Assembly: GCF_013249045.1 (NCBI RefSeq)
Contig: NZ_JABRWP010000002.1
Coordinates: forward strand, 434,001 to 498,000
Reading direction: 5' to 3'
Origin: Winogradskyella eckloniae
GTDB taxonomy: Bacteria > Bacteroidota > Bacteroidia > Flavobacteriales > Flavobacteriaceae
Length of the DNA stretch: 64,000 bases
Shown piece by piece: positions 1 to 64,000 of the stretch. Position numbers and translations under genes: made by a program. The notes beneath the pieces are model-generated. The model saw only the letters and a program-made list of their open reading frames with translations. It ran no database searches and was not told the DNA's origin. How positions within the stretch are numbered: position 1 is the stretch's first letter; each line of letters opens with the position of its first letter.

Positions 1-40
1 ACAGCAATAAACGTACTAATTAATACTAACTAACAAAATT

Positions 41-1600
41 ATGTCAACAGCGATAAAACAAGCCCATCAAAAGGAATTATTTGGGCATCCAGTAGGCTTA
101 TATGTCTTATTTTTTACAGAAATGTGGGAACGTTTTTCTTACTATGGAATGCGAGCATTATTAACACTTTATTTAGTAGAAAAAACTACAGCAGATAATC
201 CTGGTTTAGGTTGGTTAGATTCAGAGTCAATTATGCTTTACGGATGGTATACTATGCTGGTTTATGTTATGTCTATTCCTGGCGGAATGATTGCAGATAA
301 GATATTAGGGCAAAAGAAGGCGGTTTTATATGGCGCTCTAATATTAGTTGCTGGTCATGGTATTTTGGCTTTCGATGAGATGTGGGCTTTTTATTCGGGA
401 TTAGCACTTATAATTTTAGGTGTTGGTTTATTAAAACCAAACATTTCAACGATGGTTGGTGGTTTATATAAGCCTGGAGATATTAGAAGAGATAAAGGAT
501 TTAGTATTTTCTATATAGGAATTAACTTAGGTTCGTTACTAGCAACCTTTATTGTAGGTTATGTTGGAGAACAAATTGGTTGGCATTATGGATTTGGGTT
601 AGCAGGTATTGCAATGCTGTTAGGATTAGTTGTGTATTTATATGGACAGAAATATTTGGTTTCTGTTGGAAATAAGCCTACAATCGAAGATAAAAACGCT
701 GATGTTTCTATTGGGAAGCTTTTAAGCGATTTGTTAAAATCTCCAATTAATCTTGGAATTGTCGCATTGATAATAGCATATGCTGTTTACGCAGGTTTTA
801 CATATAAAGGAGTAGACAGTTGGGGTTACACGGCATTATATATTTTTATAGCTATTGTTGCTGGTATCATGATGATGATTTATAAGAATTTAGAAACTCA
901 AATATCGAAAGATCGATACCTTGTATTGTTACTTTCCTTTTTAATTGTAATAGTATTTTGGGGAGCATTTGAGCAAGCAGGTGGATTAATGAGTATTTAC
1001 ACTAAAACAAATACAGATCGTGTTTTGTTTGGATGGGAAATACCTGCCACGTGGTTTCAAGGTCTAAACGCAGGTTTTATTATCATCTTTGCAACATTAG
1101 TTGCGGGCTATTGGGCTAAGCGAAAATTGAAAGGTAAAGAGGCATCCTCTTTGTTTAAAATGGCAATTGGTACAATGATAATGGGACTTGGTTTTGTGTT
1201 TATGATATTTGCTGCTTCTGAGTTTAACTCTAAAGGTAGCTCAGGGATGTATTGGTTGGTGTTGGCTTATTTATTCCATACTATTGGAGAACTTTGTTCA
1301 TCACCTGTAGCATTGTCTTTTATAACGAAATTAGCTCCTGTAAAATATGCTTCATTAATGATGGGTGTTTATTTTGCAGCTACAGGACTTGGAAATAAAG
1401 TCGCAGGAGTTATTGGAGAATCTGCTTCCGAGTTTGGTGAATATGCTATCTTTTCTGGTATAACGATATTTACAGTAATCTTCGGAGTATTAGTAATATT
1501 ATTACTTAAGCCGTTGAAGCGTTTAACTCATGGTGCAGAAGACAACGAAGTAGAAATGCATGATGATGAAGCCGAAGGTTTCGAATTAGCAGATAATTAA
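41..1600 (+). CDS. POT family proton-dependent oligopeptide transporter
   Basis: Inner-membrane symporter of the POT/PTR (MFS) family, expected to import di- and tripeptides with protons. The N-terminal helix carries the family signature E27-x-x-E30-R31-F-x-Y-Y, and the 519 residues are a run of hydrophobic helices with a short acidic cytoplasmic C-terminus. A second POT transporter follows 44 bases downstream, so the two are probably co-transcribed as a tandem pair. The start ATG is the first in frame and lies just before the conserved HPxGL-FFTEMWERF block. The family call is secure; the exact substrate is unknown. Confidence 0.93.
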   Translation: MSTAIKQAHQKELFGHPVGLYVLFFTEMWERFSYYGMRALLTLYLVEKTTADNPGLGWLDSESIMLYGWYTMLVYVMSIPGGMIADKILGQKKAVLYGALILVAGHGILAFDEMWAFYSGLALIILGVGLLKPNISTMVGGLYKPGDIRRDKGFSIFYIGINLGSLLATFIVGYVGEQIGWHYGFGLAGIAMLLGLVVYLYGQKYLVSVGNKPTIEDKNADVSIGKLLSDLLKSPINLGIVALIIAYAVYAGFTYKGVDSWGYTALYIFIAIVAGIMMMIYKNLETQISKDRYLVLLLSFLIVIVFWGAFEQAGGLMSIYTKTNTDRVLFGWEIPATWFQGLNAGFIIIFATLVAGYWAKRKLKGKEASSLFKMAIGTMIMGLGFVFMIFAASEFNSKGSSGMYWLVLAYLFHTIGELCSSPVALSFITKLAPVKYASLMMGVYFAATGLGNKVAGVIGESASEFGEYAIFSGITIFTVIFGVLVILLLKPLKRLTHGAEDNEVEMHDDEAEGFELADN

Positions 1601-1644
1601 AATAACTAAACCTTAATAATTACGCCTAACTAATTAATATTTAT

Positions 1645-3765
1645 ATGAATACTGATATTGAAAATCTATTTAAAGACAAAGTTTTAGGTCATCCTGCCGG
1701 ACTTTTTGTATTATTCTTTACCGAAATGTGGGAACGCTTTTCCTTCTACGGTATGCGTGTTTTGTTAGTTAATTTCCTTACTATGGCAGCCATAGGCTAT
1801 AATCCTGGTTGGGAATGGACTGTAGAAAATGCAGGTGCTCTTTTTGGTACATACGCCATGTTACTTTACATTACACCAATTATTGGAGGATGGATAGCGG
1901 ATAAATATACAGGGTATAGAGCAGCCGTAATTATTGGGTCGCTAATAATGACAGCAGGTCACGCTTCTATGGCTTTAGAAACAGAGTTTTCTCTATATTT
2001 TGGATTGTTTTTATTAGTTGTTGGTACTGGTTTCTTTAAGCCAACGATGACCTCTATTATATCTGATATGTATAAAACGCATCCAGAAAAGAAAGATGGT
2101 GCTTATACCATTTATTACATGGGTGTAAATGCAGGAGCATTTTTCGGAATGATGCTATGTGGTTATTTAGCAGAAAAAGTTGGTTGGGCTTACGGATTTG
2201 GATTAGCAGGCATCTTTATGCTTCTTGGAACCATTCAATTTTGGCTAGCTGGTCCTTTATTTGGAAAAATTGGAGCAAAGCCTTCTAATGTTCACGAAGT
2301 AGAACTGCCTCAAAATATTAACGAGGATAGTGTAGAGGTTTCAACAACTGAGAACGAAGAGCCTCAAAACCCATTCACAATGTTAGATAAGGTTCTAATC
2401 GTTATCGCATCAATTATTGGTTTAGGTTATGCTATTAACGATCCTATGTCTAAAATCGCAGGTGTCGATATGTTTTCATTCTTACAAATAGGTGAATTTG
2501 AAGGACAGTACACTGCAGTTTTATTTGCGTTAGCACTGTTTTTAATATTAGTAATTGGACGTATTTTACGCTACACAGCTGTTGTAAGAGATAGAATGGT
2601 GGCATTCATCATATTTGCGTTCTTTACCGTATTCTTCTGGATGTCTTTTGAGCAAGGCGCATCATCGTTAGTGATTTTTGCTAGAGATAATGTAGATCGC
2701 TTATTAAGCGGTAGTTCAGCAACGATATTTAATATTGTTAATACATTACTTACCGTTGTACCACTGATTATCATTTCGTACGTTCTCTTTATTTTGTGGA
2801 AGAAAACTTTCAAAAAAATCCCAGGTTCAAATGTTGTTTTAGTGGTTTGTTTTGTGTTAATGTGGGGAATTGTAGGATGGATGTTGAATAGAGATTTTAA
2901 CACTACAGCTTATGATGTAAGTTATAGTGCTATTGAACAACCAGTGTTAGACGACAAAGGTGTGCAGGTTAAAAATGATAAAGGTGAATTACAATTTAAA
3001 TACATTCCAGTAACACAAAATACGGTTACAAATGCTTCACAAAAAATTGTAACTAAAACCATTACAGTTGGTGAGCCTTATGCAGATTATAAAGTTGGTG
3101 ACAGCAAAATTCTTATCAATAAAGATAAGGATTTAACCGAATTTTCATTTGTGTCTTCAAAAGAAAAAGAAGAAGAATTAATTGCGCATGCCTCAACATT
3201 AAGAAGAGATAATGGTTTTGTTGATGCCACTATTACAAAAGTAAGAGATAATGAAGTAGAGATTACGGTTTCATGGTTTAGTATTCTCAATTCATTCTTT
3301 ATCATTGTATTTGCATCTTTCTTTTCTAAATGGTGGGAAAGCAAATATAACCCAAGTGCAGCTACTAAATACGCACTTGGTTTAAGTGTCATGGGACTCG
3401 GTTTTGGTTTACTAGCTTTTGGTGCTTTTGGTCTTGTAGATGGTGTTAAAGTAAGTATGATTTGGCTGATATTAGCCTATCTATTCCATACACTTGGAGA
3501 ACTTTGTCTGTCTCCTGTTGGCTTGTCTTATGTAAGTAAGTTGGTACCAGGTAGAATGATTGCGCTGATGTTTGGTATGTGGTACTTAGCCATTGCAATT
3601 GGTAATAAAATGGCTGCAGTTGTGGGTGGACAAATTGAAAATATTACTAAGGAATATAGCTTATCTACATTCTTCTTAATATTTACAATAGTACCTATAG
3701 TGGCTGGTTTATTAATATTTGTTTTAAACCCTGTTTTGAAAAAATTAATGCATGGTGTACGCTAA
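1645..3765 (+). CDS. POT family peptide transporter with large soluble insertion
   Basis: Second POT/PTR oligopeptide:proton symporter, with the same E27-x-x-E30-R31-F signature as its upstream neighbour. At 706 residues it is about 190 longer than that neighbour. Most of the extra length is a hydrophilic, charged segment at about residues 412-545, lying between two hydrophobic stretches, which suggests an extracytoplasmic domain. Similar long POT proteins are known in Bacteroidota. The role of the insertion cannot be read from sequence. It ends 24 bases before a strong terminator hairpin. Confidence 0.92.
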   Translation: MNTDIENLFKDKVLGHPAGLFVLFFTEMWERFSFYGMRVLLVNFLTMAAIGYNPGWEWTVENAGALFGTYAMLLYITPIIGGWIADKYTGYRAAVIIGSLIMTAGHASMALETEFSLYFGLFLLVVGTGFFKPTMTSIISDMYKTHPEKKDGAYTIYYMGVNAGAFFGMMLCGYLAEKVGWAYGFGLAGIFMLLGTIQFWLAGPLFGKIGAKPSNVHEVELPQNINEDSVEVSTTENEEPQNPFTMLDKVLIVIASIIGLGYAINDPMSKIAGVDMFSFLQIGEFEGQYTAVLFALALFLILVIGRILRYTAVVRDRMVAFIIFAFFTVFFWMSFEQGASSLVIFARDNVDRLLSGSSATIFNIVNTLLTVVPLIIISYVLFILWKKTFKKIPGSNVVLVVCFVLMWGIVGWMLNRDFNTTAYDVSYSAIEQPVLDDKGVQVKNDKGELQFKYIPVTQNTVTNASQKIVTKTITVGEPYADYKVGDSKILINKDKDLTEFSFVSSKEKEEELIAHASTLRRDNGFVDATITKVRDNEVEITVSWFSILNSFFIIVFASFFSKWWESKYNPSAATKYALGLSVMGLGFGLLAFGAFGLVDGVKVSMIWLILAYLFHTLGELCLSPVGLSYVSKLVPGRMIALMFGMWYLAIAIGNKMAAVVGGQIENITKEYSLSTFFLIFTIVPIVAGLLIFVLNPVLKKLMHGVR

Positions 3766-3788
3766 GAAAAACCGTTAAAAATATCTAA

Positions 3789-3815
3789 AATGCTCCTAAT
3801 TAGGAGCATTTTTTG
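3789..3815 (+). terminator. Rho-independent terminator after the POT pair
   Basis: A perfect 22-bp palindrome (3789-3810, arms AATGCTCCTAA and TTAGGAGCATT) is followed directly by a T run. It closes the two-gene transporter transcript and isolates it from the thioredoxin gene. Confidence 0.85.
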
Positions 3816-3848
3816 TAAGTTCGGCTCATTAATTGCAACAAATCTATT

Positions 3849-4400
3849 ATGATAAAAAAAATAACTTTAGGACTAATTGCTGTTTTTGCATTTACAATAA
3901 CAGGGATTGCGCAAGACATTAATTGGGTAACTATGGAAGAAGCTTTAGAGCTTCAGAAGAAAGAACCAAAAAAGATTTTTATGGATGTTTATACCAATTG
4001 GTGTGGCCCTTGTAAAATGTTAGATAAGAATACCTTTCAAACTAAAGATGTCGCTGCATATGTCAATGAACATTATTATGCAGTAAAATTCAATGCAGAA
4101 GGAAATGAGGAAATAACGTATAAGGATACGACGTATTCTAATCCAAATTTTGACGAATCAAAGACAAATAGTAGAAACAGTGTACACGAGTTTTCACGTT
4201 TCTTACAAATTAGAGCCTATCCAACGATGGTCTTTTTTGATGAAGAAGGCAATGTGATTGCACCAATTCAAGGTTATCTAAAACCGCAACAATTGGAGTT
4301 GTATTTAAAGATATTTAAAACGGATGACTATAAAGAAATGACAACGCAAGAGCAGTTTAGTGAATACGTAAAATCTTTTGAAGCTGAATTTGAAGAATAA
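3849..4400 (+). CDS. secreted thioredoxin-fold protein
   Basis: Thioredoxin-family protein with an N-terminal hydrophobic signal peptide (about residues 1-21, cleavage after a GIAQ-like site) and the redox-active motif W51-C52-G53-P54-C55. It is therefore likely periplasmic or otherwise exported, acting in disulfide exchange or reduction. A charged insertion at about residues 86-115 separates the CxxC helix from the cis-Pro region (AYPTMVFF), giving 183 residues against about 110 for cytoplasmic thioredoxins. It is a single gene between a terminator upstream and a convergent comEC downstream. The substrate is unknown. Confidence 0.85.
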   Translation: MIKKITLGLIAVFAFTITGIAQDINWVTMEEALELQKKEPKKIFMDVYTNWCGPCKMLDKNTFQTKDVAAYVNEHYYAVKFNAEGNEEITYKDTTYSNPNFDESKTNSRNSVHEFSRFLQIRAYPTMVFFDEEGNVIAPIQGYLKPQQLELYLKIFKTDDYKEMTTQEQFSEYVKSFEAEFEE

Positions 4401-4417
4401 GTTATTATAGTACTTCG

Positions 4418-4444
4418 CTATTGATAGTTCACAAGAATCAATAG
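4418..4444. terminator. possible bidirectional terminator between convergent genes
   Basis: Arms CTATTGAT (4418-4425) and ATCAATAG (4437-4444) form a hairpin in the 47-base gap between the thioredoxin and comEC genes. The stem is AT-rich and there is no clean T tract, so this is only a candidate. Confidence 0.35.
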
Positions 4445-4447
4445 ACT

Positions 4448-6478
4448 TTATTCAATTATAAAAGCACCCTTTTCTCTAGTATGATGGAAAGGGATTTTTT
4501 TATGCTTACAAGTTGCCTTCCATCGGTTTAAATAAGACGTGTAGTTGCTTGCGTCTGCAATGATCTGCTCTGGTTGTAAACTATCGATTAACCGGTTTAG
4601 ATTAAGTTGAGGCGAATTTATTAATAAGATATAATTTGGTTTAAATGAGAGGTTATTATAAATAGCTAAGCTATCTATAGTAAGGATGGTCTTACCTTTA
4701 AATTGATAAACCGATTGCAGGTTGTTTGTTATAATATTTTCAATGGATTTACCAACCTTGTAATTTTTTATGACATAATCCGAAGCAATTTTTGTTGAAT
4801 CAATGTTATGGTAAATCAATAATTGAGCATTGTGTTTTTCTCCAATTAATGTATGTCGACTTCTGTTAAAAATAATAAATTCACTATCTAAGGTATTGTT
4901 TAGGTTGTAAAAATTAACCAGCTGAAAACTTATAACAGCAAGTAAGCTTATAGTTGTCCATTTAAAATTTCTAGTAGTATACAATTGTACACATGCTATA
5001 ATTATCACATATGAAACAATAACTTGAAGCAGCGAAAACGGAATATCTCTCAATAAGAAGTCTTCAAATTGAGCTACCCAAGCGATAAAATTATTTAAAC
5101 TTTGAATTATAAAGCTATAAATCGAAACAACGCTAGGAGGTAAAGCACTAACTAATGCTAAAAAAATAACGAGTAAGCCAAATCCAAGAATGAGCCCTAA
5201 AAAGGGAATAACGACCATATTAGAAATAAAAAATAAACCTGGAAATTGGTGGAAATAGAACAAGCTTATCGGTACCACACCAACCTGAGCTGCTAAAGTT
5301 ACCGTAAAAATTTGCCATAGCTTATTTGGTATTAAATATTTAGGTATCCATAATTTATATAAAATAGGTTGAATGCTAACAATGCCAAATACGGCTAAAT
5401 AACTCATCTGAAACCCTACAGAAAACAAAAAAGTTGGTTTAAATAATAATATCACAAATGCAGAAATGACAAGCGTATTATAAATGTTAGTAGGTCGTTT
5501 AAGATGCATAGCAATGCTAATGATGCTAAACATCGTTACCGCTCTTGTTACGGAAGGCGATAGTCCTGCAATAATGGCAAAACTCCATAAGATGACTACA
5601 ATGATAAGAGGTCTTAAAAAACGACCATGTTTTAAATAAAGTAGTGGTTTTAGTAAAAAATTTAAGATCCATAAAATAATACCAACATGTAATCCCGAAA
5701 CGGCTAGAATGTGGATTGTACCAGAATTTACATAATTATTGTAAACATTTTTGTCAATAGTTTGGCGTTGACCTAGTAATAAGGCATTGATAATACTAAG
5801 GACATCATCTTTAAATCCAGCTTCAGTTAGTCTTTGGTTTATTTGAAATCTTAATTGGTCTGCATAACCATAGATGGTTGATTTAGATTTTGTGATCTCG
5901 AATATTTTTGATCGCTCTAAATAGGTTTGATGGTAGACCTGATGCAGTTTGAGATAATTACTATAGTCAAATTGAAAGGGATTTAATGGTTTTTGAATAG
6001 CTTGAAGCGTGGCTGATGCAAATAAGACATCATCAACATTGAAGGGTGTTAAAAGACTGTCACGTTTTATATTAATCAATAAACGACCACTCGTCTTCGT
6101 GTGGTTAATGGAATGAATTCCGACGATGTATTTGTCATTATAAACATCAGATTTTAATTGTTCTTCAATTTTAAATACGACATCGCTTTGATGTTGTGCT
6201 AAATTTAGATGGGAGTAATGTTGTGGCCTTAGCGTATCGTCTTGGAGTTGATAGGCTGTCATTCCTATGCCAATAGTGCTTAAAAAAACTAAACTGCCAA
6301 AAAGCGGTGAACGATTGATTTTAGATTTTAAGATAAGATAATAGACTCCTACAAGAATAACTAAGCCAATTGTAGAATAAAAAGCTATAAAAAAATTGGG
6401 CCTTAAGTGATGTGCTAGGATAATGCCTAAAACTAAACAGAAGGTCAGCTTAATAAATGCAAAATTTAGTAACTTCAT
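4448..6478 (-). CDS. comEC: ComEC/Rec2-family DNA-uptake membrane protein
   Basis: Polytopic inner-membrane channel protein of the ComEC/Rec2 family, which moves single-stranded DNA into the cytoplasm during natural transformation. The 676-residue protein has N-terminal helices, a soluble OB-like DUF4131 region, and then the competence core with the conserved LLLGQR...GTIHILAVSGLHVGI region around residues 235-265 and several helices. The C-terminal portion (about residues 535-676) sits where many ComEC proteins carry a metallo-beta-lactamase-like domain, but no HxHxDH motif is present, so it looks degenerate. It is the last gene of the minus-strand group surE-lpxB-C40 peptidase-comEC. Confidence 0.9.
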   Translation of the reverse strand: MKLLNFAFIKLTFCLVLGIILAHHLRPNFFIAFYSTIGLVILVGVYYLILKSKINRSPLFGSLVFLSTIGIGMTAYQLQDDTLRPQHYSHLNLAQHQSDVVFKIEEQLKSDVYNDKYIVGIHSINHTKTSGRLLINIKRDSLLTPFNVDDVLFASATLQAIQKPLNPFQFDYSNYLKLHQVYHQTYLERSKIFEITKSKSTIYGYADQLRFQINQRLTEAGFKDDVLSIINALLLGQRQTIDKNVYNNYVNSGTIHILAVSGLHVGIILWILNFLLKPLLYLKHGRFLRPLIIVVILWSFAIIAGLSPSVTRAVTMFSIISIAMHLKRPTNIYNTLVISAFVILLFKPTFLFSVGFQMSYLAVFGIVSIQPILYKLWIPKYLIPNKLWQIFTVTLAAQVGVVPISLFYFHQFPGLFFISNMVVIPFLGLILGFGLLVIFLALVSALPPSVVSIYSFIIQSLNNFIAWVAQFEDFLLRDIPFSLLQVIVSYVIIIACVQLYTTRNFKWTTISLLAVISFQLVNFYNLNNTLDSEFIIFNRSRHTLIGEKHNAQLLIYHNIDSTKIASDYVIKNYKVGKSIENIITNNLQSVYQFKGKTILTIDSLAIYNNLSFKPNYILLINSPQLNLNRLIDSLQPEQIIADASNYTSYLNRWKATCKHKKIPFHHTREKGAFIIE

Positions 6479-6510
6479 GATAATGAGTTACTAAAATATG
6501 GAAAATGTAG

Positions 6511-7020
6511 TTACAAAACGCGTCTAGCCTGTACAAAAGAGAAATACCAATACTTTTCTGCCAATGAAGAGGTCATTACACCTTTGCTGCTTGAGGCATG
6601 GATAAATTCTACGTTTCCTGGTCTTACGCGCGTTACAATGCCAACATGGTTGACTTTTCTACTGTTCTTTTTAGTGGCAAAAAACACCAAATCTCCAACG
6701 TTTACGTTTTTTAAATCTATCCAATCACCTGTGCTTTTTAGTCCAGATGTGGTTCTTGGTAAATTAATGTTATGTTTTTTATAAGTTGTAAATATTAAAC
6801 CAGAGCAATCCATGCCTTTTTTTGTTGTTCCTCCATACTTATATCGTGTGCCATCAAAGGTTTGCGCGTACTTAACAATGGCTTCTGCGTCTTTACTTGG
6901 CTTTGCAGTGGAATTAACTTTTACTGTATGCGTTTGTTTGTTTTTGCTTGATGTTACTTTTTTGGATTTACAGCTAGAAACTATAAAAAGCAAGCATATA
7001 AAAGGTAATATTTTTTTCAT
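6511..7020 (-). CDS. NlpC/P60 (C40) peptidoglycan hydrolase lipoprotein
   Basis: Cell-wall endopeptidase of the NlpC/P60 family that cleaves peptide stems of peptidoglycan. From the chosen ATG at 7020 the protein has 169 residues: a lipoprotein signal with lipobox Cys17 (IVSSC), a Lys/Ser-rich linker, and the catalytic domain with Cys72 in DCSG, His125 in NHVGIV and His141 as third polar residue. An upstream in-frame start at 7041 would overlap lpxB and disturb the lipoprotein signal, so 7020 is preferred. It lies 17 bases downstream of lpxB on the minus strand. Confidence 0.88.
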   Translation of the reverse strand: MKKILPFICLLFIVSSCKSKKVTSSKNKQTHTVKVNSTAKPSKDAEAIVKYAQTFDGTRYKYGGTTKKGMDCSGLIFTTYKKHNINLPRTTSGLKSTGDWIDLKNVNVGDLVFFATKKNSRKVNHVGIVTRVRPGNVEFIHASSSKGVMTSSLAEKYWYFSFVQARRVL

Positions 7021-7037
7021 CAATAAGAGTTTCTGTG

Positions 7038-8153
7038 TCAATCGTTTTTAATGGCGTTATATATCAATTTGGCGGTGTTATCACTTGCGCCACGTCCTCC
7101 AAGCTTTTGCTCTAATTCGTAATAGTCTAAAAAGAGTTGTTCACGTTTTTCGGGATTAAGAATTGCCGTTAGTTCTTTTTTTAAGCGTTTTGTATTTAAA
7201 TCAGCTTGAATTAATTCAGTAACCACTTCACGATCCATGATTAAATTGACCAATGAAATAAATTTTAATGTAATAATGCGTTTAGCGATCTGATAGGAAA
7301 TAGAACTCGCTTTATAGCAAACCACTTGAGGCACTTTAAACAAAGCGGTTTCTAAGGTTGCCGTCCCAGAAGTTACCAATGCTGCCGAAGATAGACTTAA
7401 TAAATCGTAGGTTTTATTAGAAATAAACTGAATGTTGTTCTTTTTTATAAAGGTTTTGTAAAAGTGGAAATCTTGGCTAGGAGCACCAGCAATAACAAAT
7501 TGGTAATCCTTAAAATCATCAACCACACTAAGCATTACACCAAGCATTTTAGTGATTTCTTGTTTACGACTTCCAGGTAATAAAGCAATAATAGGTTGGC
7601 CACTGAGATTATGTGTCTTTCTAAAGTTGTGTTCATTAACTTGAGGTCTATTAGCAATTGCGTCAATTAATGGGTGTCCAACAAAATGGACATCGTAATC
7701 GTATTTTTTATAAAACGCTTTTTCAAAAGGCAAGATGCAATACATGGCATCGATGTATAGCTTTATTTTTTCAACTCTACTCGCTCTAGAAGCCCAAACT
7801 TGAGGCGAAATATAATAATGCGTTCTATATTTTTGAGCTTTAGCCCATTTTGCTATTCTAAGATTAAAGCCAGAGTTGTCGATAAAAATGATAACATCTG
7901 GTTGAAATGTTACAATATCAGCTTTACAGTATTTAATATGACCTAAAACTTTTCTAAGATTTAAAATAACTTCAGAAAAGCCCATAAATTGACGTTCCTT
8001 ATAATGCATTACCAAGTCTCCTCCAACTGATTTCATGAGATTACCACCCCAAAATCTAATGTCGGCTTTAGAATCTTGTTTATACAAAGCTTTCATCAGG
8101 TTTGAACCATGTAAATCGCCAGAGGCTTCTCCAGAAATAATATAATATTTCAT
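7038..8153 (-). CDS. lpxB: lipid-A-disaccharide synthase
   Basis: Glycosyltransferase that condenses UDP-2,3-diacylglucosamine with lipid X to form the lipid A disaccharide at the inner membrane. The 371-residue protein shows the LpxB N-terminus (ISGEASGDLHGSNL), the FIDNSGFNLRIAKWAK and YYISPQVWAS segments, the LLPGSRKQEI motif near residue 192 and the C-terminal SGTATLETAL donor-binding segment. It follows surE by 37 bases on the minus strand; surE-lpxB pairing is common in Bacteroidota. Full length, with no anomalies. Confidence 0.96.
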   Translation of the reverse strand: MKYYIISGEASGDLHGSNLMKALYKQDSKADIRFWGGNLMKSVGGDLVMHYKERQFMGFSEVILNLRKVLGHIKYCKADIVTFQPDVIIFIDNSGFNLRIAKWAKAQKYRTHYYISPQVWASRASRVEKIKLYIDAMYCILPFEKAFYKKYDYDVHFVGHPLIDAIANRPQVNEHNFRKTHNLSGQPIIALLPGSRKQEITKMLGVMLSVVDDFKDYQFVIAGAPSQDFHFYKTFIKKNNIQFISNKTYDLLSLSSAALVTSGTATLETALFKVPQVVCYKASSISYQIAKRIITLKFISLVNLIMDREVVTELIQADLNTKRLKKELTAILNPEKREQLFLDYYELEQKLGGRGASDNTAKLIYNAIKND

Positions 8154-8190
8154 TAATTAGAATGCATAATTTAGTTATTGACTTATAGTT

Positions 8191-8964
8191 TTAGTCGTTT
8201 AATTTCCAGGTGTTTAAATTCTGAATTGTATGATGTGCGGTTAAATCAAAATGAACAGGAACAACGGAAACGTAGCCATGTTTTAAAGCCCATTCATCTG
8301 TATCTTCACCTTTATCCATATTTACAAATTTTCCTGTTAGCCAGTAATACTCTCTTCCCATTGGGTTGGTGCGTTTGTCAAACTCTTCTTTCCAATTGGC
8401 CTTGGCCTGACGACATATTTTAATTCCTTTTATAGCTTTCTTTTCTAGATTAGGTAAATTCACATTAAGAACAACACCATCAGGCAATCCATTTTTTAAT
8501 ACTTGTTTCGTAATGGTTTTAATAAATGATTTACAATGTTCAAAATTAGCATTCCAGTTAAAGTCCAATAGCGAAAACCCAATAGCCGGAATACCTTCAA
8601 TACCTGCCTCAAGAGCAGCACTCATTGTACCAGAATAAATAACGTTTATGGAAGAGTTAGAGCCATGATTTATGCCAGAAACGCAAATGTCTGGTTTTCT
8701 ATCTAATATTTCATTTACGGCTATTTTTACACAATCTGCAGGTGTGCCAGAGCAACTGTATTCTAATTGTTTTCCGTCAATAACAACGTTTTCAATATGT
8801 AACGTAGAATTTATGGTTATAGCATGTCCCATGGCACTTTGTGGGCTATCTGGAGCTACAACCACAACATCACCTATGGTATTCATAACAGAAATTAATG
8901 TTCTAATTCCAGGTGCTGTGATTCCGTCATCGTTGGTAACTAATATTAAAGGGCGTGCAGACAT
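8191..8964 (-). CDS. surE: 5'/3'-nucleotidase SurE
   Basis: Metal-dependent nucleoside monophosphate phosphatase implicated in stationary-phase survival. The N-terminal ILVTNDDGI motif (N11-D12-D13) supplies metal ligands. The GTPADCVKIA and CVSGINHGSN segments complete the family signature, and the length (257) is typical. It is the first gene of the minus-strand group leading into lpxB. Its divergent neighbour is the Prc-type protease at 9138. Confidence 0.95.
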   Translation of the reverse strand: MSARPLILVTNDDGITAPGIRTLISVMNTIGDVVVVAPDSPQSAMGHAITINSTLHIENVVIDGKQLEYSCSGTPADCVKIAVNEILDRKPDICVSGINHGSNSSINVIYSGTMSAALEAGIEGIPAIGFSLLDFNWNANFEHCKSFIKTITKQVLKNGLPDGVVLNVNLPNLEKKAIKGIKICRQAKANWKEEFDKRTNPMGREYYWLTGKFVNMDKGEDTDEWALKHGYVSVVPVHFDLTAHHTIQNLNTWKLND

Positions 8965-9137
8965 TAGTGAAATTGTTTTAATGAACTGTAAAAATAATAA
9001 AAAGCTACCGTTTAACGGTTATTATTAGGTTTAACAAAAAATTAGTGTCACTATTTTTTATGGCACGGTTTTTTCTTCTATTTTAGTGAAAAATTGAAAG
9101 CCTGCTTAATTGCGAATTAATTAAAACAAAAAAGAGA

Positions 9138-11279
9138 ATGAGAGGGAATTATAAGTTTTTACTACTTGCATTGTTAATCGCATTTGCCTCATGTAGTTTT
9201 ACAAGTAAAAAATTTGACGATCCGGATAAAGATAAGTTACTCATACAATTAATAACCTATTTGTTAGACCAAGGACATTTTGATCCTAAAGATATAAACG
9301 ATGATTTTTCGTCGCACGTTTTTGAAGCTTACATAGATAATTTAGATCCATTTAAGCGCTATTTTTATGCTTCGGATATTAAAGAATTTGAAGCCTATAA
9401 GGATAAAATTGATGATGAAATCAAAGCTTATGATTTATCATTTTTTAACTTAACACATAGTAGATTATTACAGCGAATTGGAGAATCTAAGAAGATCTAT
9501 ACTGATATTTTAGAGAAACCCTTTAATTTTTCTGTAGATGAAGAATATTCGGCAGATTATGAAAAACTTCAATATGTAACGAGCAAAAAAGAAATGAATG
9601 AACGCTGGAGACAGCAACTTAAGTTTTCTACAATAGCGAATTATGACGATGCTATTGCGCAGCAAGATTTAGATTTAGAAAATAAAACCATAACAGCTAA
9701 AACAAAAAAATCTAATAAGACGTTAGAGTCTGATGCTAGAATCGCAACAAAAAAATCTCTAGATGAGCTTTATGACTACATTGAAGATAGAAGGCGAGAA
9801 GACTGGTTTTCTGTTTATATTAATGCCATTGTTGAAGAATTTGATCCACATACATTTTACTTCGCACCAGAAGATAAAGAGCGTTTTGATAGAGATATTT
9901 CTGGAAAGTTTGAGGGCATAGGGGCAAGATTACAGAAAAAAGTAGATGGTATAATGGTTAATGAAATTATTAGTGGTGGTCCGGCTTGGCGCGCTAATGA
10001 ATTAGAAGTGGGAGACCAAATACTAAAGGTAAAGCAAGAAGATGAAGAAGAAGCTGTCAACGTCGTTGGTATGCGCTTAGATGATGCTATAAAATTTATT
10101 AAAGGGCCAAAAGGAACAATAGTAACTTTAACTTTGAAAAAAGTAGATGGCACCATTCAAGATATTTCTATAAAACGAGATATTGTTGAACTAGAAGAGA
10201 CCTATGCAAAATCTTCAACTGTTGAAAAAGATGGAAAGAAGTTTGGTATCATTAATCTTCCGAAGTTCTACATTAATTTTGAAGATTATAATAAGCGAAA
10301 TGCGGCTTCAGACATAAAGCAAGAAATTATAAGGCTAAAAGAAGAAGGCGTGGAAGGTTTAGTAATGGATTTAAGGAATAATGGAGGTGGATCATTACAA
10401 ACCGTTGTAGATATTGCTGGTTTATTTATTGAAGAAGGGCCTGTTGTTCAGGTAAGAGAAACGGGTAGAGAAAAAGAAGTATTAAGAGATAAGGATAAAG
10501 CCATTGTTTGGGATGGACCATTGGTGATACTTGTTAACGAATTATCAGCTTCTGCTTCAGAAATATTAGCGGCCGCTATGCAAGATTATAAGCGAGGTAT
10601 TGTCATTGGTAGTAAGCAAACATATGGTAAAGGAACAGTACAAACCGTTTTTGACCTCAATCGTATGGTAAGGAATAATACCAATGGAGATATGGGAGCT
10701 CTGAAGTTTACAACTCAAAAATTTTATAGAATTAATGGTGGTTCTACACAATTAGAAGGCGTAAAAAGTGATGTTGTTGTACCAGACCGTTACAGTTATA
10801 TCGATATAGGCGAAAAGGATCAAGAAAATCCATTGCCTTGGGATAAAATTGACGCAGCAGATTACCAGGTCTGGGAAAATTATTTTGATTACGATTCTAC
10901 AATTAGCAAAAGCAAAGCACGAATGGCTAATAATGAACAGTTAAAACTTATTGATGCTAATGCGCAATGGGTAAAGAAAATTAGAGATCGTGAAACGTAT
11001 TCTTTAAATTATGAAGATTACAAAAAAGAAATGAAGGTAAATGAAGAGGAAGCTAAGCGTTTTTCTAAGCTATCAGAATATCAAACGGACTTAACATTTA
11101 GTTCATTGCCTTATGAACTTAAATTGATGGATAAGGATTCTGTCTTAAAAGAAAAACGCGACCGTTGGCATAAGAGTTTAGCTAAGGATGTTTATGTAGA
11201 AGAAGCTATAAATGTGCTTCACGACTTAAAAATGGCTTATGCGATTAAAACAGAAGTGGTTAATTCTGTTAAGAATTAA
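9138..11279 (+). CDS. prc: carboxy-terminal processing peptidase (Prc/Tsp family) lipoprotein
   Basis: Periplasmic S41-family tail-specific protease. Residues 1-19 form a lipoprotein signal (FASCS). An N-terminal Prc-type helical domain follows, then a PDZ domain (about residues 260-340, including GIGARL and GGPA). The catalytic S41 core has the SASASEILAAAMQDY motif near residue 470 and the YGKGTVQT lysine motif near residue 496. The C-terminal region (about residues 570-713) matches the extra domain of the Prc/Tsp subgroup, which is longer than the CtpA subgroup. It starts 173 bases from the divergent surE; 62 bases separate it from the permease downstream. Confidence 0.93.
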   Translation: MRGNYKFLLLALLIAFASCSFTSKKFDDPDKDKLLIQLITYLLDQGHFDPKDINDDFSSHVFEAYIDNLDPFKRYFYASDIKEFEAYKDKIDDEIKAYDLSFFNLTHSRLLQRIGESKKIYTDILEKPFNFSVDEEYSADYEKLQYVTSKKEMNERWRQQLKFSTIANYDDAIAQQDLDLENKTITAKTKKSNKTLESDARIATKKSLDELYDYIEDRRREDWFSVYINAIVEEFDPHTFYFAPEDKERFDRDISGKFEGIGARLQKKVDGIMVNEIISGGPAWRANELEVGDQILKVKQEDEEEAVNVVGMRLDDAIKFIKGPKGTIVTLTLKKVDGTIQDISIKRDIVELEETYAKSSTVEKDGKKFGIINLPKFYINFEDYNKRNAASDIKQEIIRLKEEGVEGLVMDLRNNGGGSLQTVVDIAGLFIEEGPVVQVRETGREKEVLRDKDKAIVWDGPLVILVNELSASASEILAAAMQDYKRGIVIGSKQTYGKGTVQTVFDLNRMVRNNTNGDMGALKFTTQKFYRINGGSTQLEGVKSDVVVPDRYSYIDIGEKDQENPLPWDKIDAADYQVWENYFDYDSTISKSKARMANNEQLKLIDANAQWVKKIRDRETYSLNYEDYKKEMKVNEEEAKRFSKLSEYQTDLTFSSLPYELKLMDKDSVLKEKRDRWHKSLAKDVYVEEAINVLHDLKMAYAIKTEVVNSVKN

Positions 11280-11341
11280 ATTTAGAAGCCAAAATGACAA
11301 ATCAGCATAGGTTGACGTTGTTAGGTTGGTAAGATCATATA

Positions 11342-12436
11342 ATGAAGAACAATAATAATTCATTAGCAAGTTTAGCGCTTCAAAAGTTTAAAAAGAACTT
11401 TTGGGGCGTTTTCAGTTTGGGAATTATTGCTTGTATAGGTCTTATTTCAATATGTGCTTATTGGTTTGCGCCAGATGCTTCAAAAAATGCAAATCAAATG
11501 CATTTATCTATTCATTCTAAAGCGCCAGGTTTTGAGGTAGAAATGTTAACTATTCCTTCAGGTATAGTGTCCAATCAAAATTTCTTTTCAAAATTATTCT
11601 TCGGAAAAAATAATACAGATACCGAAATCCCTATTAAGTCCTATACTGTTAATGGTAGTATGCTCAATTATGTAGAATATGCTTCCGATGGTTTACAAGG
11701 ATTAGAAAAGCAAATAGATGTATCAAAATTCCCAGAGTCTAATTATAAACAATACATTGATACTAGAAGCTTTGTTTTTGGAACAGATAAATACGGAAGG
11801 GACTATCTAAGCCGCGTATTAATTGGTTCTAGGATTTCCTTTTTTATAGGTTTTGTAGCTGTTTTTATTTCATTAATCGTTGGACTTATAATGGGAAGTT
11901 TAGCAGGTTATTATGGCGGAAAGGTAGATGCGTTTATTATGTGGATCATAAATATAACATGGTCAATTCCGACGTTATTGTTAGTAATCGCTATTACCTT
12001 GGCATTAGGAAAAGGGTTTTGGCAAGTGTTTATTGCGGTTGGCTTAACCATGTGGGTAGAAGTGGCAAGAGTGGTTAGAGGACAAATAATAAGTGCTAAA
12101 GAAATGCAATACGTTACGGCAGCAAGAGCATTGGGATATAATGATTTTAGAATTATTACCAAGCACATATTACCTAATGTATTTGGGCCTTTAATTGTAA
12201 TTTCTGCAGCTAATTTTGCAGCAGCTATTCTAATTGAAAGCGGCTTGAGTTTTTTAGGTATTGGAGCGCAGCCACCAATGGCAAGTTGGGGCGCCATGAT
12301 AAAAGATCATTACAACTATATTATTTTAGGCAAACCCTATTTAGCTTTAATTCCAGGGTTTTGTATTATGCTACTGGTTATGGCTTTTATGTTGGTAGGT
12401 AATGCTTTAAGAGATGCTTTAGATGTTAAGACTTAG
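11342..12436 (+). CDS. ABC transporter permease, OppC/DppC type
   Basis: Membrane permease of a peptide/nickel-type ABC importer. The BPD-transporter core begins near residue 150 with DKYGRDYLSRVLIGSRISF. It contains the EAA loop that contacts the ATPase (AKEMQYVTAARALGYNDFRIITKHILPN, about residues 252-279) and ends at the OppC-like tail FMLVGNALRDALD. An unusually long soluble segment of about 100 residues separates the first helix from the core, as seen in Bacteroidota homologues. No partner permease, ATPase or binding protein is adjacent, so this is an orphan subunit here. Its stop overlaps the convergent ysxC by 4 bases. Confidence 0.88.
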   Translation: MKNNNNSLASLALQKFKKNFWGVFSLGIIACIGLISICAYWFAPDASKNANQMHLSIHSKAPGFEVEMLTIPSGIVSNQNFFSKLFFGKNNTDTEIPIKSYTVNGSMLNYVEYASDGLQGLEKQIDVSKFPESNYKQYIDTRSFVFGTDKYGRDYLSRVLIGSRISFFIGFVAVFISLIVGLIMGSLAGYYGGKVDAFIMWIINITWSIPTLLLVIAITLALGKGFWQVFIAVGLTMWVEVARVVRGQIISAKEMQYVTAARALGYNDFRIITKHILPNVFGPLIVISAANFAAAILIESGLSFLGIGAQPPMASWGAMIKDHYNYIILGKPYLALIPGFCIMLLVMAFMLVGNALRDALDVKT

Positions 12437-13047
12437 AGCGATTTGAGTTGTTCAATTTCGTCATTGGTGTTGCCTATAAATCCTAAAACGTCTTCCTGTC
12501 CTATACTTTTAGAAGAAGAGGTTATAAAATAAGGTGGCAATTCTTCCCATGTTTTTAGTAAGACGTCACAATAGTCTTTAACATGGCGTTCAATCGCTTG
12601 TGGTTTTAATTTATCGGCTTTAGTAAAAATGACTCCAAACGGGATACTACTTTCTCCCAAATACTGCATAAACTCTAAATCAATAGGTTGAGGTTTATGT
12701 CTTATATCAACCAAAACAAATGCAGAAACGAGTTGTTGTCTTTGTTCAAAATAATTCGTAATAAATTTTTGGAATTTCTTTTTAGATGATTTAGAAACAC
12801 GTGCATAACCGTAGCCTGGCAAATCTACTAAGTACCAATTTTTATTGATTAAAAAGTGGTTGATAAGTTGCGTTTTTCCTGGTCGTCCAGAGGTTTTTGC
12901 TAAACTTTTACGATCGGTTAGCATATTAATTAATGAGGATTTTCCAACATTACTTCGACCAATAAAAGCATATTCCGGAAGTTGGTTTTTTGGACATTTA
13001 GCGACTTCAGAATTACTTACTATAAATTCAGCTGATTTAATTTTCAT
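12433..13047 (-). CDS. ysxC: ribosome-biogenesis GTPase YsxC/EngB
   Basis: Essential TRAFAC-class GTPase needed for large-subunit assembly. It has the G1 P-loop GRSNVGKSSL (about residues 31-40), the G2 TSGRPGKTQ region, G3 DLPGYG, G4 TKAD and G5-like TSS. Its 204 residues match the family. It is on the minus strand, convergent with and overlapping the end of the ABC permease gene. A palindromic repeat of the ATTCCTRCGAAAG class lies immediately upstream of the start codon. Confidence 0.95.
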   Translation of the reverse strand: MKIKSAEFIVSNSEVAKCPKNQLPEYAFIGRSNVGKSSLINMLTDRKSLAKTSGRPGKTQLINHFLINKNWYLVDLPGYGYARVSKSSKKKFQKFITNYFEQRQQLVSAFVLVDIRHKPQPIDLEFMQYLGESSIPFGVIFTKADKLKPQAIERHVKDYCDVLLKTWEELPPYFITSSSKSIGQEDVLGFIGNTNDEIEQLKSL

Positions 13048-13052
13048 CTCAA

Positions 13053-13076
13053 ACTTCCTACGAAAGTAGGTATCTC
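13053..13076. repeat. interspersed palindrome, class R1 (ysxC upstream)
   Basis: A hairpin with CCTACGAAAGTAGG at its core, ending in TATCTC. It is related to the ATTCCTGCGAAAGCAGGAAT palindromes at 20788, 22317, 56039 and 59755. It occupies the leader of ysxC, so it would be transcribed. Confidence 0.6.
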
Positions 13077-13157
13077 TTTACATTAAACGTTAAGGTAATT
13101 TTGTTTTACGCCATAAAGTGTAAATTCATTTTTAGGCTTTTCTTTCTACAACAGTAT

Positions 13158-13193
13158 TGTCTTCCTTTTGGAAAGGAATAAGGATGGGCTTAG
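13158..13193. repeat. interspersed repeat, class R3, single arm
   Basis: The sequence CTTCCTTTTGGAAAGGAA followed by TAAGGATGGGCTTAG resembles one arm of the larger elements at 24905 and 59058. It overlaps the stop codon region of the hydrolase gene that ends at 13190, so the last codons of that gene may come from the repeat. Confidence 0.5.
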
Positions 13194-13954
13194 AACTTTC
13201 TTTTTTCCAACCATCCATTCAAAATAGTATTGAACGTTTCAGGGTGTTCCATCATAGCAGCGTGGCCACATTTATCTATCCAATGCAATTCAGAATCTGG
13301 TAATAATTCATGAAATTCCTCAGCAACTTCAGGAGGTGTTACACTATCATTTTTTCCCCAAATGATACACACAGGTGTTTCCATTTTAGGTAAATCTTTA
13401 GCCATATTATGTCTAATAGCACTTTTTGCAATCGCTAAGGTTTTTATAAGTTTGTTTCGGTCGTTTACGGTTTCGTATACTTCGTCAACAATTTCTTTGG
13501 TTGCTACAGCAGGATCGTAAAATACATCTTGTGCTTTCTTTTTGATAACCTCGTAATCACTACGTTTTGTGTAACCTCCACCCATGGCGCTTTCGTAGAG
13601 TCCTGAGCTTCCGGTTATAATAAGGGCTTTAACTTTTTCCGGATTTAGTTTTGTGTAGTATAAGCCGATATGTCCGCCTAGAGAATTTCCTAATAAAATA
13701 ACCTTATCAAAGCCTTTAAAATCAATAAATGCCTTTAGGTAATTGGCAAAACTCTTTACGTTGGTTTTAATTAAAGACATGGTGTAAATAGGCAATTCAG
13801 GAATGATAACTTTGTAGCCTTTTTGGCTAAAATGTTCGGTAACAGCATCAAAATTACTGAGTCCACCCATTAATCCGTGTAACACAATAATTGGTGTGCC
13901 TTCTCCTACTTCAATATATCTATAATCCTTTTCTTTTTTTAAAAGGTGTGCCAT
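13190..13954 (-). CDS. alpha/beta-hydrolase fold protein
   Basis: Cytoplasmic serine hydrolase of the alpha/beta fold. Counting from the ATG at 13954 (a TTG two codons upstream is less likely), the oxyanion-hole segment HGLMGG, nucleophile elbow GNS91LGG, acid Asp203 (GKND) and His231 (CGHAAMMEHP) form the expected triad. Length (254) and motif spacing fit esterases, C-C hydrolases and related enzymes, so the substrate cannot be assigned. It lies upstream of ysxC on the same strand, separated by 142 bases with two palindromic repeats, and is divergent from mraZ. Confidence 0.85.
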   Translation of the reverse strand: MAHLLKKEKDYRYIEVGEGTPIIVLHGLMGGLSNFDAVTEHFSQKGYKVIIPELPIYTMSLIKTNVKSFANYLKAFIDFKGFDKVILLGNSLGGHIGLYYTKLNPEKVKALIITGSSGLYESAMGGGYTKRSDYEVIKKKAQDVFYDPAVATKEIVDEVYETVNDRNKLIKTLAIAKSAIRHNMAKDLPKMETPVCIIWGKNDSVTPPEVAEEFHELLPDSELHWIDKCGHAAMMEHPETFNTILNGWLEKRKF

Positions 13955-14160
13955 GTGCAAGTTAGTACTAATGTGTTAAAAACAAATATAACCAAATCCT
14001 TTAGAAAATAAATAATATGGAAAAAATATCAATTTTTTTTATCTGAATTTACTTATGTAAGATAATGTTAATAATTCCCACTTGCAAATTCTTAGGTTAA
14101 AAGTGGAATTCATTGAGGTTTAAAAAAAACGAAACGAAATTAACTAAAAACTTATCAACA

Positions 14161-14228
14161 AAAGTGGTATTATGTGGTAAAAAGTGGTGAATTTTTCAAT
14201 ATCTTTGATTCATAATCGTTAAAGTGGT
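14161..14228 (+). promoter_or_regulatory. MraZ operator: phased AAAGTGGT boxes
   Basis: Three boxes, AAAGTGGT (14161), TATGTGGT (14171) and AAAGTGGT (14181), are spaced exactly 10 bases apart on one helical face. A fourth AAAGTGGT lies at 14221, still in 10-base register. A further AAAGTGG is at 14100. Known MraZ operators upstream of mraZ are direct repeats of about this sequence (TGGGN in E. coli, AAAGTGK in Mycoplasma) with 10-base periodicity. The array overlaps and precedes the -7 box at 14200, which suggests autoregulation of the dcw cluster. Confidence 0.8.
14200..14207 (+). promoter_or_regulatory. Bacteroidota -7 promoter box for the dcw cluster
   Basis: TATCTTTG matches the Bacteroidota -7 consensus TAnnTTTG. 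No clear TTTG -33 element is seen; that region is occupied by the MraZ boxes. The predicted start near 14214 leaves a leader of about 25 bases before the mraZ TTG codon. Confidence 0.65.
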
Positions 14229-14240
14229 AAACAAAACCTT

Positions 14241-14711
14241 TTGAATTCATTTATAGGAACATACGAATGTAAAGCTGATGCCAAAGGAAGGCTAATGATA
14301 CCTGCTGTCCTCAAAAAGCAGTTGTCATCAGCATTACAAGATGGTTTTGTGTTGAAACGTGCTGTGTTTCAGCCGTGTTTAGAGCTGTATCCTATGTCTG
14401 AATGGAACAAAATGATGGAGAAGATTAACAAGCTAAACCGCTTTAAGAAAAAGAACAATGATTTTATCAGACGTTTTACGGCTGGTGTTAAAATTGTTGA
14501 GGTAGATAGTACTGGGCGATTATTAATTCCGAAAGATTTAATTGGTTTTTCAGGGATTAGTAAGCATGTGGTTTTGGCGTCTGCTGTGAATATTCTTGAG
14601 ATTTGGGATAAAGATAAATACGAACAAGCTATTGATGATGCGGCTTCAGATTTTGCTGATTTAGCCGAAGAAGTAATGGGACAAGACGATGATGTTGATG
14701 GATTATCATAA
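14241..14711 (+). CDS. mraZ: division/cell-wall cluster transcriptional regulator MraZ
   Basis: DNA-binding regulator of the dcw cluster. It contains two SpoVT-AbrB-like domains, each with the DxxxR signature: D13-AKG-R17 and D89-STG-R93. The start is TTG, because no in-frame ATG precedes the conserved NSFIGTYECKADAKGR N-terminus. Its acidic C-terminal tail overlaps the rsmH start. The phased AAAGTGGT boxes directly upstream are its likely binding sites. Confidence 0.94.
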   Translation: MNSFIGTYECKADAKGRLMIPAVLKKQLSSALQDGFVLKRAVFQPCLELYPMSEWNKMMEKINKLNRFKKKNNDFIRRFTAGVKIVEVDSTGRLLIPKDLIGFSGISKHVVLASAVNILEIWDKDKYEQAIDDAASDFADLAEEVMGQDDDVDGLS

Positions 14712-15594
14712 TGCAGTTTTACTTAAGGAAACCGTAGATGGCTTAGCGATAAGACCAGATGGTGTTTATGTAGATGTTACGTTTGGAGGTGGAGGTCATA
14801 GTCGTGAAATCTTATCGCGTTTAGGGTCAGATGGAAAACTTTATGCATTTGATCAAGACAAAGATGCCCTTGAGAATAAAATAGATGATGACCGTTTTGT
14901 GCTGATTAATGAAAACTTTAGGTATGTCAAGCGGTTTTTAAGATTTTATGGTGTAAAAGAAGTTGATGGTGTTTTAGCTGATTTTGGCGTGTCATCACAT
15001 CAATTTGATGTTGCGGAACGTGGTTTTTCTACAAGGTTCGAGGCAGATTTAGATATGCGAATGAATCAAGATAATCAGCTTTCGGCTTTTGAAGTCATTA
15101 ATGATTACGAAGAAGAGCAAATTAAAACTGTGCTTTTGCAATATGGTGAATTAAGGCAAGCGCCTGCTATGGCGAGAGTAATTGTTGAAGCTAGAAAAGA
15201 AGGAGCTATTAAAACCAGTGAACAGTTAAAAACGGTTTTAAAGAAATTTCTAAATCATCAGAAAGAGAATAAAGTCTTGGCTCAAATTTATCAAGCGATA
15301 AGAATTGAGGTAAATCAAGAAATTGAAGTATTAAAAGAATTATTGCTTCAAATGCCAGAAATCTTAAAGCCAGATGGTCGCTTAAGTTTTATATCCTACC
15401 ATTCTTTAGAAGATAGGTTGGTAAAACGTTTCATTAGAAACGGACTTTTTGAAGGCGAACCAGAGCGCGATGTGTTTGGGAATTTTGAAGTGCCTCTAAA
15501 AAAGGTAGGCGGATTAATAATTCCGTCAAAAGAAGAAATGAAAATTAATAATAGAGCGAGAAGTGCAAAGCTTCGTATTGCGAAAAAGTTATAA
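14698..15594 (+). CDS. rsmH: 16S rRNA (cytosine-1402-N4)-methyltransferase RsmH
   Basis: SAM-dependent methyltransferase (formerly MraW) that modifies C1402 in the ribosomal P site. It has YHNAVLLKETVDGL at the N-terminus, the SAM-binding VDVTFGGGGHS, the GVLADFGVSSHQFD motif and the C-terminal SYHSLEDRLVKRF. Three in-frame candidates (14689, 14692, 14698) overlap the end of mraZ. The ATG at 14698 gives the usual M-D-YHN start and a 13-base overlap, consistent with translational coupling. Confidence 0.95.
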   Translation: MDYHNAVLLKETVDGLAIRPDGVYVDVTFGGGGHSREILSRLGSDGKLYAFDQDKDALENKIDDDRFVLINENFRYVKRFLRFYGVKEVDGVLADFGVSSHQFDVAERGFSTRFEADLDMRMNQDNQLSAFEVINDYEEEQIKTVLLQYGELRQAPAMARVIVEARKEGAIKTSEQLKTVLKKFLNHQKENKVLAQIYQAIRIEVNQEIEVLKELLLQMPEILKPDGRLSFISYHSLEDRLVKRFIRNGLFEGEPERDVFGNFEVPLKKVGGLIIPSKEEMKINNRARSAKLRIAKKL

Positions 15595-15597
15595 AAG

Positions 15598-15620
15598 TTT
15601 CCTGCCGTTGTAGGAAGTGA
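15598..15620. repeat. small palindrome between rsmH and ftsL
   Basis: TTTCCTGCCGTTGTAGGAAG fills most of the short rsmH-ftsL gap and resembles the R1 palindromes elsewhere in the window. It may also provide the AGGAAG ribosome-binding purines for ftsL at 15623. Confidence 0.45.
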
Positions 15621-15622
15621 AA

Positions 15623-15946
15623 ATGAAAAAAAATATCTATCACATACTAAGAGGGAAATTTCTAATCAGTGATGATTCGTTTAAAAATTGGCGTATCATC
15701 ATTTTAATTTCAGTCTTAGCGATAATAATGATTGCAAGTTCTCATAAAGCAGACCAAAAAGTCTACGAGATAGCAAAGCTAACCAATGAGGTAAAAGAAT
15801 TACGCTCTGCATTTGTAGATAAAAGAGGAAAGCTCATGCAGCTTAAAAAAGAGTCTTTTGTTGAGGTAGAAATGAAAGCAAAAGGAATTGGGATTTCCTT
15901 AAACCCACCAACAAAAATAATAGTTAGGTCACAACAAGAACAATAA
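15623..15946 (+). CDS. ftsL: FtsL-like cell division protein
   Basis: Small bitopic division protein in the ftsL position between rsmH and ftsI. Its 107 residues contain a short basic cytoplasmic tail, one transmembrane helix (IIILISVLAIIMIASS, about residues 25-40) and a periplasmic coiled-coil segment (YEIAKLTNEVKELRSAFVDKRGKLMQL). ATG 15623 is preferred over the in-frame GTG at 15617. Sequence conservation in FtsL is low, so the assignment rests on topology and synteny. Confidence 0.82.
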   Translation: MKKNIYHILRGKFLISDDSFKNWRIIILISVLAIIMIASSHKADQKVYEIAKLTNEVKELRSAFVDKRGKLMQLKKESFVEVEMKAKGIGISLNPPTKIIVRSQQEQ

Positions 15947-15956
15947 TAAACAAGCT

Positions 15957-17969
15957 TTGGCAATAACAGAGAAAAACATATTACACAGATTATATTTCGT
16001 GGCAGGTTGCTTGCTTGTGTTTGCGATTGCTGTGGTGTTTAAGCTTGTGAATATTCAATTTGTTCAAGGAGACGAATACAGAGCGCTTGCTGAGAAAAGA
16101 ACTTTGGAGGATTTCGATATTCCTGCAAATCGTGGCAATGTATATTCTGCGGATGGCAGTTTGTTGGCAACCTCTATTCCAAAATATGATATTAGAATTG
16201 ATGCTATTCAGGCAAAGCCAGCTACTTTCGAAAAGTATATTGGTGCTTTGGCAGATTCGCTTCATGTCTATAAAGGAAAACCTGCTTCGTATTATAAAAA
16301 CATCATTCGTAAAGCACGAAAAAACAAAAACAGATATTTCCTTTTAGCACGAAACATTAGCTATTCAGATTATATAAGAATGCGAAATTTTCCATTGTTA
16401 AATCTCGGAGCAATTAAAGGTGGTTTAATTGTTGAGCAAACTACTAGGCGAGAGCATCCAATGGGAGGCGTTGCTTCGCGTTCTATTGGTTATGAGCGAT
16501 TTGATGAAGATGGTAATGTAAGTAGAGCAGGTATTGATGGTGCTTTTGGTGTAAAATATTTAAGAGGAACAAACGGTAAGCGTCGTAAACAAAAAATCGG
16601 TAATGGGCAATGGAAACCTATTGCAGATTACGACCAAGTAGAGCCAAAAGATGGTTATGATGTGTACACAACTATAGATGTTAATATTCAAGATATTGCG
16701 CATCATTCGTTGTTAAAACAATTAGAATTATACGAAGCTGAACACGGTTGTGTAGTTGTAATGGATGTAAAAACTGGCGAAGTTAAAGCTATTGCTAATT
16801 TAGCTAAAACATCAAAAGGAACCTATTACGAAAAACGAAATTACGCCGTTTACGAAGCGCATGAGCCTGGTTCTACCTTTAAGGTTATGGCGATGATGGC
16901 TGCTTTAGAAGATAAAGTAATAGACACATCAACGGTTGTAGATACTAAGAAAGGTCGAAAGAAATTTTATGGTCGTGTTATTACGGATTCTGGTAGTGGT
17001 TATGGCGAAATTTCTGCAGCTCGTGCTTTAGAAGTGTCTTCAAACATTGGTTTAGCGACAATTATTGATGATAATTATGCTAAGCAGCCACAAAAATTTA
17101 TAGACCATTTAAAGGGTTGGAAACTAAATGATTCTCTTAATGTTTCAATAATGGGAGAAGGGATTCCGGATATTCCTGAGCCAGGTGCAACCAATTGGAG
17201 TAGAAATGCTTTGCCTTCTATTGCTTATGGCTATAACTTAACAATTACACCATTGCAAACATTAACGTTTTATAACGCGATTGCAAATGATGGCGAAATG
17301 ATAAAGCCGCGTTTCATTAAATCGGTTAAGTCTTTTGATAAGGATATTGAGGTGTTTGAAAAAGAAGTTATCATCGATAAAATTTGTTCAGATAAAACCT
17401 TGTCTGAAGTGCAAGATATATTGAAGAATGTGGTTATTCGTGGTACAGGAAAACGCATGTATTCCGAAACATTTTCTATGGCTGGCAAAACCGGAACCGC
17501 TAGAACGGATTATGCTGATTTAGAAAAATGGTACAAAGACAAAAAATATGTGTCGTCTTTTGCTGGCTATTTTCCAGCAGATAACCCAAAGTATTCTTGT
17601 ATTGTAGTGATACATAAGCCAAGTACAAAAGTGGGTTATTATGGAGCCGATGTTACAGGTCCTGTTTTTAAAAGAATTGCTCAAAAAATTTATACAGATA
17701 CGCCAATTATTGATGAAGTTGAATCGTTGGATTTCAAGAATAATATAGTCAATAAAGATTTTGAAAGTTATTACGATAACGCTCAAAAATACAAGGAACT
17801 AATGCCAAGCGTTGTAGGTATGCCTGCTATGGATGCTATTGCGTTGTTAGAAAACTTACAAGTAGATGTGCGTGTAAAATTAACAGGAAGTGGTGTTGTA
17901 AAAAAGCAGTCTGTTGAGAAACTTCAGAAATTACAGTCTAACCAAACTATCATATTAGAAGCATTATGA
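15957..17969 (+). CDS. ftsI: penicillin-binding protein FtsI (PBP3) with PASTA domain
   Basis: Septal peptidoglycan transpeptidase. It has an N-terminal membrane anchor (about residues 12-30), a PBP dimerisation domain including GNVYSADGSLLATS, and the transpeptidase domain with S-T-F-K near residue 304, SSN near 360 and KTGT near 511. A C-terminal PASTA domain follows (about residues 610-670, LMPSVVGMPAMDAIALLE). The start is TTG at 15957; the first ATG in frame lies well inside the conserved region. The stop overlaps the murE start by four bases (ATGA). Confidence 0.95.
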   Translation: MAITEKNILHRLYFVAGCLLVFAIAVVFKLVNIQFVQGDEYRALAEKRTLEDFDIPANRGNVYSADGSLLATSIPKYDIRIDAIQAKPATFEKYIGALADSLHVYKGKPASYYKNIIRKARKNKNRYFLLARNISYSDYIRMRNFPLLNLGAIKGGLIVEQTTRREHPMGGVASRSIGYERFDEDGNVSRAGIDGAFGVKYLRGTNGKRRKQKIGNGQWKPIADYDQVEPKDGYDVYTTIDVNIQDIAHHSLLKQLELYEAEHGCVVVMDVKTGEVKAIANLAKTSKGTYYEKRNYAVYEAHEPGSTFKVMAMMAALEDKVIDTSTVVDTKKGRKKFYGRVITDSGSGYGEISAARALEVSSNIGLATIIDDNYAKQPQKFIDHLKGWKLNDSLNVSIMGEGIPDIPEPGATNWSRNALPSIAYGYNLTITPLQTLTFYNAIANDGEMIKPRFIKSVKSFDKDIEVFEKEVIIDKICSDKTLSEVQDILKNVVIRGTGKRMYSETFSMAGKTGTARTDYADLEKWYKDKKYVSSFAGYFPADNPKYSCIVVIHKPSTKVGYYGADVTGPVFKRIAQKIYTDTPIIDEVESLDFKNNIVNKDFESYYDNAQKYKELMPSVVGMPAMDAIALLENLQVDVRVKLTGSGVVKKQSVEKLQKLQSNQTIILEAL

Positions 17970-19429
17970 TGGTGTTAAAAGACATATTATACAAGGTTAC
18001 TATAAACGCAGTGGTTGGTAGTACAAGCATTACGGTTAGTAAAATTGAATTCGATTCGCGTCAAATAAAAACGAATGATGTTTTTGTGGCTATTTCAGGG
18101 ACGATTACAGATGGTCATAATTATATAGAGAAAGCGATTGCAGATGGTGCAACTGCTATTATTTGTGAGGCGTTACCAGAACATCTTCAAGATGACATCA
18201 CATATATAGAAGTCGCAAACTCTAATCAGGCGATGGCAATTATGGCTAATAATTTTTATGGTCAACCATCCGAGAATTTAAAACTAGTTGGTGTTACAGG
18301 AACCAATGGAAAGACAACAGTGTCTAGTTTACTGTATCAGCTATTCAAAAAAGCAGGATATAAAGTTGGGTTATTGTCTACTGTGAAAATTATGGTAGAT
18401 AATACCACGTATAAGGCAACGCATACCACGCCAGATTCGTTAACTATCAATAAGTATTTGAAGATGATGAATGATGAAGGCGTAGAATTTTGCTTTATGG
18501 AAGTGAGTTCGCATGGTATTCATCAAAGTAGAACTGAAGGCTTAAAATTTGAAGGCGGCATTTTCACAAACCTCTCTCACGACCATTTAGATTATCACGA
18601 AACGTTTGCTGAATACAGAGATGTTAAGAAAAAGTTCTTTGACCAATTACCAAAAGAGGCATTTGCGTTATCTAATATCGATGATAAGAATGGCTTAGTA
18701 ATGTTTCAAAATACAAAGGCCAAAAAATACACGTACGCTTTAAAGAACTACGCAGACTTTAGAGCGCAGATTTTAGAAAATGAATTCAGTGGTTTGTTAT
18801 TAAAGTTGAATGATAACGAATTATGGACACGCTTAATTGGAAGTTTTAATGCCTACAACATTTTAGCAATTTACGGAACAGCTGAATTACTAGGCTTAGA
18901 AAAAGGTGAGATTTTAAGATTGATTAGTGAGCTCGAAAACGTAGCAGGACGCTTTCAATATTTTATTTCAGACGAAAACATTACGGCCATTGTAGATTAC
19001 GCACACACGCCAGATGCTTTAAAAAACGTATTGCAAACCATTAACGATATCAGGACAAAAAACGAAGAACTGATTACGGTTGTAGGTTGTGGAGGCGATA
19101 GAGATAAAACCAAACGTCCTAAAATGGCGCATATCGCTTCGGCTTTAAGTACAAAAGCCATTTTTACTAGTGATAATCCACGTAGTGAAGTGCCAGAAAC
19201 CATTATTGAAGATATGGAAAAAGGGGTTGAGCCTCAAAATTTCAAAAAGACATTGTCTATAACGGATAGAAAACAAGCGATTAAAACCGCTTGCCAAATG
19301 GCAGGACCAAAAGATATTATTCTCATTGCAGGAAAAGGTCATGAGAATTACCAAGAAATTAAAGGCGAACGCTTTGGTTTTGATGATTATAAAATCGTTC
19401 AAGATTATTTAAAACAATTGCAGAAATAG
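17966..19429 (+). CDS. murE: UDP-MurNAc-tripeptide ligase MurE (meso-DAP type)
   Basis: ATP-dependent ligase adding the third residue to the UDP-MurNAc peptide stem. It has the Mur-ligase P-loop GVTGTNGKTT (about residues 109-118), the central domain HTTPDSLT with SSHG, and the C-terminal DNPRSE motif near residue 402. The DNPR sequence is the established marker for meso-diaminopimelate rather than lysine, so this cell wall is predicted to be DAP type. It is translationally coupled to ftsI by an ATGA overlap. Confidence 0.96.
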   Translation: MMVLKDILYKVTINAVVGSTSITVSKIEFDSRQIKTNDVFVAISGTITDGHNYIEKAIADGATAIICEALPEHLQDDITYIEVANSNQAMAIMANNFYGQPSENLKLVGVTGTNGKTTVSSLLYQLFKKAGYKVGLLSTVKIMVDNTTYKATHTTPDSLTINKYLKMMNDEGVEFCFMEVSSHGIHQSRTEGLKFEGGIFTNLSHDHLDYHETFAEYRDVKKKFFDQLPKEAFALSNIDDKNGLVMFQNTKAKKYTYALKNYADFRAQILENEFSGLLLKLNDNELWTRLIGSFNAYNILAIYGTAELLGLEKGEILRLISELENVAGRFQYFISDENITAIVDYAHTPDALKNVLQTINDIRTKNEELITVVGCGGDRDKTKRPKMAHIASALSTKAIFTSDNPRSEVPETIIEDMEKGVEPQNFKKTLSITDRKQAIKTACQMAGPKDIILIAGKGHENYQEIKGERFGFDDYKIVQDYLKQLQK

Positions 19430-19431
19430 TA

Positions 19432-19511
19432 TATCCTGCAAGGTTTCAAAAACCTTGTAGGTAGATAAAAGAAATATAATGTATGTCACACTGAGCGCAG
19501 TCGAAGTGCTC
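19432..19511. repeat. two interspersed palindromes between murE and mraY
   Basis: The first (19432-19466) is a long hairpin, CCTGCAAGGTTTC / AAACCTTGTAGG (class R6), related to 20931-20964. The second (19485-19511) contains CACTGAGCGCAGTCGAAGTG (class R5), related to a copy translated inside paaH at 62982. Both start within 60 bases of the murE stop and would be in the polycistronic transcript. Confidence 0.7.
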
Positions 19512-19540
19512 ATTTAAGATAATTTAAACAACAACTAATA

Positions 19541-20782
19541 ATGCTGTATTACCTATTCGAATATTTAGAGCAACAGTTCCAATTACCAGGAGCTTCACTT
19601 TTTGGGTTTATAACCTTTAGGGCTGCTGTGGCAATTATATTGTCGTTGTTGATTTCTACGATTTTTGGTAAGCGAATTATTCGTTTTTTACAAAGACAGC
19701 AGGTAGGCGAAACCATTAGAGATTTAGGATTAGAAGGGCAGGTTGAAAAAGCTGGTACACCTACAATGGGTGGAATCATCATTATCCTGGCGACTTTAAT
19801 TCCTGTGTTGTTATTGGCAAAGCTTGAAAATATTTATATCATTCTTTTGATTGTAACCACACTTTGGATGGGAACTATCGGTTTCATCGATGATTATATC
19901 AAAAAATTCAAAAACGATAAAGAAGGATTAAAAGGAAAGTTTAAAGTTTTAGGTCAAGTTGGATTAGGAATCATTGTTGGTGCAACGTTGTTCTTTCATC
20001 AAGATGTAACATTAAAGGAGAAGTTGCCTATTGCTCAGCAAAATGAGATTCGTGCTGAAAATCCAGATGTACAAGCTGCAAAATTATTTAAAGCCGAAGA
20101 GAAATCAACAAAAACAACGATTCCATTTTTAAAAGATAATGAGTTTGATTACTCCGATTTAATCACTTGGATAAGTCCAAGCTTAGAAAAATATACTTGG
20201 ATTGTATTTATAATAGTCAGCATTTTTATAATAACAGCAGTTTCAAATGGTGCGAATTTAACCGATGGGATTGATGGACTCGCAGCAGGAACTTCCGCCA
20301 TAATTGTATTGACGTTAGGGATTTTTGCTTGGGTATCTAGTAACATCGTTTTTTCGGGTTACTTAGATATTATGTACATCCCAAGAGCTGAAGAAATCAC
20401 AATATATATAGCTGCCTTTGTAGGTGCATTAGTTGGCTTTCTTTGGTATAACACGTATCCAGCTCAGGTGTTTATGGGAGACACTGGTAGTTTAACTATT
20501 GGTGGAATCATTGCAGTAATTGCTATTGCTGTGCGTAAGGAATGGTTAATACCTATTCTATGCGGAATTTTTTTAGCCGAGAATTTATCAGTGGTTATGC
20601 AAGTGAGTTATTTCAAATACACGAGAAAGAAATTTGGAGAAGGACGACGCATTTTCAAAATGTCGCCTTTGCATCATCACTATCAAAAATCAGGATATCA
20701 TGAGAGTAAGATAGTGACGCGTTTTTGGATTGTAGGAATCTTGTTAGCTATTATAACTATAGTAACCTTGAAGATAAGATAG
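19541..20782 (+). CDS. mraY: phospho-MurNAc-pentapeptide translocase MraY
   Basis: Integral membrane enzyme that transfers phospho-MurNAc-pentapeptide to undecaprenyl phosphate, forming lipid I. It carries the motifs AGTPTMGG, the [10 protein letters not shown] aspartate pair, [10 protein letters not shown] and MGDTGSL, and the C-terminal HHHYQKSG. At 413 residues it is longer than the roughly 360 of E. coli, because of a hydrophilic segment at about residues 160-205 that is usual in Bacteroidota. Confidence 0.97.
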
Positions 20783-20787
20783 ATGAG

Positions 20788-20864
20788 TTTGTCATTCCTG
20801 CGAAGGCAGGAATCCACAATAAATACAGTAAAAAGTAGATTCCTGCTTTCGCAGGAATGACAAA
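20788..20864. repeat. inverted pair of R1 palindromes between mraY and murD
   Basis: Left copy 20788-20814 and right copy 20838-20864 are 27-base inverted copies with one mismatch. Each is itself a hairpin with CCTGCGAARGCAGG at its centre. The spacer is 23 bases. The same paired arrangement occurs between murD and ftsW at 22317-22384. Confidence 0.85.
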
Positions 20865-20930
20865 AAGGAAAGTAATGAACGAAGCAACAATTAACCAGCA
20901 GAGTAAGAAGTCCTTCCTTTTAAGATTACA

Positions 20931-20964
20931 ATCCTGTAAGGTTTTAAAATCCTTGTAGGTATCT
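20931..20964. repeat. R6 palindrome before murD
   Basis: ATCCTGTAAGGTTTTAAAAT followed by CCTTGTAGGTATCT. It is a degenerate copy of the hairpin at 19432-19466 and ends 9 bases before the murD start codon. Confidence 0.65.
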
Positions 20965-20972
20965 AAGAGAAA

Positions 20973-22310
20973 ATGAAAAAAGAAAGGTTAGTCATATTAG
21001 GTGGAGGAGAAAGTGGTGTAGGAACAGCGCTTTTAGGAAAAGCAAAAGGATACGAGGTTTTTGTATCAGATAAAGGAAAAATTAAAGACAAGTATAAAGA
21101 CGTTCTTTTAAATAATGAGATTGAATTTGAAGATGAACAACATACAGAATCTAAAATTCTGAATGCAGACATCATCATGAAAAGTCCTGGTATTCCAGAT
21201 AAAGTGGCTTTGGTAAAACAGATTCGTGAAGCCGGAATTACTGTGGTTTCAGAAATTGAATTTGCTTCCAAATTTACAGAAGCAACTTTGATTGCTATAA
21301 CAGGAAGTAATGGTAAAACCACAACGGCAACGTTAACACATCATTTGTTACAACAGGATTTAGATGTTGGTTTAGCTGGGAATATTGGCGACAGTTTCGC
21401 GAAGCAAATTTTAGAAAAAAATCACGATAACTACGTGTTGGAGATTAGCAGTTTTCAACTGGATGATATCATCGATTTTAAACCAAAAATTGCGATTCTA
21501 ACGAATATCACACCAGACCACTTAGATAGATACGATTATAAGTTTGAAAACTATATCGCTTCAAAATTTAGAGTGGTAGAGAATCAAACAGAAGATGATT
21601 ATTTCATCTACGATGCAGATGATGAGGTTATTGTGGAGTACATGAAAACACATCAAATTCAATCCAAAAAACTGCCTTTTTCATTAACGCGAGTTATGGA
21701 GCAAGGCGCATATTTAGACAAAAACAATATAATAATAACAATAGATAATAATAAAATCACTATGCCAACAGAAAATTTAGCACTAGAAGGAAAACACAAT
21801 GTGAAGAATGCCATGGCAGCTTCTACTGTGGCACATTTACTTAAAATAAGAAAGCAAACTATTCGCGAGAGTTTAGAGAACTTTCAAGGTGTGGAGCATC
21901 GTTTAGAAAATGTTTTAAAAATAAATAAAGTGCAATACATTAACGATTCTAAGGCTACAAATGTCAACGCTACGTATTTTGCTTTAGAAAGTATGGATGC
22001 GCCAACGGTTTGGATTGTTGGAGGTGTAGATAAGGGCAACGATTATACAGAGTTGTTTCCGTTTGTAAATGAAAAAGTGAAGGCTATTATTTGTTTAGGT
22101 AAGGATAATGCAAAACTTATGGATGCATTCGGGAAAATGGTAGATGTTATTATTGAAACGGAATACATGAGTGAAGCTGTGAAAATAGCTTACAAGTTGG
22201 CTAATGCTGGAGATAATGTATTGTTGTCGCCTGCGTGTGCAAGTTTCGATTTATTCGAAAATTATGAAGATAGAGGTCGCCAATTTAAGAATGCGGTTAG
22301 GAATTTATAG
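20973..22310 (+). CDS. murD: UDP-MurNAc-L-alanine--D-glutamate ligase MurD
   Basis: Cytoplasmic Mur ligase adding D-glutamate. It has an N-terminal Rossmann-like segment (RLVILGGGESGVG), the ATP-binding AITGSNGKTTT (about residues 109-119), EISSFQLD, NITPDHLDRY and the C-terminal NDSKATNV and LSPACASFDLF motifs typical of MurD. Full length at 445 residues. Palindromic repeats border both ends of the gene. Confidence 0.97.
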   Translation: MKKERLVILGGGESGVGTALLGKAKGYEVFVSDKGKIKDKYKDVLLNNEIEFEDEQHTESKILNADIIMKSPGIPDKVALVKQIREAGITVVSEIEFASKFTEATLIAITGSNGKTTTATLTHHLLQQDLDVGLAGNIGDSFAKQILEKNHDNYVLEISSFQLDDIIDFKPKIAILTNITPDHLDRYDYKFENYIASKFRVVENQTEDDYFIYDADDEVIVEYMKTHQIQSKKLPFSLTRVMEQGAYLDKNNIIITIDNNKITMPTENLALEGKHNVKNAMAASTVAHLLKIRKQTIRESLENFQGVEHRLENVLKINKVQYINDSKATNVNATYFALESMDAPTVWIVGGVDKGNDYTELFPFVNEKVKAIICLGKDNAKLMDAFGKMVDVIIETEYMSEAVKIAYKLANAGDNVLLSPACASFDLFENYEDRGRQFKNAVRNL

Positions 22311-22316
22311 AAAGTA

Positions 22317-22384
22317 GTCATTCCTGCGAAAGCAGGAATCCACAATAAGATAAACAATTAGATTCCTGCCTTCGCAGGAATGAC
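22317..22384. repeat. inverted pair of R1 palindromes between murD and ftsW
   Basis: Left copy 22317-22340 and right copy 22361-22384 are inverted copies of the mraY-murD palindrome, with a 20-base spacer. The right copy ends in AATGAC, which creates an in-frame ATG at 22380 five codons ahead of the likely ftsW start. Confidence 0.85.
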
Positions 22385-22394
22385 AAAACGAAAA

Positions 22395-23582
22395 ATGCAA
22401 AACATATTCAAACAAATAAAAGGAGATAAAGCCATTTGGGCTATAGTTGCGTTGTTGGCTATATTCTCGTTTATGCCTGTTTATAGTGCTGCAAGTAACT
22501 TAGCTAATGCTGGGCATACCAATACGTTTTCTTTGTTGGTTAAGCATTTTATGCATTTGTTATTGGGCTTTGTTATTATGTTTGGTGTACATAAAGTGCC
22601 TTATAAATATTTCCGTGGCTTATCCATGGTAATGATTCCTATTGTGTTTGTTTTGTTATTAATAACAATGCTTCAAGGCACTACTATCGATGGCGCGAAT
22701 GCAAGTCGTTGGATTCAGATTCCTATAGTCAATATGTCTTTTCAAACATCAACATTAGCGTCTGTAGTGCTGATGGTTTATGTGGCAAGATATTTGTCTA
22801 AAATCAGAGATAAAGAAGTCAAGTTTAAGGAGACCATTTTACCACTTTGGACACCAATATTTTTTATACTCATACTTATTTTACCTGCTAATTTTTCAAC
22901 AACAGCTATCATATTTACTATGATTATGATGTTGGCATTTATTGGTGGTTATCCATTAAAATATTTGGCGTTAATGATTGTATCTGGCATTGCAGCTTTG
23001 GCTATTTTTATATTGGTAGCAAAAGCATTTCCAGACGCTATGCCAAACAGGGTAGATACGTGGATGAGTAGAATTGAAAACTTTACAAACGGAGAAGATA
23101 CAGAAGCGGATTACCAAATTGAAAAAGCAAAAATTGCTATCGCAACAGGAAGAAGTCCTTTAGGACCAGGAAAAAGCATACAAAAGAACTTTTTACCACA
23201 ATCGTCTTCAGATTTTATTTTCGCGATAATTATTGAAGAATACGGTTTGTTTGGTGGCATTTTTATTCTGTTTTTATACATGTGGTTGTTATTTAGAATT
23301 GTGGTGGTAAGCCATAAATCAGATACTATTTTCGGAAAATTATTGGTTTTGGGTGTTGGGTTGCCAATAGTATTTCAGGCCTTAATAAATATGGCAGTTG
23401 CGGTAGAATTATTCCCGGTTACTGGTCAGACCTTACCATTAATTAGTAGTGGTGGAACATCAATTTGGATGACCTGTATGGCAATAGGGATTATTCTTAG
23501 TGTAAGTGCTAAACGCGAAGAATTAAAAGAACAAGAAGATGCAGAAGATAATCCGTTGGCAATTTTGAGTGAAGCGATTTAG
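22395..23582 (+). CDS. ftsW: lipid II polymerase FtsW (SEDS family)
   Basis: Polytopic SEDS glycosyltransferase that polymerises septal peptidoglycan together with FtsI. The sequence starts MQNIFKQIKGDKAIW and has about ten helices, with the SEDS segments GANASRWIQIP, GPGKSIQKNFLPQSSSDFIFAIIIEEYG and LPLISSGGTS. ATG 22395 is chosen because the alternative ATG at 22380 lies in a palindromic repeat and adds only repeat-encoded residues. Confidence 0.96.
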   Translation: MQNIFKQIKGDKAIWAIVALLAIFSFMPVYSAASNLANAGHTNTFSLLVKHFMHLLLGFVIMFGVHKVPYKYFRGLSMVMIPIVFVLLLITMLQGTTIDGANASRWIQIPIVNMSFQTSTLASVVLMVYVARYLSKIRDKEVKFKETILPLWTPIFFILILILPANFSTTAIIFTMIMMLAFIGGYPLKYLALMIVSGIAALAIFILVAKAFPDAMPNRVDTWMSRIENFTNGEDTEADYQIEKAKIAIATGRSPLGPGKSIQKNFLPQSSSDFIFAIIIEEYGLFGGIFILFLYMWLLFRIVVVSHKSDTIFGKLLVLGVGLPIVFQALINMAVAVELFPVTGQTLPLISSGGTSIWMTCMAIGIILSVSAKREELKEQEDAEDNPLAILSEAI

Positions 23583-23682
23583 ACAGAGGCAAAGGAGAAA
23601 AGAGATTAGAACATAGAAATAATAATAAAGATTAAAAGGATAGAAAGAAGATGTCAGTTAAAACTGATTTTGAAGTGAATGA

Positions 23683-23761
23683 TTGTCCCCTTGAGGATTA
23701 GTGAAAAATAAAATACTTTTTGTTTTGAAGCTACCGAGCGAAGCTCATTAGGGGTGTTTTT
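23683..23761. repeat. interrupted R2-type repeat between ftsW and murG
   Basis: The 232-base ftsW-murG gap contains TTGTCCCCTTGAGG (23683-23696) and, about 55 bases on, ATTAGGGGTGTTTTT (23747-23761). These match the two ends of the 36-bp inverted repeat that borders the DUF559 cassette at 60594, but the middle is replaced by unrelated sequence with a small GAGC-centred palindrome. No ORF is seen in the gap. Confidence 0.55.
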
Positions 23762-23814
23762 AATAATTAAACATTTTTATAGAAAAACGATAAAAAATAA
23801 ACAGAAATTAAAAT

Positions 23815-24915
23815 TTGAAGCCATATAAATTCATATTATCAGGAGGTGGAACAGGAGGACATATTTATCCTGCCGTTGCAATTGCAGACGAATTAAAGTC
23901 GCGCTATTCAGATGCTGAGTTCCTTTTTGTTGGTGCTTCAGATAGAATGGAAATGGATAAAGTGCCTCAAGCTGGTTATAAAATTGAAGGGTTGTGGATT
24001 TCTGGAATTCAACGAAAATTAACGTTAAAGAATTTAGCATTTCCGTTTAAATTGATTTCAAGTCTCTTAAAATCGCGAAAAATTATAAAGCAATTTAAGC
24101 CAGATGCCGTTATCGGAACTGGTGGTTTTGCAAGTGGACCATTGTTGCAAGTGGCGTCTTCAAAAGGAATTCCGAGTTTAATTCAAGAGCAGAATTCATT
24201 TCCTGGCATCACAAATAAATTACTAGGAAAAAAAGTAAATACTATTTGTGTGGCTTATGATGGTTTAGAACGATTTTTTCCAAAAGAGAAGGTAAAACTC
24301 ACTGGAAACCCAATTCGTAAGGATTTATTAGAAGTAAAAAATAAACAGATAGAAGGTAAAGATGCCTTCACACTAAAGCATAATAAAAAAACACTTTTAG
24401 TATTAGGTGGAAGTTTAGGCGCAAGACGCATCAATCAATTGATTGAAGCCAATATTGATTTTTTTGAAGCGCAAGATATTCAAGTGATATGGCAATGCGG
24501 AAAATTGTATTACGACCAGTATAAACAATACAATGATTTAGATAGAGTGCAAGTGCATGCGTTTTTAAATAACATGGATTTGGCTTATGCAGCTGCAGAT
24601 GTTATTATTTCTAGAGCAGGAGCAATTTCGGTTTCAGAATTATGCATTGTTGGTAAACCGGTAATTTTTATTCCGTCGCCAAATGTAGCAGAAGACCATC
24701 AAACTAAAAATGCAAAATCGGTTGCAGATAAAAACGCAGCGATTTTAATACGAGAAAAAGATTTAGATGCTGATTTTCAGAATGAGTTTTCTGCATTGAT
24801 TTCAAACGAAGAAAAACAAAAAGAATTAAGTAAAAATATTGAAGCCTTAGCATTAGTTAATGCCACAAATGATATTGTGGATGAGGTTGAAAAACTTTTA
24901 AATAGCGCATCTTAA
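23815..24915 (+). CDS. murG: lipid II synthase MurG
   Basis: Peripheral inner-membrane GT28 glycosyltransferase that adds GlcNAc to lipid I. It shows [11 protein letters not shown] (about residues 10-20), [24 protein letters not shown] and the C-terminal [11 protein letters not shown] and [11 protein letters not shown] donor-site motifs. The start is TTG at 23815 (TTGAAGCCATAT); no ATG precedes the first beta strand. The final residues (NSAS) and stop codon fall in the left arm of a repeat element (24905-25038), so the native C-terminus may have been altered. Confidence 0.95.
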
Positions 24916-25038
24916 TCTTCTCAAAAGGAAGAAACTGAGAAGGGAAGTGGAATAGAAATAAAAATGAATAGCAATAAGGATCATATCAGCAACAGTGAGA
25001 AGGCTCTTCCTAATGGTAAGGGTTTGGGATGGGCTTTT
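24905..25038. repeat. R3 element spanning the murG-murC junction
   Basis: Left arm 24905-24936 (GCGCATCTTAATCTTCTC and onward) and right arm 25001-25038 (AGGCTCTTCC ... GGGATGGGCTTTT) are imperfect inverted copies. They match the arms of the paaC-paaD element at 59058-59168 in sequence and order, and the central segments also align (both contain ATGAATA and CATAT). The element contains the murG stop and the murC start. Confidence 0.8.
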
Positions 25039-26370
25039 AGTGTTTATTTTATTGGTATTGGAGGTATAGGAATGAGTGCTATTGCGCGCTATTTTGTGGC
25101 CAACGGTAAGCAAGTAGCTGGTTATGACAAAACACCTACTGAAATCACAAAAGCGCTTGAGGCTTTAGATGTTCAAATTCATTTTGAAGATAGTTTAGAA
25201 CACATCAATTCAGAGTTTTTAAATCCTGAAAACACATTGGTGGTTTATACGCCTGCGATTCCTAAAAGTCATTCGGAATTAAATTATTTTAAGGATAATG
25301 GTTTCAACGTTTTAAAGCGTTCAGCAGTATTAGGAGAAATTACGAAGCAAACCGTTTGTTTGGCTGTTGCTGGTACACATGGTAAAACGACTACGACCAG
25401 TATTTTAGGTCATTTGTTAAATACATGTAATGTGCCTGTTACAGCATTTTTAGGTGGAATTAGTGAAAATTATAATTCTAATCTAATTCTAAACGGAACA
25501 GAAGTTACCGTTGTTGAGGCCGATGAATTTGACCGTTCGTTTTTAACCTTATCCCCAGATTTGGCTTGCATTACCTCAATGGATGCAGACCATTTAGATA
25601 TTTACGGAAATGCAGAAGAGTTAGTAAAAACCTTTAAAGATTTTACAGCGTGTATAAAACCTAACGGAAAGTTATTTGTAAAAAATGGATTACCGTTAAA
25701 TGGTATTACCTATGGTATTGACGATGATTCAGATTATAGTGCGCAGAACATTTCAATAGAAAATGGGAGCTATATTTTTGATGTAAAAACACCAAAAGGC
25801 ATTCAGAAGGGTTTCAAATTTAGTTTGCCTGGACGCCATAATTTATCTAACGCACTTGCGGCATTAGCAATGGCAATAGAATATGGGTGTGCTTTTAATG
25901 ATTTAGCAATTGGATTAGAGACTTATAAGGGTGTGCAGCGTAGATTTACGTATCAAATAAAAACCAATGATTTTGTTTTTATAGATGATTACGCACATCA
26001 TCCAGAGGAGATAAAAGCTGTTTATCAGGCAGTGAGAGAAATGTATCCAGGGAAAAAAGTGCTTGCCGTTTTTCAGCCGCACTTATTTAGTAGAACACAA
26101 GATTTTGTAGATGGATTTGCAGAAAGTCTTTCAAAATTCGATGAATTATTGTTGTTAGATATTTATCCTGCGAGAGAATTACCAATAGAAGGCATTACCT
26201 CAAAATGGCTATTAGAAAAGATTAAAAACCCGAATAAAAAACTAATTGAAAAATCAGAAATAATTAATGAAATTAAAAAATCTGATGCTCAAATAGTATT
26301 AACCATTGGAGCAGGAGATATAGGAGCTGAAGTTAAACACATTAAAGAAGCGTTCTATGTTGAAAATTAA
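24964..26370 (+). CDS. murC: UDP-MurNAc--L-alanine ligase MurC
   Basis: First amino-acid-adding Mur ligase. The canonical fold begins at VYFIGIGGIGMSAIARYF (about residue 26), followed by the ATP-binding AGTHGKTTTTS, EADEFDRSF, DADHLDIY and the C-terminal DDYAHHPEEI and FQPHLFSRT. The first roughly 25 residues (MNSNKDHISNSEKALPN and on) are not MurC-like. They are encoded by the R3 repeat element that also encodes the PaaD N-terminus. No ATG occurs between them and the conserved domain, so translation must begin inside the repeat (ATG 24964, or TTG in GGTTTGGGA). Confidence 0.95.
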   Translation: MNSNKDHISNSEKALPNGKGLGWAFSVYFIGIGGIGMSAIARYFVANGKQVAGYDKTPTEITKALEALDVQIHFEDSLEHINSEFLNPENTLVVYTPAIPKSHSELNYFKDNGFNVLKRSAVLGEITKQTVCLAVAGTHGKTTTTSILGHLLNTCNVPVTAFLGGISENYNSNLILNGTEVTVVEADEFDRSFLTLSPDLACITSMDADHLDIYGNAEELVKTFKDFTACIKPNGKLFVKNGLPLNGITYGIDDDSDYSAQNISIENGSYIFDVKTPKGIQKGFKFSLPGRHNLSNALAALAMAIEYGCAFNDLAIGLETYKGVQRRFTYQIKTNDFVFIDDYAHHPEEIKAVYQAVREMYPGKKVLAVFQPHLFSRTQDFVDGFAESLSKFDELLLLDIYPARELPIEGITSKWLLEKIKNPNKKLIEKSEIINEIKKSDAQIVLTIGAGDIGAEVKHIKEAFYVEN

Positions 26371-27079
26371 TTATAACTATATAAAAATCATAGTGTTGGT
26401 TCTGTTGGTTGGCTTTTTGTTTGCCTTTTCAAACCAAAGAAATAAAACCAGACTGGTAGGTGAGCCTAACATTAAATTCTTGGGTGAAAACCAATTATTT
26501 ATAACAGAATCGAATGTTAGTAAATTGTTAATACAAAATTTAGAACCTGTTTCAAAGCAACCTAAAGATATTATAGATTTGAATGCATTAGAATCTGCCC
26601 TGAAATCTAATCCAATGATCAAGCAAGCGGAAGTGTTTATGTCAGTAAATGGTACACTTTCAGCCGAAATTGAACAGAAACGACCTATCGCAAGAGTGAA
26701 CACAAATGCATCGTATTATATTGACGATGAAGGAGGATTTATGCCTTTGTCATACAATTATGCGGCAAGAGTGCCACTAGTTACTGGAAATATTAAGAAA
26801 AATAAGCTTAAAACCGTCTTTCAATTTGCAAAAGTTGTAGATGAAGATGATTTCTTAAAGAAACATGTCATTGAGATTCGTCAAAACGACGATAATACAA
26901 TCGATTTTAAAATTCGAAAAAGTGATTTTACGGTTCATGTAGGAACCTTAAAACAACTCGAAAAAAAGATAAATAATTTTAAAGCGTTTTATCAAAAGGC
27001 TTTTAAAGACCAAATTTTAGATCGCTATGCAATTGTAAATTTAAAATTTGATAAACAAGTGATTTGCACCAAAAAGTAA
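26357..27079 (+). CDS. ftsQ: cell division protein FtsQ
   Basis: Bitopic division protein connecting early and late divisome parts. It has a short cytoplasmic tail, a transmembrane helix (IIVLVLLVGFLFAFS, about residues 10-24), and then a POTRA-like periplasmic segment (LFITESNVSKLL ... NPMIKQAEVFMSVNGTLSAEIEQKRPIARV). Its 240 residues and position between murC (14-base overlap) and ftsA support the assignment. Confidence 0.9.
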   Translation: MLKINYNYIKIIVLVLLVGFLFAFSNQRNKTRLVGEPNIKFLGENQLFITESNVSKLLIQNLEPVSKQPKDIIDLNALESALKSNPMIKQAEVFMSVNGTLSAEIEQKRPIARVNTNASYYIDDEGGFMPLSYNYAARVPLVTGNIKKNKLKTVFQFAKVVDEDDFLKKHVIEIRQNDDNTIDFKIRKSDFTVHVGTLKQLEKKINNFKAFYQKAFKDQILDRYAIVNLKFDKQVICTKK

Positions 27080-27082
27080 GCT

Positions 27083-28417
27083 ATGGACAAACAAAACATT
27101 TCGGTAGGTCTAGATATAGGAACCACAAAAATTGTGGCCATGATTGGTCGCAAAAATGAGTATGATAAAGTTGAGATATTAGGTCTTGGTAAGGCTAAAA
27201 GTATGGGCGTACATCGTGGTGTAGTTAATAATATTACGCAAACGATTCAATCAATACAACAAGCGGTTCAAGAAGCAGAAGCAGCAGCTGCAGAGAAGAT
27301 TGAAGAAGTTACAGTTGGTATTGCAGGTCAGCACATACGAAGTTTACAACATAGTGATTATATCACACGACCAAATTCTGATATTGTTATTGACGAGGAT
27401 GATATTGATCGTTTAATCAATCAGGTACATAAATTAGTTATGCTTCCTGGCGAAGAAATTATCCATGTATTACCGCAAGAATTTAAGATTGATGGTCAAG
27501 CCGAAATTACAGAGCCTATTGGCATGTATGGTGGTCGACTAGAAGCTAATTTTCACGTGGTGGTTGGTCAGGTTTCATCCATCAGAAATATTGGTAGATG
27601 TATTAAAAGTTCTGGTTTAGAATTAGAAGGCATCACTTTAGAACCATTAGCTTCTGCAAATGCAGTCTTAAGCAGAGAAGAAAAAGAGGCTGGTGTAGCT
27701 TTAATTGATATAGGAGGAGGAACAACAGATTTGGCTGTTTTTAAAGATGGCATAATTCGTCATACAGCAGTGATTCCATTTGGTGGTAATGTCATTACGG
27801 AAGATATCAAAGAAGGGTGTTCTATTATTGAAAAACAAGCAGAGCTGTTAAAAGTGAAGTTTGGGTCGGCATGGCCAGGAGAAAATAAAGATAATGAGAT
27901 TGTGTCTATTCCTGGTTTACGCGGAAGAGAGCCAAAAGAAATTACATTAAAGAATTTGTCTAAAATTATTCACGCGAGAGTCGTGGAAATTATTGAGCAA
28001 GTTTTTGTTGAAATAAAAAATTACGGTCACGAGGAGCAAAAGAAAAAATTAATTGGAGGTATTGTATTAACAGGTGGAGGAAGCCAGTTAAAGCATTTAA
28101 AACAATTAGTAGAATATATTACAGGCATGGATACCAGAATTGGATATCCTAACGAGCACTTGGCAGGAGATAGTGATGAAGATATTGCTAGTCCGTTGTA
28201 TGCAACAGCCGTTGGTTTAGTGATGGATGGTTTAAAACGTCAAGAACGAAAAAAAGTAGAGCAAGTTGTAGAAGAAGAGATTGTTATTGAAAATGCAGCA
28301 GAAGAGACTATAGAGCCAGAAATTGAAATAAAAGAAGAAAAGCCCGTAAAAGAGCGTCGTTCGTTTTTAGATAAGTTAACCGAGCGTGTAAAAGATTTTT
28401 TAGATAATGCAGAGTAA
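27083..28417 (+). CDS. ftsA: cell division protein FtsA
   Basis: Actin-like ATPase that tethers FtsZ to the membrane. It has the phosphate-1 motif VGLDIGTTKIVAMIG, the inserted SHS2 (1C) domain, the phosphate-2 region IDIGGGTTDLAVF (about residues 204-216) and the adenosine motif LTGGGSQLK. A Glu-rich linker leads to a C-terminal amphipathic helix (RRSFLDKLTERVKDFLD) matching the membrane-targeting sequence. It starts 3 bases after ftsQ. Confidence 0.96.
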   Translation: MDKQNISVGLDIGTTKIVAMIGRKNEYDKVEILGLGKAKSMGVHRGVVNNITQTIQSIQQAVQEAEAAAAEKIEEVTVGIAGQHIRSLQHSDYITRPNSDIVIDEDDIDRLINQVHKLVMLPGEEIIHVLPQEFKIDGQAEITEPIGMYGGRLEANFHVVVGQVSSIRNIGRCIKSSGLELEGITLEPLASANAVLSREEKEAGVALIDIGGGTTDLAVFKDGIIRHTAVIPFGGNVITEDIKEGCSIIEKQAELLKVKFGSAWPGENKDNEIVSIPGLRGREPKEITLKNLSKIIHARVVEIIEQVFVEIKNYGHEEQKKKLIGGIVLTGGGSQLKHLKQLVEYITGMDTRIGYPNEHLAGDSDEDIASPLYATAVGLVMDGLKRQERKKVEQVVEEEIVIENAAEETIEPEIEIKEEKPVKERRSFLDKLTERVKDFLDNAE

Positions 28418-28481
28418 CAGCAACTAAAAATCTTGAAAGAGTAATAAAAATTAAAATTGAAAACCCATAATTACAAATAAA

Positions 28482-30452
28482 ATGAGTAACAGCAACGAAT
28501 TTGGAAACATTTCATTTGATTTGCCTAAGCATCAATCAAACGTCATCAAGGTTATTGGTGTCGGTGGAGGTGGAAGCAACGCCATCAATCACATGTTTCA
28601 GCAAGGCATTAAAGGTGTAGATTTTGTAATCTGTAATACAGATTCTCAAGCCCTTCAAAATAGTGGTGTACCAAACAAAATTCAATTAGGTGTAGCTTTA
28701 ACAGAAGGCTTAGGTGCAGGCGCAAATCCAGATGTAGGCGAAGAGGCAGCAATTGAAAGTTTAGAAGACATCCGTAGAATGTTAGATACCAATACAAAAA
28801 TGGTATTTATAACTGCAGGAATGGGTGGAGGAACTGGTACAGGAGCCGCACCAATTATTGCAAAAATGGCAAAAGAGCTAGACATCTTAACTGTTGGGAT
28901 TGTAACTATGCCGTTTCAATTTGAAGGAAAAATGCGTAATGCCCAAGCACAACGTGGTATCGAGAAACTACGATCTCATGTAGACTCCTTAGTTGTAATT
29001 AATAATAATAAGCTTCGCGAAGTTTATGGAAACCTAGGATTTAAAGCTGGTTTCTCAAAAGCAGATGAAGTCTTATCTACAGCCTCTCGTGGTATAGCAG
29101 AAGTGATTACACATCACTATACTCAGAATATTGATTTACGTGATGCTAAAACGGTTTTAAGCAATAGTGGAACAGCGATTATGGGATCTGCTACGGCTTC
29201 TGGTCAAACCAGAGCACAAGAAGCAATTATGAGTGCTTTAGATTCACCGTTACTTAATGATAATAAAATTACTGGAGCTAAAAACGTATTGTTGCTAATC
29301 GTTTCTGGATCTCAAGAAATTACAATTGATGAAATTGGTGAAATAAATGATCATATTCAAACCGAAGCTGGATTTGGAGCAAACATTATTATGGGTGTTG
29401 GTGAAGATGAAGGGTTACAAGAATCTATTTCTGTAACAATTATTGCGACAGGATTTGATCTCGATCAGCAAAATGAAATTTCAAATACTGAAACGAAAAA
29501 AGTAGTCCATGCTTTAGGAGAAACAACAGAAACGAGTACACAAGAAAAGGAGCCAGCTATTATCACGCCAGATATAGTTTTAGAAGCTGAAAAACCAGCA
29601 CCTGTTGTTCGTCATACTTTAGAAGAGGATGTAGAAGAGGTGAATATTGTAACTAAAGCAGAAGACAATAGTGGTACTAACTTAATTGAAACCACAGATA
29701 TTATAAAAAACATAAATGTTGTTTATGATGAAGTTTTAGATGCTCAACCAGACATCATTGAGCCAGTAGCAACCATTGAACCTGAGCCTACAATAGAGCC
29801 AGAAGATTTTGTTATTACGCCAATTGTAAACAAAGCCGAAAGAATAGAGGAACCTACAGAAGAGCAAATTACTTTTTCTTTCGATTTGCCAATTGCGAAT
29901 AAGAAAACCGAAGTAGAGGCTGAAGAGCCAAAAGCTGAAGAAGAAAAGATGTTTTTTAGTTTAGAGGAAGAAGTTAAGGATATAGACGTAAAAGAACCTG
30001 TTGAAATTATTTCTGTAACAGAAGTCAATGAACAAGGAGAAAAACGTTATGCGTTGGATGATTTTGAGACGTTTGAGTCTTCTTTAAATGCTAAAAACGA
30101 AATTGCAGAAGTAAAAGAAGAAGTAGTTTTTGAAAAGAAAACACTTGCTGTAGATGAACCATTAGAGATTTCTGAAGAAGAGATTGATCCTATGAATAGT
30201 CCTATTTCAGACTTACTTATTGCTCGTGCAGATGAGCGTAGAAGAAGAATGAAGGATTTTAACTATAAGTTTAATACAGCGAAAATAGACGAAATAGAAA
30301 AAGAACCTGCTTACAAAAGACAAGGTGTTAATTTAGAAGATGCACAGCATTCTTCTGAAACGAAAGCTTCTAGAATGTCTGTTGGTACAGATGAAAATGA
30401 TGATATTCAATTAAGAAGTAACAATTCATTTTTGCACGATAACGTGGATTAA
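28482..30452 (+). CDS. ftsZ: cell division GTPase FtsZ with long C-terminal extension
   Basis: Tubulin-like GTPase forming the Z ring. The GTPase core is residues 1 to about 330, with GVGGGGSNAINHM, the tubulin signature GGGTGTGAAP and the T7 loop NIDLRDAKTVLSNSG. An acidic, low-complexity region of about 320 residues follows, rich in Glu/Pro/Val with repeated I-x-P-E blocks. The 656 residues compare with about 383 in E. coli; long FtsZ tails are usual in Flavobacteriaceae. The extreme C-terminus is NNSFLHDNVD. It is the last gene before the cluster terminator. Confidence 0.96.
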   Translation: MSNSNEFGNISFDLPKHQSNVIKVIGVGGGGSNAINHMFQQGIKGVDFVICNTDSQALQNSGVPNKIQLGVALTEGLGAGANPDVGEEAAIESLEDIRRMLDTNTKMVFITAGMGGGTGTGAAPIIAKMAKELDILTVGIVTMPFQFEGKMRNAQAQRGIEKLRSHVDSLVVINNNKLREVYGNLGFKAGFSKADEVLSTASRGIAEVITHHYTQNIDLRDAKTVLSNSGTAIMGSATASGQTRAQEAIMSALDSPLLNDNKITGAKNVLLLIVSGSQEITIDEIGEINDHIQTEAGFGANIIMGVGEDEGLQESISVTIIATGFDLDQQNEISNTETKKVVHALGETTETSTQEKEPAIITPDIVLEAEKPAPVVRHTLEEDVEEVNIVTKAEDNSGTNLIETTDIIKNINVVYDEVLDAQPDIIEPVATIEPEPTIEPEDFVITPIVNKAERIEEPTEEQITFSFDLPIANKKTEVEAEEPKAEEEKMFFSLEEEVKDIDVKEPVEIISVTEVNEQGEKRYALDDFETFESSLNAKNEIAEVKEEVVFEKKTLAVDEPLEISEEEIDPMNSPISDLLIARADERRRRMKDFNYKFNTAKIDEIEKEPAYKRQGVNLEDAQHSSETKASRMSVGTDENDDIQLRSNNSFLHDNVD

Positions 30453-30490
30453 TAGCAAGTTTAGTGTATTGTGCAAAAGCACTTAGTACA

Positions 30491-30527
30491 AGCCCAAAAA
30501 GTTCCTCCAGCTTTTTGGGCTTTTTGT
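30491..30527 (+). terminator. Rho-independent terminator of the dcw cluster
   Basis: Stem arms AGCCCAAAAAG (30491-30501) and CTTTTTGGGCT (30511-30521) enclose a 9-base loop and run into TTTTTG. It lies 38 bases after the ftsZ stop. Confidence 0.88.
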
Positions 30528-30613
30528 TTATTTATAGTTTACCAATAGAGGATTTCTATAGTATTACAAGCAAAACTTTTTGTTATCTTCGCACTTCTTA
30601 AATAATCTAAAAT

Positions 30614-31063
30614 ATGAGTTTACAAGTTGATATTATGACTGCAATGAAAGCAGCAATGAAGGATAAAAATCAAACAGCATTAGCTGCTTTAAGAGCTGTG
30701 AAATCGGAAATATTATTAGCACAAACGGCTACGGGTTCTAAAGAAGATATTTCTGAAGATGAAGAAATAAAGATATTGTCTAAAATGGTAAAACAGCGTA
30801 AAGATAGTGCTGCTATATTTTTAGAGCAAGATCGAAATGATTTAGCTGAACCAGAATTAGCTCAAGCTGAAATTATCAGCCAATTTTTACCAGAAGCCTT
30901 AAGCGAAGATGAAATTGAGAAAGTGGTTGTAAAAACTATAGAACAAGTTGGTGCAGAAGGTATGAAAGATATGGGGAAGGTTATGGGAATAGTGAGTAAA
31001 GAATTAGCAGGACAGGCAGATGGTAAAACTATATCTAATATTGTAAAGGCTAAGTTGTCTTAG
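30614..31063 (+). CDS. yqeY: GatB/YqeY domain protein
   Basis: Small helical protein of the YqeY family, related to the tRNA-binding tail domain of GatB, with an unproven role in tRNA-dependent amidation or tRNA binding. The 149 residues match the family, with ALRAVKSEILLA near the N-terminus, ISQFLPEALSEDEI, and the C-terminal GMKDMGKVMGIVSKELAGQADGKTISNIVK. An upstream TATCTTCG resembles a -7 promoter element. It is followed by tRNA-Arg. Confidence 0.9.
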   Translation: MSLQVDIMTAMKAAMKDKNQTALAALRAVKSEILLAQTATGSKEDISEDEEIKILSKMVKQRKDSAAIFLEQDRNDLAEPELAQAEIISQFLPEALSEDEIEKVVVKTIEQVGAEGMKDMGKVMGIVSKELAGQADGKTISNIVKAKLS

Positions 31064-31104
31064 AATAAATAAGATTAAAGGCATCTGTTTTTAAGGATGT
31101 TTAT

Positions 31105-31178
31105 GGCCTCGTAGTTCAACTGGATAGAATATCAGATTTCGGCTCTGAGGGTTGGAGGTTCGAATCCTCTCGAGGTCA
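31105..31178 (+). tRNA. tRNA-Arg (anticodon TCG)
   Basis: A 74-base cloverleaf. Acceptor arms are GGCCTCG / CGAGGTC with one G-T pair, and the discriminator base is A. The D arm GTTC...GAAT is followed by anticodon stem TCAGA/TCTGA enclosing loop TTTCGGC, so the anticodon is TCG. The T arm has loop TTCGAAT. CCA is not encoded, as usual in Bacteroidota. Confidence 0.93.
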
Positions 31179-31183
31179 CGGAT

Positions 31184-31245
31184 AAATCAAAAAGTTGCAC
31201 GTCAAATCAAGCTCGCTTGAATTTGTAAGTGCAACTTTTTGATTT
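31184..31245. repeat. 17-bp perfect inverted repeat after tRNA-Arg
   Basis: AAATCAAAAAGTTGCAC (31184-31200) pairs perfectly with GTGCAACTTTTTGATTT (31229-31245), starting six bases after the tRNA. The T-rich right arm means it may terminate tRNA transcription. The right arm is also part of the tandem repeat unit that follows. Confidence 0.75.
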
Positions 31246-31482
31246 TCAAAACGGAGTTTTTGAGGATGCGAAGCCATCCTAACTAAAGTAGAAATAAAAA
31301 AGTTAGAAAGTGGTTTAGCTCGCTTGAATTTGTAAGTGCAACTTTTTGATTTTCAAAACGGAGTTTTTGAGGATGCGAAGCCATCCTAACTAAAGTAGAA
31401 ATAAAAAAGTTAGAAAGTGATTTAGCTCGCTTGAATTTGTAAGTGCAACTTTTTGATTTTCAAAACGGAGTTTTTTGAGGAT
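31210..31482. repeat. 107-bp tandem repeat, about 2.5 copies
   Basis: The unit beginning AGCTCGCTTGAATTTGTAAG starts at 31210, 31317 and 31424, so the period is exactly 107. The first two units are almost identical, and the third is truncated after GAGGATG at about 31482. The region between tRNA-Arg (31178) and the next gene end (31524) holds nothing else; no ORF spans it. Confidence 0.9.
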
Positions 31483-31523
31483 GTGTATTACCGTTCTGTA
31501 TTGCTTCATTTTTGTTTTTGTAG

Positions 31524-32387
31524 CTATTCCAAGACTACTTCTAATATGTTCGCGTTTCCATTGTCCGCTTCGTTAGAAATAAATAAACGACCATCATCGC
31601 TAAATGTTAATCCTTCTGGCTGAGCAAATTGTTTTTTATTTAACTTAATGGCATTTTTAATGATGCCTTCATTATTCAATATAATTAGTTTTGGATTTTT
31701 ACCCTCTAAAACATAAATATCTTGAGTCATAGGATGCACGGCAATTTCAGATGGACATAAAGTATTACGGATATGTTTGTGTTTAAAGTCTTTTAAAATT
31801 TCAGATTTTAGGTTCACACTAAAAACAGGTATAGTATCAACGGTTTTAGTGTCTAATGGAATTTTATATACGCTTCTTAAGTGTTTTGGGCCTAAGTCTT
31901 TATCTTTTGGAGATATTAATAATTGATTGTTTTGGGTATCAAAAGTTAGGCTTTCCATATTGTTGTCAGCATCAAAAACAGTTTTGATTTTAGACGTTTT
32001 TATAGCCTTAGTATTATAATTTGAAAGTGCATAGATTAAGCCATCGCTTCGTAAAACATAAGCATCGTTGTTGTGAATTGCAATAGCTTCATAATCACCA
32101 TGACCAGCAAACTTTATGGTTTTTAGAATAGAATTAATTTTAATATCATAGATGAAAATATAACCATCTTCATCTTGTATACATGCAAATGTATTTTCAT
32201 TAATCCAAGCAATACCACTGACTTCGTTTAATATATCAGGTAAAACATGCGTATTTTTAATGGTGTATTTATGGGTGGAATAGCTTTCTTGTTTTACATC
32301 AATAAAATTATGTTTGTAAAAGAAAAAACCAACTATGAATGTAAATAACACAATGGAGATGCCTAAAATGGCATTAGAGGTTTTCAT
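31524..32387 (-). CDS. SdiA-regulated-like beta-propeller protein
   Basis: Membrane-anchored or exported protein with one N-terminal hydrophobic helix (about residues 6-25), followed by a repeating beta-strand pattern resembling the SdiA-regulated / SMP-30-like propeller family. Supporting segments are LNEVSGIAWI, GHGDYEAIAI, CPSEIAVHPMTQDIYVLEG and FAQPEGLTFSDDGRLFISNEADNGN. Such proteins may bind or hydrolyse small molecules, but no function is established. Its start overlaps the end of the FUSC gene by 14 bases, so the two are likely co-expressed. Confidence 0.75.
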   Translation of the reverse strand: MKTSNAILGISIVLFTFIVGFFFYKHNFIDVKQESYSTHKYTIKNTHVLPDILNEVSGIAWINENTFACIQDEDGYIFIYDIKINSILKTIKFAGHGDYEAIAIHNNDAYVLRSDGLIYALSNYNTKAIKTSKIKTVFDADNNMESLTFDTQNNQLLISPKDKDLGPKHLRSVYKIPLDTKTVDTIPVFSVNLKSEILKDFKHKHIRNTLCPSEIAVHPMTQDIYVLEGKNPKLIILNNEGIIKNAIKLNKKQFAQPEGLTFSDDGRLFISNEADNGNANILEVVLE

Positions 32388-34659
32388 AATTTTTTATCTT
32401 AAATTTTGCTGTTAATTTCAATAGTTTTTCACTTAAGCTAAATAGCCAATATAGTTGTTCTCTAACCAAATGCGCTTCCTTGTGCGTGCGTTCGTTTTTT
32501 GTCTGAAAAAAATCATCATTACCAAGTTCATTATCTGAAAAGTGAAAAGGTGTGGTTTTAAAGACAGCATTGCTAGTTGCAGAATTTTCAAAGTCAATAG
32601 TTTTCAATTGTATGCAGGCTAAGTCGAGATTATCTAGAATTTTTTTAGATATCCTTTCAAAGTCTTCAGAGGCGTTAGATGTTGGGTTGTTTTGAGTATA
32701 AGTGCTAAGTGATGCCAATGACGCTAAGAGACTATTGTTTATAACTACAAGTTGGTAAATGTCATCGATATGGTTTTGTTTGGATTCTGGTTCTTGTGCC
32801 ATTCTCTGAAATGCGGCACTTAAGTTAGACATTTCTACAAAGGCTTCCTTTCTATTAATTTTTAAGCTCGTTGGAATAGTTCCTTTTTTTTGATAAAAGT
32901 TGCTAATAGATTTAAAAAACGCTGTATTAGCTTTTAAGCTATCTTTAATATGATCGCCAATTTCCATAAATGACCAAGCCGGAAAGAGCCAGCGCATTGC
33001 TGCATAAGATAAGGTTGCTCCAATGAGTGTGTCAAAAACTCTAAACTGAATGACCGTAAGAATATTAGGTTCTAAAATTCCATATATTAAAATTACACTC
33101 AAGGTAATAAAGGTAGCAGATGCTTTATAGTTTTTTTGTACCATAGAGAATGCAACAACTATAGATAGTACACCTAAAGCACCATAGATATACGGATTGC
33201 TAATTATAAACACTAAACCAGTAGCTAAAACTGCTCCAATAACTGTACCGATGATTCGGTCTTTGGAGCGCTCTTTGGTAAGACCATAACTTGGTCGCAT
33301 TATTACAATAATAGTAAGGATAATCCAATACGGATTCTGAAAATCGAAAAATAAGCCAATACCATATCCTATCATAACAACAACAGATAGGCGCAAAGAG
33401 TGTTTAAAAATGGTAGACCTATAACTTAGATTTCTAAGGATTAATCTTGGGTTGTAATCTCGTCGTTTTATAAATCGAATTAATTTATCGTTTTTAATGT
33501 AATCATTAGAAGTTAAGTCTGGATTGCCCAGTAACCATTTAATTTTCTTTAATTTTTCAAATTGCTTTTTTTGATAATCTAAGAAATTTTGGAGCATCAG
33601 ATATTGCTCATATTCTTCTAATTGATTGGCATCTTTAAATATTAAAATTTCTGTTTCAAGCTTTATCAATACATCAGAAATCACTTTATTAGATGGTAGA
33701 CGTTTTGAATTATTTAGATGTTTGGAAATAGATTTTAATTGATGCGATAGTTCTAAAATTATTTTCTGAAAATGTGTTTTAAACTGCGGATGATTTGCAA
33801 AAAAGACATCCATTTTATTGTAGTTCACAGGATTTGCAATGGCTGTTTCTAACATTTCTATGAGTTGACCTAATATCAATAGTCTTCTGCTGTGGTAGTT
33901 AGATTTTCCTGAACTTTTTCGAGATAATATTAGAATTTCACGTAAGGTTTCATGATGTTCTGTGAGTTCACTTTGTAGGTTTAAAAGTTGAACCTGCAAC
34001 TCGTCTCTGTTGGGCTGTTCTCCAATTAATTGCCTTCTGGTATCTAATAGTTGAGCTGTTAATAAAAATGTTTCGATTAACGCTTCTTCGGTTTGGGCCT
34101 TAGGGTTAAAGTAATACCAAATTGTAGAGAGTATTAAATACCATAGACCGCCAACACCAATGAGCAACGCAAACTGATAAACTTCTAAATTTTCTAATCG
34201 GTGTGCAAAACTTAATACTAATGCTAATAAACCTGAAAAACTTATTAATGAAGCTCTAAATCCATAAATTGAAATAAAGGCAATACAAAAGGTTAAAATA
34301 CCAAGAACAGGGAAGAGTAGGTAGTTTGAAATGTTTAAGTAGCCACCAATAAAGCTTATTATTACAACTAATAGCGAGGAGAATAATATACCAATTTGTT
34401 TATGTTTTAAGTTGCCACTAACATCACTTGGAGAACACCAAAATGCACCAAAACAAAGCGCAAGACCAATTTCTAATTGATCGGCTATAATACCGCAGAT
34501 AATTGGAGTTGTTACAGCAATACTTATTAATACCGCTTTAGAAAAGCTGGTGCTTTTAAAGAATTCGATTAATTCCTTAGCATGTTTTGAAATAAGTTTT
34601 AAAATAGGTGTTTTGATTTTATCATTCTTTACAAAGATACGATTTGATAAGTAAAGCAA
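32374..34659 (-). CDS. FUSC-family (YccS/YhfK-like) inner-membrane transporter
   Basis: Large membrane protein related to YccS and the aromatic-acid exporter family. Two clusters of about six helices (residues about 40-185 and 415-555) are separated and followed by long cytoplasmic helical regions. The segment NPYWIILTIIVIMRPSYGLTKERSKDRIIGTVIGA is typical of the FUSC core. The transported compound is unknown. The start is uncertain: the ORF opens with TTG at 34659, has no in-frame ATG for about 250 codons, and a -7-like TATCTTTG (minus strand, 34632-34639) lies just inside the predicted 5' end. Confidence 0.82.
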   Translation of the reverse strand: MLYLSNRIFVKNDKIKTPILKLISKHAKELIEFFKSTSFSKAVLISIAVTTPIICGIIADQLEIGLALCFGAFWCSPSDVSGNLKHKQIGILFSSLLVVIISFIGGYLNISNYLLFPVLGILTFCIAFISIYGFRASLISFSGLLALVLSFAHRLENLEVYQFALLIGVGGLWYLILSTIWYYFNPKAQTEEALIETFLLTAQLLDTRRQLIGEQPNRDELQVQLLNLQSELTEHHETLREILILSRKSSGKSNYHSRRLLILGQLIEMLETAIANPVNYNKMDVFFANHPQFKTHFQKIILELSHQLKSISKHLNNSKRLPSNKVISDVLIKLETEILIFKDANQLEEYEQYLMLQNFLDYQKKQFEKLKKIKWLLGNPDLTSNDYIKNDKLIRFIKRRDYNPRLILRNLSYRSTIFKHSLRLSVVVMIGYGIGLFFDFQNPYWIILTIIVIMRPSYGLTKERSKDRIIGTVIGAVLATGLVFIISNPYIYGALGVLSIVVAFSMVQKNYKASATFITLSVILIYGILEPNILTVIQFRVFDTLIGATLSYAAMRWLFPAWSFMEIGDHIKDSLKANTAFFKSISNFYQKKGTIPTSLKINRKEAFVEMSNLSAAFQRMAQEPESKQNHIDDIYQLVVINNSLLASLASLSTYTQNNPTSNASEDFERISKKILDNLDLACIQLKTIDFENSATSNAVFKTTPFHFSDNELGNDDFFQTKNERTHKEAHLVREQLYWLFSLSEKLLKLTAKFKIKNYENL

Positions 34660-34724
34660 CTGCGTTTATTCTGATACTGTAAATCAATAGTTTAAAAAAA
34701 AGCAGAGCTTTTAGAATATAAGAG

Positions 34725-36314
34725 CTATTTCATAATCCGAGTTAACTGAAAGAACTTCTTATAATCTTCAGGAATTGTATCAACGTTAAGTAAGCTACCT
34801 GTTTTCATAGGAGGATAAATATCGTGATAGGTTTTTACGTTGTACAGGCCAATACGTTTACTAATGTGGTCTCTCGTTAATTCACTAGGGCTATTAAGAC
34901 CAGCTGCAGCTACTAATTCTAAGAAGGAATGAATTGTAGCTTCATGATAACGTTTAGCTCTAGGAGCCTTGTCCTCTACAACCAATCCTTTTACTAAAGA
35001 TGCGTTTTGTGTTGCTACACCAACAGGGCAAGTATTAGTGTTACATTGCAAGGCTTGAATACAACCTATGGATAACATCATTGCACGTGCACTATTACAG
35101 CCATCGGCTCCCAATGCTATAGCTCTTGCCATATGAAAACCTGTAATTATTTTACCAGCAACAATGACCTTTATTTCTTTTCTTATATCAAATCCTACGA
35201 GTGTATCATGAACAAAAATTAAACCTTCACGTAATGGCATTCCCATAGAGTTCGAGAACTCAACAGGAGCCGCACCAGTTCCACCTTCTCCACCGTCTAC
35301 AGTTATAAAATCTGGGTAAATACCTGTGTGGATCATGGCTTCACAAAAGTCCATAAATTCTTGTTTTCTTCCCAAACATAATTTAAAACCAACGGGCTTA
35401 CCATCAGAGAGGTCTCTAAGTTTTTTAATAAAATGCATAAACTGAATTGGGTTAGAAAACGCAGAATGCGATGGAGGAGAGTGTACTGCTATACCAGGTT
35501 TTACATGTCTTATTTTTGCAATTTCTTCGGTGTTTTTAGATGCTGGTAAAATTCCTCCATGTCCAGGTTTGGCACCTTGAGATAATTTTATCTCAATCAT
35601 TTTTACTTCTGGTTTTAAAGCGTTTTCTCTAAATGTAACTTCATTAAATGTGCCATCTTCTTTTCTGCAACCAAAATATCCTGTACCTACTTGCCATATT
35701 AAATCGCCTCCATTTTCTAAATGATAATTACTTATGCCACCTTCTCCAGTATTGTGCGCAAAATTGCCCATTTTGGCTCCTTTGTTTAAAGCTAAAACAG
35801 CATTTTTACTCAGTGAACCAAAACTCATTGCAGATATGTTTAACAAACTCGATGAGTATGGCTGTTTACAATCTTTACCTCCAATTATTAATCTTGGGAA
35901 TTCTCCAATGTCTTTAGGGTTTTGTTTTGCATACATAGAATGTTCTAGCCATTCGTAACCAGAATGGTATAGGTCCATTTGCGTGCCAAAAGGCTCAGTG
36001 TCATTTTCGCCTTTTGCTCTTCGATAGATTAATGATCGCAATATTCTGTTTAAGGGTCTACCTTGGGTGTCTGTTTCAACAAAGTATTGCATTATTTCTG
36101 GCCTGATTGCTTCTAGCATGTATCTAAAACGTCCTAATAATGGGAAATTTCGTCGAATAGTATGTGAGGTTTGCATAATATCAAAAAGCCCCATAATAAT
36201 TAAGGGGCCTATTAATAAAAATGCCCATAAAATAGGTTGCCAGATAAAAGCAATGCCAACAATTGCTAAAACAATAATTATAGAAATGATTAAAAATTGT
36301 TCACGTACTTTCAT
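34725..36314 (-). CDS. membrane-anchored FMN-binding glutamate-synthase-family protein
   Basis: Stand-alone homologue of the FMN/synthase domain of the glutamate synthase large subunit (GltB), without amidotransferase domain. Two N-terminal hydrophobic helices (about residues 8-46) anchor it to the membrane. The core has SAMSFGSLSKNA, GEGG, GAKPGHGG, VDGGEGGTGAAP and the cluster C418-x5-C424-x4-C429, which matches the 3Fe-4S ligand spacing of glutamate synthase. No GltD partner is nearby. The reaction of this subfamily is not established, so glutamate synthesis should not be assumed. Confidence 0.88.
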   Translation of the reverse strand: MKVREQFLIISIIIVLAIVGIAFIWQPILWAFLLIGPLIIMGLFDIMQTSHTIRRNFPLLGRFRYMLEAIRPEIMQYFVETDTQGRPLNRILRSLIYRRAKGENDTEPFGTQMDLYHSGYEWLEHSMYAKQNPKDIGEFPRLIIGGKDCKQPYSSSLLNISAMSFGSLSKNAVLALNKGAKMGNFAHNTGEGGISNYHLENGGDLIWQVGTGYFGCRKEDGTFNEVTFRENALKPEVKMIEIKLSQGAKPGHGGILPASKNTEEIAKIRHVKPGIAVHSPPSHSAFSNPIQFMHFIKKLRDLSDGKPVGFKLCLGRKQEFMDFCEAMIHTGIYPDFITVDGGEGGTGAAPVEFSNSMGMPLREGLIFVHDTLVGFDIRKEIKVIVAGKIITGFHMARAIALGADGCNSARAMMLSIGCIQALQCNTNTCPVGVATQNASLVKGLVVEDKAPRAKRYHEATIHSFLELVAAAGLNSPSELTRDHISKRIGLYNVKTYHDIYPPMKTGSLLNVDTIPEDYKKFFQLTRIMK

Positions 36315-36554
36315 AGAAAATAATATTAGAAAAAAATTAGGAAATTATGCTGTCTTAAGAATTCTGATGTAAATATAATAATTATACAACATTAGTAATA
36401 CGGTCTAATATGATAAAAACTATATGGATTGGTTATTTGCTATTTATATTTAATGCGTGCTGTTCGGAGAAATTATTTATTGAAATAAAAATGATTGTTA
36501 GAATAGTTTCTTTATTTTCATCGTTTCCATATTTAAATAAAAACTTAAGACTAG

Positions 36555-37412
36555 ATGTTGTTGCAAACAGAGCAAGAAAATTTAGAAAGATTATTTATAT
36601 CTAGATATATGATTCCTATAGGCATTGCAATACTTGTTCTTTTTATAATTTATAGATTATTTAAAATTATTCAATTTTTATATGCAACCAAGTTTAGTAA
36701 ACCATTGTTTACACACCTTTATCTAAAACGGAATGAATTAACCGCAGCACAGCGATCTATATTAAAAAAGGAGTATGCGTTTTATAACAAGTTAAAAGAT
36801 CGGCATCAACTACATTTTGAGCATAGAGTTGCTGTTTTTATAAATGAAAATGAGTTTGTTGGAAAAGAAGAACTAATTGTAACAGACTGCATGAAAGTTA
36901 TCATTGCGGCTACAGCTACGATGTTAACTTTTGGATTTAAAAAGCACAGGTTAAATATAATAGACACGGTTATAATTTACCCAAAAGTTTATTTTTCTAG
37001 TATTAATGGTGTGTATCACAAGGGAGAAACTAATCCGCAAATGAAAGCCATTGTTTTTTCTTGGGAGGACTTTAATCACGGCTATAAAATAGGAGATGAC
37101 AATCTAAATCTTGGTATTCATGAATTTGGTCACGCCATTCACTTAAATGCTAAAACGAGTAAAGATATAAGTAGTCATATTTTTAATACGGGCTTTAATG
37201 CACTAATAACTTATTTGCAAAGTAATGAGAATGTAAGAAAAAATCTGCTTGCATCTAAATATTTTAGAACCTACGCATTTACTAATCATTTTGAATTTTT
37301 TGCAGTTCTTCTCGAAAATTTTATTGAAACACCAGATGAGTTTAAATCTCAGTTTCCAGAATTATATAGATACATGAGGGAAATGCTTAATTTTAGGTTT
37401 GCTGGTTATTAA
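36555..37412 (+). CDS. MtfA-like (M90) zinc-dependent peptidase
   Basis: Predicted metallopeptidase with a transmembrane helix near the N-terminus (PIGIAILVLFIIYRLF) and the zinc motif HEFGHAIH (about residues 194-201), followed by a downstream Glu-containing segment FEFFAVLLENF. In E. coli MtfA binds and inactivates the regulator Mlc; that role is not implied here. An alternative ATG at 36609 would remove 18 residues and start just before the helix. It is flanked by a divergent flavoprotein gene and a bidirectional terminator. Confidence 0.82.
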   Translation: MLLQTEQENLERLFISRYMIPIGIAILVLFIIYRLFKIIQFLYATKFSKPLFTHLYLKRNELTAAQRSILKKEYAFYNKLKDRHQLHFEHRVAVFINENEFVGKEELIVTDCMKVIIAATATMLTFGFKKHRLNIIDTVIIYPKVYFSSINGVYHKGETNPQMKAIVFSWEDFNHGYKIGDDNLNLGIHEFGHAIHLNAKTSKDISSHIFNTGFNALITYLQSNENVRKNLLASKYFRTYAFTNHFEFFAVLLENFIETPDEFKSQFPELYRYMREMLNFRFAGY

Positions 37413-37456
37413 TTTCTGCAGAAAGCTTTTAATTAAATATATAACAATAGAGAATA

Positions 37457-37485
37457 AAAAAAAGCGGCTATTGCCGCTTTTTTTA
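37457..37485. terminator. bidirectional terminator
   Basis: GCGGC/GCCGC stem flanked by seven A residues on the left and a matching T run on the right (37457-37485). This allows termination of both the convergent peptidase gene and the T9SS cargo gene. Confidence 0.85.
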
Positions 37486-37509
37486 TGTGTTAAAATTTAT
37501 AATACTAAA

Positions 37510-38970
37510 TTAATCTTTAGTAACTCTTATTGTTTGAGTATTATCTCCTGATGTAATTTTCACTAAATATAATCCTTGTGATAAGTCAGACATATCAATT
37601 GAAGAATTCGTAATCTCATTTTTAGAGAAAGTTGCAACACTCTGACCAAGTAAATTAAATACTGTAACATTATCTACGTCTTGTGAAGACTTTATGTTTA
37701 AAAGTCCAGAAGTTGGATTTGGATATACGCCAAATGACTGTAAAGTATTATCTTCTATACCTAAAGTTGCGTCAGTAGTAAAGCTCCAAACATTTGTAGC
37801 TGTTGTAATACCAAAACAATTTACAACATCAACACTCCAATAGTAAGTTGTACTAACTGCAAGACCAGTAATAGTTCCACCATTCGCAAAATTTTCAAAA
37901 GATTGAGTTGGAGGGTTTGTAGTACCAAGATTTAATGTAAATGAATCATCAGGGCTTGCTGCTGTCCAGCTAAAACTATATGATGAATCTGGTGCTTCTA
38001 AAGGAACGGCAGTCGCTGCATCAGCAGGTGAAGGTGCAGTCGCTGGTGATGGTGCTGCAGTTTCATTGCATGCCTCTGTAGTAAAGCTCCAAATTGGACC
38101 AGCAGTTACACCATTACAGTTAACAGCGTCAATAGACCAATAATAAGTTGTATTAGGTTCCCAATCATAATTAATTGATACACCACTAGAAAATCCTGTG
38201 ATAGTTCCTAAGTCTCCTCCAGCAGCTGTTATTCCTAAATTTAAGTTATAGCTATCTGCAGGATCACCAGTACTTGATGGTGTCCAGTCAAAAGGTCCAA
38301 GGTTGTTTACAGTAGTCCCATAATTAATTTCTACATTCGTTGCAGCATCTGCAGGTTCAATTGCTGCTGTCACGGCATTCGGAGAAGCCACGGTACATTG
38401 GTAAACTGAAACGTTGTCTACGTACCACGCTACAGCCCAATCACCTGTCCATCTAAAACGAACTTGAGCAGTTGTAGCTCCAGCCAATTCGGTAGTAACA
38501 TCTAGGTTTATCGTTCCTCCATCATAGCCGTCGCCACTGTATGTTTCAACTGTAGTCCACGTGATTCCATCAGTCGTTACTTCTACATAACCAATTCCGC
38601 CATAATTACCTGCGAAATAATGCGAATATCCTAAAGTAACAGAAGTTAGGGATGAACAGTCAAAAACAGGGCTTTCAAGAGCGGCTTCTTCTGCTGTACT
38701 ATTGTTTCCATAGCCGTCACTATCAAATGCTGCATAATTACCGTCACAATTTCCAGAAGTGTATACGTTAGTGTTTCCAGCGGTTAATAAAGCAGCTTCA
38801 CCACCTGTTTCAAATGTCCATATTTCATTGTTGACATTTGCGGCAATATCATTGTTTGTCCAGCCTGTTGGTAAGGTTAGGCCTGCTTCAAAGTCTTCTG
38901 ATAAAACAACTTGCCCAAACATCAGAGAGGATGTGAAAACAAGAGCTAAGAGTAAAGTAATTTTTTTCAT
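37510..38970 (-). CDS. secreted T9SS cargo with C-terminal sorting domain
   Basis: Extracellular or cell-surface protein of 486 residues. It has an N-terminal signal peptide (ending near MFGQ), then a choice-of-anchor-J / MAM-like beta region (EDFEAGLTLPTGWTNND ... WYVDNVSVYQC, about residues 25-192). Two fibronectin-III-like modules follow, each ending in a TTYYWS-D-VNC-G ... WSFTT pattern (about residues 195-298 and 303-400). The C-terminal T9SS type A sorting domain is FGVYPNPTSGLLNIKS...LSQGLYLVKI. Ligand unknown; probably an adhesin or matrix component. Confidence 0.88.
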   Translation of the reverse strand: MKKITLLLALVFTSSLMFGQVVLSEDFEAGLTLPTGWTNNDIAANVNNEIWTFETGGEAALLTAGNTNVYTSGNCDGNYAAFDSDGYGNNSTAEEAALESPVFDCSSLTSVTLGYSHYFAGNYGGIGYVEVTTDGITWTTVETYSGDGYDGGTINLDVTTELAGATTAQVRFRWTGDWAVAWYVDNVSVYQCTVASPNAVTAAIEPADAATNVEINYGTTVNNLGPFDWTPSSTGDPADSYNLNLGITAAGGDLGTITGFSSGVSINYDWEPNTTYYWSIDAVNCNGVTAGPIWSFTTEACNETAAPSPATAPSPADAATAVPLEAPDSSYSFSWTAASPDDSFTLNLGTTNPPTQSFENFANGGTITGLAVSTTYYWSVDVVNCFGITTATNVWSFTTDATLGIEDNTLQSFGVYPNPTSGLLNIKSSQDVDNVTVFNLLGQSVATFSKNEITNSSIDMSDLSQGLYLVKITSGDNTQTIRVTKD

Positions 38971-39102
38971 ATGTTATAGTTTTTTTGGATTAATTCGATA
39001 AAGTTACAAATAATTATTAGCTGAAAATGTTAAATTACTAAAATTCCGTATTTGTGGATTTTAAGTTGCAGAATTCGTAATATTGTACCGTTAAAATCAT
39101 AA

Positions 39103-40080
39103 ATGAAAATTACCGAACAAATAAAACAACCTATTGCTTACGAGATGGATCTTTTTGAACAAAAGTTTCAGCTCTCTATGGCGAGTAAGGTTGCTCTACT
39201 TAATAGAATAACCCATTATATTGTAAATAGAAAAGGCAAACAAATGCGGCCTATGTTCGTTTTTCTTGTTGCGAAAATGATGAATAATGGTGAAGTAAGT
39301 GAGCGTACATATAGAGGTGCTTCAGTAATTGAGTTAATACATACAGCAACATTAGTGCATGATGATGTGGTAGATGATAGTAACCGTAGACGTGGGTTTT
39401 TCTCCATTAATGCGTTGTGGAAAAATAAAATTGCCGTTCTTATAGGTGATTTTTTATTGTCTAAAGGTTTGCTACTCTCTATAGATAATAATGATTTTGA
39501 TTTACTTAAAATTATTTCTGTTGCAGTTCGTGAAATGAGCGAAGGTGAATTACTGCAAATAGAAAAAGCGAGACAGCTTGATATTACCGAAGATGTTTAC
39601 TTTGAAATCATACGGCAAAAAACAGCAACCTTAATAGCTGCATGTTGTAGTTTGGGTGCAGCGTCGGTTAAGCCGAATTCTATAGAAGTAGAAACTATGC
39701 GAAAATTTGGAGAGTTAATTGGAATGGCTTTTCAGATTAAAGATGATTTATTTGATTATGGTGAAGAAGCAATTGGCAAACCTACTGGTATAGATATAAA
39801 GGAGCAGAAAATGACGCTTCCTTTAATTTATGTCTTAAATAATTGTTCTAAAAAGGAGAAATCTTGGTTGATTAATTCCGTAAAAAATCATAATAAAGAT
39901 AAACAACGTGTAAAGGAAGTTATTGCGTTTGTCAAAGAACAAGGTGGACTTGATTACGCTATTTCAAAAATGAAAACCTTTCAAAAGGAAGCCTTGTTGC
40001 TTTTAGAAAAATACCCAGAATCACCATACAGAGCATCTCTAAAGCTTATGGTTGATTACGTAATTGACAGAAAAAAATAA
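39103..40080 (+). CDS. all-trans polyprenyl diphosphate synthase
   Basis: Isoprenyl chain-elongating enzyme of the polyprenyl synthetase family, probably making the octaprenyl or heptaprenyl tail of menaquinone. First aspartate-rich motif HDDVVDDSNRRRG (near residue 86) and second motif KDDLFDYG (near residue 213) bind Mg2+-diphosphate. The KQMRP substrate motif lies near residue 46, and the length (325) is typical. It stands alone, divergent from the T9SS gene. Chain length cannot be inferred safely. Confidence 0.92.
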   Translation: MKITEQIKQPIAYEMDLFEQKFQLSMASKVALLNRITHYIVNRKGKQMRPMFVFLVAKMMNNGEVSERTYRGASVIELIHTATLVHDDVVDDSNRRRGFFSINALWKNKIAVLIGDFLLSKGLLLSIDNNDFDLLKIISVAVREMSEGELLQIEKARQLDITEDVYFEIIRQKTATLIAACCSLGAASVKPNSIEVETMRKFGELIGMAFQIKDDLFDYGEEAIGKPTGIDIKEQKMTLPLIYVLNNCSKKEKSWLINSVKNHNKDKQRVKEVIAFVKEQGGLDYAISKMKTFQKEALLLLEKYPESPYRASLKLMVDYVIDRKK

Positions 40081-40213
40081 TTATATCTTACTGATAATTA
40101 GTTGTTTGTAAATAAATTTAATTATTTTTTATTTCGCAAGCAACCATTGGTTGCAAAATTGCGTCTATACTCATAGAAAGACTTTAGAAGGCTATTGCAA
40201 TTTAAATGAATTA

Positions 40214-40777
40214 ATGAAAGTTATACAACTTCATAAAAACGAATCAAAACTTATTCAGAAAGCTGCGACTCAAAATCGCGAAGCTCAACATTTGCTATAT
40301 GAATTGCACGCACCCAAAATGCTAAGTGTTTGTAGGTATTATATAAAGGATGTTTACCAAGCAGAAGAAGTAATGTTAAATGGATTCTTTAAAGTGTTTA
40401 AATATTTAAAGTCATTTAAAAATGAAGGTAGTTTTGAAGGTTGGGTAAGACGGATAATGGTTAGAGAAGCGATTTCTTATTTAAGACAGCAAAAGCAGAT
40501 TGAGTTTGCGGTAGAAGATCAATTTTTAGAACACGATTCTTCTAATAATATAAATTCTAATATAGAAGTTGCAGAAATACAATTGCTGATAGATAGTTTG
40601 CCAGAAGGTTATAAAATGGTTTTTGTGATGTATGCTATAGAGGGTTATAAGCATCAAGAAATAGCAGAACTATTAAAGATTTCTGAAGGTACTTCAAAAT
40701 CCCAATTGTTTAAAGCAAGACAATTGCTTCAGAGCAAAATTAATGAACTAAATAACAACAGTTATGGCTCCAATTAA
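40214..40777 (+). CDS. ECF-type RNA polymerase sigma factor
   Basis: Sigma-70 family ECF sigma factor of 187 residues. Region 2 (HLLYELHAPKMLSVCRYYIKDVYQAEEVMLNGFFKVFKYL) and region 4 HTH (EGYKHQEIAELLKISEGTSKSQLFKAR) are clear. The ATG at 40214 is chosen; the upstream in-frame TTG at 40151 adds 21 residues with no similarity to the family. Its stop overlaps the next gene by 14 bases, which encodes a single-pass membrane protein that is probably its anti-sigma factor. Confidence 0.9.
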   Translation: MKVIQLHKNESKLIQKAATQNREAQHLLYELHAPKMLSVCRYYIKDVYQAEEVMLNGFFKVFKYLKSFKNEGSFEGWVRRIMVREAISYLRQQKQIEFAVEDQFLEHDSSNNINSNIEVAEIQLLIDSLPEGYKMVFVMYAIEGYKHQEIAELLKISEGTSKSQLFKARQLLQSKINELNNNSYGSN

Positions 40778-41549
40778 ATTTGAAGAAAATGTAAAAGATA
40801 AGTTAGAAAAAAGAACCTTATCGCCTTCGCAAGACGGTTGGTCTAAGTTGTCTAACCGATTAGATGAAGATCAACATACATCTAAAAAACCGTTGTATTG
40901 GTGGTTAAGTATTGCGGCAGGCATATTATTAATGATGGCAGTTGCGATTCAATTTTTTAATAAAGCAGATTCAGAAAAACAATTGCCACAAATTGTAAAT
41001 GAAGATAGTATTAATGGACAAATCCAGCAAGATAAAACCCAACCCAATGCGCATAAACTTATTGAGTTAGTAGAACAAGACAAAACTGAAGAGAAAAACC
41101 TAGAAACATTACCAGAGCTTATAAGCGACAACCGTATTGATTATAAAAAAGTAACCAAAGAAAAAAGTATGTCAGGTACCAAGGTTGCATCTCATAATGC
41201 AATTCAAAAAGATTTAAATACAACTATACATACGGATGAAATCAATAAACCGAAACAGAATGTTATAGATACTGCTATGCTGCAAGAAGCTATGGTCGTG
41301 GCTATGCAAGAATTAAAAAACGAACAAGCAGAGGTAAGTGATAGAGAACTAGATTCTTTATTAAAAATAGCGAGTAAAGAATTATTTAAGAACAATTTAC
41401 ACATCGAATCTGTTAAAATTACAGATGCAGAAACCTTATTACTACGCGCAGAAGAAGAAATGGGACAATCTTTTAGAACTAAGGTCTTTGAAGCTTTAAA
41501 AGACAGTTATAATTCAGTAAAAACAGCAGTTGCAGATCGAAACAATTAA
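40764..41549 (+). CDS. probable anti-sigma factor, single-pass membrane protein
   Basis: A 261-residue protein with a cytoplasmic N-terminal segment (WSKLSNRLDE), one transmembrane helix (WWLSIAAGILLMMAVAIQFF, about residues 46-65), and a long charged extracytoplasmic region with coiled-coil character. The overlap with the ECF sigma gene and this topology suggest an anti-sigma role. No zinc-binding HxxxCxxC motif is present, so it differs from ZAS-type anti-sigmas. Function is inferred from context only. Confidence 0.6.
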   Translation: MAPIKFEENVKDKLEKRTLSPSQDGWSKLSNRLDEDQHTSKKPLYWWLSIAAGILLMMAVAIQFFNKADSEKQLPQIVNEDSINGQIQQDKTQPNAHKLIELVEQDKTEEKNLETLPELISDNRIDYKKVTKEKSMSGTKVASHNAIQKDLNTTIHTDEINKPKQNVIDTAMLQEAMVVAMQELKNEQAEVSDRELDSLLKIASKELFKNNLHIESVKITDAETLLLRAEEEMGQSFRTKVFEALKDSYNSVKTAVADRNN

Positions 41550-41595
41550 AACATCAAATCAAAATAAATCATCATTAATCAAAAAACGAACAGTC

Positions 41596-42678
41596 ATGAA
41601 CACAATTACAAAGCTATTAGTATGCCTAATTTTAAGCATTACTATATCAAAGTTACAAGCACAGACAAAGGATTTAGATTCTATTAGAAAAGAAAAAGTA
41701 GACTACAAAATTGTTAAATTAGAAGAAGAAAGGTCTCAAATTGAAGAACAAGAAAAAGGAGCCTTAAAACTCAAAATTCAAAAAATCAATGCGAGGTTAG
41801 ATGCCGATGAAATCACTGCAGCGGAAGCTGAAAACCTAAAGAAAGAAGCGGCAAAGATAGCTGTTTTAAATATTGAAAACAGAACGGTTATTATAGATAA
41901 GCAGATTGCATTACTAAGGCGTAATGGCTATGATGCTTATCAATATAGAAGGGATGATGACGAGAAGGTAGAATTAAACATTGGATCTAACGGTTTGCAT
42001 ATAAATATTGGATCTGAAGAAAAAGCACCTAAATACGATCTTAGAACCACTAATAAAATGTTATTTGCTATAGGCTTTAACAATACTATAATTGATGGCG
42101 AAAATTTGGATGATTCGCCATATAAAATTGGAGGTTCTGGTTTTGTAGAATTAGGTTGGTTATGGCAAACACGTCTTTTTAAAGATTCTAATTTTATGAG
42201 AGTAAATTATGGATTTTCGTTTCAATGGAATAAATTAAACATGAAAGATAATCAATATTTCGTGCAAACAGATGATGTAACGTCATTGCAAGAGTTTCCT
42301 GTAGATCTCGATAAAGCCCAATTTAGAGTCACTAATTTAGTGGTGCCGATGCACTTAGAATTTGGGCCATCTAAAAAAAGAGAGTTTAAGGATAAAATTA
42401 GATATACAACGGAAAACCAGTTTAAATTCGGGATTGGTGGTTATGGTGGTTTAAGGCTTGGTACATTGCAAAAACTGAAGTACAAAGAAAATGGCGATCG
42501 TGTTAAGGATAAAATCAGAAAAAATTACAATACGTCAAATTTTGTATACGGTTTAAGTGCATATGTTGGATTTGATGACGTGTCACTTTACGTAAAATAT
42601 GATCTAAACCCATTATTTAAAGACCAAGCCGTAGATCAGAATAATATTTCTGTTGGACTGCGTTTTGACTTAGATTAA
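41596..42678 (+). CDS. secreted coiled-coil plus outer-membrane beta-barrel-like protein
   Basis: Conserved hypothetical of 360 residues. It has a signal peptide (about residues 1-23, ending KLQAQT), a Glu/Lys-rich coiled-coil stretch (about residues 25-110), and then alternating hydrophobic strands (FAIGFNNT, GFVELGWLWQTRLF, FGIGGYGGLRLG, FVYGLSAYVGFDDVSLYVKYDL) ending in the aromatic-rich LRFDLD, as in small porin-like barrels. ATG 41596 is used because the earlier TTG at 41530 overlaps the previous gene. It may be the regulated target of the sigma/anti-sigma pair. Confidence 0.65.
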   Translation: MNTITKLLVCLILSITISKLQAQTKDLDSIRKEKVDYKIVKLEEERSQIEEQEKGALKLKIQKINARLDADEITAAEAENLKKEAAKIAVLNIENRTVIIDKQIALLRRNGYDAYQYRRDDDEKVELNIGSNGLHINIGSEEKAPKYDLRTTNKMLFAIGFNNTIIDGENLDDSPYKIGGSGFVELGWLWQTRLFKDSNFMRVNYGFSFQWNKLNMKDNQYFVQTDDVTSLQEFPVDLDKAQFRVTNLVVPMHLEFGPSKKREFKDKIRYTTENQFKFGIGGYGGLRLGTLQKLKYKENGDRVKDKIRKNYNTSNFVYGLSAYVGFDDVSLYVKYDLNPLFKDQAVDQNNISVGLRFDLD

Positions 42679-42700
42679 TCAGTCGGGATATATAAGTTTA

Positions 42701-42738
42701 AAAGCCTAAATCTATATCTAAGATTTGGGCTTTTTATT
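42701..42738. terminator. bidirectional terminator
   Basis: Arms AAAGCCTAAATCT (42701-42713) and AGATTTGGGCTTT (42721-42733) with one mismatch form a stem followed by TTATTTT. The right side touches the stop of the convergent phosphoesterase gene at 42734. Confidence 0.8.
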
Positions 42739-43582
42739 TTAACGGATCTAAATGGTCTGTAGATTTAAGGTTTACAAACGTATGCGTAATTGTGTCTTTA
42801 GAAACTTCCCATTGTCTAAAACCTAGTGGTCTATCATCTAGGTTTTTACTAGTCGCTTCACCACTTACGAGTTGAATGCCTTCAAAATTATTGATGGTTA
42901 ATTTATGCGTATGGCCAGATAAATATGCCGATACATTATTGTTTTTAAACAATTCTAGTATTTCTTTACGTTTATCAACTGGTAAATTAAAATAATGTTC
43001 TTCTTCGTTTGGAGATTCTGTAAATAAAGGATAATGACCAATAACAAATACAGCATGCTGTTCTTCTTTTTGAGTCTTAAGTGTGTTTTTAAACCAGTTA
43101 TAATGCTTTTTAGATTCATTTTCAACATCTACTTTTAGTAACTGTGTGTTTATAACAACAAAAGCATTGTTCTTGTGTTTAAAATCATAGTAATCTTTAC
43201 CAATCGTATTTCTATAAAAACGCAATGTAGAGTCATTTGGGATATTGCCTACATCGTGATTTCCAGCAGCAACGTAACACGTTGTTTTTAGACCTTTCAT
43301 GATGTTTTTAAATTCTATATATGTGCTATCAGCAGCATCATTGACTAGATCTCCATAGATAACTACAAAGTCCGTGTTTAATTCATTTATTTGAGAAACC
43401 GCTTGTTTAAAGGTAGCGATATCATGTTTATAGCCACCCATGCCTAACTGCGTGTCGCACAATTGAACGAAGGAAAAGGATTCTGTATCCTTGGTTGTAC
43501 AAGACATAAAGTTTAACAACAAGCTTGTAATCACAATACAAAGCTTTAATGATGAAGCGCTACTTTTTAATTTAGAATGCAT
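42734..43582 (-). CDS. calcineurin-like metallophosphoesterase lipoprotein
   Basis: Predicted periplasmic or surface lipoprotein of 282 residues with a lipobox near LLNFMSC. All metallophosphoesterase blocks are present: CDTQLG (D-x-Q variant of D-x-H), YGDLVND, AAGNHDVGN, IGHYPLF and SGHTHKL. Phosphodiesterase or phosphatase activity with two metal ions is expected; the substrate is unknown. The first block has Gln where many members have His, a known variant. It is a single gene on the minus strand. Confidence 0.87.
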   Translation of the reverse strand: MHSKLKSSASSLKLCIVITSLLLNFMSCTTKDTESFSFVQLCDTQLGMGGYKHDIATFKQAVSQINELNTDFVVIYGDLVNDAADSTYIEFKNIMKGLKTTCYVAAGNHDVGNIPNDSTLRFYRNTIGKDYYDFKHKNNAFVVINTQLLKVDVENESKKHYNWFKNTLKTQKEEQHAVFVIGHYPLFTESPNEEEHYFNLPVDKRKEILELFKNNNVSAYLSGHTHKLTINNFEGIQLVSGEATSKNLDDRPLGFRQWEVSKDTITHTFVNLKSTDHLDPLK

Positions 43583-43678
43583 ACTAATTTAGTTCTAATT
43601 AAGAAGCTAAAGTTATATAATCTCATTGTGAAAACCACTGAATTATACGATGGTTTTTATAAAATAACCTAGCTAAGC

Positions 43679-44800
43679 TTATTCTTTGGCTTTGAAAGCG
43701 TCTTCATACTCAATTTCATCATCCACCACACCCTTAAAAGCTTTTATCCATGCATTTTCAAAAATGTTAATGACACTTGGTAAAACACCAGCTTCAATAG
43801 TGTTTAAGTTTCCTTCAAGAGGTATTTTTGTAGCTAAAGTGTCTGTTCTCTGATTTTTTAAAATAAACTTAAAGAAACCAACAAAACCTTCCCATAGCAC
43901 ACTAAGAAAATTGTCATCTTTGCTAATAAGTTTAGAGTTTGTAACCAAAGGTTTCATATAGCCTTTTAAATAGCCATCAGCAATGGCGAGTTCACTAAAT
44001 AACTCAAATGTTCCAGAATCAAAATCTATACCAGCATAATGTTGTGTAAAGGCATTTAAAGCTGTGACGTCTGCTTGTTTTAAACCAAATTCAATATTCA
44101 AATCTGGTATTTCTTTAATAAGATTAATTTGGCCATCTAAAGTCATTTTACCATTGCCAATAGACCTTGCTGTTGCATGGATTGGTGAAGGTAATGTGCG
44201 AGATTTGGCCGACACATTTCTCAAGTTTTTGGCAGTAAGATCTAGATGATTAAAATGTAAATCGATATTGGGATCTGCCTGTAACTCTACAAATGCCAAT
44301 TTTCCATTTTTAATTTCAAAATTATTTATGTCAATAGGTACTAAATCAGTTAATGCTTTGGTCCAATCCTCAGAATCTGCAGTTTCTCCTTCGGTTTGTT
44401 GATCTTCCATAACATATATTACTTCAGGACTAAACATAATAATCTCACTCACTATTTTTCCTTTAAAAATTGATTTCCATTCAATAGATATGTCAGTTTC
44501 TGGGAAATTTAAAAAAGGAACTTGCGTTTTGGCATTAACTTTATTGAGGTATAAGTCTTCAATTACGTAAGCACCACGAACTAATGAAATGTTTATGTCT
44601 TTAACTTCACCATAATAACCAGGTAAATCTGCTAATACTTTATTGACCTCGGCTTTTACAAAATAGGGCAAATAAATCCTTACAGAGATTAATATAAGTA
44701 CAATAATCGCTGGGACAATGTATCTCTTTTTTTTATAGGCTTTTCTTTTGTGTTTAGACTGTTGAGAATTTGTTTTGCCGTCAATTGCTGAATCGTTCAT
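43679..44800 (-). CDS. DUF748/AsmA-like membrane protein
   Basis: A 373-residue protein with a basic cytoplasmic N-terminus, one transmembrane helix (YIVPAIIVLILISVRIYLPYF, about residues 28-48) and a long periplasmic region of alternating strands. It resembles DUF748/AsmA-like proteins, which form elongated beta grooves implicated in lipid transport or envelope assembly. The motif NFEIKNGKLAFVELQADPNIDLHFNHLDLTAKNL is split across its middle. Function is not established. It is divergent from dnaG. Confidence 0.7.
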   Translation of the reverse strand: MNDSAIDGKTNSQQSKHKRKAYKKKRYIVPAIIVLILISVRIYLPYFVKAEVNKVLADLPGYYGEVKDINISLVRGAYVIEDLYLNKVNAKTQVPFLNFPETDISIEWKSIFKGKIVSEIIMFSPEVIYVMEDQQTEGETADSEDWTKALTDLVPIDINNFEIKNGKLAFVELQADPNIDLHFNHLDLTAKNLRNVSAKSRTLPSPIHATARSIGNGKMTLDGQINLIKEIPDLNIEFGLKQADVTALNAFTQHYAGIDFDSGTFELFSELAIADGYLKGYMKPLVTNSKLISKDDNFLSVLWEGFVGFFKFILKNQRTDTLATKIPLEGNLNTIEAGVLPSVINIFENAWIKAFKGVVDDEIEYEDAFKAKE

Positions 44801-44930
44801 ATTCTAAATATAAGAAAATGACGTTTATTGTTAGTTTTAATTGTTTAATGTTTAACATTTGAGTTGTTATAGTTTGTAGAATTTTGGATTTATCTTCTTA
44901 AATTTACAGACTACTTAAATCTCAAAATAA

Positions 44931-46895
44931 TTGATTTCACAGAATTCCATAGCACAAGTATTTGAAACCGCTCGCGTAGAAGAGGTTATTGGCGATTTTG
45001 TTCAGCTAAAAAAATCTGGAAGTAATTTTAAAGGTTTAAGTCCTTTTAGTGAAGAACGTTCTCCTAGTTTTATGGTTTCACCAGTAAAACAGATTTGGAA
45101 AGATTTTTCTAGTGGAAAAGGAGGTAATGCGGTAACATTTTTAATGGAGCATGAGCATTTTACCTATCCTGAAGCTATAAAATATTTGGCAAAAAAATAT
45201 AATATAGATATAGAAGAAACGGAAAGGACAGACGCGGAAAAAGCCCAAGCAGATACTAGAGAAAGTTTGTATTTGGTTAGTGAATATGCAAACACCTATT
45301 TTCAGAAAATATTACATAGCAGTAACCAAGGTAAGGCCATTGGGTTAAGTTACTTTAAAGAAAGAGGTTTTACGGAAGAAACAATTAAAAAGTTTCAATT
45401 GGGATATTCTTTAGACGAATGGCAAGCCTTTACAGATGATGCTTTGGGCAAAGGATATAATATCAAATTTTTAGAACAGACAGGATTAACAATTGTTAAA
45501 GGAGAAAAACGGTTCGATAGATTTAAAGGCCGTGTTATGTTTCCTATTCATAGTATGAGTGGACGTATTTTAGGATTTGGAGGACGAATATTAATCGCAG
45601 ATAAAAAGGCGGCTAAATATCTTAATTCTCCTGAAAGTGAAATATATCATAAAAGTAAAGTCCTTTATGGCTTGTATCATGCTAAGCAAAGTATAGCAAA
45701 AGAAGATAATTGTTATTTAGTTGAAGGGTATACAGATGTTATTCAGTTTCATCAAACCGGAATCACAAATGTGGTGTCTTCTTCGGGAACGGCTTTATCT
45801 GCGGATCAAATTAGATTAATTAATAGGCTTACCAATAACATCACAGTACTTTTTGATGGTGATGCTGCAGGAATTAGGGCATCTTTACGTGGTATTGATT
45901 TAATATTAGAGCAAGGCGTTAATGTAAAAGTGTGTACGTTTCCTGATGGCGAAGATCCAGATAGTTTTTCTAGATCAAATACGTTAGAAGAATTAACAGA
46001 ATATCTCAATACAACATCTCAGGATTTCATTCAATTTAAAGCCTCTCTATTAGTTAAGGAAGCGAATAATGATCCTATAAAAAAAGCAGAAACGATACGA
46101 GATATTGTAAACAGTATTGCTTTAATACCAGATCAAATTAAGCGCGAAATCTATATCCAAGAATGTGCTCGCATTATGGATATAAGTGAAAACGTACTCT
46201 TTAGTACATTAGCACAGATTAATAAAAAAGAGCATCAAGAAGCAAATAAAAACTATAAGCAAGAGCAAAAAGCGTTTCAGGTAGTAAAGAATGAGCCATC
46301 ACCAAAGCAAAAAGTTGATGTTCAGTTTGAGTTAGAGCGTAAAATTATAGAAATCTTAATGTTGTATGGTAGTAGAACAGAGCAATTTGAAGATTTGATT
46401 TTAAAAGAAAATGAAACTTCGGGAGAATTGCAATTAGAACCTACTAAGCATGAAACTCGTGTGTTCGAAAAAATATATTTAGATCTTCAAGAAGATGAAA
46501 TGCAGTTTTCTAATACCCAATTTAAAGCGCTTTACTATGCATTAATTGAAAAGTTAAATTTAGACGAAAATTTTTCAACTAAACAATTTATAAATCAATT
46601 AGATCAAGAATCTGCTAGCACAGTTACTAGTATTTTAATGGAAGATGAAAAGTACAATTTACATGATTGGCAGCGCAATCAAATTATACCAAAAGAAAAA
46701 ATAGATTCTGTATCTCAATTGGTCAGTCAAACCATTTTAAGTTTACGCTGTCATTTAATTGATCAAAAAGTAGCTGAGTATAAAAATGAGACGCTAAACG
46801 AAAATGCAGATACTCGCACCATAATGGAAGATGTAAAAGATTACGTTGGTCTTAAAATGTTATTGTCTAGAAAATTAGGAAAAGTACTAGGTTAA
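44931..46895 (+). CDS. dnaG: DNA primase DnaG with degenerate zinc ribbon
   Basis: Primase synthesising RNA primers for replication. It has an N-terminal CHC2-like domain, a core with RGF and GRVMFPIHSMSGRILGFGGRIL, a TOPRIM domain with LVEGYTDVIQFHQ near residue 264 and LFDGDAAG, and a C-terminal helicase-binding region. The usual zinc ligands (C-P-F-H and C-x2-C) are replaced by S37-P-F-S40, D58 and S61, so zinc binding is predicted to be lost. The start is TTG at 44931, giving the MISQNSIAQVFETARVEEVIGDFV start. Confidence 0.95.
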   Translation: MISQNSIAQVFETARVEEVIGDFVQLKKSGSNFKGLSPFSEERSPSFMVSPVKQIWKDFSSGKGGNAVTFLMEHEHFTYPEAIKYLAKKYNIDIEETERTDAEKAQADTRESLYLVSEYANTYFQKILHSSNQGKAIGLSYFKERGFTEETIKKFQLGYSLDEWQAFTDDALGKGYNIKFLEQTGLTIVKGEKRFDRFKGRVMFPIHSMSGRILGFGGRILIADKKAAKYLNSPESEIYHKSKVLYGLYHAKQSIAKEDNCYLVEGYTDVIQFHQTGITNVVSSSGTALSADQIRLINRLTNNITVLFDGDAAGIRASLRGIDLILEQGVNVKVCTFPDGEDPDSFSRSNTLEELTEYLNTTSQDFIQFKASLLVKEANNDPIKKAETIRDIVNSIALIPDQIKREIYIQECARIMDISENVLFSTLAQINKKEHQEANKNYKQEQKAFQVVKNEPSPKQKVDVQFELERKIIEILMLYGSRTEQFEDLILKENETSGELQLEPTKHETRVFEKIYLDLQEDEMQFSNTQFKALYYALIEKLNLDENFSTKQFINQLDQESASTVTSILMEDEKYNLHDWQRNQIIPKEKIDSVSQLVSQTILSLRCHLIDQKVAEYKNETLNENADTRTIMEDVKDYVGLKMLLSRKLGKVLG

Positions 46896-46906
46896 ACCAA
46901 TACAAG

Positions 46907-47536
46907 CTACGTTAAATTATGATGTTTAGCTTGGTGAATTAAATCTACAATATTGGTAACATTAAGTTTTTTAAACAAGCGTGCTTTGTATGTGCTCACT
47001 GTTTTTTCGTTAATATCTAATTCTTGAGCTATTTCTTTATTTTTTCTTCCGATAGAAAGCAGTTTTAGCACTTCAACCTCTCTAGTAGATAGTTTTTTAA
47101 ACATTCTACTTCTACTTTTTCTAGTGTCTTCATAGCGCAGGTGTTTGTCCATTTTTTCACTTAATGAAGTTTCTCCTGTATGAATTTTACGAACGGCGTT
47201 TTCTATGTCTTCAACATTTGCCGTTTTATTTAAATACCCAGAAGCGCCTGCTTTTAAGGTACTAATAGCGTATATTTCTTCTGGTTGATGGCTAAACATT
47301 AGCACATTCACAGATTTGTATTCCTTTTTAATAGCTCTTAGAGCTGTGATGCCGTTAAGTTCAGGGAGATCGACTTCAGAAATAATAACATCTACTTTTT
47401 GACGTCTTACAAATTCAAATATTTCAATTCCGCTTTCTAAACTTCCGATGACTTTTAAATCAGGCTTACTATTTAGGTATAGTTCTAGTCCCTTTCGGAC
47501 AATGGGATGACTATCAACAAGTAATATGTGTATCAT
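46907..47536 (-). CDS. LuxR-type response regulator with atypical receiver
   Basis: Two-domain regulator: receiver (residues 1 to about 120) and a LuxR/NarL HTH (STREVEVLKLLSIGRKNKEIAQELDINEKTVSTYKARLFKKL, about residues 147-190). In the receiver the phosphoacceptor Asp position is Glu54 (IISE54VDLP), the acidic pair near the N-terminus is D8-S9 rather than D-D, and the Lys in GYLNK is kept. Phosphorylation by a kinase is therefore doubtful, and the protein may be constitutively active or controlled otherwise. It is convergent with dnaG. Confidence 0.88.
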   Translation of the reverse strand: MIHILLVDSHPIVRKGLELYLNSKPDLKVIGSLESGIEIFEFVRRQKVDVIISEVDLPELNGITALRAIKKEYKSVNVLMFSHQPEEIYAISTLKAGASGYLNKTANVEDIENAVRKIHTGETSLSEKMDKHLRYEDTRKSRSRMFKKLSTREVEVLKLLSIGRKNKEIAQELDINEKTVSTYKARLFKKLNVTNIVDLIHQAKHHNLT

Positions 47537-47673
47537 TACTATTGTATTTTATTATGTTGGTTAGGGTTATTATAAATTAATAGGCTATAATCAATACAAT
47601 TGTGTAAATTTAAGTAAGTAAAAATAGTGAAAAATTGATAAAATCTATAATTTAGGTTGTAAAAACGTAATTT

Positions 47674-48462
47674 TTATTTTAAATCTTTAGGGATTTCGCA
47701 AATAGGAATAGGAATCATTTTATGCTTATTTGAGGTGTTGTATCTGGTAAAAATCTCAAATACTTCGCGTTGTCTCCCTTCAAAATCGGCAATTGTTTTT
47801 CCCTCGTCTTTCATTTGCATTGCCCACTCTAACTCTGGATAAGATGCTCCAATTTGATCCTCATCACTACGTGCATCACCAAATAGGCCGTCGCTTGGTG
47901 CTGCTTTCATTATAGATTCTGGTACATCTAGGAAATTACCAATATTATACACTTCAGATTTTAATAAGTCTGCTATTGGACTTAAATCCACTCCACCATC
48001 ACCATATTTTGTATAAAAACCGACACCAAAATCTTCAACTTTATTTCCTGTACCAGCTACTAAAAGACCTAATAAACCAGCGTGGTAATATAACGTGGTC
48101 ATTCTTAAGCGTGCTCTAGTATTGGCTAATGCCATATTTACCGTAGCGTCTTTTCCTTCAAGATTTACTTCGGTTTTAAACTCTTCAAAAACAGGTGTTA
48201 AATCTACACGTGTCTCTTTTACGTTAGAAAATCTACCTTTTAGTTGTGCAATATGTTCATGTGCTCTACTGACATGGCTAGAAGCTTGGTGAATAGGCAT
48301 TTCAATACATAAAACGTCTAAACCTGTTTTGGCACAAAGTGTAGACGTTACTGCGGAATCTATTCCTCCAGAAATCCCTACAACAAAACCATTAACACCT
48401 GCTTTAGTAGCATAATCTTTTAACCAATCTACAATATGATTTACAATCTTTTCTGTCTGCAT
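47674..48462 (-). CDS. nadE: NAD+ synthase (ammonia-dependent type)
   Basis: Last step of NAD biosynthesis, amidation of deamido-NAD. It has the PP-loop GISGGIDSAV (about residues 28-37), the LLVAGTGNKVEDFGVGFYTKYGDGGVDLSPIADL block split around residue 150, and the C-terminal PSDGL segment. At 262 residues it lacks a glutaminase domain, so it is the short NH3-dependent form. Start ATG 48462 is preferred over the 15-residue upstream extension, which would overlap the divergent gldB promoter. Confidence 0.94.
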   Translation of the reverse strand: MQTEKIVNHIVDWLKDYATKAGVNGFVVGISGGIDSAVTSTLCAKTGLDVLCIEMPIHQASSHVSRAHEHIAQLKGRFSNVKETRVDLTPVFEEFKTEVNLEGKDATVNMALANTRARLRMTTLYYHAGLLGLLVAGTGNKVEDFGVGFYTKYGDGGVDLSPIADLLKSEVYNIGNFLDVPESIMKAAPSDGLFGDARSDEDQIGASYPELEWAMQMKDEGKTIADFEGRQREVFEIFTRYNTSNKHKMIPIPICEIPKDLK

Positions 48463-48466
48463 AATT

Positions 48467-48499
48467 TTTGAGTTTTTATTACAAAGAAGTGTACCTTTG
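48467..48499 (+). promoter_or_regulatory. gldB promoter (TTTG-N21-TACCTTTG)
   Basis: -33 element TTTG (48467-48470) and -7 element TACCTTTG (48492-48499), separated by 21 bases, match the Bacteroidota housekeeping promoter. Transcription is expected near 48506, which rules out the TTG at 48497 as the gldB start. On the opposite strand CAAAAATA (48505-48512) may serve nadE. Confidence 0.7.
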
Positions 48500-48535
48500 T
48501 ACAACAAAAATAATGCAATCGTGTTAGGATTAAAA

Positions 48536-49507
48536 ATGTTTTATAAAATGCAGATTAGATTTTTTATAATATTAGTGTTTAGTGTAATGCTATGGTCTTG
48601 TGATGAGGCGTCTAAATTGGAAAAGGAAATTGCCAAAATAGAAACAGATTTTATAATAGAACGTTTTGATACCGCTTTTTTTGAAGCAGAACCTAAGGAT
48701 TTACAAAAGTTAAAGAGCGCTTACCCATTTTTCTTTACTAGTGATCCTGATTCCTTTTGGTTAGAAAAAATGAAAGATAGCTTGCAGATAGAATTGTTAA
48801 GTGAAGTGCAAACTAAATTTCCTAATGTTAAAGAAACAAAAGAAGAGCTTACAGGTCTTTTTCAGCATCTAAAGTATTATGATAAAACCTTTAAAACACC
48901 TCGAGTAATTACGTTAACTAATGATGTGGCATACAGAGATAAAACCTTTGTAAATGACTCTATAGTGCTAATTGCTCTAGATAATTATTTAGGAGCATCA
49001 CATGAGTTTTATCAAAATATACCTATGTATATAGCGGCTAATATGAAGAAAGATCAAATTGTGTCTGATGTTGCTAATGGTTATGCATTAAAATATATGT
49101 TTCAGTCAAAACGCAGTACGCTATTAGATGAGATGATTTACTTTGGTAAGTTGCTATACTTTAAAGATGTGTGTATTCCTTTTAAATCAGATGCTGAAAA
49201 AATAGGATACTCAGAGGAGCAACTACAATGGGCAGAAGCTAATGAAAGCCAAATATGGAGTTATTTTGTAGAAAAGGAATTTCTGTATAGTACCAATAGT
49301 AAATTACCAAGTCGTTTTATTGGCGATGCGCCTTTTACTAAGTTTGGACTAGAATTAGATAATGATTCGCCAGGACGATTAGGTCAATATTTAGGTTGGC
49401 AAATTGTAAAAGCTTATGCGGAAAAAACGGAAGTTGATGTGTTACAACTAATGCAAACCGAACCAGAAGAAATATTTAGAAAAGCAAAATTTAAACCGAA
49501 GAAGTAA
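48536..49507 (+). CDS. gldB: gliding motility lipoprotein GldB
   Basis: Component required for flavobacterial gliding motility and associated with the T9SS. It has a lipoprotein signal with lipobox VMLWSC, followed by the GldB-type domain (FIIERFDTAFFEAEPKDL, YPFFFTSDPDSFWLEK, DNYLGASHEFY, FIGDAPFT and GQYLGWQIVKAY). ATG 48536 or 48548 are both possible starts downstream of the predicted transcription start. The stop overlaps the gldC ATG by one base, as in other flavobacteria. Confidence 0.92.
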   Translation: MFYKMQIRFFIILVFSVMLWSCDEASKLEKEIAKIETDFIIERFDTAFFEAEPKDLQKLKSAYPFFFTSDPDSFWLEKMKDSLQIELLSEVQTKFPNVKETKEELTGLFQHLKYYDKTFKTPRVITLTNDVAYRDKTFVNDSIVLIALDNYLGASHEFYQNIPMYIAANMKKDQIVSDVANGYALKYMFQSKRSTLLDEMIYFGKLLYFKDVCIPFKSDAEKIGYSEEQLQWAEANESQIWSYFVEKEFLYSTNSKLPSRFIGDAPFTKFGLELDNDSPGRLGQYLGWQIVKAYAEKTEVDVLQLMQTEPEEIFRKAKFKPKK

Positions 49508-49842
49508 TGTCTAAAGTAATAAAATCTAAAATTGTATTAAACGTAGAGCTCGATGAAAATCGAGTGCCAGAAAAATTAAATTGGTCTGCGCAAGATGGTG
49601 GCGTAAATAATGAAGAAGCCAAGGCATTAATGTTGTCGGTTTGGGATAGTAATGCGCAAGAAACTTTAAAAATAGATTTGTGGACTAAAGATATGCCAGT
49701 TGACGAAATGAAATTGTTTTTTCATCAAACTTTAGTGACCATGAGTGATACTTTTTTAAGAGCAACCCAAGATGAAAAAATGACAGCTACAATGAAGGAT
49801 TTTTGCGATTATTTCGCAGAGAAATTAGAACTGAAAAAGTAA
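49507..49842 (+). CDS. gldC: gliding motility protein GldC
   Basis: Small soluble gliding-associated protein of 111 residues. It has the conserved SKVIKSKIVLNVELDENRVPEKLNWSAQDGG N-terminus (positions 1-33) and the LKIDLWTKDMPVDEMKLFFHQTLVTMSDTFLRAT region. It is directly coupled to gldB (A of its ATG is the last base of the gldB stop). GldC improves gliding but is not essential in Flavobacterium johnsoniae; its molecular role is unknown. Confidence 0.92.
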   Translation: MSKVIKSKIVLNVELDENRVPEKLNWSAQDGGVNNEEAKALMLSVWDSNAQETLKIDLWTKDMPVDEMKLFFHQTLVTMSDTFLRATQDEKMTATMKDFCDYFAEKLELKK

Positions 49843-49849
49843 AGCAGCT

Positions 49850-50629
49850 CTAATTATCTATTTGGTCTGTAGTTTTGTAATATGGTTCTGTATTAAAACT
49901 TTCAGAAGGCAATGCGTGGTAGTTCGTTTTGTTTGCTTTTCTGTGTTCTATAAATTTTGAAGTATCAAATACACGCCAAACAATTAATTCATTAAGTCGG
50001 CCAGTTTTTGTTTTTTTATCAACTTCAATTTTTCTAATCATTTGGTCAATAGTATTTTGATCACCAAATTTTTGTGTTTTAAGCGTATTCTGACCTGTGT
50101 TTATTTTGTATTCTACCCAATATAAAATAGTAGGACTACTAGTTATTACTGGCTTTTTCACAGGACGTTTTTTAGCTTTTTTTATGATTTTTTTAGGAGG
50201 TGCTTTTTTACCAGCAACAGCTAATTTTGTAGTCTTGGTTTTATTTTCTCCACCTAACAACTCAGAGGGTTGATCTGCTGTGGTCAATATTTCATTGCTT
50301 GGAACGTCAATAATTTCATGTCTTATTAAGGTTAAAACGATGAGTTTATCTCTTAATAAAATTTCAACAATATATTTTCCTATAGGTAAATCAGCTATTG
50401 GGATTTTAGCCTCATTTTTTCTAACTCTAACAACTCTTTCAAAATCTTCTTTGAATAAAACAACCTCGAATATAGTTCGTCCACATTTAAAAAAAATACT
50501 GTCCTCAGCCTTGTTTAAACTATGCTCAAGTTCTTGTGCTCTCGCATTAATGTTTTTGACTAATGTAGATTTTTGACCATAAGCTATGGATATCAAAAGT
50601 AAGAACACTATTGTGAACTTTAGTCTCAT
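49850..50629 (-). CDS. secreted protein, tandem paralogue 1 of 3 (unknown function)
   Basis: Exported protein of 259 residues, function not recognised. Signal peptide MRLKFTIVFLLLISIAYGQ is followed by a conserved module K-x-N-x-R-AQEL-HxLNK-xD ... FERVVRVR...IPIADLPIGKYIVEILLRDKLIVLTLIRHE (about residues 20-105). A variable Lys-rich linker comes next, then a conserved C-terminal module YWVEYKINTGQ...DQNTIDQMIRKIE...GRLNELIVWRVFDTSKF ... LPSESFNTEPYYK. The same layout occurs at 51018 and 52312. ATG 50629 is preferred because it gives a clean signal peptide. Confidence 0.7.
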   Translation of the reverse strand: MRLKFTIVFLLLISIAYGQKSTLVKNINARAQELEHSLNKAEDSIFFKCGRTIFEVVLFKEDFERVVRVRKNEAKIPIADLPIGKYIVEILLRDKLIVLTLIRHEIIDVPSNEILTTADQPSELLGGENKTKTTKLAVAGKKAPPKKIIKKAKKRPVKKPVITSSPTILYWVEYKINTGQNTLKTQKFGDQNTIDQMIRKIEVDKKTKTGRLNELIVWRVFDTSKFIEHRKANKTNYHALPSESFNTEPYYKTTDQIDN

Positions 50630-51017
50630 ATTAAGTAGGTTTATTGTTTTGGGAGCAAATTTTAACACTGTACTGTTATAGTAATCAGTTACTTAATACG
50701 AAGTTATTAGATTTATAAACCTTGCGGAATAATAATAGATACATTACTCATTTTATTGTTAACATGTAACCACTATCGATGTAGTGCAAAAAAATGGTGT
50801 AAATGAATGTTGTGGTGATAAAATTAAGAGAGTTTTTGTATTGATGTTTTAATTGAAAACAGACTTTATTGATCTTAAAATCAATAAGTTGAGAGGTTGG
50901 TTTTGTTTGTGTGACCATCAAAGATTATAGCTCGGTAGGTTGTAAAAAAAATCTCAGATTAAGTGATAATCTGAGATTCTAAATAGGTATTAATAGAAAT
51001 AAATATTGCTGATTTAT
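50630..51017. other. 388-base gap between paralogues 1 and 2
   Basis: No ORF. It contains the leader of paralogue 1, which shares TAAGTAGGTTT and TTGTTTTGGG with the leader of paralogue 2 at 52020, and the minus-strand terminator of paralogue 2 at 50943-50978. Nothing else is recognisable. Confidence 0.6.
50943..50978 (-). terminator. Rho-independent terminator of paralogue 2
   Basis: Perfect 12-bp stem AATCTCAGATTA (50950-50961) / TAATCTGAGATT (50967-50978) with a 5-base loop. Read on the minus strand it is followed by a run of eight T. It lies 40 bases downstream of the 51018 gene end. Confidence 0.85.
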
Positions 51018-52019
51018 TTATAAATTATCCGGATCGTTTACCTTCTTATAGTATGGTTCAATATTATAACTTTCAGACGGTAATGTTGTAAAGTTAGATT
51101 TGTTGTTCTTTTTGTGTTGCACAAATTTTGGTGGATCGTAAACGGTCCATATAATAAGTTCATTTAAGCGTCCTGCTTTTGTTTTCTTATCAATTTCGAT
51201 TTTTTTAATCATACGATCTACAGTGTCTTGATCGCCTAATTTCTGTATTTTTTGTGAGCTTTGCCCATTATTTATTCTGTATTCTACCCAGTACGTACTT
51301 TCAATTCTGTTTGCTCGTGCAGCATCTACTTCTACAGAAGACCTTCTTGTATTTTTAGGTTTCTCTTCCGATTTAAATAATGACATACTGCTTTCAGCAG
51401 GTTTTTGAGGTTTTGTATAGGTAACTTTTCTTGTTAGCCTTGGTTTTTTTGGTTGTTCTGGTTCTGCCTTCTTACCTGCAACGGCTAAATCAGTTTTGTT
51501 GGTATGTGTCTCCATACTTGTGAGTTCTTCTTCTGGTAAAGGCGTATCAACAGCTGCGATTTCTATAGCTTCGGCCTCAATTTCTGGTGTAACAGGGTCT
51601 GTTGATGGTTTAGCACTAGCAACGGCAACGGCTTCTTTTTTAGCTTTAGTGCCAAATAAATCTGTGCTGTCGGTAACTAAAGGTGTTTCCGGAATTCCAA
51701 ACGATTCATTTCTTAATAGCGTCATTACAATTAACTTATCACTAAGTAATGCTTCTATAATATATCGTCCTACTGGTACATCTGCAATTGGGATAACGGC
51801 TTCGTTATCTCTAACTTTTATAACACGTTCAAAATCATCATTAAAAATAACAACTTCGTAGACTGTTCGTTCACATTTTAAAATGAGACTGTCTCCTGTT
51901 TTATTAAGATTGTGTTTAAGTTCTTGAGCTCTTACATTAACATTTTGATATAATGTTGATTTTTGGCCATAAACTAATGTAGCCAACAGTAAGAACACAG
52001 TTGTGTAAAGTGTTTTCAT
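51018..52019 (-). CDS. secreted protein, tandem paralogue 2 of 3 (unknown function)
   Basis: The longest member (333 residues) of the local three-gene family. Signal peptide ends at VYGQ. The N-terminal module (STLYQNVNVRAQELKHNLNK ... PIADVPVGRYIIEALLSDKLIVMTLLRNE) and C-terminal module (STYWVEYRINNGQ ... DQDTVDRMIKKIE ... GRLNELIIWTVYD ... LPSESYNIEPYYKK) are closest to paralogue 1. The central linker (about residues 110-230) is expanded and rich in Pro, Lys, Glu and Ala. No known domain is recognised; the strand pattern suggests a beta-rich fold followed by a disordered tether. Confidence 0.7.
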   Translation of the reverse strand: MKTLYTTVFLLLATLVYGQKSTLYQNVNVRAQELKHNLNKTGDSLILKCERTVYEVVIFNDDFERVIKVRDNEAVIPIADVPVGRYIIEALLSDKLIVMTLLRNESFGIPETPLVTDSTDLFGTKAKKEAVAVASAKPSTDPVTPEIEAEAIEIAAVDTPLPEEELTSMETHTNKTDLAVAGKKAEPEQPKKPRLTRKVTYTKPQKPAESSMSLFKSEEKPKNTRRSSVEVDAARANRIESTYWVEYRINNGQSSQKIQKLGDQDTVDRMIKKIEIDKKTKAGRLNELIIWTVYDPPKFVQHKKNNKSNFTTLPSESYNIEPYYKKVNDPDNL

Positions 52020-52311
52020 GTCTAAGTAGGTTTTTGTTTTGGGGAAACAATATTACCATTGTAAATACAAATATGTACAAATCATTGGTAAAAACAAAGA
52101 TATTTGCTTTTATTTTACTTAAATCATAAATCGGATAGACGCCGTTTTTCTTAGATATATAGCAAAATATATCGTTATTATGCTAAAATTAGGGTTTAAA
52201 AGAAGAAAATTAAATTCTTTTATCACTTTGATTTATAGAGCCTTATAAGTCTTGTAGGAAAAATGGATCAAAATTTATATAATCATATTAGCGTGTTAAC
52301 TATAATGAAAT

Positions 52312-53070
52312 TTATAAATCTTGCGTATTCCCGTTTGTAGAATAATAAGGTGTAGAATTAAAAATATCTGTGGAGGAAGAATAGACAAAATCTGGGTTTG
52401 AAGCCTGGTTTTCCATAAATTCACTTGTGTTATAGACTTCCCAAATTGTTAAAGTATTGAGTTTGCCGCAGTCACTTTTTAATTCTTCTTTGTGTTTTAA
52501 AATCATGCGATCTACAGAGTCTTGATCGGCTAATCTCATGGTTTTACTAGAGCCTATTTTATTAATAACCTGAGATTCTATCCAGTAAAATTTAAGTTGT
52601 GTTGAAGCTTTTTGCTGTTCATTGCTACGGTTAAGCATAAATGAAAGGCTTTTGTTAGGTGCTGCTTTAATAATGTTTAAGGTTTCATCTAACATCATTC
52701 CCATGCCTTCGGCTGGTTCATTTATATCAGATTGCGATGTGTCATTATAGCTTTTATGTCTTATTAAATCAATAAGAATAATTTTATTGGTAAGTTTTGC
52801 TTCAACAATAAATTTCCCTTCAGGAATGTCTTGTAAAGAAATTTTCGTTTTAACGTCGTTAATAATGATCTTTTTTTCAAAGTCTTCGTTAAAAAAATCT
52901 ACGGCAAGAATTTTGTTGTTACATTCTAAAACTAAAGTATCTTTAGTTTTATTTAAATTATGTTTTAATTCTTTTGCTTGTGGATGCTTATTTTTTATGA
53001 GTTTAAAGTCTTGAGAAAAACAAGTTAGCGATACAAATAAGATGAGTAGTGTGCATATATTTTTAAACAT
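52312..53070 (-). CDS. secreted protein, tandem paralogue 3 of 3 (unknown function)
   Basis: The most divergent family member, 252 residues from ATG 53070 (a GTG three codons upstream is less likely). Signal peptide ends at CFSQD. N-terminal module: HPQAKELKHNLNKTKDTLVLECNNKI split before FNEDFEKKIIIND and ISLQDIPEGKFIVEAKL. C-terminal module: FYWIESQVINKIGSSKTMRLADQDSVDRMILKHKEE, then GKLNTLTIWEVYNTSEFM and DIFNSTPYYS. The linker is short and not Lys-rich. A 291-base gap without ORFs separates it from paralogue 2. Confidence 0.68.
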   Translation of the reverse strand: MFKNICTLLILFVSLTCFSQDFKLIKNKHPQAKELKHNLNKTKDTLVLECNNKILAVDFFNEDFEKKIIINDVKTKISLQDIPEGKFIVEAKLTNKIILIDLIRHKSYNDTSQSDINEPAEGMGMMLDETLNIIKAAPNKSLSFMLNRSNEQQKASTQLKFYWIESQVINKIGSSKTMRLADQDSVDRMILKHKEELKSDCGKLNTLTIWEVYNTSEFMENQASNPDFVYSSSTDIFNSTPYYSTNGNTQDL

Positions 53071-53299
53071 AATAGTCACTTTTAAGATTAGAGGGCTTTC
53101 TTTAAGTATTCTATTTTGATAGATATACTCGTTTATACTGTCACTAAGTTAAAACCAAGTGTATGATATGGAGATATATCATTGATATGTTACGTTTTTT
53201 TTAGATGATACACACTCAGATACGATGTAAAGCAAAAAAACAAGATTTAATTATACATAATTTTTAGTACGTAAAATTGTAAAATGTTTAAATTAGCTT

Positions 53300-53923
53300 A
53301 TGAAAAAAATACTCTTTGGTGCTATAATCGCAATTGTTGTCGTATTTGCATTTAAATATTGCACTGACAAAAAAAACGATGAAATTGTAATTAAAGAACA
53401 CAGTGCTTTAATACAAGAGCAAATTAAAAATGTGGGTAAAATAGTAGTCACGGAAGGACACTTCTCAGAGGTGTTTAGTTACAAAAACTCTAAAGGTATA
53501 TTTGGCGATTATCTTTCGGCAGACAAAAAAGCGCTCGTTGTTGTCAATGCAGATGTCACTATAGGTTATGATTTAAGTAAAATTGAATGCAATATAAATG
53601 AAGCAACTAAAACACTTCAAATTGTTAATATTCCACAAGAAGAAATTAAAATTAGTCCAGATTTCGAATATTACGACATACAAGCAGATTTCTTAAACCC
53701 TTTTGAAGCGAACGATTACAATAAAATAAAGGAAACGGTACATAAATCACTGATGAAAAAAATAGAAGCGTCTGATTTAAAGTTAAACGCTCAAAATCGA
53801 TTAATTAGCGAACTTTCAAAATTCTTTATTTTAACAAATTCATTAGGATGGACATTAGAGTATAATGAAAACCCAATAAATGATGTCATTCAGTTTAAAG
53901 AACTGGAAGGTATTGTAGATTAA
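53300..53923 (+). CDS. DUF4230-family membrane-anchored protein
   Basis: A 207-residue protein with one N-terminal transmembrane helix (ILFGAIIAIVVVFAFKY) and an extracytoplasmic domain resembling DUF4230 (KIVVTEGHFSEVFSYK, KALVVVNADVTIGYDLSKIE, LQIVNIPQEEIKISPDFEYYDIQ). Function is unknown; the family is widespread and often a single-pass envelope protein. It is convergent with the rhodanese gene, overlapping its stop by 4 bases. Confidence 0.75.
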   Translation: MKKILFGAIIAIVVVFAFKYCTDKKNDEIVIKEHSALIQEQIKNVGKIVVTEGHFSEVFSYKNSKGIFGDYLSADKKALVVVNADVTIGYDLSKIECNINEATKTLQIVNIPQEEIKISPDFEYYDIQADFLNPFEANDYNKIKETVHKSLMKKIEASDLKLNAQNRLISELSKFFILTNSLGWTLEYNENPINDVIQFKELEGIVD

Positions 53924-54228
53924 CCGAGTTTTCGCTGTAAACTAGCAATACCACCACCATTGATTGCGTCAACACCATTAGATTTTAAAAAACTGGTGGC
54001 ATTCGCAGATCGCATTCCGCTAGCACAATGGGCAATGACAGGTTTGTTTAAGTTTTTAATCTCGTTTAGTCTAGAGTTGAGTTCCTGAAGTGGAATGTGT
54101 ATAGCATTTTTTATATGATTTCCTTTATATTCCGATAGTGTTCTAACATCCAAAATAACTGCACCTTTCTCAATGTATTCTTCAATTTTATTTGTTGATT
54201 TGCCAAATAAGGCAGTAAATAATCCCAT
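53920..54228 (-). CDS. rhodanese-like sulfurtransferase domain protein
   Basis: Single-domain rhodanese of 102 residues counted from ATG 54228. The active-site loop is C68-ASGM-R73 (HCASGMRSA), preceded by the structural motifs ILDVRTLSEYKGNHIKNAIHIP. Sulfurtransferase activity is likely; the donor and acceptor are unknown. Six extra residues are possible from an upstream start at 54246. It is not clearly linked to the neighbouring paa genes. Confidence 0.88.
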   Translation of the reverse strand: MGLFTALFGKSTNKIEEYIEKGAVILDVRTLSEYKGNHIKNAIHIPLQELNSRLNEIKNLNKPVIAHCASGMRSANATSFLKSNGVDAINGGGIASLQRKLG

Positions 54229-54337
54229 AGTGTTTGTTTTTAACAAAAGTCTATAAACCTTTATTAAATATAAGTAACCAAAGTTACATTATAAGGTGTT
54301 ACATCAAAAACTTCTTATTTTAGTGCTTTAAAATTAT

Positions 54338-54907
54338 ATGAAAATAGAAACAAGACAACAAGAAATAATTAGAATAGCCGCAAAGCTATTTAAGGAGAAA
54401 GGTTATAGTGCAGTGACCATGAGAGATTTGGCTAAAGCTATGGGAATCAAAGCTGCGAGCCTTTACAATCATATAAAATCAAAGCAAGATATTTTAAACA
54501 CAATTATAATATCAATTGCAGAAGAGTTTACGCAAGGCATGCAATACATTCAATCATCTAATGATACTTGTATTAATAAGTTAAATAAGATAATAGAACT
54601 TCATGTAAAAATATCGAGTCAAAATATTTACGGAATGGCCTCTTTAAATAATGATTGGATGCACTTAGAAGAAAAACTAGAATATTACCTGAAGCTGAGA
54701 GATGCTTACGAAAATGATTTTAGAAATATCTTAAAACAAGGTATAACCTCTGGAGAAATTATTGAAATAAAGCCAGAAGTAATGCTGTTTTCTATACTAA
54801 CTACACTGCGCTCACTATATATCTGGATTCCTAAAAAGGAAGATCTTAACTTAGAAGAGTTAACAAAATCGCTATCCCAAATCCTCATAAAGGGAATTAT
54901 CAAATAA
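54338..54907 (+). CDS. TetR/AcrR family regulator, probable PaaR
   Basis: Repressor-type regulator of 189 residues with N-terminal HTH (IAAKLFKEKGYSAVTMRDLAKAMGI ... ASLYNHIKSKQDIL, about residues 11-50) and a helical ligand-binding domain. It lies immediately upstream of, and co-directional with, paaE. In the intervening 56 bases there is a -7 box and a perfect 20-bp palindrome. By position it is likely the phenylacetyl-CoA-responsive repressor of the paa operon, as TetR-type PaaR is in Thermus and some other bacteria; the ligand is inferred. Confidence 0.82.
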   Translation: MKIETRQQEIIRIAAKLFKEKGYSAVTMRDLAKAMGIKAASLYNHIKSKQDILNTIIISIAEEFTQGMQYIQSSNDTCINKLNKIIELHVKISSQNIYGMASLNNDWMHLEEKLEYYLKLRDAYENDFRNILKQGITSGEIIEIKPEVMLFSILTTLRSLYIWIPKKEDLNLEELTKSLSQILIKGIIK

Positions 54908-54912
54908 TTTTG

Positions 54913-54946
54913 TAGCTTTGTAAAGCAAACTAACAAGTGTTAGTTT
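54913..54946 (+). promoter_or_regulatory. paa promoter -7 box and palindromic TetR operator
   Basis: TAGCTTTG (54913-54920) matches the TAnnTTTG -7 box. Directly downstream, AAACTAACAAGTGTTAGTTT (54927-54946) is a perfect inverted repeat with 9-base arms and a 2-base centre, covering the predicted start site. This is the size and symmetry of a TetR-family operator and would block transcription when occupied. The -33 element is weak. Confidence 0.78.
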
Positions 54947-54963
54947 TTGTTTATATTTTAAAT

Positions 54964-56037
54964 ATGGCTCAGTTTTACAAACTAAAAATACAAGATATAT
55001 ATAAAGAAACAGAAGATACTTCTGTGGTTTCTTTCAACGTTCCAGACCATTTAAAAAACGAATTTAAGTTCCGTCAAGGACAACATTTAACGCTAAAAGC
55101 AGATATAAATGGCGAAGATGTTCGTCGTTCCTATTCGCTTTGTTCTAGTCCAAATGACAACCAATGGAAAGTGGCAGTAAAGAAAATTCCAGGCGGAAAG
55201 TTTTCTACTTATATTAATCAAAGTTTAAAAATAGGAGACCATTTAGAAGTCATGCTACCTAGTGGTACTTTTGGTGTAGAGGTGCAACCAGAAGCTTCAA
55301 AAAACTATCTATTTTTTGCTGCAGGAAGTGGAATCACACCAGTGCTTTCTATGTTAAAAGCACATCTGTCTGCAGAACCAAAAGCAACTTGTAAGCTATT
55401 TTATGTGAATAAAACAGCAAAATCCATTATCTTTAAAGAAGAACTCGAGCAACTTAGAAATAAATATTTTGGTAGACTTGAAATCTACTATTTTTTAACC
55501 AAAGAGCGTCGCGATATCGAATTATTCAATGGTAGATTTGATGATGAGAAAATGCAAGTTTTAACCAAAACATTTATCGACATTCCAGATACTAATGAGG
55601 TGTTTCTTTGCGGACCAGAAAAAATGGTACACTTCGTAAGTGACTATTTAATAAACGCAGGATTACCCAAAAAACTCGTGCATTTTGAGCTATTCGTAAC
55701 AGGATTATCAGACGAAGATATTAAAAGAGCCGAACGCTTAGCACAACAAAAAGTAGAAGGAACAGAAGTAACCATTGTCGATGGTGGAAAAGAATTCGCA
55801 TTCACCATGACCAAAGAATACGATAACATTCTCGATGCCGCCTTAGGTGCAGGAGCAGATTTACCATTCGCATGTAAAGGAGGCGTTTGTAGTACCTGTA
55901 AATGCGAAGTAAAAGAAGGAAGCGTAGAGATGAAAATAAATTACGCGTTAAGCGATAAAGAAGTATCTCAAAATTTGGTGCTAAGTTGTCAAGCTGTACC
56001 AACCACAGATAAGGTAATCGTCGATTTCGACGTGTAA
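54964..56037 (+). CDS. paaE: phenylacetyl-CoA epoxidase reductase subunit PaaE
   Basis: NAD(P)H-dependent flavin/iron-sulfur reductase delivering electrons to the PaaABC(D) epoxidase. It has an FAD-binding barrel with RRSYSLCSSP, an NAD-binding domain with AAGSGITPVLSML and FLCGPEKMV, and a C-terminal plant-type 2Fe-2S domain with FACKGGVCSTCKCEV and LSCQAVP supplying the cysteines. ATG 54964 is chosen over GTG 54937, which lies inside the operator. First gene of the paa operon here. Confidence 0.95.
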   Translation: MAQFYKLKIQDIYKETEDTSVVSFNVPDHLKNEFKFRQGQHLTLKADINGEDVRRSYSLCSSPNDNQWKVAVKKIPGGKFSTYINQSLKIGDHLEVMLPSGTFGVEVQPEASKNYLFFAAGSGITPVLSMLKAHLSAEPKATCKLFYVNKTAKSIIFKEELEQLRNKYFGRLEIYYFLTKERRDIELFNGRFDDEKMQVLTKTFIDIPDTNEVFLCGPEKMVHFVSDYLINAGLPKKLVHFELFVTGLSDEDIKRAERLAQQKVEGTEVTIVDGGKEFAFTMTKEYDNILDAALGAGADLPFACKGGVCSTCKCEVKEGSVEMKINYALSDKEVSQNLVLSCQAVPTTDKVIVDFDV

Positions 56038-56038
56038 A

Positions 56039-56236
56039 ATTCCTACGAAAGTAGGAATCTTAAAATAATAATTTTGGCGTTACCCAAAGGGGCAGGCTCT
56101 CGCAAGTCGCTATCAAAGATGAGCTCCAATAATTGCTCCATCCTTAACGCGCCAACAGCAAAAGGCCAACAGCCAACAGCTAAAAAAAAAGAAGTGCAAC
56201 AAGCTAAAAGCCAAAAGCTAGTAGCTAAAAGCTAAA
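56039..56236. repeat. three repeat types stacked between paaE and paaA
   Basis: The whole 203-base gap is repetitive. An R1 hairpin ATTCCTACGAAAGTAGGAAT is at 56039-56058. A GGCGTTACCC...TCCTTAACGCG element (about 56078-56152), whose ends GGCGTTA/TAACGCG form an imperfect inverted pair, follows. Then a degenerate array of GCTAAAAGC / GCCAACAGC units fills about 56153-56236 up to the paaA start. Confidence 0.65.
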
Positions 56237-56240
56237 GATC

Positions 56241-57197
56241 ATGAGTGAAGAACAAATAAAAAACCTAGAAGAACAATTCGAAGCACGTATCGCAAGAGAC
56301 GAGAAAATCGAACCTAAAGATTGGATGCCAGAAAAATACCGCAAAACGCATATTAGGCAAATGTCGCAACATGCGCATTCCGAAATTGTAGGTATGCTTC
56401 CAGAAGGAAACTGGATTACAAGAGCGCCTTCCTTACGTCGTAAAGTGGCATTATTAGCAAAGGTACAAGACGAAGCAGGTCATGGATTATATCTATACTC
56501 AGCAACCGAAACTTTAGGTATATCTAGAGAAGAAATGTACGAGCAATTACATACAGGAAAAGCAAAATATTCTTCCATATTTAATTACCCAACAATCACT
56601 TGGGCAGATATGGGAGCCATAGGTTGGTTAGTAGATGGCGCAGCAATAATTAATCAAGTACCATTATGTAATACCTCTTATGGACCATACGCAAGAGCAA
56701 TGATTCGTGTTTGTAAAGAAGAAAGTTTCCACCAACGTCAAGGTTACGAAATCATGATAAAGTTGGCTAATGGGACACCAGAACAAAAGGAAATGGCACA
56801 AGATGCTTTAAACCGTTGGTGGTGGCCAAGTCTAATGATGCTTGGGCCAACAGATGCAGAATCTATTCATACAGAACAATCTATGAAATGGAAACTAAAA
56901 CGTAAGTCTAATGACGATTTACGTCAGCAGTTTATAGACCAAACCGTTCCACAAGCAGAATTAATTGGTTTAACCATTCCAGATCCCGATTTAAAATGGA
57001 ACGAAGAGCGTGGTAGTTACGACTTTGGCGAAATTGATTGGGATGAGTTTTGGCAAGTTGTAAAAGGTCATGGACCAATGAATAAAGTACGTATGAAAGC
57101 AAGAGTGGATGCGTGGGAAAATGGAGCATGGGTTCGTGATGCAGCAATGGCATATGCTGAAAAGAAACGAACCTCTTTGAAAAAAGAGGTCTCATAA
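56241..57197 (+). CDS. paaA: phenylacetyl-CoA epoxidase catalytic subunit PaaA
   Basis: Diiron oxygenase subunit that epoxidises the aromatic ring of phenylacetyl-CoA. Two E-x-x-H metal motifs are visible, DEAGH (about residues 83-87) and EESFH (about residues 167-171), in a ferritin-like helical fold. The 318 residues fit the family. The last residues RTSLKKEVS lie in a hairpin (ACCTCTTT / AAAGAGGT, 57171-57190), so the C-terminus may have been altered by repeat insertion. It is followed by a GIY-YIG gene instead of directly by paaB. Confidence 0.96.
57171..57190. repeat. hairpin at the paaA 3' end / left side of GIY-YIG gene
   Basis: ACCTCTTT (57171-57178) pairs with AAAGAGGT (57183-57190) around a 4-base loop. 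It is inside the paaA reading frame, 16 bases before the GIY-YIG ATG. Confidence 0.55.
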
Positions 57198-57206
57198 TCG
57201 ATAATT

Positions 57207-57521
57207 ATGAATTATTGGTATGTCTATATCATGACAAATAAACCTAATGGTGTGATTTATATTGGTGTAACCGATAATATTGCGGAAAGAGTTAAAGAAC
57301 ATAAACTAAAAGTGTATCCAAAATCATTCACAGCTAAATATAATTGTGACAAGCTAGTTTATTTTGAAGAGTTTGAGAATGGAGCAGAGGCAGAAAAACG
57401 GGAACGACAATTCAAAAAGTGGAAAAGAGATTGGAAAATTGAATTGATAAAGGAAATGAATCCCAATTGGACAGATATAAGTATTAATTGGAATATGAAC
57501 TATAATAAATTAAGAAAGTAA
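57207..57521 (+). CDS. GIY-YIG endonuclease-domain protein inserted in the paa operon
   Basis: Small UPF0213-type GIY-YIG domain protein of 104 residues. It has YVYIM (residues 5-9) and IYIGVT (17-22), the catalytic-type Arg28 in ERVKEH, and a conserved Glu/Arg-rich helix EAEKRERQFKKWKRDWK. Single-strand or structure-specific nuclease activity is possible but unproven for the family. It lies between paaA and paaB, has no metabolic link to them, and is bordered by a hairpin on each side (57171-57190 and 57540-57553). Confidence 0.88.
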   Translation: MNYWYVYIMTNKPNGVIYIGVTDNIAERVKEHKLKVYPKSFTAKYNCDKLVYFEEFENGAEAEKRERQFKKWKRDWKIELIKEMNPNWTDISINWNMNYNKLRK

Positions 57522-57536
57522 AATATAATTAACAAG

Positions 57537-57556
57537 ATACCTGTTTTCACAGGCAT
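57537..57556. repeat. R1-like hairpin between GIY-YIG gene and paaB
   Basis: ATACCTGTTTTCACAGGCAT has stem CCTGT/ACAGG at 57540-57544 and 57549-57553. Its layout resembles the ATTCCTGCGAAAGCAGGAAT palindromes. Confidence 0.55.
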
Positions 57557-57564
57557 TAAAAATT

Positions 57565-57852
57565 ATGTCAACAAAAAATTGGCCCTTATGGGAAGTCTTC
57601 GTAAGAAGTAAAAACGGATTAGAACATCGTCACTGCGGAAGTCTACACGCAGCAGACGAAGATATGGCTTTAGAAAATGCACGCGATGTCTACACAAGAA
57701 GAAGCGAAGGTGTTAGTATTTGGGTGGTAGAATCTAAACACATTACGGCATCCAATCCAGAAAACAATGGAGAGATGTTTGAACCTGCGCAAGACAAAGT
57801 CTATCGTCATCCAACATTTTACGATTTACCAGACGAAGTGAAGCACATGTAA
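57565..57852 (+). CDS. paaB: phenylacetyl-CoA epoxidase subunit PaaB
   Basis: Small non-catalytic subunit that bridges PaaAC heterodimers in the epoxidase. The 95 residues contain the typical WPLWEVFVRSKNGLEHRHCGSLHA N-terminus (positions 6-29), NARDVYTRR, and SIWVVES with a final YDLPDEVKHM. Its stop is followed within 6 bases by the left border repeat of a four-helix-bundle cassette. Confidence 0.95.
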   Translation: MSTKNWPLWEVFVRSKNGLEHRHCGSLHAADEDMALENARDVYTRRSEGVSIWVVESKHITASNPENNGEMFEPAQDKVYRHPTFYDLPDEVKHM

Positions 57853-57857
57853 TGCGG

Positions 57858-58304
57858 AACTTGAAGTCGAATTTGAAGTTGAATTTAAAAAAGAAGAATG
57901 AAAGAAAATAAATTTGATTTAACAGAGCGACTAGAAAATTTTGCAGCTGCAATTATTATCCTGTATGATAAAAAACCATTGTCTTATGCTGGAGATTATT
58001 TAGCAAAACAACTTATTCGTTCTTCCTGTTCTTCCGCTTTAAATTATGGCGAAGCTTTAGGTGCAGGAACAAGTAAGGATAAAATAAATAAACTAAGAAT
58101 TTCTTTAAAGGAATTGAGAGAGAGTCAAAGAAACTTGAATATCCAATCTAAGGCTCAATTATTTTCAGAAGAAAGTCTTTCAAATTTAAAAGACGAAAAT
58201 GACCAATTAATAAGAATCATGGTCACTAGAATTAAAAACATTAATTAGATTTTTTTGAATTCGAGTGCGTTTTCAACTTCGACTTCAATTTCAAATTCAA
58301 TTTA
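57858..58304. mobile_element. candidate four-helix-bundle cassette 1 with inverted borders
   Basis: Left border (57858-57893) contains GAAGTCGAATTTGAAGTTGAA and then TTTAAAAAA. Right border (58250-58304) is an imperfect inverted copy containing TTTTTTGAATTCGAG and TTCAACTTCGACTTCAATT. Both are built from GAAGTTGAA/TTCAACTTC units. The interior holds one ORF (57898-58248). No transposase is present and no target duplication is obvious. Confidence 0.55.
57898..58248 (+). CDS. four-helix-bundle (23S rRNA IVP/bAvd-type) protein, copy 1
   Basis: A 116-residue all-helical protein of the family named after ORFs in 23S rRNA intervening sequences, and related to the accessory protein bAvd of diversity-generating retroelements. 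Signature features are FDLTERLENFAAAIIILY, a basic LAKQLIRSSCSSALNYGEALGA segment with alanine-rich packing, and KLRISLKELRESQRNL. Family members form barrel-like oligomers with a basic surface and may bind nucleic acid; function is unproven. It is inserted between paaB and paaC. Confidence 0.85.
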   Translation: MKENKFDLTERLENFAAAIIILYDKKPLSYAGDYLAKQLIRSSCSSALNYGEALGAGTSKDKINKLRISLKELRESQRNLNIQSKAQLFSEESLSNLKDENDQLIRIMVTRIKNIN

Positions 58305-58306
58305 AT

Positions 58307-59059
58307 ATGAAACAAAACCTATACAAATACATCCTAGGAATCGCAGACAACAGTCTAATCCTTGGTCAAAGACTAGGAGAACTTACAGGTCATGGACCAA
58401 GCCTAGAAACAGATATTGCTTGTACTAATATTTCTCTAGACTTTTTTGGTCAAGTACGAAGTTATTATCAATATGCAGCAAAAATTGCAGGAGATAAACG
58501 AACGGAAGATGATATTGCAATGCTTCGTAAAGAGAGAGAATATGTAAATGTGTTATTAGTAGAGCAACCAAACACCAATTTTGCATATACTATTGCACGT
58601 CAATTTTTATTTGATGTGTATCACTTTCTGTTTTTAACGGAATTAGAAAAGAGTAAGGATTTAACGCTTTCCGCAATTGCAACAAAATCGCTTAAAGAGG
58701 TAAGTTATCATCAACGTTTTTCTACCGATTGGTTAAAGCGTTTAGGAGATGGAACTACAGAAAGTAAAGAGAAAATGCAAGAAGCTATTAATGATTTGTG
58801 GACCTGCACAGACGAGCTTTTTCATCAAACCGAAGCAGATAAAGCGATGGTTAAAGATGGAATTGGAGTAGATGTTACCGCGTTAAAAGAAGTGTATTAT
58901 AAAAAAGTAAATGAAATTTTAGAAGAAGCAACCTTAGAAACTCCAGAATCAAAATGGTTTCAAAAAGGAGGGAAACAAGGTATTCATACAGAACACTTAG
59001 GATACTTGTTAAGCGATTTGCAATACATGCAAAGAACTTATCCAAATATGGAATGGTAA
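58307..59059 (+). CDS. paaC: phenylacetyl-CoA epoxidase structural subunit PaaC
   Basis: Ferritin-like partner of PaaA in the epoxidase, 250 residues from ATG 58307. It has LGQRLGELTGHGPSLETDIA near residue 20, then FGQVRSYYQYAAKIAG and YHQRFSTDWLKRLGDGTTESKEKM split over the centre, and a C-terminal KQGIHTEHLGYLL. The in-frame GTG at 58265 would add 14 residues encoded by the right border repeat of cassette 1 and is rejected. The stop codon falls in the left arm of an R3 element. Confidence 0.95.
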   Translation: MKQNLYKYILGIADNSLILGQRLGELTGHGPSLETDIACTNISLDFFGQVRSYYQYAAKIAGDKRTEDDIAMLRKEREYVNVLLVEQPNTNFAYTIARQFLFDVYHFLFLTELEKSKDLTLSAIATKSLKEVSYHQRFSTDWLKRLGDGTTESKEKMQEAINDLWTCTDELFHQTEADKAMVKDGIGVDVTALKEVYYKKVNEILEEATLETPESKWFQKGGKQGIHTEHLGYLLSDLQYMQRTYPNMEW

Positions 59060-59168
59060 AGCCCATCTTAAACTTCCCAAAGGGAAGAAGTTAGACTATG
59101 AATAAAACAGAACATATAACCCGTTCGAGTGAAAACTCTTCCCCTTTGGGGAAGGTGGATGGGGCTTT
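59058..59168. repeat. R3 element spanning the paaC-paaD junction
   Basis: Left arm 59058-59092 begins AAAGCCCATCTTAAACTTCC. Right arm 59134-59168 begins AACTCTTCCCCTTTGGGG and ends GGATGGGGCTTT. They are imperfect inverted copies separated by 41 bases. The paaC stop and the paaD start (59098) both lie in the element. It is homologous along its length to 24905-25038 at murG-murC. Confidence 0.82.
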
Positions 59169-59634
59169 TGTTGCCATTTTAGAGTCAGTCTCAGATCCTG
59201 AAATTCCAGTATTATCTATTATGGATATGGGAGTTGTACGTTCTGCTGTTATCGAAAATAACATCGTAAAAGTTGAAATCACACCAACTTACAGTGGTTG
59301 TCCAGCAATGGATGTTATTGGAGACGATATAAAAGCAGCATTAAAAACTGCAGGATACGATTCCGAAATCGAATTGATTTTAGCACCAGCTTGGACAACC
59401 GATTGGATTACACCAAGAGGACGAAAAGCATTAGAAGATTACGGAATTGCAGCACCTTTAAATGCAGAAGCAGATAAAGAGGTGCTATTAAACGGAAAGC
59501 GATTAGTAAAATGTACTAATTGTAGTTCCACAAATACAAGATTAGTAAGTCAGTTTGGTTCTACAGCATGCAAAGCACAATTTCAGTGCGACGATTGCCA
59601 GGAACCTTTTGATTATTTTAAATGTTTAAAGTGA
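59098..59634 (+). CDS. paaD: phenylacetate catabolism Fe-S maturation protein PaaD
   Basis: Accessory protein thought to mature or support the Fe-S or diiron centre of the epoxidase. It has a DUF59/MIP18 domain (SDPEIPVLSIMDMGVV, then TPTYSGCPAMDVIGDDIKAAL) and a C-terminal zinc-ribbon-like cysteine cluster (CTNCSSTN, ACKAQFQCDDC). The first roughly 20 residues (MNKTEHITRSSENSSPLGK) are repeat-encoded and resemble the MurC N-terminus of this window. No ATG exists between them and the DUF59 domain, so translation starts in the repeat. Confidence 0.93.
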   Translation: MNKTEHITRSSENSSPLGKVDGAFVAILESVSDPEIPVLSIMDMGVVRSAVIENNIVKVEITPTYSGCPAMDVIGDDIKAALKTAGYDSEIELILAPAWTTDWITPRGRKALEDYGIAAPLNAEADKEVLLNGKRLVKCTNCSSTNTRLVSQFGSTACKAQFQCDDCQEPFDYFKCLK

Positions 59635-59645
59635 TAATTTGTTAT

Positions 59646-59778
59646 CATCCTGAACTAGTTTCAGGATCTCATCAATAGTAGAAATATACGTCAGTTCAAG
59701 TGAATTTGCGTTTTTGCAATTTTGTATTGAGAACCTAAAATAAAATTGTGTTTTGTCATTCCTGCGAAGGCAGGAATC
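59646..59778. repeat. three different palindromic repeats between paaD and paaG
   Basis: A hairpin with ATCCTGAAC/GTTTCAGGAT arms is at about 59647-59667. A GTCAGTTCAAGTGAATTTGC ... TATTGAGAACCT element covers about 59691-59735. An R1 hairpin copy, GTCATTCCTGCGAAGGCAGG and onward, is at 59755-59778. Only 19 bases then remain before the paaG ATG. No ORF of note lies in the 163-base gap. Confidence 0.65.
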
Positions 59779-59797
59779 CACAAATAAAAATAAACAT

Positions 59798-60580
59798 ATG
59801 AGTAAAAGCATTCTTTTAAAAGTAGAAAATAAAATAGCGTACATCACGCTAAACAGACCAGAAGTATTTAATAGTATAAATAGAGAAATGGCATTTCTAT
59901 TTCAAGATACTTTAGATGCTTGCGAAATAAATTCAGAAATTAGAGCCATTGTAATCACAGGAGCAGGAAAAGCATTTGGTGCTGGTCAAGATTTAAAAGA
60001 AGTTACAGATCCAGACTTAAATCCTGGTTTCAAAAAAATATTAGACGAGCATTATAATCCAATAATAACAAAAATCCGAGCGATTAAAAAACCAATTATA
60101 GCCGCAGTAAATGGCGTTGCAGCAGGAGCAGCAGCAAATATTGCATTGGCTTGTGATATTGTTGTTGCACATGAAAAAGTGAATTTTATTCAAGCATTTA
60201 GTCTAATAGGCTTAATTCCAGATAGTGCTGGAACCTATTTTTTGCCAAGATTAATAGGGTTTCAAAAAGCACAAGCATTAGCCATGTTGGGCGATAAAAT
60301 TTCTGCAGGCGAAGCAGAAAAAATGGGAATGATTTATAAAATGATTCCATTGGAAAGCTTTGAAGAAGACGTAAATAAGCTCGCTTTAAAATTAGCAAAC
60401 ATGCCAACTTTAGCCTTAGGAAAAATTAAAGAAGCATTCAATGCGTCATTAACCAATACTTTAGAACAACAATTGGCTTTAGAGTCTAAATTACAGATAG
60501 AAGCAGCAAGTACTAACGATTATGCCGAAGGCGTTGCTGCATTCATTGAAAAAAGAAAACCAAATTTTAAAGGGAACTAA
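59798..60580 (+). CDS. paaG: enoyl-CoA hydratase/isomerase, probable PaaG
   Basis: Crotonase-fold enzyme, probably the 1,2-epoxyphenylacetyl-CoA isomerase. Its 260 residues include the oxyanion-hole AGQDLKE (about residues 66-72), NGVAAGAAANIALACD, and IPDSAGTYFLPRL, whose aspartate in this position is typical of PaaG-type isomerases. The upstream in-frame start at 59753 gives MSFLRRQEST, which is only the translated R1 palindrome, so ATG 59798 is used. PaaF hydratase activity cannot be excluded by sequence alone. Confidence 0.9.
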   Translation: MSKSILLKVENKIAYITLNRPEVFNSINREMAFLFQDTLDACEINSEIRAIVITGAGKAFGAGQDLKEVTDPDLNPGFKKILDEHYNPIITKIRAIKKPIIAAVNGVAAGAAANIALACDIVVAHEKVNFIQAFSLIGLIPDSAGTYFLPRLIGFQKAQALAMLGDKISAGEAEKMGMIYKMIPLESFEEDVNKLALKLANMPTLALGKIKEAFNASLTNTLEQQLALESKLQIEAASTNDYAEGVAAFIEKRKPNFKGN

Positions 60581-60593
60581 AATTATTAACGTG

Positions 60594-61051
60594 AGTATTG
60601 TCCCCTTGAGGGGACTTTAGGGGTGTTTTTGTTTAGAATAAAAGCGCTACAATATAGAATGAAAAACAAAATAATTCCATACAATTCAAAATTAAAAGAA
60701 TACGCTAGAGCACTAAGAAAGAATAGTACTTTGGCGGAAGTGTTGTTATGGGAAAATATTAAAAACAAAGCATTAGGAGTGCAATTTCACAGACAAGTCC
60801 CAATGTTAGATTATATCGTAGATTTTTATTGTCATGAATTAATGTTGGCGATAGAAATAGATGGGAATTCTCATGATTTCAGATATTTTGAAGATGCAAA
60901 AAGACAGAATAAACTAGAAAATGAAGGTGTAGAGTTTATACGATTTTCTGACTTAGATGTAAAGAACAATATGTTTAGTGTTTCATTATCTTTAGAGGAA
61001 AAGGTAAAAGAATTGAAAACACCCCTAAAGTCCCCTCAAGGGGACAATACT
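60594..61051. mobile_element. DUF559 cassette with perfect 36-bp inverted ends
   Basis: The bases 60594-60629 and 61016-61051 are exact reverse complements over 36 positions; the left copy begins AGTATTGTCCCCTTGAGGGG and ends TTTAGGGGTGTTTT. Each end is itself a CCCCTTGAGGGG hairpin. The 386-base interior holds the DUF559 reading frame, which continues through the right end. A third, 35-base copy lies at 62017 and a broken one at 23683. No target duplication is evident. Confidence 0.8.
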
Positions 61052-62008
61052 AATCAGGAAAATAAAGTTGAATCTTTGAAGGAAGAATTAACTGAAACCC
61101 ATAATAGAATAAAACCTTTTATTCACAAAACACCAGTATTAAGTTCTAGCTTAATAAATGAAATGGTTGGAACAAACGTTGTGTTTAAATGCGAGAACTT
61201 CCAAAAAATGGGAGCGTTTAAAATGCGAGGAGCAACAAACGCGATTTTATCCTTTTCTGATGAGGAAAGACAAAACGGAGTCGTAACACATTCTTCAGGT
61301 AATTTTGCACAAGCGGTTTCATTAGCAGCATTAAAATTAGCCGTGAAAGCTTATATTGTAATGCCGGAAAACGCACCGCAAGTCAAAAAAAATGCAGTTA
61401 AAACTTATGGAGGAGAAATTATAGAATGTGAATCCACACCAAAAGCAAGGGAAGCTACTGCGAATAAAATAAAAGAAGAAACGGGAGCTTCGTTTTTGCA
61501 TCCATCCAATCAAGATGAGGTCATTTATGGCAATAGTACAGCAGCTATGGAATTGCTTGAGGAATATCCAGATTTAGATGTGATTTTAACGCCAGTTGGA
61601 GGAGGTGGACTCATTGCAGGAACAGCTTTGGCAGCACACTATTTTTCAAACAATTGTAAAGTTATTGGTGGAGAACCGATGGAAGCTGATGATGCGTATC
61701 GTTCTTTAATTTCAGGTAAAATAGAAACAAATGATAGTTTTTATACAATAGCAGATGGCTTAAGAACACATTTGGGTGATCGTAATTTCCCAATTATTCA
61801 AAAGCATGTGGATAAGATTATTCGTGTTGAAGAAGATGAAATTATAAATGCTATGAAATTGATTTGGGAGCGCATGAAGATTATTGTAGAACCTTCATGC
61901 GCAGTCCCATTTGCAGCAGTGTTAAAGAATAAGGAAGAATTTAAAAATAAGAACGTCGGCATTATTTTGTCGGGCGGAAATGTAGATGTAATAAACCTAC
62001 CATTTTAA
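60659..62008 (+). CDS. fused ORF: DUF559 nuclease-like domain + PLP threonine/serine dehydratase
   Basis: Single 449-codon frame from ATG 60659. Residues 1 to about 118 form a DUF559/Vsr-like PD-(D/E)xK domain (LRKNSTLAEVLLWENIKNK, YIVDFY, AIEIDGNSHD). Residues about 121-132 (TPLKSPQGDNTN) are encoded by the right inverted repeat. From about residue 140 it is a fold-type II PLP enzyme of the threonine dehydratase/serine racemase group, with the PLP lysine in GAFKMRGA (residue 188), SSGNFAQA, GGGGLIAG and ILSGGNVD. No ATG precedes the dehydratase; an in-frame TTG at 61076 could give it separately. Fusion or split translation is unresolved. Confidence 0.85.
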   Translation: MKNKIIPYNSKLKEYARALRKNSTLAEVLLWENIKNKALGVQFHRQVPMLDYIVDFYCHELMLAIEIDGNSHDFRYFEDAKRQNKLENEGVEFIRFSDLDVKNNMFSVSLSLEEKVKELKTPLKSPQGDNTNQENKVESLKEELTETHNRIKPFIHKTPVLSSSLINEMVGTNVVFKCENFQKMGAFKMRGATNAILSFSDEERQNGVVTHSSGNFAQAVSLAALKLAVKAYIVMPENAPQVKKNAVKTYGGEIIECESTPKAREATANKIKEETGASFLHPSNQDEVIYGNSTAAMELLEEYPDLDVILTPVGGGGLIAGTALAAHYFSNNCKVIGGEPMEADDAYRSLISGKIETNDSFYTIADGLRTHLGDRNFPIIQKHVDKIIRVEEDEIINAMKLIWERMKIIVEPSCAVPFAAVLKNKEEFKNKNVGIILSGGNVDVINLPF

Positions 62009-62016
62009 AGCGTCTG

Positions 62017-62051
62017 AGTATTGTCCCTAGAGGGGACTTTAGGGGTGTTTT
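62017..62051. repeat. solo R2 repeat after the dehydratase
   Basis: AGTATTGTCCCTAGAGGGGA followed by CTTTAGGGGTGTTTT. It is in the same orientation as the left end of the DUF559 cassette with one base less and small differences. It starts 8 bases after the dehydratase stop and has no partner nearby. Confidence 0.75.
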
Positions 62052-62087
62052 AGAAAAAGTTAAGAACAAAAGTTTAATTAAAAGTTA

Positions 62088-62101
62088 CCCACTTTCGTGG
62101 G
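62088..62101. repeat. CCCAC/GTGGG hairpin before paaH
   Basis: CCCACTTTCGTGGG (62088-62101) is a 5-bp stem with a TTTC loop, similar to R1-class hairpins, and ends 7 bases before the paaH ATG. Confidence 0.5.
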
Positions 62102-62108
62102 CATAAAC

Positions 62109-63284
62109 ATGAACATAGGAATTATAGGTTCAGGAACCATGGGAAGTGGTATTGCGCAAGTCGCAGCAACTGCTGGTTGTACAGTTAAATTATACGATAC
62201 TAATCAAGCAGCTTTAGATAAAGCAAAAGCGAGTTTGGAGAAAATTTTAAATCGTTTAATTGAAAAAGGTCGAATAGATACGGAAGAAAAAAACAGAATT
62301 CAAGGTAATATTCAATATATAGATAGTTTAAAAGATTTAGGAGATTCTAATCTAACTATCGAAGCAATTATCGAAAATTTAGAAATCAAACAAAAAGTGT
62401 TTTCAGAATTGGAAACTTATGTTTCTGAAAATTGCATCATAGCATCAAACACATCAAGTTTATCGATTGCTTCTATTGCAGCTTCATTACAAAAACCAGA
62501 GCGATGTGTCGGAATTCATTTTTTCAATCCTGCGCCTTTAATGAAATTGGTAGAGATCATTCCAGCCATTCAAACATCAAAAGAAGTTCTTGAGAAATCA
62601 ATACAAACAATTTCAGATTGGAAAAAAATTGTGGCTGTTGCTAAAGATACACCAGGATTTATTGTAAATAGAGTCGCGAGACCTTTTTATGGCGAAGCAC
62701 TTCGTATTTACGAAGAAGGATTGGCAGATTTTACAACTATAGACAATAGTTTAAAAAGCATTGGAAAGTTCAGAATGGGACCATTTGAATTGATGGATTT
62801 TATAGGAAATGATGTCAACTACACCGTAACCGAAACCGTTTTTACCGCTTTTTATTTCGATCCAAGATACAAACCAGCATTCACACAAAAACGCTTTGCT
62901 GAAGCAGGATATTTAGGTCGAAAATCAGGAAAAGGTTATTATGATTATGATAAAAATGGAAAGAAAGTAATGAACACTGATGTCGCGTCGAGCGCAGTCG
63001 AGACGTCTCTTTCAGAAACTATTTTCAACAGAGTCCTAGTCATGCTAATCAACGAAGCAGCAGACGCACTATTTTTAAATATCGCATCTGCTGAAGATAT
63101 AGATAATGCCATGACCAAAGGCGTAAATTATCCTAAAGGATTATTGGCTTGGGCAGACGAAAAAGGTATCGATTGGTGTGTTGAACAGTTAGATGCTTTA
63201 TATAGCGAATACCACGAAGATAGATACCGTTGTAGTCTATTATTACGAAAAATGAACAGAGAGAATAAAACGTTTTTTAATTGA
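62109..63284 (+). CDS. paaH: 3-hydroxyacyl-CoA dehydrogenase, probable PaaH
   Basis: NAD-dependent dehydrogenase, probably oxidising 3-hydroxyadipyl-CoA. It has the Rossmann motif GIIGSGTMGSGIAQ (about residues 4-17), SNTSSLSIASIA, the catalytic HFFNPAPLMKLVEI and KDTPGFIVNRV. A first 3HCDH C-terminal domain ends GRKSGKGYYDYD, and a second begins ETIFNRVLVMLINEAADAL. The linker between the two C-terminal domains includes residues encoded by a palindromic repeat (62982-63009). ATG 62109 is preferred to GTG 62097, which is in a hairpin. Confidence 0.93.
   Translation: MNIGIIGSGTMGSGIAQVAATAGCTVKLYDTNQAALDKAKASLEKILNRLIEKGRIDTEEKNRIQGNIQYIDSLKDLGDSNLTIEAIIENLEIKQKVFSELETYVSENCIIASNTSSLSIASIAASLQKPERCVGIHFFNPAPLMKLVEIIPAIQTSKEVLEKSIQTISDWKKIVAVAKDTPGFIVNRVARPFYGEALRIYEEGLADFTTIDNSLKSIGKFRMGPFELMDFIGNDVNYTVTETVFTAFYFDPRYKPAFTQKRFAEAGYLGRKSGKGYYDYDKNGKKVMNTDVASSAVETSLSETIFNRVLVMLINEAADALFLNIASAEDIDNAMTKGVNYPKGLLAWADEKGIDWCVEQLDALYSEYHEDRYRCSLLLRKMNRENKTFFN
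62982..63009. repeat. R5 palindrome translated inside paaH
   Basis: GTCGCGTCGAGCGCAGTCGA followed by GACGTCTC. GC-rich compared with its surroundings and related to GTCACACTGAGCGCAGTCGA at 19485. It is read in frame as VASSAVETSL between the two C-terminal domains of the dehydrogenase. Confidence 0.75.
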
Positions 63285-63287
63285 AGA

Positions 63288-63724
63288 GGTATTAGAAAAT
63301 AAGAATTAGGCATTAGTATGAAAAGTGATTATCATTTTAAATTCGAAGATTTATTAATATATCAAAAGGCTATGGATTTTGGAGAAATAGTAGATGTATT
63401 AGTGAAAAATTTCCCTAATCATGAACTTTATGCCCTTTCATCACAATTTAGAAGAGCAGCAGATTCTATAGCTTTAAATATAGCGGAAGGTTACCCAGGT
63501 TCTGATGCGCAATTTGTAAAGCATATTAATCATGCAATTCATAGCGCTAATGAATGCGTAAGTTGTAGTTCAAAAGCAAAAAGGAGAAAGTATATTAGCT
63601 TTGAAGAGAATGAAAATAATCGAAAATTAATTTCTGAATTAACAAAAATGATGTCCTCATTAAGGAAGAAAATTTTAGAACGAAATACGAAAAACTAATC
63701 CCTAATACCAAAAAACTAATGCCT
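63288..63724. mobile_element. candidate four-helix-bundle cassette 2 with nested inverted borders
   Basis: Outer arms GGTATTAG (63288-63295) and CTAATACC (63702-63709), and arms AGGCATTAGT (63308-63317) and ACTAATGCCT (63715-63724), are exact reverse complements in pairs. They surround one ORF (63318-63698). The left arm abuts the ORF ATG, and the right arm contains the ATG of the following thioesterase. No transposase is present. Confidence 0.55.
63318..63698 (+). CDS. four-helix-bundle (23S rRNA IVP/bAvd-type) protein, copy 2
   Basis: A 126-residue helical protein of the same family as the 57898 gene but clearly divergent from it. It has FKFEDLLIYQKAMDFGEIV, then the ELYALSSQFRRAADSIALNIAEGYPG helix pair and ISELTKMMSSLRKKI. 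The FRRAADSIALNIAEG block is the family hallmark. It is the second member of this family in one operon, here between paaH and paaI. Confidence 0.87.
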   Translation: MKSDYHFKFEDLLIYQKAMDFGEIVDVLVKNFPNHELYALSSQFRRAADSIALNIAEGYPGSDAQFVKHINHAIHSANECVSCSSKAKRRKYISFEENENNRKLISELTKMMSSLRKKILERNTKN

Positions 63725-64000
63725 TTATCTAGTGATAAAATCCCACATAAAATGCTTTCCCAAGATGCATACAGCACTTGGCTAGGAATAGAAATTCTAG
63801 AGAGCGAATTAGGTCGCTGTAAAGTAGCAATGACTATTAGAAAAGAGATGCTAAACAGTATGGGTAAAGCACATGGAGGAATTAGTTATTCCTTAGCAGA
63901 TACGGCATTCGGATTTGCAGCAAACACACATGGTAAATATGCAGTGTCTATAGAAACAAGTATTAACCATATTGAAGCATTAGAAGAAGGTGATTATTTA
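63719..64000 (+). CDS. paaI: PaaI-type thioesterase (5' part, cut by window end)
   Basis: Hotdog-fold acyl-CoA thioesterase of the paa pathway, thought to rescue CoA from dead-end thioesters. The visible 94 codons include KMLSQDAYSTWLGIEI, then CKVAMTIRKEMLNSMGKAHGG with the HGG catalytic-loop motif, and SLADTAFGFAAN. The frame is open to the window end. The start ATG lies within the right border repeat of cassette 2 (ACTAATGCCT). Confidence 0.9.
   Translation, partial: MPLSSDKIPHKMLSQDAYSTWLGIEILESELGRCKVAMTIRKEMLNSMGKAHGGISYSLADTAFGFAANTHGKYAVSIETSINHIEALEEGDYL

Follow-up and report, generated by a model that had tools for sequence, protein, structure and literature searches.

We believe the DUF559 gene described here is probably, though by no means certainly, one copy of a selfish element that spreads in a homing-like manner and does not splice: a DUF559 endonuclease gene lying between inverted palindromic repeats. 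It is found in a stretch of 64,000 nucleotides from Winogradskyella eckloniae (the window), where it is read in frame into a pyridoxal-phosphate dehydratase. Elements of this kind appear to reside in the reading frame of conserved host enzymes, either inside the protein or fused to its end, and seemingly they are not spliced out. Going by their reading frames, the fusions would be functional and unspliced; cleavage by DUF559 and movement of the cassette are likewise what the sequences suggest. The wider claim is that DUF559-palindrome cassettes make up a selfish class found throughout the phylum, one that would home, would persist as permanent in-frame unspliced domains or fusions of housekeeping enzymes, nuclease and host enzyme being produced as one protein, and would use its palindromes for ectopic mobility, DUF559 perhaps being one of the missing mobilisers of those REP-type repeats for which no transposase is known. 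We would put the chances of this wider claim at about even.

It is useful to begin with the anatomy of the cassette. The gene order is an enoyl-CoA hydratase, DUF559 between its two repeats, and the PALP dehydratase. The hydratase gene upstream is paaG-like (59798..60580, + strand). The left repeat (60594..60629, + strand) is REP-like, with a hairpin, GTCCCCTTGAGGGGAC, and a tail, TTTAGGGGTGTTTT, that faces the interior of the cassette. The right repeat (61016..61051, - strand) is its exact inverted copy, and each 36-nt arm is thus a short perfect hairpin plus a conserved tail. The original prediction had noted these exact inverted ends and the in-frame fusion of the DUF559 frame they enclose to the dehydratase; both hold, the arms lying 386 nt apart. 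The fused frame (60623..62008, + strand; 461 aa counted from GTG) has in-frame starts at GTG 60623, TTG 60629 and ATG 60659, and it runs through the right repeat, where it reads KTPLKSPQGDNT, with no stop. Pfam finds a DUF559 domain at residues 23-121 (PF04480; 60689..60985, + strand; E 1.8e-25; 89.4 bits against a curated cut-off of 20.6), a relative of the Vsr/EDxHD-like endonucleases with the presumed active-site residues present, and a PALP domain at residues 164-451 (PF00291; 61112..61975, + strand; E 4.6e-74). The same scan of the frame gave MTES_1575 below its cut-off and no match to the Y1 transposase of RAYTs (PF01797). The top NCBIfam model for the dehydratase is BhcB, at 411 bits, below its cut-off of 550. 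Between the right repeat and the enzyme, at the position of the ancestral start, is a linker (61052..61111, + strand) that contains an in-frame TTG at 61076. A third, slightly degenerate copy of the repeat (62017..62051, + strand) lies immediately 3' of the dehydratase.

The arms are members of a multicopy REP-like repeat family, which follows from their hairpin and tail, the 24 copies in the genome, the inverted pairs and the third copy in the window. The 24 copies are counted on the 24-nt core at up to 3 mismatches. The reversed pattern does not occur in the whole genome and the core did not occur in 100 shuffles of the window, so a chance palindrome is ruled out. Several of the genomic copies are arranged as tail-out inverted pairs with a common spacer. 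The same repeat adjoins a second DUF559 gene of this genome, whose frame is broken by one TAA. REPtrons are recognized by a gene that lies between inverted palindromes with many copies in the genome, and this arrangement is found in the window cassette and likewise in other genomes. The window also holds a second palindrome family, GTCATTCCTGCGnnnGCAGGAATC, as two inverted pairs and one single copy (20791-20861, 22317-22384 and 59755-59778).

The dehydratase site can be compared across the genus in a sample of 60 genomes, 57 of which have a dehydratase match and 54 a close orthologue. The cassette is present in 13 of the 54, all recognised by their open frame, and absent in 41; the frames are 444-472 aa long with DUF559 in front and 311-334 aa without it. 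Of the 41 empty junctions 39 were read. In 15 of these the hydratase stop lies no more than 10 nt from the point where the dehydratase match begins; in 23 the gap is 44-100 nt, and in G075 it is 513 nt. Other short repeats occur in several of these wider gaps, and in some relatives copies similar to the GTCATTCCTGCGnnnGCAGGAATC palindrome occupy this gap. Two genomes (G023 and G065) were left out of the junctions and the trees, which therefore cover 52 of the 54 orthologues. The original prediction read the cassette as a minimal mobile unit. The empty sites in 41 of 54 orthologues argue for that reading, as does the presence of its type of repeat beside other DUF559 genes, and we infer mobility from them. 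It also proposed that the insertion had captured the start of the dehydratase. The linkers of the 13 fusions vary in length. In nine of them no ATG, GTG or TTG occurs after the repeat-coded peptide and ahead of the core of the enzyme, which supports the proposal; the other four do contain such a codon, among them the fusion in the window (TTG 61076). Since most of the fusions have no enzyme start of their own, the element is hard to delete.

Presence of the cassette at the dehydratase site is scattered. The dehydratase tree requires 11 changes and the hydratase tree 12 (52 sequences each; shuffled mean 11.8), and supported branches alone force 4 and 5 of them, respectively. Much of this patchiness could have its source in ordinary homologous exchange and losses. 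One might still argue for a single old and stable fusion, specific to the dehydratase, with the repeats beside it by chance. The 13 fused DUF559 domains do form one clade among the inserted copies (standalone copies are not counted and may fall inside it), and the frame has been kept. However, close relatives lack the cassette, a minimum of 11 changes is needed, the divergence of the cassette is out of step with that of the host genes, and DUF559 is inserted in other enzymes as well. The close relatives without the cassette and its patchy presence rule out a stable ancient fusion in our opinion, and we regard any reading of this sort as extremely improbable.

The history of the cassette and that of its hosts are easiest to compare through distances. 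In one pair of genomes (G014 and G076) the dS of DUF559 is 0.15 against 0.69 and 0.73 in the two host genes, and a cassette seems to have passed from one species to another in the recent past. Over 78 pairs the nucleotide distances of DUF559 and the dehydratase have a rank correlation of 0.16 (p 0.16); for the two host genes against each other it is 0.39 (p 0.0005). The DUF559 part of the fusions is under purifying selection, with a median dN/dS of 0.06 in the 49 of 78 pairs with computable dS, alongside 0.07 and 0.06 in the two host enzymes. The close relatives G014 and G002 have outer flanks up to 98-100% identical, but their cassettes are only about 71-87% identical. Seven close pairs of a filled and an empty site have mean identities of 91 and 85% over the 300 nt nearest the site on the hydratase side, 87% over the nearest 150 nt on the dehydratase side, and 92-95% farther out, whereas 12 empty/empty pairs are flat at 94-96% with no dip. 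As a sign of co-conversion these dips are suggestive only, because the seven pairs have genomes in common. The dips are also not confined to the cassette site, since G014 and its cassette-free relative G032 differ near the third repeat 3' of the dehydratase as well as beside the site.

The window had been taken to hold a single captured gene. Instead, the dehydratase is one of many enzymes with a DUF559 insertion. DUF559 is matched in 171 of 296 genomes across the Bacteroidota. Pfam scans of 30 frames and the window place it in frame, within or at the end of 27 host families, where several of the frames end at a locus boundary and any host name finer than a Pfam family is our interpretation. 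The hosts include repair-type proteins (RecG, RecJ, UvrA and UvrD/AddA-like), synthetases and other enzymes (LeuS, IleS, ValS, MetH, methylmalonyl-CoA mutase, PurL-like, HisF and HemF), and a further assortment: guanylate kinase, Ham1, MazG, aldehyde dehydrogenase-MaoC, DegT aminotransferase, glycoside hydrolase 31, peptidase M23, N-formylglutamate amidohydrolase, HsdR, HsdM, four more restriction/methylase types and the PALP dehydratase. By BLAST the 68 long-frame instances of our first collection fall into 19 host groups. The instances used for flanks and trees were picked partly for long frames, so the share of insertions among them is not a frequency. LeuS, HsdR and MetH have inserts at more than one place, and those at one place in MetH are found in several families. 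One MetH frame (L305) carries two separate inserts. In one further instance (L203) part of the host frame reads N.

On the DUF559 tree the host labels take 20 changes, where 15 is the minimum and shuffled labels take about 48. RecG inserts, like the dehydratase inserts, form one clade among the inserted copies, and MetH, LeuS and HsdR take 3, 2 and 3 changes; the deeper branches are weak because the alignment is short (120 columns). This grouping by host gene resembles that of intein alleles, and it is an argument for supposing the insert to be a cryptic self-splicing intein or intron. Yet Pfam matches no intein family in the window (E up to 0.001) or in the 30 other frames (E up to 1e-6). No intron family was matched at gathering thresholds in 126 kb from eight sources, where only a tRNA was found; the sources were the window and loci with RecG, MetH, IleS, RecJ, guanylate kinase, LeuS and mutase inserts. 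On these grounds we reject self-splicing as a very improbable explanation of the cassette.

The inserted copies look like working nucleases and not like debris, judging by the presumed catalytic residues they keep and by the profile matches of DUF559. A profile built from 38 diverse DUF559 domains matches PDB entry 3hrl (E 1.9e-35), as well as 3r3p, labelled 'Mobile intron protein' (E 2e-7), which we take to be I-Bth0305I. Of the inserted copies 66 of 67, and of the standalone ones 42 of 43, have all of E24, D52, E63 and H69 (110 of 113 instances, with X-containing sequences and exact duplicates left out), and the window copy is not an exception. By comparison, conservation in the median column of the inserted set is 48%. 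For a second set, described below, no conservation figure is given because its search pattern included part of the active site. The sole inserted copy with an altered catalytic residue (L064, in G072) has V for E63. The available part of one paper, in a section on inteins, assigns a DUF559 gene to the EDxHD family (PMC9403480).

DUF559 might instead be a useful accessory domain for repair or defence that is kept for the host, its patchiness coming from loss and homologous recombination. The strong purifying selection (dN/dS 0.06) would be expected under this argument, and several hosts work in repair or restriction (RecG, RecJ, UvrA, UvrD-like, HsdR and HsdM). The part available to us of a study on Caulobacter adds that its DUF559 protein VsrA, for which a role in mismatch repair is proposed, must be present for a methylase mutant to mount its DNA damage response, and that overexpressing it in the wild type does not trigger that response (PMC12907096); the overexpression result counts against the homing-like reading. 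The RecG inserts are a further argument for an accessory domain. The third DUF559 of this genome sits inside recG, where the insert takes the place of a few codons just ahead of the conserved MTATPIPRT motif. Of 64 genomes of the genus with a RecG match, 17 have the insert (847-889 aa), 45 do not (700-741 aa) and two could be assigned to neither group. On a RecG tree (30 loci of the 64 genomes) the filled genes are clustered, with 3 changes against a shuffled mean of 5.5; this is the pattern expected from vertical descent and is unlike the scatter at the dehydratase. Closely related hosts can carry different RecG cassettes (G031 against G000 and G081), which amounts to cassette turnover, and a comparison of close hosts gave no clear dip in the flanks of the RecG insert. 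An AlphaFold model from the RecG-DUF559 alignment (mean pLDDT 55.5, pTM 0.29) was kept out of the evidence.

A nuclease has no evident use, however, in MetH, LeuS, IleS, ValS, HisF, HemF, guanylate kinase or the dehydratase, and the accessory argument must also face the palindromic ends on many inserts and the scattered presence at the dehydratase site. In the repair and restriction proteins a nuclease that serves the host is possible; in synthetases and metabolic enzymes it is difficult to envisage. We think it distinctly unlikely as a general account, and return to the homing-like element, whose palindromic ends are taken up next.

Inverted complementary flanks are found at 59 of 111 DUF559 genes, related copies in these counts being non-independent. 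The score that defines them is reached by 20 of 1947 windows shifted within these loci and by 9.7% of permuted flank pairs. Long frames (36/68) and standalone genes (23/43) are alike, and 52 of the 111 fall below the threshold. This set is the 111 of 113 instances with 200 nt on either side, and it includes all 13 dehydratase fusions, with their one repeat type. A second, named set has inverted flanks at 39 of 77 genes compared to 43 of 3808 shifted windows; it comprises the 77 of 79 instances with 200 nt on both sides and overlaps the first in at least two loci (L259 and L289). Here 14 of 16 standalone genes have such flanks and 25 of 61 long frames, the other 36 long-frame copies, including all nine RecG inserts, being below the threshold. 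The repeat sequences themselves differ by lineage. A different type of hairpin pattern is absent from this genome but has 39, 21, 7 and 5 sites in four others; its reversed control has none, and in G254 its copies bracket two DUF559 genes.

These flanks can also be read with DUF559 in a lesser role: RAYT (Y1) transposases would move the palindromic repeats in trans, and DUF559 would be a passenger or would land beside repeats. Repeat number does not settle the matter. At least three repeat copies are present in 20 of 20 genomes with window-type DUF559 and 13 of 40 without it, but repeat number follows Y1 genes too. Among genomes without window-type DUF559 it differs between those with and without Y1 (p 0.00015), and among genomes without Y1 it differs between those with and without DUF559 (p 0.00018); both labels were assigned from match tables, and the Y1 set was widened between the repeat counts and these p values. 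On supported branches DUF559 and repeat number could be compared in only five independent pairs, with no significance. We do not take repeat number to prove that the repeats are moved by DUF559, because it tracks Y1 and the independent branches are too few; RAYTs could therefore move them. It is also in favor of RAYTs that this genome has a Y1 domain in frame with HemF, an enzyme that carries DUF559 in two other genomes. On the other side, inverted flanks accompany DUF559 genes in lineages with different repeat sequences, five genomes without a Y1 match have window-type DUF559 and 3-16 repeats, and a passenger would leave the intact catalytic residues of inserted copies unexplained. All in all, we think it unlikely that RAYTs account for the cassette.

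A few details belong with these counts. The HemF case of this genome (G000:C10:50905-51246, L107) is a RAYT-like Y1_Tnp domain read in frame into HemF, which was recognised by eye. Y1 matches in frames of 492-532 aa occur in 16 other genomes of the genus. The two genomes with DUF559 at the front of HemF are represented by L215, from Pfam, and L219, from its similarity to L215. One genome (G006) has 24 repeat copies, several of them clustered (L168 and L169), with no DUF559 match and one Y1 match that contains a stop.

If the homing-like reading is right, the nuclease would cut the empty allele and repair would then copy the cassette into the cut, the flanks sometimes being co-converted along with it. 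The palindromes would perhaps act as ends, or as short homology, for rarer jumps to new genes. The cassette would persist because its host cannot do without the enzyme and the reading frame stays open. It had been suggested that the DUF559 protein may act on its own repeat; the data agree with homing to a host site no less well than with repeat cutting.

To our knowledge the Rickettsia palindromic elements (RPEs) carry no enzyme gene, whereas the DUF559 insert carries a nuclease. They are alike in being palindromic DNA in frame in protein genes, as the available part of one paper describes the RPEs (PMC3733652). Inteins with homing endonuclease domains share several features with the cassette: they are in frame in conserved genes, have empty alleles, group by site and contain an internal nuclease. 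Unlike them, the DUF559 cassette has no detected splicing domain, has inverted palindromic ends, and is also fused at protein ends. REPtrons, which are RAYT genes flanked by REP palindromes, are similarly small genes between multicopy inverted palindromes (PMC3733652, PMC3116915, in the parts available). As with the cassette, some of their repeats are inside genes, but the gene is a Y1 transposase where the window cassette has DUF559 (PMC3733652, same part). Both REPs located within genes and REPs that lack a dedicated transposase have already been described (PMC3733652, same part). I-Bth0305I, an EDxHD homing endonuclease, is a relative of DUF559 by profile (3r3p), but it is encoded in a mobile intron according to the accessible text of PMC3943268.

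There are precedents for homing without splicing in ShiLan (PMC11855218) and the WHO elements (PMC7282813), each paper being available in part. ShiLan, in a phage methylase, is open in frame with its host gene, shows a homing-like pattern and, in the portion of that paper available, has no support for splicing; it differs in that its nuclease is an HNH in another reading frame and its hosts are phage methylases, where DUF559 is in the host frame of many cellular enzymes (PMC11855218). The WHO elements at FBA1 of yeast home without protein splicing and are tied to a housekeeping gene, but they are eukaryotic, their nuclease is intein-related, and the 3' end of the gene is replaced at each integration (PMC7282813, same part). 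The open-access literature, searched by titles and abstract openings and with subscription journals largely outside its scope, gave no DUF559 cassettes with palindromic ends and no in-frame DUF559 insertions, nor anything that combines DUF559 with REP or with inverted repeat.

It is important to realize what would follow if this reading is true. Many Bacteroidota would have nuclease parasites, never removed, inside their aminoacyl-tRNA synthetases, RecG and methionine synthase. This would contradict the view that a homing insertion in an important protein has to splice. A common family of 'unknown function' would gain a role, and the REP-type palindromes that have no transposase a candidate enzyme. 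It would explain odd fused annotations as well, and yield permissive insertion sites in many enzymes.

Several side observations should also be noted. Two genomes each have two nearly identical standalone DUF559 genes, separated by about 1 kb (L152 in G072 and L153 in G079). Two 23S rRNA-intervening-sequence (four-helix bundle) genes (57898-58248 and 63318-63698) lie amid the phenylacetate-type genes of the window, and the first is bracketed by inverted repeats at 57857-57883 and 58272-58298 (27 nt, 81%). Relatives of DUF559 are also encoded on 68 viral contigs (L330-L397), and 38 plasmid records were collected alongside them.
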